DNA from: a virus
Length of the DNA: 21,037 bases
Strand: one strand, 5' to 3'
IMG/VR virus record: IMGVR_UViG_3300021061_000053
Coordinates: 1-21,037 of that record
Shown here: positions 1 to 21,037 of the stretch, in pieces
Layout of the letters: the number at the start of each line of letters is the position of its first letter
Position numbering within the stretch: position 1 is the stretch's first letter
The notes under the pieces: generated by a model
The model's input: only the letters and a program-made list of their open reading frames with translations
Database searches by the model: none
What the model was told of the DNA's origin: nothing
Position numbers and translations under genes: made by a program

Positions 1-1290
1 AGACCAGCAGAAATTCCCTCCCATCATTGAATGCTTACGTCCTATCTTAGTTGGTTTGCAGTAGTAGTAATCTCGTCCTTCTACGTTGCGAGTTTTAAGC
101 TCTATGGCTGGCGCATCGTTGCTTTCCTCTGACACTTCGGGTATACCTTCACCAACCAGAGTTAAGCTAGAAAACTTGCTGCTAACACCTCCAGCAGTAC
201 AATCAAAGCTATCAGACCTTAGCACGTCAACCATCAGTCCTTTCCTCTTTGGTTGAATAACTACGGGTTCGATAACTGGAGCATCAGTTATGATTTGGTA
301 GTTAAACACCCCTACAATTGCTGGCATCTCTTCTTCTATCTTGGTAACTGCTACGGCTTTATTAGAGGGTATCTTGAGGTTGATAGAAGGTGGTACTAAG
401 GCAACGTATCGAGCATACTTGTGACCTTGAGGATCAACTAAGATTGTTTCTCGGTTTGGCGCTGATACCGCAACGCAGAGGGTGCATTCAACTTCTTTCC
501 CGTTTATTGTTACCCTGTCACAGCCGCCCTTACCAGCTATCCAGGAGTAATGTGTCATTAGATTATTGGTAAAGCGATCATAGTTGGTGGTAGATAACTC
601 AATCCATTCTGTAACTTTACATTGTTCAGTATAAGATTCCCCCTTTAGAACCTGTACTTGATACTCTTCCAGTGTGTTGTTTTTGTTAATGTTGGCGAAT
701 GTTCCTTCAACTGAGAACGAAACTTTGGTAATTTTCTCAGGTTGAATTTCTTTTGCGGCGTTTAGAGCTTCTTGTGCTTTAAATTCTGCTTTCTCTAGTT
801 TTTCTTTGTTTGCAAATTCCTTTTCGCGTCTTTCAGCTTCTGTTTGAGTTTTGACGGAAGCAAAACTATTATATTTTCTAGCTAAACTTGCATACTTGTA
901 AACCTCGTTAATGTCGTTACCACTAAAGTATGCGTTGCCTTTGCTGGTTGCCTCTATTGTCACTCCGTCATTCTTAGCGTCGGTATAATAGCCTTTCACA
1001 TACTCCAAAACTTCTTCCAAGTATTCTTTGGTGAATAAGCGATTTGTGTGGATGAAGTTTAATCGAGTTTCTACAATCTCCCCATTAAAGTTAACGGGTA
1101 GTCTTGAATTGTTCGCATATCCTCGGTATTGCTCAACAATCTCTACTATTTCAGCTTCGCTCGCGCCATCTGTCCAATCAATCTCGATGGTGTAGAAGTC
1201 AGAACGTACTGAAAATTTAATGGATGGATAAAGAGCTTTTAGGTCTTTGCGTACTTGCTTGGCAACTTCTTTACATTCTACTAGGCGCAT
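1..1290 (-). CDS. Partial LPD29-like phage protein, C-terminus off the window
   Basis: An uninterrupted minus-strand frame starts at the ATG at 1290 and is still open at base 1, giving 430 visible residues. The first 60 residues resemble the large polyvalent protein-associated domain LPD29, known from polyvalent proteins of phages and conjugative elements: a basic helix (KQVRKDLKAL), then KFSVRS, then a strand ending in WTDG and an acidic helix. A charged, probably helical stretch rich in K, E and A follows at about residues 157-195, then a region with several cysteines and no family I recognise. The start is supported by GAGAGGAAA just upstream and by a promoter copy at 1323-1354. The role is unknown. 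The N-terminal assignment is from memory of the motif and is fairly likely; the coding call itself is very firm. Confidence 0.85.
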   Translation of the reverse strand, partial: MRLVECKEVAKQVRKDLKALYPSIKFSVRSDFYTIEIDWTDGASEAEIVEIVEQYRGYANNSRLPVNFNGEIVETRLNFIHTNRLFTKEYLEEVLEYVKGYYTDAKNDGVTIEATSKGNAYFSGNDINEVYKYASLARKYNSFASVKTQTEAERREKEFANKEKLEKAEFKAQEALNAAKEIQPEKITKVSFSVEGTFANINKNNTLEEYQVQVLKGESYTEQCKVTEWIELSTTNYDRFTNNLMTHYSWIAGKGGCDRVTINGKEVECTLCVAVSAPNRETILVDPQGHKYARYVALVPPSINLKIPSNKAVAVTKIEEEMPAIVGVFNYQIITDAPVIEPVVIQPKRKGLMVDVLRSDSFDCTAGGVSSKFSSLTLVGEGIPEVSEESNDAPAIELKTRNVEGRDYYYCKPTKIGRKHSMMGGNFCWS

Positions 1291-1322
1291 CTGGTTTTTC
1301 CTCTCTTTGTTTCCTCTAAAAT

Positions 1323-1354
1323 CATTATCACCTACTAGATTATAATTTGTCAAG
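1323..1354 (-). promoter_or_regulatory. Repeated phage promoter element, copy A
   Basis: On the minus strand this reads TTGACA, an 18-base spacer, then GATAAT, a close match to a sigma-70 promoter, about 34 bases before the start of the 1290 gene. The same 32-base element recurs at 1736, 4789 and 6214, and even the spacer (AATTATA at one end, AGGTG at the other) is largely kept. Conservation beyond the two boxes suggests a shared regulator as well as shared polymerase recognition. Confidence 0.8.
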
Positions 1355-1355
1355 T

Positions 1356-1382
1356 TAAATTAGAAAATTATTTTCTAATTTA
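1356..1382. repeat. 27-base perfect inverted repeat, candidate operator
   Basis: Arms of 13 bases (TAAATTAGAAAAT and its exact complement) flank a single central base. The repeat begins two bases upstream of the TTGACA box of promoter copy A. It lacks the GC-rich stem and T-run of a terminator, so an operator for a dimeric regulator is the better reading. A degenerate version (CTAAACTAGAAAATAA) sits at the same place beside copy B. Confidence 0.6.
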
Positions 1383-1394
1383 GTACACAGACAT

Positions 1395-1419
1395 TAAAAA
1401 AGCCCTCTGGGTGAGGGCT
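1395..1419 (-). terminator. Intrinsic terminator after the 86-residue gene
   Basis: AGCCCTC (1401-1407) pairs with GAGGGCT (1413-1419) around a 5-base loop. On the minus strand the stem is followed by six T. It lies 22 bases beyond the end of the 1441-1701 gene and insulates it from promoter copy A. Confidence 0.85.
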
Positions 1420-1440
1420 TCGGCTTATCTTGTGGCTTGT

Positions 1441-1701
1441 TTACCAGGGGTTGCAGATTTCAATCACGATTCGCTTTTCCTGAACACCCTTAACTGGAAA
1501 GCAAAGGTTATCGGTTTCGATGTGAGCATCAGCATCAACAAAATTACCTAGCTCGTCCAAGGTTATTGATCCTACAACGTTGGCTTGCATAGGGTTTACA
1601 ATTCCCAAATAATCAGATAATTTACACAGACTGTAATAGCTAAGTGTTTTGACTAATTCTTTGGTGATTTTGTGGGTTAATGTTGCGGTTGTGGTAGTCA
1701 T
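1441..1701 (-). CDS. Small protein of unknown function (86 residues)
   Basis: I do not recognise this protein. It starts with a threonine-rich MTTTT segment, continues with an amphipathic helical stretch (KITKELVKTLSYYSLCKLSDYL) and ends with a strand-rich half carrying acidic residues (DADAHIETD) and three cysteines. No signal peptide or membrane segment is seen. It is a single-gene transcription unit: promoter copy B lies 35 bases upstream, GAGAGGAAA precedes the ATG, and a strong terminator follows at 1395-1419. Sharing its promoter type with the genes at 1290, 4759 and 6183 suggests these four are expressed at the same time, probably early after infection. That timing is inference. Confidence 0.75.
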   Translation of the reverse strand: MTTTTATLTHKITKELVKTLSYYSLCKLSDYLGIVNPMQANVVGSITLDELGNFVDADAHIETDNLCFPVKGVQEKRIVIEICNPW

Positions 1702-1735
1702 CTTGTGTTTCCTCTCGTTTTCTGCTCTCTAAAAT

Positions 1736-1767
1736 CATTATCACCTACTACTTTATAATTTGTCAAG
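1736..1767 (-). promoter_or_regulatory. Repeated phage promoter element, copy B
   Basis: Minus-strand TTGACA (1761-1766) and GATAAT (1737-1742) are separated by 18 bases. It differs from copy A at only a few spacer positions. The leader that follows (GATTTTAGAG, then GAGAGGAAA) is also close to that of copy A, so the conserved unit extends from the promoter into the 5' untranslated region. Confidence 0.8.
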
Positions 1768-1797
1768 CTAAACTAGAAAATAACTTATAGTCTACTT

Positions 1798-3693
1798 TTA
1801 AACGAAGTTAAACCATGAGGAATAGTATTGATCGCCAGTCAATTGCAGGTAGAACGCCACCTCAGCAAACATGAAGGCATAGTATATATCGTCATTGTGA
1901 TCAGCGGCTCTGTTCCACTGACCGTTGCTTGAGTCATAACTCAAAGATGTGAGATGACGAATCGGGCTTAACTCTGTGGGATTGTTTACCCAGCGTTCCC
2001 AGTCTAAAGGCAGTCTTACAAGTGGGTAGCCATCGCTGTGCTTTTGGATAAAGATATTCTTAACGGCTCTGAGGAAGCGATCGTTCCTTATCCCATAGCA
2101 ATCAAACTCCTCACCACCGTCATGCACTTTTATAGCTTTGATAGCATCTTTCTGTTTTGGCTTCTGATCTGCTAGATTCCAGCCTATATCCCTTGCTAGC
2201 TCGGCTGCGGCACTAATACTAGGCTCGTTGTCAATAATCCCGCCTCTGCAATTAAATAACTCTAGCTTTTGGGATATTTGTGATCGCTGAATAGCGCCAG
2301 CATATTGAACCAGTCTTAAAGTGCGGCTCAACACTTCCTCAACTTTCATCTTCTCCCAGCCTGAAGGCAAGACAAACTCAGCTACACATAGGAAGTCAAA
2401 GCTTCTCCCCTGGTCAACGCCACCTAATATCCACCGATCTTGAGATGTATGGATCTCTGGTTCTGGTGCATAGATGGCGCGTTTAATTTGATTAATACTG
2501 AGGCTTGCATCTTCACCTTGAGAAGGAAGTCCTAAGCGTTGTTGTTGCCAGTCAGCAGGGTTAGAGCTATCTAATCCCCCTTGGACTATTTCAGCAGCTA
2601 GATTGAGAGTAGATTCTCTCAGCAGTGGGGAAAGAGTTATACCAACTTTGTAGCGCTTGCCGTTTGGATTATCAAAGTTATCTAGGAAATTTATAAGCTT
2701 AACTCCAGTATGGAGGCAGACAAAGTAAGCATTTATTCTTACATCAGTGTTTAGTTCAGCTTTACAATGGCTGCAAGCAAAATAGGCGCTTCCTACGGGA
2801 TCTTCACTATCTTTATGGTGCCATTCTTCAGGCTTGCCACTTTCTGATAAATATTTAAGTTCAGTTTCGCCAGATTCATTAACTTTCTGGTTTGGCACGA
2901 GCAACGCGCCAAATGGATGAAGAGGGGTGGATTTGTGGCAGTTAGGACAACTTACGTGGGGATAGAAGTGATGGTCTGCTCTTTCTATTTCCTCTTCTAT
3001 CCCGATGCCACTACCAGGTGTTCCAAGCAATCTAATGGGGTGAGAAGTTAATCTGCCAGCATCTAGACGGCGATAAACCGGATCTGCTGCACCTGGGGGG
3101 TATTGCGATCGCTCATCGCAAAAAGCTAAATCAACTGAAAAAGAAACAATACTTGACCCTGCTGCTGCTCTGCCATCTGTGCTGCTCTTACTTTTCCCCA
3201 CATAAGAAAAGATCCCTGTACCGCCCTTAACCTGGATTAGTCGGTTGTTGCGGCTCCCCTCGTTAGTTTTGAGCGTTACCCCCCGTCTTTCCATCCAAGA
3301 TGCAAACAAAGGTTTAAACTGAATCGGAACCATCCGATTGAGAGCCGTTTCCTGAGCAAAGACGTAAAGCACATTTAATCGGCATTCAACAACGAGCCAA
3401 ACCTGTAATAGAGCGTGAAGTAAGCTTTTCCCAATTTGAGCACTGCCCGATGTGTAGGTTTCAGCGATGCGAGTATCAGCAATCAGTCTGGCGTATTCTT
3501 CAAGCCACGGTCTAACTTTGAGCGGTTCTCCTTTCTCGTTGGTTCCATACTTTTTGATGTCTTCAACGAACTGTAGAGCAGCTTCACCCGATTCTAATTT
3601 TTGTATAAAGTCATTACGACTTTGAGTAATGTCTAAATTATTTGATTTTTTATCTCTAGCTTTTCTCCTAGCGAATTGCTTAACTGAAGTCAT
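1798..3693 (-). CDS. terL: Phage terminase large subunit, GpA family
   Basis: This is the ATP-driven motor and nuclease that cuts phage DNA and pumps it into the empty capsid. The N-terminal ATPase shows a GpA-type Walker A, SGSAQIGKS (residues 82-90), and a Walker B ending in FCDE (D193, E194). Two CxxC pairs (C249/C252 and C307/C310) form the zinc knuckle typical of the family. The C-terminal nuclease has candidate metal-binding acids at D427 (GGVDQGR), D488 (GIIDNE) and D601/D602 (HNDDIYYAF). At 631 residues it has the usual length and looks intact. AAGGA precedes the ATG. The gene is transcribed away from the plus-strand gene at 3750 across a 56-base gap. No terminator separates its end from promoter copy B. 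The terS-like gene is on the other strand about 1.2 kb away, which is unusual. Confidence 0.95.
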   Translation of the reverse strand: MTSVKQFARRKARDKKSNNLDITQSRNDFIQKLESGEAALQFVEDIKKYGTNEKGEPLKVRPWLEEYARLIADTRIAETYTSGSAQIGKSLLHALLQVWLVVECRLNVLYVFAQETALNRMVPIQFKPLFASWMERRGVTLKTNEGSRNNRLIQVKGGTGIFSYVGKSKSSTDGRAAAGSSIVSFSVDLAFCDERSQYPPGAADPVYRRLDAGRLTSHPIRLLGTPGSGIGIEEEIERADHHFYPHVSCPNCHKSTPLHPFGALLVPNQKVNESGETELKYLSESGKPEEWHHKDSEDPVGSAYFACSHCKAELNTDVRINAYFVCLHTGVKLINFLDNFDNPNGKRYKVGITLSPLLRESTLNLAAEIVQGGLDSSNPADWQQQRLGLPSQGEDASLSINQIKRAIYAPEPEIHTSQDRWILGGVDQGRSFDFLCVAEFVLPSGWEKMKVEEVLSRTLRLVQYAGAIQRSQISQKLELFNCRGGIIDNEPSISAAAELARDIGWNLADQKPKQKDAIKAIKVHDGGEEFDCYGIRNDRFLRAVKNIFIQKHSDGYPLVRLPLDWERWVNNPTELSPIRHLTSLSYDSSNGQWNRAADHNDDIYYAFMFAEVAFYLQLTGDQYYSSWFNFV

Positions 3694-3749
3694 AAGGTTT
3701 TTCCTTCAGTTTGGCTGTATTCTAGGTAGAAGACACCGGAGGAGACACT

Positions 3750-4259
3750 ATGAAAATCAAGGATTTACTAGATCGGTACAACCTCAAAACCCGTCAAGCA
3801 CTATATGATCGTTTAAAGGCACTGGACATAGAACTAGACAAAGATGAGCGAGGGCATAATGTCGCTACAGAATACCATGTGGAGATGTTAGACCAGCTAG
3901 ATGAACATTTAAAAGCTGGTGGTATTATGAGTAACTTTACGCCAGTATCAGAAGTAATGGTGGACACAACGCTTGACACTCTCCCGTCCTTACCCCCTGC
4001 CCCTACTCTCATCACGCTACTAGACAGAGTATTAGACAGGGTTACACCAAAAGACCCGTTGAGCCATCACACCCACTTAGAGAGGGCTTCTGCTATGTCG
4101 TGGGAACTGTCTACCAGCGAGGTTAGAGAGTTGATAGGGGTGAAGCCTAGAGGATCAGAGTATATGCGTGGCTGTTGGGTGTTTCAAAGAATAAAATCCC
4201 CCCAAGGCTTCAAGAGGATAGGCAATGAAGCAGCTTGGAGGGTTTATAAAGTCCAATAA
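3750..4259 (+). CDS. Putative helix-turn-helix DNA-binding protein
   Basis: The 169-residue protein opens with a likely helix-turn-helix (residues about 2-35): MKIKDLLDRYNL, a turn at KTRQ, then a recognition helix ALYDRLKALD. A proline-rich linker (residues about 83-97) leads to a C-terminal half in which STSEVRELIGVKP (residues about 116-129) may form a second helix-turn-helix before a small basic domain ending in AAWRVYKV. GGAGGAG seven bases before the ATG is an excellent ribosome-binding site. It is divergent from terL and its stop overlaps the start of a bidirectional terminator. It could be a regulator or a packaging-related DNA-binding protein. Function is inferred from the fold only. 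Confidence 0.8.
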   Translation: MKIKDLLDRYNLKTRQALYDRLKALDIELDKDERGHNVATEYHVEMLDQLDEHLKAGGIMSNFTPVSEVMVDTTLDTLPSLPPAPTLITLLDRVLDRVTPKDPLSHHTHLERASAMSWELSTSEVRELIGVKPRGSEYMRGCWVFQRIKSPQGFKRIGNEAAWRVYKVQ

Positions 4260-4282
4260 AAAGCACCCTATTGAGGTGCTTT
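4260..4282. terminator. Bidirectional terminator between convergent genes
   Basis: AAAGCACC (4260-4267) pairs with GGTGCTTT (4275-4282) around 7 bases. The minus-strand side ends in a T-run and the plus-strand side in TTTGGTTTC, so it can stop transcription from both the 3750 and the 4759 genes, which converge here. Confidence 0.8.
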
Positions 4283-4303
4283 GGTTTCATCTATGGGTTG
4301 TTA

Positions 4304-4759
4304 TTATTCCATCGATTCTAGTTCTTTTATCAAGTGCAGAGCATCCATAAACTGACATTTTGCTATGTAATGTTCTAGTATCCAGCCTGGTAGTTCTGCA
4401 CGATGTTTGATTTCTGATTTAGCAATTTGGTTGCCTAGTGTGATCGCGTCCTCAAGACTTACACCATTATTAATTAAGTTTTCAACAGCTAAAATAATAT
4501 TACTGTTTAAAGCTATAGCGATTGCGGTGTTCTTGGTTACGGGATTATTTCCATCTTCTGGTGTTTGGTTGCAGATCTGATTTAGTAGGTATTTGTGAGC
4601 GATGCTTTTAGAGAATACTTTTCTAATGTCTTTGATGCTATTTAGTTCACTTCGGATGCTTAACCCATTGGTTGTGTATACCATGTAACCATTTACGGGA
4701 TAACCAGGATATTTTTCAACTTTCTTAATCGACTTGATTTGTTGTATTGCTGTGGTCAT
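4304..4759 (-). CDS. Unknown protein (151 residues)
   Basis: I do not recognise this family. The sequence looks globular: a strand-rich first third (PGYPVNGYMVYTTNGLSIRS) followed by helices, with a stretch NSNIILAVENLINNGVSLEDAITLGNQIAKSEIKH that looks like a small helical domain. No metal motif, signal peptide or membrane helix is visible. The start is supported by GGGAAGAGAG directly before the ATG and by promoter copy C 30 bases upstream. It is the third gene of the four-member promoter group. Its end lies 22 bases before the shared terminator at 4260. Confidence 0.8.
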   Translation of the reverse strand: MTTAIQQIKSIKKVEKYPGYPVNGYMVYTTNGLSIRSELNSIKDIRKVFSKSIAHKYLLNQICNQTPEDGNNPVTKNTAIAIALNSNIILAVENLINNGVSLEDAITLGNQIAKSEIKHRAELPGWILEHYIAKCQFMDALHLIKELESME

Positions 4760-4788
4760 CTCTCTTCCCCATTTTCTCTCAACAATTT

Positions 4789-4820
4789 CATTATCACCTA
4801 CCTAACTATAATTTGTCAAC
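4789..4820 (-). promoter_or_regulatory. Repeated phage promoter element, copy C
   Basis: Minus-strand TTGACA (4814-4819) and GATAAT (4790-4795) have an 18-base spacer. This is the most diverged copy, changed mainly in the middle of the spacer. Its leader (GAAATTGTTGAGAG) matches that of copy D. It lies in the intergenic region shared with the divergent terS-like gene. Confidence 0.78.
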
Positions 4821-4867
4821 CCTTAAATATAAAAATCTATCAAACTGTAAATAAAACTATAATCACT

Positions 4868-5317
4868 ATGATCGGCAACTCCTATAAATACACCCCAGAA
4901 CTAAAGCAAAAACTCTGCAAACTCTTACGGGAAGGGAACTTCGTTAAAACCGCTTGTGATGCTGTTGGCATTTCCACCCCCACCTACTACCTGTGGCAGA
5001 AGGAGAGTGAAGAAGGCAACCCAACCTTTAAAGACTTCGCTCATGATGTGAAGAAGGCGATCGCTGATGCTGAAACTGAAGTTGTTGGCATTCTCAAGCA
5101 ATTGGCGCTAGGTGATGAAGAAGATCCGCCAGATTTCAGAGCTATTCAGTTTTACCTAACTCGCCGCCATCCACACTGGAACGAGAACAAACGCATTGAG
5201 ATTGAGGTCAATGACAAGATGGAAGAAATCTTCGATAAAATTCAAGGCGTGTTACCAGAAGAATATTATAATGCAGTTCTCTCCACGCTTGGCGAGATGG
5301 ATGAAGAGGATGAATAA
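4868..5317 (+). CDS. terS: Terminase small subunit-like DNA-binding protein
   Basis: The 149-residue protein carries a helix-turn-helix near the N-terminus (residues about 24-45: FVKTACDAVGISTPTYYLWQ), a helical middle (KKAIADAETEVVGILKQLA) and an acidic C-terminus ending EMDEEDE. This matches phage terminase small subunits, which bind the packaging site and hand DNA to TerL. I chose the ATG at 4868 because the longer open frame back to 4739 runs through promoter copy C and gives a low-complexity hydrophobic peptide. No Shine-Dalgarno is seen; TATAAT at 4858-4863 lies only four bases before the ATG, so a leaderless message is possible. A related HTH protein of other function cannot be excluded. 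Confidence 0.75.
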   Translation: MIGNSYKYTPELKQKLCKLLREGNFVKTACDAVGISTPTYYLWQKESEEGNPTFKDFAHDVKKAIADAETEVVGILKQLALGDEEDPPDFRAIQFYLTRRHPHWNENKRIEIEVNDKMEEIFDKIQGVLPEEYYNAVLSTLGEMDEEDE

Positions 5318-5318
5318 T

Positions 5319-5342
5319 GAAAAAGCCCTCTATTTGAGGGCT
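5319..5342. terminator. Terminator between terS-like and the 5363 gene
   Basis: AGCCCTC (5324-5330) and GAGGGCT (5336-5342) pair around 5 bases. The T-run is best on the minus strand, ending the 6183-to-5363 unit. The plus side (GGTCTATTTTATTT) may also end terS transcription. The stem is identical to that of the terminator at 1401. Confidence 0.8.
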
Positions 5343-5362
5343 GGTCTATTTTATTTAATTCC

Positions 5363-5593
5363 TTATTCCAAATTTCCACTGGCTTTCAATTCATAGACCA
5401 TAGACCAAAACTCTTGTAGACTATTTGCGAGATCCGTTGTTTTTTCGTCTAGCTTTTCTACTTCCACCCAGTTAATCCAAACATCTACAAGATCATCACT
5501 TTGATCTTCTAACCATCGCTTATAAGCCTCTTTAAAAAAGCTAGGTATCTGCGATTCTAGATGGTTTTGAAGTGTCTTAAATGATGTTTCCAT
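5363..5593 (-). CDS. Small acidic unknown protein (76 residues)
   Basis: I do not recognise it. The protein is helical and acidic, with tryptophans spaced through it (KRWLEDQ, VDVWINWVEVEKLDE, EFWSMVYELK), which suggests a small helical bundle or a protein-binding partner. It is the last gene of a three-gene minus-strand unit and its start overlaps the end of the zinc-ribbon gene by 37 bases in another frame, so the two are probably translationally coupled. GGAGAG lies about ten bases before the ATG. The terminator at 5319-5342 follows its stop. Confidence 0.7.
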   Translation of the reverse strand: METSFKTLQNHLESQIPSFFKEAYKRWLEDQSDDLVDVWINWVEVEKLDEKTTDLANSLQEFWSMVYELKASGNLE

Positions 5594-5751
5594 TGTTTCT
5601 CTACTCTCCTATTGGTAAATCTTCTATTGCAGTCTTTGCACAGATAGCGTTGGTCACTAAATCGGCTTCTGCCATTTCTTACAATTTCGTCTGAGTTGCA
5701 GTCTGGACATACACCAGACTCTAGGATTATATATGGATCTACTGGTCTCAT
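5557..5751 (-). CDS. Zinc-ribbon protein, InsA-like fold (64 residues)
   Basis: Two CxxC pairs, CPDC at residues 15-18 and CKDC at 38-41, are separated by 19 residues that include RNGRSRFSDQRYLC. This spacing and the following NRRF resemble the transposase-type zinc ribbon of IS1 InsA and related DNA-binding ribbons. No transposase catalytic partner is nearby, so it is more likely a free-standing DNA- or RNA-binding protein than an IS remnant. Its ATG follows the TAA of the upstream gene with no gap (TAA-ATG), implying translational coupling. The C-terminus is basic and histidine-rich (KQWKHHLRH). Confidence 0.75.
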   Translation of the reverse strand: MRPVDPYIILESGVCPDCNSDEIVRNGRSRFSDQRYLCKDCNRRFTNRRVEKQWKHHLRHFKTI

Positions 5752-6183
5752 TTAAATAACGTTATAGTGTTGATAAAATTCTGTTACAGAATTAAAAGGT
5801 TTGTCGGTCACATCTACTTTGATAAATCGGTATTCCCAAATCATCTTGTTTAGCTTACGTTGTATACCAGTTAAAGTTTTGCATTCATACATCACTTTAT
5901 TGTTTCTGCTGAGAATTTGATACTTACCTTCGTTTTTATCTACTTGCCAGTCATATTCTTGCGCTTTAGCGTGTAGGTCTGCTCTTTTTGGTTGTCTGGC
6001 TGGTTTCTTAACCTTTACCATCCACACTAGAGTGACAAGCTCAGAACCTTCGAGGTAGTTCATTTCTACTTTTGGGTATCCACATTCATCCTTAATTACA
6101 TCTTTTTCGTTAAGTACCAACACATCAAAGATAAAGTCTGTAACTTGTTCGTGGGTTCCGGTAATTGCTTTGTACTTAATCAT
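5752..6183 (-). CDS. Unknown protein (143 residues), start reassigned to 6183
   Basis: The open frame extends to 6222, but that start would lie inside promoter copy D (its GATAAT is at 6215-6220). The ATG at 6183 follows a GAGAGGAAAG leader and keeps the same promoter-to-start distance as the other three copies, so I place the start there. The protein begins MIKYKAITGTHEQV, has a strand-rich first half, a basic linker (KKPARQPKRADLHAKAQEYDW) and an ending with WEYRFIKVDV. I know no family for it. It heads the unit 5752-5557-5363. Confidence 0.78.
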   Translation of the reverse strand: MIKYKAITGTHEQVTDFIFDVLVLNEKDVIKDECGYPKVEMNYLEGSELVTLVWMVKVKKPARQPKRADLHAKAQEYDWQVDKNEGKYQILSRNNKVMYECKTLTGIQRKLNKMIWEYRFIKVDVTDKPFNSVTEFYQHYNVI

Positions 6184-6213
6184 CTCTTTCTTCTTCTTTC
6201 CTCTCAACAATTC

Positions 6214-6245
6214 CATTATCACCTACTAGATTATAATTTGTCAAG
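6214..6245 (-). promoter_or_regulatory. Repeated phage promoter element, copy D
   Basis: Minus-strand TTGACA and GATAAT (6215-6220) are separated by 18 bases. All 32 bases are identical to copy A. The downstream leader (GAATTGTTGAGAGGAAA) matches copy C. It drives the three-gene unit that starts at 6183. Confidence 0.8.
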
Positions 6246-6265
6246 CTTTTTTATAATTTAGTTTA

Positions 6266-6288
6266 AAAGCCTTATCTAGCAAGGCTTT
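6266..6288 (-). terminator. Terminator after the coiled-coil membrane gene
   Basis: AAAGCCTT (6266-6273) pairs with AAGGCTTT (6281-6288) around 7 bases. On the minus strand it is followed by a short T-run (CTTTTAAAC). It ends the 6325-6810 transcript before promoter copy D. Confidence 0.65.
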
Positions 6289-6324
6289 CAGGTTTTAATG
6301 TAAGGAAAGGATTATTTACGCACT

Positions 6325-6810
6325 TCAATTTCGAGGTGTTGGTGAAGGTTTGAGTTCACCTAACTGATTTGTGGGTGTTTGCTGGATTGTCCTGACTTTA
6401 CCGATAAATCCATCAGCAAAAATAGCAAACCCATAACCCACAGCTGCAAATGTGGCGATCGCTATACCCTGCCACAGCAACTTGTTAAGGTTTTCAGAGA
6501 TTCCATTTTCTCTATTCTCAGTCCTGGTCTTCCATGCCTCCACCACCTCAACGCGAGTATTCAAATTATCTATAAATTTTTGGTTGGTTGTCATATTAGT
6601 CCTAAGCGTGTCAACGTCGTTCCTCACCCGTGGCACTTCTTCTAGCCCCTTTTGGATTTTCAAGAACTCCATCTGATTTTGTTGTTGCTGTTCTAGAATT
6701 TTAGTGAGATTAACCTTAATCTCGTGTATGTCCGACTCTGTGTTGGTCAACTTTACTGCTACTTCGCCTAGAACGCGAAATATCTCCCTCTCATCATTCT
6801 CTATAGCCAT
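6325..6810 (-). CDS. Coiled-coil protein with one C-terminal membrane helix
   Basis: The 161-residue protein has a long heptad-like region (residues about 15-108, rich in L, I, V, E, K and Q) followed by a single hydrophobic helix (residues 111-133, LLWQGIAIATFAAVGYGFAI) and a short proline-rich tail. This layout resembles DUF-type phage and bacterial proteins with a coiled coil plus a membrane anchor, some of them encoded beside lysis genes. A holin or spanin-like role is possible but not shown; the single helix at the C-terminal end argues against a classical holin. AGAGGA precedes the ATG. A terminator follows at 6266-6288. It stands alone between promoter copy D and the divergent plus-strand gene at 6937. 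Confidence 0.75.
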   Translation of the reverse strand: MAIENDEREIFRVLGEVAVKLTNTESDIHEIKVNLTKILEQQQQNQMEFLKIQKGLEEVPRVRNDVDTLRTNMTTNQKFIDNLNTRVEVVEAWKTRTENRENGISENLNKLLWQGIAIATFAAVGYGFAIFADGFIGKVRTIQQTPTNQLGELKPSPTPRN

Positions 6811-6875
6811 TTTAAAAAATCCTCTTTTTTAAAGTTAGTTTTTAAGCTTCGCTTTTATACACACAGTTTGATCTA

Positions 6876-6903
6876 TTGGGATTGAGACTTTAAACCGTAT
6901 AGA
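6876..6903 (+). promoter_or_regulatory. Candidate promoter of the 6937 gene
   Basis: TTGGGA (6876-6881) and TATAGA (6898-6903) are 16 bases apart on the plus strand, about 33 bases before the ATG. Matches are moderate. Confidence 0.4.
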
Positions 6904-6936
6904 ATAGAGGGAGAGAGGTTAAAACCCGTACACAAC

Positions 6937-7212
6937 ATGACACAGACACAAAGCAAGAAATCAAAGGAAACACCAACCAACAAAAGATCTATCAAAGGGG
7001 GAGCCATCAAAGGTAGAGCAACCCAAGTACAGATGCCGGAAGAAGTCAGGGAGATATTGGAAGCGGCGGCTCCTCCAGGTGTACCCAGAAACCAAAAACT
7101 GTCTAGAGCTTTAATGTTCCTGTCGGAAGTATTAGAGATCTGGAAAGAGGACGCAGACAAGCAAGGTATAACACTATACGAGATGCTGACGGAACCAGCG
7201 ACAAATGAATAA
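6937..7212 (+). CDS. Small basic protein, possibly DNA-binding (91 residues)
   Basis: The first 30 residues are basic and disordered-looking (SKKSKETPTNKRSIKGG). Then a strand-like segment (GRATQVQMP) precedes helices (EEVREILEAAAPPGVPRNQKLSRALMFLSEVLEIWKED). A short strand followed by two helices is the order of a ribbon-helix-helix regulator, and the basic tail would suit DNA binding, but the match is weak. The same DNA also has a 95-codon frame on minus, which crosses the intergenic region and has no ribosome-binding site, so I prefer the plus frame with its promoter and terminator. It converges on the polymerase gene with 28 bases between the two stops. Confidence 0.7.
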   Translation: MTQTQSKKSKETPTNKRSIKGGAIKGRATQVQMPEEVREILEAAAPPGVPRNQKLSRALMFLSEVLEIWKEDADKQGITLYEMLTEPATNE

Positions 7213-7216
7213 AAAA

Positions 7217-7236
7217 GAGAGGGGAAAGCCCCTCTC
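7217..7236. terminator. Bidirectional terminator between the 6937 gene and the polymerase
   Basis: GAGAGGGG (7217-7224) pairs with CCCCTCTC (7229-7236) around a 4-base loop. On minus it is followed by TTTTTTATTC, ending the long polymerase operon. The plus side has only a weak T-run. Confidence 0.85.
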
Positions 7237-7240
7237 TGTG

Positions 7241-9274
7241 TTAAATGAGCATTAGCTGCACTTCCACTATTGGTTCCGGTTCTATCTCTATTACTTCTGG
7301 CTCTGCCTCAATCTTGTCTATTTCCTTCTGAACTTCCTTAAGGTAGAAGTCATAATCGATGTTATAATCTTCAGCCTCAAAGTAATCATTAAACAAAGTA
7401 ACGAAGTATCCCGCCACATAGTCAATGTAATGTGACTCACCATCTACAATCTTGCGCTTTCTCATCCGCTTACCGAAGCTAGCATCCATCTTTTCCTCTG
7501 GCTTAGAAACATAATATCGAACTGTCTTTTGAGTGTCTTCTGCACCCAACACAGTATATTCATGAATTGGCTTCTTGAGGGGTTTACCTGTCTTTCCAAG
7601 TGTCCTGCTAACTCTAGACACATCCTCTATAACATTGGTAAATTGCCCTCCCACCTTCTGACTAGCGCAAAAGTCGTATATATCTTTATGATTGTGGAGA
7701 AATATTAGAGGGTCTGTTCCTTCTAAGAAATAAGCCTGTAAAGCCATTGCCACCACTGGGAATTTATACCCGTTGATTAAGCCGCCTTGGGGAACAAAGC
7801 ATCCTTTAGTCTTAATGCTGCCGTCTATCGTGCGACTCAGGTAGTTGTTAACATCCCTCCTTACATACAATTCATAGTGGGTTTCCTCAAGCTCAAACCT
7901 TGTCACTTTTTCCCATGCCTTATAGATCCTCCTGATGTCTTCTAGCTTGTCTTGCGTACTGTCTACTATTATCCCGTCAGTGTTTGCCGATATTACTGAG
8001 TAGCCAGCTTCTTCTAGGTCTTCCACCAGCATCATAAGCATTAGCTGATTATTTACCGTCACAGCAAAAGTTACTTGGGGATCGAACAACCAGAATGTTT
8101 TTGAGTTAAGTAGCCCATACACAGAATTTATTGCGATTTTAAGTCCAGCTTGAATTACATCACTTTCTTTACTCTCTTTACGTCGTTTCTTGTGGTAGAG
8201 TCGCTGATCAACAATGTCTTTGAGGAGTGGTAGAAATACATTAGGATCTAAATGCTGGGGACATAAATTATTATTTAATATCGCTAGGGGGTATTGCGAC
8301 ATTACGTCGGCATCTAACAGTAATCTATCACCAGTAGCTCTGATAACTGTTGGTTTATCTTCTGAGTGAATACCGCCCAAACCAATAGAGTAGGTGGTTC
8401 CTTTGAATGTTAGCTTAGGAATATCGCACTCGTATTTATCCCTTGCTGGTGTTGAATCTATCTTTTTAATGACTTTGTTCTTCAGATCTGAGAGAAAGGC
8501 TTGCAATTCCTGAGTTTTAAACTTTATGTAAGGGTAGATGATATCAACCATCCAGATATCATCACGCTCAGTTTTACTCTGCTTAAACTCTTTAAAAGCC
8601 TCATTGCTCATGCTAGCTTTTTCTTGATACCACTTATTCAGAAGTATCTTAGCGATCGCTGAGTCGCTGGCACTATGTAACTTAGCGTTAAATAGAGAGG
8701 ATAAATCAGCCCTCATGTTCAGTTCGCCTTCTACAGCCTCCAGAAGCTTTAATGTAACTTCAACGTCATTCTTGTTATAGTCTAGTAACGTGGGTTCGTC
8801 TTCGGGTTTGATTTCGTCCGTATAGTGGAATGGGAGATCCTGAACTTTAGGATATTTCAGATTAACTCCCACGCCTTTGAGCGAGATAACATTGTAACCA
8901 GCGCGAATGATCTCAAGCAAGTCATAAGACCGACTGAAAGACTTAGCACTATTCTTAAAGACATTCCACCCCTCAATACAACTTTGAGCAAAAGCATAGA
9001 TGGCTTCCACAGTTGCTTGGGGATTACGACTAATAAACTCTATTACTCCATCATCGAAGTTAGAGTTGTTGAAGCCAATTAGATAGCGATCGCGTATTGT
9101 GGCTAGAATCTTCTCACGGTCATTCCGGCTTTCACTAATTACAAACTGCTTAAAACAATCTGATTGATTTTGAGCAATTCGGTTAAGGCTAGCAAAAGTG
9201 ACGCTAAAGAAATTGGGGTAAGTCTCAACGTCATAGACCAGCCCCAATTTGATAATATCTTCAGGTAATTTCAT
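7241..9274 (-). CDS. Family B DNA polymerase with 3'-5' exonuclease and terminal clamp motif
   Basis: This is the phage replicative polymerase. The exonuclease has Exo I YDVET (D15, E17), Exo II NNSNFD (N70-D74) and Exo III YNKND (Y166-D170). The polymerase has motif A DVMSQYP (D323-P329), motif B KIAINSVYG (K379-G387) and motif C ANTDG (N431-G434). In motif C the usual DTD is NTD; the second Asp is kept and this variant is seen in other phage polymerases. Only about 50 residues lie between motifs A and B, so the TPR1 insertion of protein-primed polymerases is absent. The last residues are QLMLI, like the beta-clamp-binding pentapeptide QL(S/D)LF and the QLGLF end of E. coli Pol II. GAGAGAGGG precedes the ATG. 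It is the last gene of the operon starting at 11464. Confidence 0.95.
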   Translation of the reverse strand: MKLPEDIIKLGLVYDVETYPNFFSVTFASLNRIAQNQSDCFKQFVISESRNDREKILATIRDRYLIGFNNSNFDDGVIEFISRNPQATVEAIYAFAQSCIEGWNVFKNSAKSFSRSYDLLEIIRAGYNVISLKGVGVNLKYPKVQDLPFHYTDEIKPEDEPTLLDYNKNDVEVTLKLLEAVEGELNMRADLSSLFNAKLHSASDSAIAKILLNKWYQEKASMSNEAFKEFKQSKTERDDIWMVDIIYPYIKFKTQELQAFLSDLKNKVIKKIDSTPARDKYECDIPKLTFKGTTYSIGLGGIHSEDKPTVIRATGDRLLLDADVMSQYPLAILNNNLCPQHLDPNVFLPLLKDIVDQRLYHKKRRKESKESDVIQAGLKIAINSVYGLLNSKTFWLFDPQVTFAVTVNNQLMLMMLVEDLEEAGYSVISANTDGIIVDSTQDKLEDIRRIYKAWEKVTRFELEETHYELYVRRDVNNYLSRTIDGSIKTKGCFVPQGGLINGYKFPVVAMALQAYFLEGTDPLIFLHNHKDIYDFCASQKVGGQFTNVIEDVSRVSRTLGKTGKPLKKPIHEYTVLGAEDTQKTVRYYVSKPEEKMDASFGKRMRKRKIVDGESHYIDYVAGYFVTLFNDYFEAEDYNIDYDFYLKEVQKEIDKIEAEPEVIEIEPEPIVEVQLMLI

Positions 9275-9297
9275 TGTTTTCCCTCTCTCTTAAACGT

Positions 9298-9462
9298 TTA
9301 AAGCTCTTCTTCTGGTATGTCTGGGAAGTCATAATGACCAATCATGTTGTTTAAGCTGTCTTGAAGCATTCTATTTTCGCTTTTCTCCCTTTCAAAACTC
9401 AAACCTAAAAGAAAGAAAAATCCCCAAGACATAACCAGTAAAATTCCTAAAATAAACCCCAT
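9298..9462 (-). CDS. Tiny membrane protein (54 residues), last of the cluster
   Basis: An N-terminal hydrophobic helix (residues 2-22, rich in F, L, I and G) is followed by a charged cytoplasmic-type tail with FEREKSENR and an acidic end (DIPEEEL). GGAGG lies nine bases before the ATG, within the end of the previous ORF, whose TAA directly abuts this ATG. The stop is 23 bases before the polymerase start. The length, start signal and coupling make it the most convincing of the five mini ORFs. No family is known to me. Confidence 0.72.
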   Translation of the reverse strand: MGFILGILLVMSWGFFFLLGLSFEREKSENRMLQDSLNNMIGHYDFPDIPEEEL

Positions 9463-9540
9463 TTAATCTGCCTCCTCAAAATCAAAACCGAATAAAAAGA
9501 TAAAACCGAAATACACAATGATTATTAACAAAATATCCAT
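9463..9540 (-). CDS. Mini membrane protein (25 residues)
   Basis: Nearly the whole peptide is one hydrophobic helix (MDILLIIIVYFGFIF and onwards), closed by the acidic end DFEEAD, which would favour one orientation in the membrane. GAGGAT is seven bases before the ATG. The ATG overlaps the previous stop as TAATG, and its own TAA abuts the next ATG. The end codes EEAD using the GAGGAG that also serves as ribosome-binding site for the 54-residue gene. Confidence 0.6.
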   Translation of the reverse strand: MDILLIIIVYFGFIFLFGFDFEEAD

Positions 9541-9611
9541 TACAAATCCTCAATAACCTTAACTATAACAACTGTGATACAAATGATTAAGACGATATAA
9601 ACTACTTCCAT
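9540..9611 (-). CDS. Mini membrane protein (23 residues)
   Basis: A single hydrophobic helix of V, I and L residues (MEVVYIVLIICITVVIV) ends in KVIEDL. Its ATG is preceded by AATTGGAGATTTCTG, almost the same 15 bases that precede the 20-residue gene, which suggests tandem duplication of this kind of unit. The stop overlaps the next start as TAATG. Confidence 0.58.
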   Translation of the reverse strand: MEVVYIVLIICITVVIVKVIEDL

Positions 9612-9630
9612 CAGAAATCTCCAATTACTT

Positions 9631-9693
9631 TTAATACAATATCAACACAAGAATCATTAAACATACAGCCACAACAAGGAATACTAAACCCAT
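9631..9693 (-). CDS. Mini membrane protein (20 residues)
   Basis: This is the shortest ORF of the cluster: a 20-residue peptide with no charged residue, all V, L, I, M, A, F, C and G closed by a Y. GGAG lies eight bases before the ATG. The start overlaps the previous stop as TAATG. Chance hydrophobic ORFs of this size are common; the call rests on the ribosome-binding site and on the run of coupled neighbours. Confidence 0.52.
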   Translation of the reverse strand: MGLVFLVVAVCLMILVLILY

Positions 9694-9779
9694 TAGAAAT
9701 CTCCAATTAAAAAGTGAATAACTAAAAGGTAGCCACCAACAAATAACACAACTACACTAACCCCTATCAATGTCGTCAT
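9693..9779 (-). CDS. Mini membrane protein (28 residues)
   Basis: The ORF begins 23 bases before the end of the 86-residue membrane gene, in another frame. The ATG closely follows GGAGGA. The peptide is one helix (MTTLIGVSVVVLFVGGYLLV and onwards) with a single His inside and GDF at the end. Its stop overlaps the start of the 20-residue gene. The ribosome-binding site is close to the ATG (three bases), so initiation may depend on translation of the upstream gene. Confidence 0.5.
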   Translation of the reverse strand: MTTLIGVSVVVLFVGGYLLVIHFLIGDF

Positions 9780-10017
9780 CTTCCTCCATACCAGCACGAG
9801 TTTTAGTAAACTTGATTGAATCGTCTTTCTCGAATCTCTCTAGAATGGTTGTTAGTTCATTAAGTGCTAAGTTAAAAACATTTAAGAACAACAAACCACC
9901 TGGGGATATAAAGTCTTTACCCTGCGTTGCCAAACCTGCGGTTGCAGCTAGCGTTACACTCAAAACAGCATTCCAAAAAAGAGGGGTAGCAAGCAAATTA
10001 CGGTCTTTTCCGCGCAT
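9757..10017 (-). CDS. Small membrane protein, holin-like layout (86 residues)
   Basis: A basic N-terminus (MRGKDRN) precedes two hydrophobic segments: residues about 10-31 (ATPLFWNAVLSVTLAATAGL) and about 38-58 (SPGGLLFLNVFNLALNELTTIL). A charged tail follows (ERFEKDDSIKFTKTRAG, then EEDDDIDRG). Two helices, small size and a charged tail are typical of class II holins, but the second segment is only moderately hydrophobic and no endolysin is adjacent. It follows the kinase gene by 34 bases in the same operon. Holin is a guess; a small membrane protein is well supported. Confidence 0.75.
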   Translation of the reverse strand: MRGKDRNLLATPLFWNAVLSVTLAATAGLATQGKDFISPGGLLFLNVFNLALNELTTILERFEKDDSIKFTKTRAGMEEDDDIDRG

Positions 10018-10051
10018 ATAAAAAGCCTAATTGATTACACCCCAGTTTGAT

Positions 10052-10681
10052 TTAGTTGTTAGCTATATTGAGAGAAGACTCGTAAAGGCTGCGTAATCGA
10101 GAGATTGTAGGGCAACCTAGTTCACCCATACAAATGTCTAAGTCGCGGAACAAATTACTGTCATACTCGTTACTAACTACACATCCTCTATCGGAGATTT
10201 GCATTAAAGTATCATCAATTTCAGCCAGATTAATATCAGAACTTTCTTCTCGTTCTCGGTTGCCGGAAATATTGATAAAACTTAATTCGGCATCATGCAG
10301 AACTACCATTGCTGCAATCGTCTTCACTTCTTCTAAATTACGGATGCTTTGAATTGAAATAGTTCTAGCTCCTTCGTTAAGGAATAGTCTTTCAATTTCA
10401 CTAGCTAGCATCTTTGCACCAAAGTTAGAATCTCTTACTCGCCAGAAATGAAAGCAATCAACTAACATCTGCTGATATGTACAGGTAGAATCTTCTGGTG
10501 TTTCAGCCTTCACGTCCTGGTCATCTAGTTCCCCAGCCTTTAGTCCATAAATATTTTCTAGAAAGGCTTTAAGCGGCTTGATAGGGGAAGTATTAGGGAT
10601 GCCGTAAACTTCTTGGAGATAGTCAGCAACGGTAGATTTGCCAGAATTAGTAAGTCCAGTGATAGCGATGATTTTTTTCAT
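10052..10681 (-). CDS. Deoxynucleoside monophosphate kinase-like protein
   Basis: The N-terminus MKKIIAITG leads into a clear Walker A (G9-x4-G14-K15-S16-T17). What follows fits phage dNMP kinase-type P-loop proteins: KPLKAFLENIYGL, a region with FHFWRVRDSNFGAKML (residues about 87-106), and later ISGNREREESS that may be the lid arginines. Such enzymes phosphorylate dNMPs to dNDPs for phage DNA synthesis. I place the start at the ATG at 10681; the frame extends to a TTG at 10696 but without a clear ribosome-binding site. It overlaps the upstream gene by 35 bases in another frame. It lies in the polymerase operon beside a deoxyribosyltransferase-like gene. Confidence 0.82.
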   Translation of the reverse strand: MKKIIAITGLTNSGKSTVADYLQEVYGIPNTSPIKPLKAFLENIYGLKAGELDDQDVKAETPEDSTCTYQQMLVDCFHFWRVRDSNFGAKMLASEIERLFLNEGARTISIQSIRNLEEVKTIAAMVVLHDAELSFINISGNREREESSDINLAEIDDTLMQISDRGCVVSNEYDSNLFRDLDICMGELGCPTISRLRSLYESSLNIANN

Positions 10682-11105
10682 GATTGATAATTTCAAAAAT
10701 TGCTTGATTTAGATTGCTAGACTGATTACCAGCACAGAGTAAGAACGGATGTAGCTTAAACTCTTCTGGAATATTGAAGATAAAGAGATCTTTACCTGAG
10801 CCAAACCCGTAACCCAACTCAAAGAGAGTTCCGATCATAGGTTTAGTCTTTAAACCTTCAAAGTTGATCAGAATATAATGAGAGGTAAGAATGTCTGTAA
10901 TATCTCGGAAGAATATTTCATCAGCTTTGATATCAACATTCTGGTCGTTAATAACTCCTACAGAGTCTAAAAACTCTTTCCCTCTCATTGGGTCACGAAC
11001 CATTAAACCCGCTGCTTGTAGCTTCTCTGTGGCTTCCTTGCGCCAGCCAGTTGCTTCTTCGTAAGTTAGACCATTAATAGAACCTGCTAAGTAAACGGTT
11101 TTCAT
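10647..11105 (-). CDS. Nucleoside 2-deoxyribosyltransferase-like protein
   Basis: The sequence opens with MKTVYLAGSINGL, the first strand and loop of the nucleoside 2-deoxyribosyltransferase superfamily. It has FFRDITDI (D68, D71) and the signature GTLFELGYG with the candidate catalytic E96 followed by a glycine-rich loop. At 152 residues it has the normal length. Enzymes of this fold exchange or cleave bases from deoxynucleosides or deoxynucleotides; some phage members hydrolyse or remodel nucleotides. Substrate cannot be read from sequence. Its ATG overlaps the stop of the 34-residue ORF (ATGA), and its end overlaps the kinase gene. Confidence 0.82.
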   Translation of the reverse strand: MKTVYLAGSINGLTYEEATGWRKEATEKLQAAGLMVRDPMRGKEFLDSVGVINDQNVDIKADEIFFRDITDILTSHYILINFEGLKTKPMIGTLFELGYGFGSGKDLFIFNIPEEFKLHPFLLCAGNQSSNLNQAIFEIINHEKNHRYHWTY

Positions 11106-11206
11106 TGGTATATGTCAAGAATTACTAGAAAAGGGGAGAAGACGGCAAGCAAAACTAGAATGGTTGTGAGAAATGCTTGTTCTCGAATCATATATAGTCC
11201 AAACAT
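11102..11206 (-). CDS. Mini membrane protein (34 residues)
   Basis: The TAA of the upstream 85-residue gene directly abuts this ATG, and its TGA overlaps the next ATG, so it fills the space between two good genes exactly. GAGG lies four bases before the ATG, within the end of the upstream gene. The peptide has a short charged start (MFGLYMIREQ) and a hydrophobic helix (FLTTILVLLAVFSPFLVIL). It resembles in size and form the mini proteins at 9463-9779. Confidence 0.6.
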   Translation of the reverse strand: MFGLYMIREQAFLTTILVLLAVFSPFLVILDIYQ

Positions 11207-11464
11207 TTAGCCTCGCTTGTGACTAACTAATTTCCAGCCCTCTTTCAAAAGCCTCTGGTAGACAAACCATCCGTGTGAATGATTTAGAGGTTCTACCTTG
11301 CATCCAGACTTTTCGATAACCTCGTCTAACCTAATCTCATTAAGCATTCCTAACACGGTGGCATCTGCGTATTGTGGAAAATCTGAGAACGGATAGAACT
11401 TTACATCTCCTTTGGGGGATAGCCAGAGAGCGCCCCCAAACCAAGCCATTTGATTTTCATTCAT
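11207..11464 (-). CDS. Small unknown protein (85 residues), first gene of the polymerase operon
   Basis: I do not recognise it. It begins with a tryptophan-rich strand region (AWFGGALWLSPKGDVKFYP), has a central acidic helix (LNEIRLDEVIEKSG) and ends with SHGWFVYQRLLKEGWKLV. The composition suggests a small folded soluble protein. A TATAAT box at 11487-11492 and two AT-rich near-palindromes lie just upstream. Downstream it runs without a gap into the 34-residue ORF. Confidence 0.72.
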   Translation of the reverse strand: MNENQMAWFGGALWLSPKGDVKFYPFSDFPQYADATVLGMLNEIRLDEVIEKSGCKVEPLNHSHGWFVYQRLLKEGWKLVSHKRG

Positions 11465-11486
11465 TGTTTAATCCTTGCTTTTATAT

Positions 11487-11531
11487 ATTATATCCTAAAT
11501 TATAAAATTTAGACTAAATTATAAAACTAGG
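11487..11531 (-). promoter_or_regulatory. Promoter and tandem AT-rich operator-like repeats
   Basis: A perfect TATAAT (11487-11492 on minus) lies 23 bases before the 85-residue gene. Where the -35 box would be are two 18-base units in tandem with a 19-base period (11495-11512 and 11514-11531), each beginning CTAAATTATAAAA; the first is a near-palindrome with arms CTAAATT and AATTTAG. No good -35 box is seen, which suggests an activator-dependent or repressed promoter. Confidence 0.5.
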
Positions 11532-12861
11532 ATAAAAAAATAGGACACCTCACAGTAAAGCCTCGCTTTTCGTCTAAGAGGCAGAACGCTTGCTGTGGTT
11601 CCTCATAGGGAAAGCCGCAGTGTGCAGCATAAGAGTTAAAGCCAACCAGAGAGCCATTAACCACAGCATTTCTCATAAAATGCAAGCTATGGAAATGCCC
11701 TAAGAAATCCATATCTCCTTGAATTGCTTGATTTTCCTTTAGAATATATTTGCTTAAAGGTACGATAAAGCCCCCAACACCCCCGCCATATTTGATTGCA
11801 TCCCCATGATGGAACCGAAGCTTCTTACCATACACATCAATATAGTTATGGTAAGCTCCAGCGATAGAGAAAGCTAAACGCTCATCCCTTCCCCTGTAGT
11901 AATTAGCAATCGTGTGGTAAAGCAGATTCTCAAGGCTGTTCTGAGTGCGTGTCCCCACTTTAGTTTTGCGCTGCATTGGAAACCTCCCATGATTCCCGTC
12001 AGAACAAACTATAATAATTTCCTTCAGTTCTGAGTCTTCCCGTAGGTAGTCAATGCCGCCGATCAGAAGCTCTTGGGCAAACAAGCTTGCTTCCACTGGC
12101 GAGAAAGCATTAGTCTCTAGGTTTTCCTCACGGAGGTAGTTGTTGATAATGTCTCCGCCGATCCACAAGATAAGGCGAGGAATATCAACGTCACGCCTGT
12201 TAAGTCTAACCACTTTCGCCAAATTACGAAAATAAGCTTTAGCTCTAGCTTCGGCAATCTCTGGGTTATACTCATTTAGCCCATGAGTTTCTGCTAGAGT
12301 AACAACTTCCTCAATGTGCCAATCACTAGCTAGGCTGATAGCTGTGGCTTCACCTCTCTCGTTGTCTGACTCACTGGTGTAGATTTTAAGCGGTATTGGG
12401 GATTGGTTGATATTGCCTAGGAAATTAAGCCGATCTTCTAGTTCTTCAATCTTGTCAAGCGCTGATTTATATTTCCTCCCCACATCTAGGCATTGTTGAG
12501 CAAGCTTTTTAATTTTCCTGTCACTATCTAAATCTGGTGGCTCTATCAGTTCCCACTCTTGCTTATCCTTGTTCCAAGTGGCACCAGCGTAAGTGACAAG
12601 GTTTAGTGCATCTGATGGCTTGAGGTCTAGCTCATCTGCAATGGCAGATAGTGGCTGACTTCCCTTCTTAAATAACTCAACAACTTTCTGTGTGATTTCC
12701 TGGTAGTTGGGGATTTGAGCAACAGCCTGTTTAAGTTTCTCAGGAGAGTTACGAATGTTGGTTTCACAATCTGACACGCAATACCAGCGATCGCCATTAA
12801 GCTTTTGCAGCTTTTCCACCCCTACCGATTTTCTACAATCTCTACAGCTTCTAGTTTCCAT
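11527..12861 (-). CDS. Calcineurin-like metallophosphoesterase with zinc ribbon and HTH
   Basis: The 444-residue protein has an unusual three-part layout. Residues 6-32 hold a zinc ribbon (C6xxC9 and C28xxxC32). Residues about 68-92 form a helix-turn-helix (QPLSAIADELDLKPSDALNL). After a coiled segment, residues about 174-444 form a metallophosphoesterase with all expected metal motifs: DWH (D180, H182), GGD (D237), GNH (N290, H291), HHGD (H351, H352) and GHFH (H389, H391). This set is complete, so it should be active. The fold is shared by SbcD/Mre11 nucleases and by phosphatases. The DNA-binding parts and its place just downstream of the clamp gene favour a nucleic-acid substrate. It starts six bases after the dnaN-like stop, so the two are cotranscribed. 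Confidence 0.9.
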   Translation of the reverse strand: METRSCRDCRKSVGVEKLQKLNGDRWYCVSDCETNIRNSPEKLKQAVAQIPNYQEITQKVVELFKKGSQPLSAIADELDLKPSDALNLVTYAGATWNKDKQEWELIEPPDLDSDRKIKKLAQQCLDVGRKYKSALDKIEELEDRLNFLGNINQSPIPLKIYTSESDNERGEATAISLASDWHIEEVVTLAETHGLNEYNPEIAEARAKAYFRNLAKVVRLNRRDVDIPRLILWIGGDIINNYLREENLETNAFSPVEASLFAQELLIGGIDYLREDSELKEIIIVCSDGNHGRFPMQRKTKVGTRTQNSLENLLYHTIANYYRGRDERLAFSIAGAYHNYIDVYGKKLRFHHGDAIKYGGGVGGFIVPLSKYILKENQAIQGDMDFLGHFHSLHFMRNAVVNGSLVGFNSYAAHCGFPYEEPQQAFCLLDEKRGFTVRCPIFLS

Positions 12862-12867
12862 TTTTTT

Positions 12868-13980
12868 TTAGCTCCTTTGTTGAACAGGCATAATTAGGCA
12901 GTTGTAATTAGACTCGATAACCACTGGGGATAATGGCTTCTCACCCTGCTTAATCTTTATTTCCTTGGTTGTTCCTTTTTGTAGAACTTCCAATAAATAA
13001 TGGAGATTAAACGCTAACTTCTGTAAAGAGCCTTTACAACCAACCACTTGCGTAATTACAAGCTCTCTATCGCTATTTAGAACGTCAATCCTTAAACCAT
13101 CATGGATCAGTAGAGTTACAAGAGGTGGGTTGTATTCCTTTTTATCTAAAACTTTAGAGGCTGTCTGGATGACATTTAGCAGGTCTAAGCGGTTGATGAT
13201 GGCTTCATATTTGATATCTGTGGGGATGATACCGAAATATTTTGGGTATTGTCCTTCTAGCAACCTGCTTCTTAACGTTGTCTTAACCTCAACTAAAGTA
13301 AAAAGAATTTCTTCTTTGGTAAAAGTAACTAATAATTCTGAGTCGGATGCCTTTTTCAGAGTTCTCAACAATTCTTCACAGGTTTTTCCAGGAATGGTTA
13401 AACTCTCCAGGTTGGGGAACTCACCATCAAATGAGATGTAGGCTAGTCTGTGTCCATCCGTTGCTGCAAAGTTAATAAGTCCTAAATCAGAAGCATTTAT
13501 ATTCACACCACATAAAACCTGTTTCGTTTCGTCTAGGCTGGTGGCGAAGATTGTTGATTCTAGCGCCTCTATAAGGTTTTTACGATCAGTTAAAAACTGT
13601 TGTGGTTCTACTAGAGGGTCTATTTCGGGTAATTCGTCATCAATTAGCGATAACCTCACGGCGTTGCAATCATCCCCAACATTTAAATTACCCCTTACTA
13701 CCTCTAAAGATATATTTTCACTAGATAGCGCCCTTACAGTATCTTTCAGCTTTTTAGCTTTGGTATAAAACTTTGTATCCTGTAATACATTTGAGATATT
13801 ATTTATTGCTATTGTTAACTCCTGATTTAGGTTAAAACACCTCATGACTAACAACCCTTTCCTACTATCTGTTGTTAGCTCAACCCCTTCTAGAATCTCA
13901 TGTGTGGGTCTTTGAGGGACAATTTTCACGAGCCTGTCAAGTGCTGACAATAGCTGTTTGCGATCGGCTATAATAGTCAT
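12868..13980 (-). CDS. dnaN: DNA polymerase III beta subunit-like sliding clamp
   Basis: The sequence begins MTIIADRKQLLSALDRLVKIVPQRPTHEILEGV, the typical start of a bacterial beta clamp (helix, then the strand VxLxxD). At 370 residues it has the normal length for three clamp domains (about 1-120, 121-250 and 251-370). FAATDGHRLAYI in the second domain matches the conserved TDGHRL signature, and the end CLIMPVQ matches the family's MPM/V terminus that forms the peptide-binding pocket. The clamp is a dimeric ring that tethers polymerases to DNA. An extended -10 box lies upstream. As the window also encodes a polymerase ending in a clamp-binding-like peptide, this clamp probably serves that enzyme. 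Confidence 0.95.
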   Translation of the reverse strand: MTIIADRKQLLSALDRLVKIVPQRPTHEILEGVELTTDSRKGLLVMRCFNLNQELTIAINNISNVLQDTKFYTKAKKLKDTVRALSSENISLEVVRGNLNVGDDCNAVRLSLIDDELPEIDPLVEPQQFLTDRKNLIEALESTIFATSLDETKQVLCGVNINASDLGLINFAATDGHRLAYISFDGEFPNLESLTIPGKTCEELLRTLKKASDSELLVTFTKEEILFTLVEVKTTLRSRLLEGQYPKYFGIIPTDIKYEAIINRLDLLNVIQTASKVLDKKEYNPPLVTLLIHDGLRIDVLNSDRELVITQVVGCKGSLQKLAFNLHYLLEVLQKGTTKEIKIKQGEKPLSPVVIESNYNCLIMPVQQRS

Positions 13981-14005
13981 ATATTAAAATTATAAACACT
14001 ATTAT

Positions 14006-14014
14006 ATTATAGCA
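14006..14014 (-). promoter_or_regulatory. Extended -10 box of the dnaN-phosphoesterase operon
   Basis: Minus-strand TGCTATAAT is a perfect extended -10 box, 25 bases before the dnaN-like ATG. No clear -35 box is seen, as is usual for extended -10 promoters. Confidence 0.6.
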
Positions 14015-14055
14015 TTTTAAGAGGTTATTAGAATTTTCTATCAAAATTGAATAAT

Positions 14056-14069
14056 AGTACCCCAGTACT
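14056..14069. promoter_or_regulatory. Candidate LexA (SOS) box
   Basis: AGTACCCCAGTACT fits the cyanobacterial LexA consensus RGTACNNNDGTWCB at every fixed position and is flanked by T and A that extend the palindrome. It lies 44 bases before the 14114 ATG, just upstream of a -10-like TAGAAT (14082-14087), and about 75 bases upstream of dnaN. It could place the 14114 gene under host SOS control. Confidence 0.6.
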
Positions 14070-14113
14070 ACTAAAAAGGACTAGAATAGAAGGACAATTA
14101 TTAGGGGGTATCT

Positions 14114-14488
14114 ATGATCACACTTGTGCTTTTACTTTATGGGTATACCCTGAACGTCAAAGAAATAACTGATGGCTACTGCGGTGAGATTGTAGATTGT
14201 CGTGAAAATATCATAGTAGATTCAAAATTCCAAAATATCTTAGAGGCTGAGAAATGGTTTGAATTGAAAGTTTGCAAGCTCTTTGTAAACGAAAATAAAC
14301 ATCCCACAGTTTTATTCTGCGGGATTACCGGAGATATAATTCACAGAAACCTAGAAGCTGGGAAGTATTCGGATCAGAGTATCTATGAGTATTTCGATAG
14401 AATACGCTCAACAAATGAAAAACCCCCCATCGAAAACTACAATGTAGAGATTATGAAAGGAGGTTTTATTCTTATGTCGTTTAAGTAA
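14114..14488 (+). CDS. Unknown protein, possibly SOS-regulated (124 residues)
   Basis: I do not recognise it. The protein is strand-rich with a short hydrophobic start (MITLVLLLYGYTL) too short to be a confident signal peptide. The middle holds ILEAEKWFELKVCKLF, probably a helix, followed by strands (TVLFCGITGDII). Three cysteines are scattered without a metal pattern. AGGGGG precedes the ATG. Its promoter region contains the LexA-like box at 14056. It is divergent from dnaN and convergent with the 15449 regulator, whose stop is only four bases away, so antisense overlap of the two transcripts is likely. Confidence 0.75.
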   Translation: MITLVLLLYGYTLNVKEITDGYCGEIVDCRENIIVDSKFQNILEAEKWFELKVCKLFVNENKHPTVLFCGITGDIIHRNLEAGKYSDQSIYEYFDRIRSTNEKPPIENYNVEIMKGGFILMSFK

Positions 14489-14492
14489 ACAC

Positions 14493-15449
14493 CTAACTTG
14501 TTCGGTTTAATGCCGCCTTTAACTCCTCGACACTCTTTAGCTTGTTAATTGGATCGATGATTGGGTGTGTATCACTCATCCAACTAACAACATCAAACAA
14601 GTATGGTATCAAACCCATCATCTTTGATTCTAAAAATGTATACCTGCCATCTACACCATCATCTTTAATCATTTCAACGATGGAGTTATTTTCTAATTGT
14701 GCATTTATGTCTGCCTTAGTTATTTTTTGAAGATGGGTTGATATATCAAGCAAAACTTTAAGTCTTGCTCTCTCCTGGTCATTTAGTTCGACAACCTTTT
14801 CTTGGGTATCATTGTCCGTTGAACCATATCGATATTTCAACGCCGTTATTGCTTGGTTCAGCACGTTTATCTCTCGGCTGATTAAATCAATAAGTTCTTT
14901 GGGTGGTATCTCACCAAACATATTAGCTATTTCATTATCAGGCATTGTTTCATTACCTTTAAAGAAATTATAATATGTTCCTTCTGATTTACCAGGGGAT
15001 GATTCAAAGTCAACGGATAAATCAATTTTATATTCTGACTTATTTTTTTTTCCTAAGCCAGAATAAGTTAGCAACTTAGAAGGTGAAAAATCAGCTTCAC
15101 TTAAAAAGCGTTCCCATATATCAGTGGGAACATTGAGCCATTTTCGTATAACCTTCAATTTTGTTATATGAGGCACTTTTGCTGGGTTTCTATCTTTCTC
15201 AAGATATTGGTATACCGTCCCTTGAGAATAATCGAGCTCATCCATAAGCTTTTGTACATCTGCATATTTTTCTTCTACAAGATATACAAAAAGTTGATGG
15301 ATTTTTCTACCGATTAGTTGATGTTTTTCATTGTTGTGGAATCTTTTTTGCCCCTCAGCAACTCTTTCTTTGTGTTCTTCGTCACAAGTTCTAGCTGGTT
15401 TGGCTTTTGGGGGCGTAGTTACAGGTTTCCTCTCTGCTGTCGTGGTCAT
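14493..15449 (-). CDS. Helix-turn-helix regulator (318 residues)
   Basis: A disordered, proline- and lysine-rich N-terminus (residues 1-40) leads to an XRE-like helix-turn-helix at about residues 48-105, with YADVQKLMDELDYSQGTVYQ as the core and a following helix (PHITKLKVIRKWLNVP). The rest contains a long helix (about 190-250, LIDLISREINVLNQAITALK) that may dimerise and a C-terminal domain of unknown type. No S24 peptidase is present, so it is not a CI/LexA-like self-cleaving repressor. GGAG precedes the ATG. Two direct repeats upstream may be its own operator. It is a candidate for the phage's main transcription regulator, by inference. Confidence 0.8.
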   Translation of the reverse strand: MTTTAERKPVTTPPKAKPARTCDEEHKERVAEGQKRFHNNEKHQLIGRKIHQLFVYLVEEKYADVQKLMDELDYSQGTVYQYLEKDRNPAKVPHITKLKVIRKWLNVPTDIWERFLSEADFSPSKLLTYSGLGKKNKSEYKIDLSVDFESSPGKSEGTYYNFFKGNETMPDNEIANMFGEIPPKELIDLISREINVLNQAITALKYRYGSTDNDTQEKVVELNDQERARLKVLLDISTHLQKITKADINAQLENNSIVEMIKDDGVDGRYTFLESKMMGLIPYLFDVVSWMSDTHPIIDPINKLKSVEELKAALNRTS

Positions 15450-15515
15450 GTAAACTCCTGTTTCAGTCTGTGATTAGTTCTTCCTCTAAATGTAAATATA
15501 ACATATTCATAATAT

Positions 15516-15550
15516 ATATCACTATTTTTATGTTAAAAGCAATATCACTA
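15516..15550. repeat. Paired ATATCACTA direct repeats
   Basis: ATATCACTA occurs at 15516-15524 and 15542-15550, start to start 26 bases. They sit in the divergent region between the HTH regulator and the NlpC/P60 gene and could be operator half-sites. Confidence 0.4.
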
Positions 15551-15587
15551 ATTCTAAATCAAACTATAAAAAAATCAATATACTCTT

Positions 15588-16016
15588 ATGAATTTAGAGA
15601 AATTAGAAAAAGAGAATCGCATCCTAGAAGAGGCTAGAGGGTGGCTTGGGACTACTTGGAGGGCTGGACAGTCAACTAAGGGGGTTTCGTGCGACTGCGT
15701 GGGTCTGGTGTGCGGTGTGGGGAGGAATCTAGGATTAGATGCTAAACCAGAAAACTATTCTCAGATTCCTCAGGGTGACAGCTTGATTGACGAGGTGGGG
15801 AAGTTTGCTGATCAGATACCGATTGATGAAGCTCTACCAGGTGATATTCTAGTGTTTCGATTATTCTCTAACGGCAACCCTCAGCATATAGGTTTCAAAT
15901 CCACTGATGGGAAGTTTATCCATGCTGATGCCAGATCAAGAATTAGGGCTGTCGTGGAAGTGCCGATCGGATACTGGCAAGACAAGATTGTGGCGGCTTT
16001 TAGAATACCGATTTGA
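15588..16016 (+). CDS. NlpC/P60-type tail-tip peptidase
   Basis: This is a cell-wall-cutting cysteine peptidase of the kind carried in phage tail tips (lambda gpK and the gene transfer agent Orfg14 type). The catalytic Cys lies in SCDCVGLV (C37 most likely), the His in PQHIGF (H100) and a third polar residue in FIHADARS (H112), in the correct order for the family. ALPGDILVF before the His is the usual strand. At 142 residues it is the compact phage form and has no signal peptide, as expected for a virion protein. It is separated from the large tail gene by the minus-strand gene at 16167, whereas these genes are usually neighbours. No clear ribosome-binding site is seen. Confidence 0.9.
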   Translation: MNLEKLEKENRILEEARGWLGTTWRAGQSTKGVSCDCVGLVCGVGRNLGLDAKPENYSQIPQGDSLIDEVGKFADQIPIDEALPGDILVFRLFSNGNPQHIGFKSTDGKFIHADARSRIRAVVEVPIGYWQDKIVAAFRIPI

Positions 16017-16120
16017 GTATTGCACACCACTCTTAATACTATAAGGACTATCGAACACCTTAAACCTATACGGTAAGAGGATTGTAGCGTTTTAAAGTTT
16101 TTATAAAATTTCCACTAAAA

Positions 16121-16140
16121 AGCCCCTGATCTTAGGGGCT
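16121..16140 (-). terminator. Terminator of the 16167 gene
   Basis: AGCCCCT (16121-16127) pairs with AGGGGCT (16134-16140) around 6 bases. On minus it is followed by TTTTTAG. It may also stop plus-strand transcripts from the NlpC/P60 gene. Confidence 0.82.
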
Positions 16141-16166
16141 ATAAGCTATTATTCTTTTGGTGAGTT

Positions 16167-16832
16167 TTAACCTAATACAGAGATTGCCACCTCATGAGTT
16201 TTGCCAAGTTTCCGTACAACATGATAAGCCGCTTCAGCATTGTTAAGTTTTGCTAACTCATAACTGCTATATTCTTTAATTGGTTTGACAGGTAGTTTGG
16301 CACAGGCTTTAAATTGGTTAACTCGCTCGGCATACTCAATACCACTTTCCAAACCGTCAGCTTTCCACCAAGCGGTAATAGTAGGATGGAAATTCTCGCG
16401 GTGTACCATTCTCTCAAGTAAATATTCCTGACGCTCTTTTTGCTCGAACTTCACGCCAAAGCTATCAGCGAATAATTGAGTTAAAGATAGACCAATTAAA
16501 GCATCTCGGAAATCTTGAGCTTTCTTATTGCCTGCCCGGTCTAGCTTGGCTATAACCTTCTCAAAATCTGTAAGATTTACATAGCTAATCTTTTGGTTGC
16601 CTAGTTCCGTAGGGATTTTGTCAGGACGAAAACCCTTGCCCATTAAGCGTTTCAGGTATGTTGTAGTGTACTCTTTGTTAGTACCAATTCCAACATCACC
16701 ACCGAATAAATCAAAGATCTGCGGAACCGCGACAGCGTAAGCGCCATCGGGAAGCATCAGTCCGTTTATCTTGAGTTTGCCAACGGGTACTTCTGCAATG
16801 ATCGCCTTTTTAACAATGTTAGAATTAGTCAT
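16167..16832 (-). CDS. Conserved cyanobacterial-type protein of unknown function
   Basis: The 221-residue protein has an N-terminal strand-rich part (VGKLKINGLMLPDGAYAVAV) and a mostly helical rest with FEKVIAKLDRAGNKKAQDF and LIGLSLTQLFADSFGVKF. I have a memory of many cyanobacterial proteins with the same order (a MLPDG..YAVAV start, LDRKGN, then LSLxQLFxDAFG), found on chromosomes and plasmids and without known function. A DNA-binding or antirepressor role is possible, with nothing firm to show it. It sits alone on minus within the plus-strand tail region, with its own terminator and a hairpin upstream, which looks like a later insertion (a moron-type gene). Confidence 0.82.
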   Translation of the reverse strand: MTNSNIVKKAIIAEVPVGKLKINGLMLPDGAYAVAVPQIFDLFGGDVGIGTNKEYTTTYLKRLMGKGFRPDKIPTELGNQKISYVNLTDFEKVIAKLDRAGNKKAQDFRDALIGLSLTQLFADSFGVKFEQKERQEYLLERMVHRENFHPTITAWWKADGLESGIEYAERVNQFKACAKLPVKPIKEYSSYELAKLNNAEAAYHVVRKLGKTHEVAISVLG

Positions 16833-16858
16833 GTGAGTCTACCTAGTTTAGATTTACT

Positions 16859-16889
16859 GCTCCTGGATGTGTGAAGCATCACGAGGAGC
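16859..16889 (-). other. Hairpin in the leader of the 16167 gene
   Basis: GCTCCT (16859-16864) pairs with AGGAGC (16884-16889), with an inner GATG/CATC stem. It has no T-run and lies about 26 bases before the minus-strand ATG, so it could affect message stability or translation. Confidence 0.4.
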
Positions 16890-16955
16890 TATCTCTATTG
16901 TAATATTTTTTCTAGTTTAGTTGTTAAAATTATAAAATTTATGCTATATTATAAG

Positions 16956-17050
16956 GGTAGTTAACAAATGGTCTTTAATCTTCGTTTTCCTCTTAATTTC
17001 TGCTTAAAGGCAACAGGTGGGTTTCCTCTCTCAACCTGTTGTTTTTTCTT
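16956..17050 (+). ncRNA. Candidate small RNA of about 95 bases
   Basis: On plus, TTGTTA (16921-16926) and TATATT (16945-16950), 18 bases apart, predict a start near 16956. A strong terminator (17011-17047) ends the transcript about 95 bases later and before the tail gene. No convincing ORF lies between. It could be an independent small RNA or an attenuated leader of the 17120 gene. Confidence 0.35.
17011..17047 (+). terminator. Plus-strand intrinsic terminator before the tail gene
   Basis: CAACAGGT (17011-17018) pairs with ACCTGTTG (17034-17041) around 15 bases, followed directly by TTTTTTCTTTT. No protein gene precedes it on the plus strand, so it must end a short RNA or control read-through into 17120. 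Confidence 0.75.
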
Positions 17051-17119
17051 TTAAATATTTGAGATAAGTTTAAACTCATAACAAGTCAAACTAAATATAT
17101 TAATACTATTATTTGTTAA

Positions 17120-19663
17120 ATGGCTAATGTAGCTTTATCCCTTGGTATAACTGTTGCTACTAACTTTCTGCTTGGTCTTTTCAAAAATAATGAGAAGGTA
17201 GAGACTGACCTGCCTGATGCTGAGTTTGGCTCTGGCATCCCCAAATACTATGGAATTGTTCGGCATGATGGCTGTTCTATGTTTTGGGCTACAGAGATTG
17301 TGCAAGGTAGACGAGGTGGTAAAGGGGGTAAGGGTGGAGCAGAATTTAGTGTTAATGCTGCATTCCTCATTGGTGAGCCAATAGATAGCGTTAGGCGCAT
17401 CTGGGCTAACGGTAAGCTGGTTTATTCCACTATTGGAGATAGTGAAACGGGAACTAGCGCAAGTAATTTTCTAAGCCGATATTGCAACATCTATACGGGG
17501 AATCAAACAGCACCAGATAGCGTAATTGCCAGCTATGATCCAGATCCTCCAGCGTTTGTCAATCGTAGTTATCTTGTCTTGCATGATTATCCCACCGATG
17601 ATTTTGGTGGTGGATCATCACTTCCCAAAATTGACGTGGAAGTAATTTCGTCTGAAAATCCTACATTAAGTAGTATTTTTTCAGATGTTTGTATTAGGGC
17701 TGGCTTATCCCCATCAGAGTTTAATGTATCTAAGCTCGTGGGTAATGTAAAAGGTATACCATTCAAACAATCAGGGGAGGCATATAGAGAGTTCTTAGAA
17801 AACTTAATGCAGCTATATCAAATCATCACCTATGAGGAAAATGGCGTTGTTCATTTTCTACACCAGATGCAGGATAAGATAAGAACCACACTTGGTACAA
17901 ATGATTTAGCTAGTGGTGAGGCTGAAGAAGAAATAAAAGACAGATATATTGAGCGAACAATAAGTGATCGTGAGTTACCTTCAAAAGTTGAGATTGAATT
18001 TAGAAATATAGAAGATGATCATGAAGCTGGCTTTCAGTTTGCCTTTAATCCGGTTCGCACCTACGATACACCCGTGAGCGTCAACACTGACTGGGTAGCT
18101 ACAAACAATGAAGTACTAACCCAATCAACTCGTATCCTCGCACAATTAGACCTACAAAAAACAAGATATGAGGGAATAAGCCTTTTACCATCGTGGTACG
18201 GATTAAAGGTTGGGGATGTTGTCAATCTTCCAGTGAGAGGAGCAAAGCAACCAATTCAAATAGAAAAAATAAATGTTGGTGCTAATTTAATATTACAAAT
18301 TGATGGTTATGTTTATGGCGGCATCACTCCTGCTGGCACCACACCCAATATTACTAATTTAAATACCGTTTACACTACAAATCAAACTACAACTATCACT
18401 CACACGCCAACCCAAAACATTACAGTGTCAGGTGTGGCGGAGGTTGTACCGCTTGATATACCACTTCTAGATGAGCGCGATTCCGAGAAGGGAATTTATA
18501 TTGCTATATCTGCTCCTGAGACTTGGAAAATAGGGCAATTATTTGTATCAGAAGATAATGCTAACTTTACAGGGTCAATGACCCTCACCGATCAATCGGT
18601 TATTGGTACTGTTGCAGAAATTTTACCAGGTGGATTTGAATTGGGTGATATAGACATCACCAGCGTTTTAACAGTAACTCTATCTAGTGGGATAGTAGAT
18701 GGATTAGAACCCTCTACACAATCAGAATTTGAAGCAAATAAACACTTGGCACTGATTGGTAAAGAAATTATAGTATTTAAGAATGCTACAGAAACAACCC
18801 CTGGTGTTTGGTCTATATCTCACTTTAAAAGGGGCTACAAAGGCACTGAAAGCCAAATTAGTACCCATACATCAAATGAGCGCTTTGTTCTACTTACAGG
18901 CTATCTAGAACGCTTAGAAGGCACATCCGATCAAATAGGTAAAACAATCTACCTAAAAGCTCCTCATCAAGGTCAAGTTCTAGAAGATGTTCCTATTAGT
19001 TCTATTTTAATTACAGGTGAAAGTTTAAAACCATTACAGGTTAAAGATGCAATTGGGAATGAAGATCCAGCAAATAACTTATTGATTAGTTGGGTTGCCC
19101 AGAGTAGAGGGGTTGGTATTACCGAAGGCGAGGAAGTAGAAAAATATGAAATAGATATTCAAAACGGCTCTGGCACAGTGCTTAGAACGCTAACAACTGA
19201 TAAATCCTCAGTTATCTACTTGGCAGAAGACAGAGCAACAGACGGACTGGAAGACGCTATAAGATTAACAATTTATAAAATATCTTCTGCTGTAGGTCGT
19301 GGTTATCCAAAATCTGTAAATCCTTTAGTTTTTGGAAATCCTATAAACAGCGCCACAACAGAAGTTGCTAATCACGCAACAGCACATTTAGCGGGGGGTA
19401 GCGATCCTATTGCTTGGAGTACCGTTCACGGATCTGGTACATTAACCGCTCGTCCAGTTGCAACATCAAACAATTTTGGTTATCTGTATCTAGTAACCGA
19501 TGTCAATGGTGGTATACTCTACCGATCTGACGGTACAAACTGGGTTCAGTGTGCGCCAGGTGTTAATCAAGCGGGATCTGGTGCTGGTTTTGATGTCGAT
19601 ACCATCCTCACCTACAAAGGCGAGGTGCTTGTACATAAAGGTAATGTTTTAATCACGGTTTAA
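17120..19663 (+). CDS. Large phage tail hub/fibre protein (gpJ/GTA Orfg15-like)
   Basis: The 847-residue virion protein resembles the host-contacting tail protein of long-tailed phages and gene transfer agents. The N-terminus has FGSGIPKYYGIVRHDGC, matching the ..G.pIP..YG..R..G pattern of these proteins, then a glycine- and lysine-rich loop and a domain with IRRIWANG-like VRRIWANGKL (about residue 92). The middle (about 180-400) fits the Phage-tail_3 type of domain. Repeated strand-rich domains follow, and near residues 752-764 HATAHLAGGSDPI is a motif common in tail fibres. A small C-terminal part contains YLVTDVNGGILYRSDGTNWV. No strong ribosome-binding site precedes the ATG. The next gene starts four bases after its stop. 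Confidence 0.88.
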   Translation: MANVALSLGITVATNFLLGLFKNNEKVETDLPDAEFGSGIPKYYGIVRHDGCSMFWATEIVQGRRGGKGGKGGAEFSVNAAFLIGEPIDSVRRIWANGKLVYSTIGDSETGTSASNFLSRYCNIYTGNQTAPDSVIASYDPDPPAFVNRSYLVLHDYPTDDFGGGSSLPKIDVEVISSENPTLSSIFSDVCIRAGLSPSEFNVSKLVGNVKGIPFKQSGEAYREFLENLMQLYQIITYEENGVVHFLHQMQDKIRTTLGTNDLASGEAEEEIKDRYIERTISDRELPSKVEIEFRNIEDDHEAGFQFAFNPVRTYDTPVSVNTDWVATNNEVLTQSTRILAQLDLQKTRYEGISLLPSWYGLKVGDVVNLPVRGAKQPIQIEKINVGANLILQIDGYVYGGITPAGTTPNITNLNTVYTTNQTTTITHTPTQNITVSGVAEVVPLDIPLLDERDSEKGIYIAISAPETWKIGQLFVSEDNANFTGSMTLTDQSVIGTVAEILPGGFELGDIDITSVLTVTLSSGIVDGLEPSTQSEFEANKHLALIGKEIIVFKNATETTPGVWSISHFKRGYKGTESQISTHTSNERFVLLTGYLERLEGTSDQIGKTIYLKAPHQGQVLEDVPISSILITGESLKPLQVKDAIGNEDPANNLLISWVAQSRGVGITEGEEVEKYEIDIQNGSGTVLRTLTTDKSSVIYLAEDRATDGLEDAIRLTIYKISSAVGRGYPKSVNPLVFGNPINSATTEVANHATAHLAGGSDPIAWSTVHGSGTLTARPVATSNNFGYLYLVTDVNGGILYRSDGTNWVQCAPGVNQAGSGAGFDVDTILTYKGEVLVHKGNVLITV

Positions 19664-19666
19664 ATT

Positions 19667-20032
19667 ATGGCAGATATATCAACAGAATCAATTGTTTATA
19701 CAAAACCACAAGCTGTAACACCAATGAGTGTTAACTATATCCAATCAATAACTCTTAATTTATCTGAGCGTAGCAATTTTATTATTACTCCACTTACCGG
19801 AAATCTCACACTTACTTTTTCTAACCCGATACCAGGAACAGGTGGCTGTATTGAGTTACGGCAAGATTCTATAGGCGGTAGAACCTTAAGTCTGGCTGGC
19901 ACCAATGTATTGCGAAATGCTGGAACCAACCCAACACTATCAATTGCAGCAAATAGTTATGATATTTTAACTTACTACGTTGATAGTAATTCCAAGATTT
20001 GTATAAATCTCGGTATGAAAGGAGTGGCTTAA
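19667..20032 (+). CDS. Small strand-rich tail-associated protein (121 residues)
   Basis: The sequence is built of short strands with many N, T, S and G residues (FIITPLTGNLTLTFSNPIPGTGG and LSLAGTNVLRNAGTNPTLSI), like single domains of phage tail fibres. It starts four bases after the large tail gene and ends three bases before the LamG gene, so it belongs to one tail operon. A receptor-binding or fibre-tip role is inferred from context and composition. The same pattern (TGNLTLTFSNP...GGCIELRQD) occurs in many phage fibre proteins of my acquaintance, without an assigned function. Confidence 0.78.
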   Translation: MADISTESIVYTKPQAVTPMSVNYIQSITLNLSERSNFIITPLTGNLTLTFSNPIPGTGGCIELRQDSIGGRTLSLAGTNVLRNAGTNPTLSIAANSYDILTYYVDSNSKICINLGMKGVA

Positions 20033-20034
20033 TA

Positions 20035-20751
20035 ATGCACCCAAGTTCTTTATTTATTCCTGGATTTTCTGATCATAGTGCTAATGGTTCTGGTGATGCC
20101 CCTCCGTTGACAGATCCACATTATAGCAATGTGCATTTATTAATGAGTATGGATGGGGTTAATAACAGTACAAATTTTGTTAACTCCAAAACCAATAATT
20201 TAGCAACCGTTGTTGGCAACACGAAAATAGTAACCGATAAATTTAAATCTGGATCTAGTAGTGCTTATTTTGATGGTTCTGGCGACAGTCTTTATTTTCC
20301 AGGATCTGAAGTTAGTGCTGGTGGCAATACTAATTTTACAATTGAGGGTTATATATATCCAACAACAGCAAGCGAGGGAATACTTTTTACAACATATAAT
20401 ATTGGTGATGGTAGCCAACATTCGGCGATTATAGCTTGGCGATCGGTTCTTCAACTGGCTAACATTTTTGTAATTAATCAAACTATAGCATCTAATATTT
20501 GGCAACATTATGCAATAACAAGATTTGGAAATACTTGGAGAGTTTTCGTTGATGGTATTTTACAAGGATCTGCCGAAGCCGCTGCTAGTATATCACAAGG
20601 AAACAGGTTTCACATTGGTGGCAGTCCTGGCGATAATAATATAGGTGGTGTTTGGTTCACTGGATATATGGATGATATTAGAGTTACCTATGGAATTGCT
20701 CGGTATATAGACAACTTCATACCACCAACCACACCATATCCAACAAGTTAA
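20035..20751 (+). CDS. LamG (concanavalin A-like) domain tail protein
   Basis: The 238-residue protein is almost entirely one LamG/concanavalin-like jelly roll (residues about 30-228), the carbohydrate-binding type found in phage tail fibres. Signatures in order are HLLMSMDG, YFDGSGDSLYFP, FTIEGYIYP, WQHYAITR, FVDG and GYMDDIRVTYGIARY, closed by FIPPTTPYP. These match the usual LamG order (LLLHFDG, DG..DYL, FT.E.W..., W.H.A..R..., ..DG, ..DELRIT.G.ARY...F.PPT). I use the ATG at 20035, which follows AGGAGTGGCT; the longer frame begins inside the upstream gene. It most likely binds a cell-surface polysaccharide. A weak terminator follows. Confidence 0.9.
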   Translation: MHPSSLFIPGFSDHSANGSGDAPPLTDPHYSNVHLLMSMDGVNNSTNFVNSKTNNLATVVGNTKIVTDKFKSGSSSAYFDGSGDSLYFPGSEVSAGGNTNFTIEGYIYPTTASEGILFTTYNIGDGSQHSAIIAWRSVLQLANIFVINQTIASNIWQHYAITRFGNTWRVFVDGILQGSAEAAASISQGNRFHIGGSPGDNNIGGVWFTGYMDDIRVTYGIARYIDNFIPPTTPYPTS

Positions 20752-20781
20752 ACTTTAAACTGTTGGGTATGTAGTTTTTTT
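20740..20781 (+). terminator. Weak terminator after the LamG gene
   Basis: CCAACA (20740-20745) pairs with TGTTGG (20761-20766), with AGTT/AAC extending the stem. A run of seven T comes eight bases later (20774-20780). The gap makes it a weak candidate. Confidence 0.35.
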
Positions 20782-20891
20782 ACGCCTATATTTATTAATT
20801 TCTGCTTTGGTCAACCATGTGCAGAACTCTTTACAATATATTTCATTTCCAGATAATGATTATTCATATTATAGCAGAAGTATTGGTGTTA

Positions 20892-21037
20892 CTATGTTCT
20901 GGGGTGCAATAAAAAATCATTACCGGGCATGAAGTTGCCACCAGTAGGGAAACCACCAAATCGTAAATAGTTGTTATAGCTTTTGCAAGCCGTTGGGGTT
21001 TTGGCACAACCTTGAACAACCGTTAAAGTATCTCCAA
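20892..21037 (-). CDS. C-terminal end of a DUF2163/BR0599-type tail hub protein
   Basis: A minus-strand frame enters from beyond 21037 and ends at TAG (20892-20894), giving 47 residues. The pattern GCAKTPTACKSYNNYLRFGGFP is diagnostic of the C-terminus of phage tail-hub proteins (DUF2163/BR0599 type): a cysteine, a KT, a second cysteine, then N..RFGGFP and a PGND. These proteins form the tail hub in gene transfer agents and lambda-like tails, beside NlpC/P60 and the large fibre protein, all of which are in this window. Here it is on the minus strand, convergent with the LamG gene, with about 140 bases between. It is cut by the window edge, not truncated. Confidence 0.82.
   Translation of the reverse strand, partial: GDTLTVVQGCAKTPTACKSYNNYLRFGGFPTGGNFMPGNDFLLHPRT

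Follow-up and report, generated by a model that had tools for sequence, protein, structure and literature searches.

A phage family B DNA polymerase with a putative clamp-binding tail, encoded together with a DnaN-type sliding clamp

Described pairings of family B polymerases and sliding clamps

A phage family B DNA polymerase (PolB) and a DnaN-like "replicative clamp" are annotated together in the Queuovirinae isolates PaMx25, CAjan, and R7M and in the Septimatrevirus isolates DLP1 and DLP2, where the pair is gp27/gp28 (PMC4559383). Pairing of a phage PolB with a phage DnaN-like clamp is thus already known. As in the window analyzed here (an entire IMG/VR record, 21,037 bases long, that covers part of a phage genome), the polymerase of these isolates belongs to PHROG 1252 and the clamp to PHROG 947. 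However, the clamp gene adjoins the polymerase gene in the isolates, whereas the two are approximately 3.6 kb apart in the window. The peptide pocket of the isolates' clamps is also degenerate, with TDGHRL replaced by TNNVxx or TNGAAL and MP by xG (P363 to G), such that clamps of this type score 4 to 7 of 11 pocket positions (PaMx25, 5; CAjan, 6; R7M, 5; DLP2, 7), compared with 11 in the window. Furthermore, their polymerases have no canonical QLxLF tail, while that of the window carries a tail.

Polymerases of the crAss-like/PHROG 1252 type, which correspond to the EpsilonN-like clade of Kazlauskas et al. 2020 (PMC7544198), share with the window both the family and a C-terminal peptide of the clamp-binding type, an example being cr10_1, which ends in QQLSLWDFS. 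Apart from the window and one other record (L213), the motif-bearing records of this type that were searched in full were found to have no phage clamp, and their polymerases would use that of the host. A literature search, which did not cover a 2011 survey of viral replicases and does not establish priority, returned no account of a clamp-binding tail in PHROG 1252 polymerases and no explanation of how crAss-like phage polymerases become processive.

Among cellular enzymes, Escherichia coli Pol II is also of family B and docks on the DnaN (beta) clamp by its terminal pentapeptide; the Pol II-clamp complex and the clamp consensus QL[S/D]LF have been described (PMC3716654). The sequence-only reading had compared the window's polymerase with the QLGLF end of Pol II, and this end agreed with the Pol II sequence when checked. 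Pol II differs in being a chromosomal repair polymerase from another PolB clade, and the likeness of the two tails is probably convergent. In bacteriophages T4 and RB69, the family B polymerase gp43 is tethered by a C-terminal peptide to the phage clamp gp45, as is proposed below for the window, but gp45 is a PCNA-like trimer whereas the clamp of the window is a DnaN-type three-domain protein. Lone phage DnaN clamps, such as those of S-H1, RR1-A, Salinibacter phages, and Nodularia phages, resemble the window's in being of the cyanobacterial/bacterial type with an intact pocket. S-H1, M1EM-1, and the 50 kb of RR1-A examined carry no annotated polymerase gene, and these lone clamps presumably serve the host Pol III.

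The polymerase tail and the clamp in the window

The features of the window relevant to this analysis are as follows.

7241..9274, minus strand: family B DNA polymerase, exonuclease plus polymerase, 677 amino acids, crAss-like/PHROG 1252 type (PHROG, Pfam, AlphaFold, Foldseek)
7244..7297, minus strand: disordered C-terminal tail, polymerase residues 660 to 677, ...EIEPEPIVEVQLMLI-stop (pLDDT of <50)
7244..7258, minus strand: terminal pentapeptide QLMLI, residues 673 to 677, putative DnaN-clamp-binding motif, in the same terminal place as QPMLF, QLTLF, QLKLF, and QLSLF of relatives
10052..10696, minus strand: dNMP kinase-like protein (PHROG 139, E=1.6e-12)
10647..11105, minus strand: nucleoside 2-deoxyribosyltransferase-like protein (PF05014, E=7.3e-9)
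11527..12861, minus strand: putative exonuclease (PHROG 284, E=3.2e-39), starting 6 bases past the clamp stop
12868..13980, minus strand: DnaN-type sliding clamp, 370 amino acids, cyanobacterial type (three Pfam domains, PHROG 947, Foldseek, genome matches)
12880..12897, minus strand: C-terminal pocket strand L-I-M-P-V-Q of the clamp, residues 362 to 367, equivalent to E. coli beta 360 to 365 (VVMPMR) in the alignment to E. coli DnaN
13444..13461, minus strand: pocket loop T-D-G-H-R-L of the clamp, residues 174 to 179, equivalent to E. coli beta 172 to 177 in the same alignment

The polymerase gave a full-length profile match to PHROG 1252 (E=7.3e-136 over residues 12 to 658) and a weaker one to the Pfam family DNA_pol_B (PF00136; E=3.5e-5), and its AlphaFold model (mean pLDDT of 91.7) was assigned a PolB fold by Foldseek. 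In an alignment of homologues, the catalytic D321-x-D323 (within DADVMSQYP) and N431-T432-D433-G434 were invariant, as were D15, E17, and D118; both the motif A/C catalytic aspartates (D321, D323, and D433) and the exonuclease acidic residues are therefore kept.

The reading frame ends exactly in QLMLI, as the sequence-only reading had stated. Residues 660 to 677 are the sole stretch of at least three residues with a pLDDT of <50 in the model, placing QLMLI in a flexible, accessible terminus. Relative to the bacterial consensus QL[S/D]LF, QLMLI has the Gln at position 1 and the Leu at positions 2 and 4, with Ile at position 5 in place of the aromatic Phe, a substitution that may weaken binding. 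A scan of 25 candidate genes in the window with a relaxed clamp-motif pattern gave QLMLI as the sole match; for a random 5-mer with the amino acid composition of the polymerase, the probability of fitting this pattern is 6.4e-4.

The complete DnaN-like clamp that had been reported in the window was borne out by profile and by structure. All three Pfam DnaN domains were detected (N-terminal, 8.6e-19; central, 2.8e-20; C-terminal, 3.3e-4, which is under the curated cutoff), PHROG 947 was matched with an E value of 2.4e-53, and the AlphaFold model (pLDDT of 93.6) matched solved DnaN crystal structures over its full length with TM scores of 0.85 to 0.90. The peptide pocket is intact, with all 11 positions compared (E. 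coli 155, 172, 174 to 177, 242, 247, 360, 362, and 363) being identical or conservatively replaced; peptide contacts in solved clamp complexes include Gly174, Leu177, Pro242, Val247, Val360, and Met362 (PMC3716654). Of 40 other phage clamps, nearly all likewise scored 11/11; records L246 and L248, for which the wrong ORF had been taken, were excluded from this comparison. The rim of the pocket differs from that of E. coli, with Lys at Arg152, Gly at Arg246, and Gln at Arg365. A tail of the clamp-binding type and an intact clamp pocket together make a cognate tail-clamp pair plausible.

Among the genome matches listed for the clamp, the best 80 were all cyanobacterial, at approximately 30% identity, and one of two scan patterns favored the cyanobacterial type. 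A scan of viral contigs with the clamp as a single protein gave no matches; the closest viral clamps share the signatures DETKQVL and MPVQ with it. From these similarities, the clamp probably descends from a cyanobacterial dnaN. On the same grounds, the phage itself probably infects cyanobacteria, and the clamp thereby offers a pointer to which host this uncultivated phage uses.

Five ORFs separate the clamp gene from the polymerase gene. Those encoding the putative exonuclease, the deoxyribosyltransferase-like protein, and the dNMP kinase-like protein are on the same strand and form a replication and nucleotide metabolism cluster. The 6-base gap and shared strand suggest that the exonuclease and clamp genes likely belong to one operon. 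No clamp loader gene was recognized in the 21,037-base fragment.

Distribution of the tail and the clamp among relatives

Scans of viral contigs with alignments of the polymerase yielded well over 100 homologues. A strict motif, Q-[hydrophobic/H]-x-[LMIF]-[FWLI] within the last 10 residues, was found in 68 of the 87 relatives of the first set, the corresponding figure for other ORFs in the same loci (800 ORFs, each 150 amino acids or longer) being 10. Ends such as NQLSLF, NQLNLF, PQLTLF, KQLKLF, and GQISLF are scattered over deep branches of the polymerase tree. The closest relative (L185), whose polymerase is 46% identical, terminates in the Phe-final QPMLF. The linker before the motif cannot be aligned between the two (...EPIVEVQLMLI in the window and ...ENQFIQPMLF in L185). 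Ends with Ile or Leu also occur among relatives (QHKLI in L088 and QIQLL in L094), and a single close lineage (L023, L207, and L208; 39% identical) has no motif. The QLMLI end is more than chance, and the recurrence of the motif across the family together with the predicted disorder supports a real peptide of the clamp-binding type, borne on a disordered tether.

Whole polymerase records were searched for clamps with the PHROG 947 profile (phrog_947), as a PF02767 search identified a clamp in only 1 of 46 and is blind to clamps of the Queuovirinae type. A clamp was present in 13 of 97 records. From the 96 records with a usable polymerase, it was found that 2 had both the strict motif and a clamp, 45 the motif only, 11 a clamp only, and 38 neither. 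Thus, no phrog_947 clamp was detected in 45 of the 47 motif-bearing records, and 11 of the 13 clamp-bearing records failed the strict motif. The motif is undercounted here, as the strict pattern rejects QKTLF, QQKLF, NYSLF, and the xTLFD ends of crAss-like polymerases. The two records with both are the window and L213, in which QYSLF lies at the end of the polymerase domain, before a fused region; L056 is a near case, with a clamp scoring 10/11 at the pocket and the tail QGSLL. An intact pocket and a tail within one record are therefore rare, occurring in two or three of the 97. The sequence-only reading had considered a phage with its own clamp and its own PolB unusual; this stands for the combination of tail and intact pocket and does not stand for the pairing itself, given the Queuovirinae and Septimatrevirus isolates.

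The expectation that the dnaN gene and the QLxLx end would covary was not upheld. A Fisher test of motif against clamp gave a P value of 0.015 in the negative direction. This negative association is due to ancestry, as a test controlled for ancestry on the polymerase tree (six independent pairs) gave a median P value of 0.5, i.e., no association. On the four-way counts and the independent pairs, covariation of the motif with a phage dnaN was rejected. L185, the sister of the window on the tree, carries the tail, and its 15-kb fragment contains no clamp; the next sisters, L023 (a 111-kb record) and L207, have neither. No close homologue with a clamp and without the tail was seen, because no close homologue keeps a detectable clamp.

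The reciprocal search of DnaN-bearing viral records was performed with the phrog_1252 profile, PF00136 being too weak for these polymerases. None of the 47 records contained a PHROG 1252 polymerase (3/3 controls were recovered), and other polymerases in 45 such records amounted to two PolA and one DnaE. As DnaN-bearing viral records are mostly without a polymerase, phage clamps commonly act without a recognized phage polymerase. The default in the PHROG 1252 polymerase family is thus a tail without a phage clamp, and the default for phage clamps is the absence of a PolB. With a phage clamp undetected in 45 of the 47 motif-bearing records, the tail is by default of the host-clamp type, and docking on the clamp of the host is, on this sequence evidence, most likely what it evolved for.

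Interpretations of the tail-clamp pair

The explanation we favor, with a probability of approximately 0.7, is that the polymerase is of a host-clamp-docking kind and that the phage acquired a cyanobacterial-type clamp able to take the same tail. It draws on the motif, the intact clamp pocket, the gene cluster, and the recurrence of the tail, and on the modeled disorder and fold. The polymerase would be a family B replicase of the crAss-like kind, with a bacterial clamp-binding pentapeptide at the end of its flexible C-terminal tail. Docking of this tail in the hydrophobic pocket by which a DnaN-type clamp receives peptides would render synthesis processive, as the QLGLF tail does in Pol II. 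Across the wider polymerase family, the host would supply the clamp. In the window, a diverged cyanobacterial-type dnaN would have been acquired into the replication and nucleotide metabolism cluster, and the most likely partner of the tail would be the phage clamp, either in addition to that of the host or in its place. Loading of the phage clamp would fall to the host clamp loader. The Ile end, the rim residues Gly246, Gln365, and Lys152, the distance between the two genes, and the tail without a clamp in L185 were counted against this explanation.

A broader version, held tentatively at somewhat below even odds, is that the crAss-like clade hijacks the host clamp by a QLxLF-type peptide and that a few lineages (the window and possibly L213 and L056) added a pocket-intact DnaN, creating a hybrid replisome that is perhaps insulated from the host. 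The window would then be an intermediate between a borrowed host clamp and a private phage clamp, and its contrast with the Queuovirinae, in which pocket and tail are lost, would provide a natural series for polymerase-clamp coevolution. The recurrence of a putative clamp-docking tail across the clade of crAss-like phage polymerases is a more useful result than the pair in the window, as it suggests a simple, testable answer to how these polymerases become processive, namely, that the host clamp is borrowed.

The favored explanation has to be weighed against others, the strongest of which, although unlikely, is that the tail binds the host clamp only and that the phage clamp has some other role, such as interfering with host replication as a decoy or competitor or providing a platform for the exonuclease or host Pol III. 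That the tail evolved with host clamps, that DnaN-bearing viral records are without PHROG 1252 polymerases, and that the clamp gene adjoins the putative exonuclease and not the polymerase are in keeping with such a role. However, the pocket of the phage clamp is as complete as those of hosts, high expression by the phage would make its clamp the nearest partner, and there is no known reason for the tail to tell the two clamps apart.

It is considerably less probable that the Ile-ended QLMLI and the altered rim (Gly 246 and Gln 365) coevolved as a specific pair, insulating the replisome from the host clamp. The departure of the tail from the F-ending family consensus, the non-F tail of the clamp-bearing L056, and the clamp's low identity to cyanobacterial clamps would suit this, but the Ile and Leu ends of L088 and L094 occur in clampless records, Gln365 (in MPVQ) is shared by many phage clamps of the cyanobacterial type and may reflect host type rather than adaptation, and two cases (the window and L056) are no proof. 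The shortness and degeneracy of the motif and its absence from the L023, L207, and L208 lineage would suit a functionless chance terminus, but this reading is very improbable given the recurrence of the motif at the extreme C terminus of relatives, including the nearest, and the low per-5-mer probability (6e-4), with conservation making it unlikely.

In L185, a P-loop protein similar to the dNMP kinase-like protein of the window lies immediately upstream of the polymerase (9107-9724; judged from the sequence rather than by a family library search). The tail protein and NlpC-like protein of L185, as well as this kinase-like gene, appear to match those of the window.

Short DnaN-like proteins in phages with tail-less polymerases

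Four viral contigs carrying homologues of the window's family B polymerase (PolB) encode short DnaN-like proteins of approximately 210 to 225 amino acids, whose matches to the clamp profile are confined to its central part:

L254, 12482-13147, short DnaN-like protein
L256, 13451-14212, short DnaN-like protein
L264, 7600-8271, short DnaN-like protein
L272, 186-809, short DnaN-like protein (PF02767)

The PolB of these phages belongs to the same PHROG 1252 family as that of the window and lacks the tail, the C-terminal QLxLF-type pentapeptide that is a putative clamp-binding motif. The short proteins could possibly be two-domain "mini-clamps." All four matched PHROG 3007, labeled "RusA-like Holliday junction resolvase"; this label appears to be a misannotation, given that the domain matched in the L272 protein is the central one of DnaN (PF02767, E = 1.4e-10).

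Polymerase fusions, splits, and variant ends

Contig L213 carries both a fused polymerase and a clamp:

L213, 9926-14998, PolB of 1,691 amino acids, ordered as polymerase domain, QYSLF, and long fused region
L213, 4487-5389, DnaN-like clamp

The peptide pocket of this clamp is partly altered, with 8 of 11 positions kept. P-loop and DEID-type motifs are present in the region following QYSLF, which resembles a helicase.

In a lineage close to that of the window (L023, L207, and L208), the polymerase has lost the tail and is encoded by two overlapping open reading frames in three contigs, including:

L023, 9965-10768 and 10717-12201
L207, 4211-5014 and 4963-6447

A frameshift, a split gene, and a programmed slip are possible alternatives. 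In another branch, crAss-like polymerases (L010, L036, L041, L059, L212, L214, and L228) end in x-[TN]-L-F-D (NTLFD, GTLFD, or YLTLFD), perhaps a variant clamp-binding end. Within the window PolB family, the L022, L195, L200, L201, and L203 polymerases have an additional C-terminal region past the usual end.

Other observations

Within the phage collection, AFYI01000003.1, AGRM01000003.1, MG065691.1, and MG065686.1 (two Salmonella genome contigs and two Campylobacter phage records of 174 kb) each contain a gene for DNA polymerase III beta that looks bacterial; these are likely host contamination, to be left out of clamp surveys. LPD29 domains are known in polyvalent proteins of mobile elements, and one was matched in the window:

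1-1353, minus strand, large protein truncated by the edge, LPD29 domain (PF18847, E = 1.1e-15)

What the first reader, a model, noticed from the sequence alone, without database searches (positions are those of the whole stretch)
9298..9779. Run of five coupled mini membrane proteins before the polymerase
Five consecutive ORFs of 28, 20, 23, 25 and 54 residues each start with an ATG, most have a ribosome-binding site, and each contains one hydrophobic helix. Junctions are TAATG, TAATG, TAA-ATG or short gaps. They fill the space between two larger genes on one strand without waste. I know of no described phage cassette of this kind. Lysis, superinfection exclusion, or anchoring of replication to membranes are possible.
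Basis: partly seen in the sequence, partly recalled or inferred. Interest (0 to 1): 0.75.

Follow-up and report, generated by a model that had tools for sequence, protein, structure and literature searches.

The report
Chain of five tiny membrane genes
An uncultured virus, probably of cyanobacteria, carries five very small back-to-back genes, each predicted to make a single membrane-spanning helix, squeezed into its DNA-copying operon; they look real and seem to have grown partly by gene duplication, but what they do to the host is not known.

Summary
Five ORFs of 28, 20, 23, 25 and 54 codons lie at 9779-9298 (minus strand). Each starts with ATG, has a Shine-Dalgarno (SD) sequence upstream, encodes one hydrophobic helix, and is joined stop-to-start (TAATG, 19 nt, TAATG, TAA-ATG). 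In 2,000 shuffles the longest such chain was 1. In 2.18 Mb of other loci, mostly relatives of this phage's polymerase, no chain of 3 exists with SDs required. The last gene, E54, has a syntenic homologue in the second-nearest relative found (L015: kinase, 85-aa membrane protein, polymerase). In the nearest (L095) kinase and polymerase overlap and nothing lies between. So this is a lineage-specific, growing insertion. D resembles the E54 helix, and the SD-plus-start segments before B and C are 85% identical over 27 nt, which points to tandem duplication. The SDs of B and C can pair in a 16-bp hairpin, consistent with coupled translation. No family matches any of the five. Function is inferred only: early accessory membrane peptides acting on host membrane proteins or on superinfection, placed like T4 imm beside the polymerase. 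Lysis, replication anchoring, toxin and translational-relay readings remain open.

The parts
9693..9779 (-). mini-ORF A, 28 aa, one hydrophobic helix
   Evidence: GGAGG only 3 nt before its ATG; start inside the end of u86
9631..9693 (-). mini-ORF B, 20 aa, helix only, no charged residue; start overlaps the stop of A (TAATG)
   Evidence: GGAG 7 nt before ATG; sequence after its stop reads KVIGDF* in another frame
9540..9611 (-). mini-ORF C, 23 aa, one helix
   Evidence: GGAG 7 nt before ATG; resembles B
9463..9540 (-). mini-ORF D, 25 aa, one helix; start overlaps the stop of C (TAATG)
   Evidence: GAGG 7 nt before ATG; resembles the E54 helix, p 0.001
9298..9462 (-). E54, 54 aa: N-terminal helix plus charged, partly helical tail; starts directly after the stop of D
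   Evidence: homologue L015:4708-4962 in the same position; model: one helix 2-41, mean pLDDT 77.5
9757..10017 (-). u86, 86-aa ORF with two predicted helices and an acidic tail; overlaps A by 23 nt; part of the inserted block
   Evidence: (low-confidence model, helices 12-31 and 39-65); no family or relative found
9683..9709 (-). 27-nt segment with SD and start of B, 85% identical to the one at C
   Evidence: family D6
9601..9627 (-). 27-nt segment with SD and start of C
   Evidence: family D6
9610..9707 (-). predicted RNA hairpin: SD/start of B (9692-9707) pairs with SD/start of C (9610-9625), 16 pairs, B coding region in the loop
   Evidence: -21 kcal/mol, z -2.34, 5 of 200 shuffles as stable
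10052..10696 (-). deoxynucleoside monophosphate kinase-like gene upstream of the block (TTG start as listed; a likelier ATG lies 5 codons inside)
   Evidence: PHROG 139, 1.6e-12
7241..9274 (-). family-B DNA polymerase downstream of the block
   Evidence: PHROG 1252, 7.3e-136
7216..7237 (-). intrinsic terminator-like hairpin with T run just after the polymerase: probable operon end

Best explanation
A lineage-specific block of tiny single-helix membrane-protein genes inserted at the kinase-polymerase junction of a phage replication operon. One gene, E54 (helix plus charged tail), is the older member; at least D, and probably B and C, arose by tandem duplication of helix-encoding segments together with their ribosome-binding sites. 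The genes are translated in relay: stops overlap or closely precede the next start, the SD of each gene lies in the last codons of the gene before it (for B to C only in another frame), and the SDs of B and C can mask each other in a hairpin that ribosomes arriving from A would open. The peptides insert into the host cytoplasmic or thylakoid membrane when the replication genes are expressed. Because they are present in some relatives and absent in others while the polymerase is kept, the likeliest role is accessory: modifying host membrane proteins or excluding superinfecting phage, as T4 Imm does from a gene near the T4 polymerase gene. Shown here: ORFs, SDs, non-chance chain, E54 homologue, insert-free junction in a relative, partial paralogy. 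Inferred: translation, membrane insertion, coupling. Function is a guess (about 0.3).
For: Chain of 5 against at most 1-2 in 2,000 shuffles and none of 3 or more with SD in 2.18 Mb of other loci. SD 7-8 nt before four of five starts, while neighbouring operon genes lack clear SDs. E54 and the L015 85-aa ORF: similar (none of 2,000 composition-preserving shuffles) and syntenic. L095: kinase and polymerase overlap, no insert. D-E54 similarity p 0.001, B-C p about 0.02; DNA similarity C-D 0/500 and B-C 2/500; 27-nt 85% repeat over SD and start. Hairpin between the SDs of B and C, 5/200. T4 imm lies between polymerase 43 and gene 42.
Against: No relative has A-D, so no selection test is possible. 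E54 homology rests on one relative and a collection scan confirmed none. B departs in frame from the pattern of its neighbours. A shows no paralogy and a poorly spaced SD. The p-values are not corrected for the number of pairs tried. Whole-region RNA folding is not unusual (z 0.74). u86 and Imm share no sequence similarity (p 0.98). No functional data.
Confidence: 0.35

Rival explanations
1. Replication anchoring: E54 (and u86) tether the polymerase or its partners to the membrane through charged cytoplasmic tails, as phi29 p1 and p16.7 are proposed to do; A-D are helix partners.
For: Position directly before the polymerase in the same operon; helix plus charged tail of E54 and of its L015 homologue; phi29 precedent (PMC4974454).
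Against: Nearest polymerase relative has no such gene; small membrane ORFs are not enriched before this polymerase family (2/54 against 6/202); acidic tails are unlikely to bind DNA.
Confidence: 0.14
2. Translational relay: the peptides matter little; the chain of short ORFs with mutually masking SDs sets how many ribosomes reach E54 and the polymerase.
For: Stop-start junctions; 16-bp pairing of the SDs of B and C.
Against: All five encode strongly hydrophobic helices, which a relay does not need; only one junction shows a notable hairpin; the polymerase has its own SD-like AGAGGG.
Confidence: 0.13
3. Lysis control: u86 is a small two-helix holin-like protein and the minis tune its timing.
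For: Two predicted helices in u86; single-helix peptides are typical of holin modulators; a distant XhlA/hemolysin-like hit lies downstream of the polymerase (6325-6810).
Against: The genes lie in a replication operon that ends at a terminator after the polymerase, so expression is probably early; no holin family match and no structural match; no endolysin in the block.
Confidence: 0.13
4. Partly decayed block: E54 is a real gene, and A-D are duplicated or frame-shifted remnants with no function of their own.
For: Frame discrepancy at B; absence of A-D in both relatives; D lies in frame with E54, separated only by TAA.
Against: All keep ATG, an SD and an unbroken helix, far from chance; decay would not be expected to preserve SD spacing in B, C and D.
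Confidence: 0.12
5. Small membrane toxins of the type I kind (like Ibs or Zor), acting on the membrane potential.
For: Size and hydrophobicity like IbsC (19 aa), ShoB (26 aa) and ZorO (29 aa); tandem duplication is typical of such toxins (PMC8309996).
Against: C-terminal cationic residues, common in type I toxins, are absent, ends are acidic; open, well-spaced SDs in an operon; no antisense promoter above background; no RNA family match.
Confidence: 0.06
6. Chance ORFs in T-rich non-coding sequence.
For: The strand is 40% T, which favours hydrophobic codons.
Against: 0 of 2,000 shuffles with the same dinucleotides reach even 3; E54 homologue in L015.
Confidence: 0.03

Closest known systems
T4 Imm (superinfection immunity), near the DNA polymerase gene 43
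   Same: Short hydrophobic early protein encoded in the replication operon beside the polymerase; Imm is 83 aa with two hydrophobic stretches, u86 is 86 aa with two predicted helices
   Different: No sequence similarity to u86 (p 0.98); one gene, not a chain; exclusion function not tested here
phi29 p16.7 and p1 (membrane anchors of phage replication)
   Same: Membrane protein of a phage connected with replication (PMC4974454); E54 has a helix plus a soluble tail
   Different: No homology detected by the family searches; E54 tail is short and acidic; not general beside this polymerase
Type I toxins Ibs, ShoB, ZorO
   Same: Single-helix peptides of 19-29 aa, often tandemly duplicated (PMC8309996)
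   Different: No antisense RNA found, acidic instead of cationic ends, operon with open SDs
Bacterial small membrane proteins such as YohP (27 aa)
   Same: Show that peptides this short can be inserted through SRP and SecYEG/YidC (PMC7549839)
   Different: Chromosomal stress-related proteins of E. coli, not a chained phage block; no sequence relation tested
L015 85-aa ORF (IMGVR_UViG_3300008963_000076)
   Same: Same position between kinase and polymerase, N-terminal helix with GFFFLLG and charged tail
   Different: Single gene; longer, very acidic tail; no A-D or u86

Membership tests
E54 / L015 85-aa family (proposed here) | sequence similarity and the position kinase, ORF, polymerase | tested here: met
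   one relative only, and scan 51 confirmed none
Tandem paralogues of E54 | similarity of the A-D helices to E54 or to each other beyond composition | tested here: inconclusive
   D-E54 p 0.001, B-C p about 0.02, A none; DNA C-D 0/500, B-C 2/500; uncorrected
T4 Imm-type superinfection exclusion | sequence similarity to Imm | tested here: not met
   u86 against Imm p 0.98
T4 Imm-type superinfection exclusion | blocks DNA entry of superinfecting phage | not testable with these tools
   needs an experiment
Type I membrane toxins | hydrophobic helix under 60 aa | tested here: met
Type I membrane toxins | cationic residues near the C-terminus (general trend in PMC8309996) | tested here: not met
   A, B and D have no K or R, C has one; ends acidic or uncharged
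Type I membrane toxins | antisense RNA antitoxin | tested here: inconclusive
   no Rfam match; promoter-like sites not above background
Holin | match to a holin family | tested here: not met
   Pfam, PHROGs and NCBIfam at E up to 10
Holin | late expression and membrane permeabilisation | not testable with these tools
   position in a replication operon suggests early expression (inference)
phi29-type replication membrane anchor | membrane gene regularly beside the polymerase in this polymerase family | tested here: not met
   2 of 54 polymerases against 6 of 202 controls
phi29-type replication membrane anchor | binds DNA, terminal protein or polymerase | not testable with these tools
   needs biochemistry

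The most novel reading that the evidence does not exclude
A new kind of expandable phage module: membrane-helix mini-genes multiplied by tandem duplication, each carrying the ribosome-binding site of the next in its own last codons, read as a stop-start relay so that a set of different single-helix peptides is made in a fixed proportion inside the replication operon.
Probability: 0.25. Interest if true: 0.7.

Novelty: new variant of a known kind. Interest (0 to 1): 0.48.

Why it matters
Genes of 20-28 codons usually fall below annotation limits, so chains like this would be missed by standard pipelines. The block shows three states among relatives: no insert (L095), one membrane gene (L015) and six ORFs (here), which makes small-gene birth in a phage directly testable. 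If translated, it is a compact model of how phages build sets of membrane peptides and couple their synthesis.

Tried and rejected
DNA search of phage records: no match. Exact 21-mer scan of IMG/VR: none. First genome scan with the polymerase: nothing; second: only distant polymerases, 30% or less. u86 in phage records and viral contigs: none. E54/L85 profile scan: none confirmed. Plasmids: only distant polymerases. E54 and A in phage records: none, even at E 10. Families at E up to 10: only chance-level hits. Foldseek of u86 against viral models: nothing; the model is poor (pLDDT 68). Small membrane ORFs as a general neighbour of this polymerase: not so. Nostoc phage A-1(L), whose polymerase is also preceded by three small ORFs: those are not hydrophobic. 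Photosystem-type single-helix subunits: considered from memory only; no family match to any mini-ORF, not pursued. Reading D and E as one protein: they are in frame but separated by TAA; no sign of recoding. Whole-region RNA structure: not unusual. S-CBS1 and KBS-S-2A share the metallophosphatase gene, but no polymerase is annotated in the stretches fetched, so they were no help. In one similarity test B was also compared in a hypothetical form joined to the other frame; it gave nothing that plain B did not.

Full report
Observation. Each has one hydrophobic stretch (best 19-mer Kyte-Doolittle mean 2.4 to 3.3). SDs GGAG, GGAG, GAGG and GGAGG stand 7-8 nt before B, C, D and E; A has GGAGG at only 3 nt. 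Junctions are A-B overlap 1, B-C gap 19, C-D overlap 1, D-E 0, E-polymerase 23. The genes just upstream in the operon (p85, NDT, kinase, u86) have no clear SD at the starts used, so the regular SDs of the minis stand out.

Chance. In 2,000 dinucleotide-preserving shuffles of the 546-nt region the longest chain of ATG mini-ORFs with a hydrophobic segment was 1 with an SD required and 2 without; 5 were observed. Across 2.18 Mb of 229 loci, mostly phage contigs carrying this polymerase family, no other SD-bearing chain of 3 or more exists; without an SD there is one chain of 3. Many of those phages may not use SDs, so the second figure is the fairer one for them. The chain is not chance.

Surroundings. 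The window is a 21-kb virus record. HIP1 (GCGATCGC) occurs 6 times against 0.11 expected, so a cyanobacterial host is likely. On the minus strand the order is clamp, metallophosphatase/exonuclease, an 85-aa ORF, nucleoside deoxyribosyltransferase (NDT), dNMP kinase-like, u86, A-E, family-B polymerase (PHROG 1252, E 7e-136), then a strong terminator at 7237-7216. u86 (10017-9757) overlaps A by 23 nt and is part of the same inserted block; it is predicted, with low confidence, as two helices with a disordered acidic tail.

Relatives. In L095 the order NDT, kinase, polymerase is kept and kinase and polymerase overlap (ATGA), with nothing between. In L015 the kinase is followed by one 85-aa ORF with an N-terminal helix and acidic tail, then the polymerase. 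That ORF aligns with E54 around GFFFLLG and the following charged stretch; with helix and tail shuffled separately, none of 2,000 trials reached the score. A collection-wide scan with the pair confirmed no hit at E 1e-3, so the homology rests on one relative plus synteny. Thus three states are seen: nothing, one gene, six ORFs.

Origin. D resembles the E54 helix (p 0.001) and B resembles C (p about 0.02). At the DNA level C-D and B-C are more alike than shuffles (0 and 2 of 500), and the 27-nt segments spanning the SD and start of B and of C are 85% identical. These p-values are not corrected for the pairs tried. A shows no clear kinship at the protein level. Tandem duplication is therefore likely for B, C, D and E, and not shown for A or u86. 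B's end departs from the pattern: the sequence after its stop reads KVIGDF* in another frame and ends in TGATG. This may be a partly decayed copy or a sequence error.

Mechanism. The SDs sit in the last codons of the preceding gene (ATT GGA GAT TTC at the end of A; ATT GAG GAT TTG at the end of C; GAG GAG GCA GAT at the end of D; ATG GAG GAA GAT in u86); for B to C this holds only in the other frame. This also explains part of the acidic C-termini. The SDs of B and C can pair with each other (16 pairs, 5 of 200 shuffles as stable), although the region as a whole is not unusually folded. A ribosome finishing A would open this hairpin. Coupled translation is thus plausible but unproven. Peptides of this size can be inserted by SRP with SecYEG/YidC (YohP, PMC7549839).

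Function. Nothing in Pfam, PHROGs or NCBIfam identifies the peptides, nor do phage records for E54 and A. Patchy presence beside a conserved polymerase argues for an accessory role. Small membrane ORFs are not a general neighbour of this polymerase (2/54 against 6/202 controls), which weakens the replication-anchor idea. In T4, imm, a short gene for superinfection immunity by a membrane change, lies between polymerase 43 and gene 42; this is a parallel of position only, without sequence similarity. I therefore rank early host-membrane modification or superinfection exclusion first (about 0.3), then replication anchoring, translational relay, lysis control and partial decay at 0.12-0.14 each, and a toxin at 0.06. 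Rough separate confidences: real translated genes 0.85 for E54 and 0.75 for A-D; duplication origin 0.6; coupled translation 0.65.

Novelty. Small phage membrane proteins are well known, and over 2 million small phage genes are reported (PMC11323111). In the papers found I saw no described phage block of five chained single-helix mini-genes, but most subscription papers are not held. I call it a new variant of a known kind.

Noticed in passing
window 1294-1373, 1707-1786, 4772-4824, 6185-6264 (minus strand): Four near-identical promoter-like elements TTGACAAATTATAATCTAGTAGGTGATAATG before minus-strand genes; the spacer is conserved too, so they may also bind a regulator.
   Followed up: partly
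window 7241-9274, C-terminus, with 12868-13980: The polymerase ends in QLMLI and relatives in QISLF/QTSLF, like a sliding-clamp binding motif (from memory); the phage encodes its own DnaN-like clamp (PHROG 947).
   Followed up: no
window 3105, 5057, 6455, 8652, 9086, 12787: Six HIP1 octamers against 0.11 expected, a cyanobacterial host signature; L228 (record of L095) has 4 against 0.15, L227 (record of L015) none.
   Followed up: partly
window 6325-6810 (-): 161-aa protein with long charged N-part and C-terminal helix, weak hit to a hemolysin (XhlA-like) PHROG 1193, E 3e-4.
   Followed up: no
window 5557-5751 (-): 64-aa stand-alone InsA-type zinc ribbon (Pfam PF03811, E 7e-10) without a transposase.
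   Followed up: no
window 1397-1419 and 5320-5342: Two copies of a terminator-like inverted repeat, AAAAAGCCCTC...GAGGGCT, 87% identical (D9).
   Followed up: no
window 19999-20751 (+): Laminin-G/concanavalin-like lectin domain protein after the GTA-like tail protein, possibly receptor binding.
   Followed up: no
L227 5018-6105: In the record of L015 the NlpC/P60 gene sits divergently next to the kinase, whereas in the window it lies about 5 kb away: local rearrangement between relatives.
   Followed up: no
window 9611-9706 (-): Around B a second frame reads ...SCVDIVLKVIGDF* and ends in TGATG at the start of C, so the end of B differs in frame from the pattern of A and C.
   Followed up: partly
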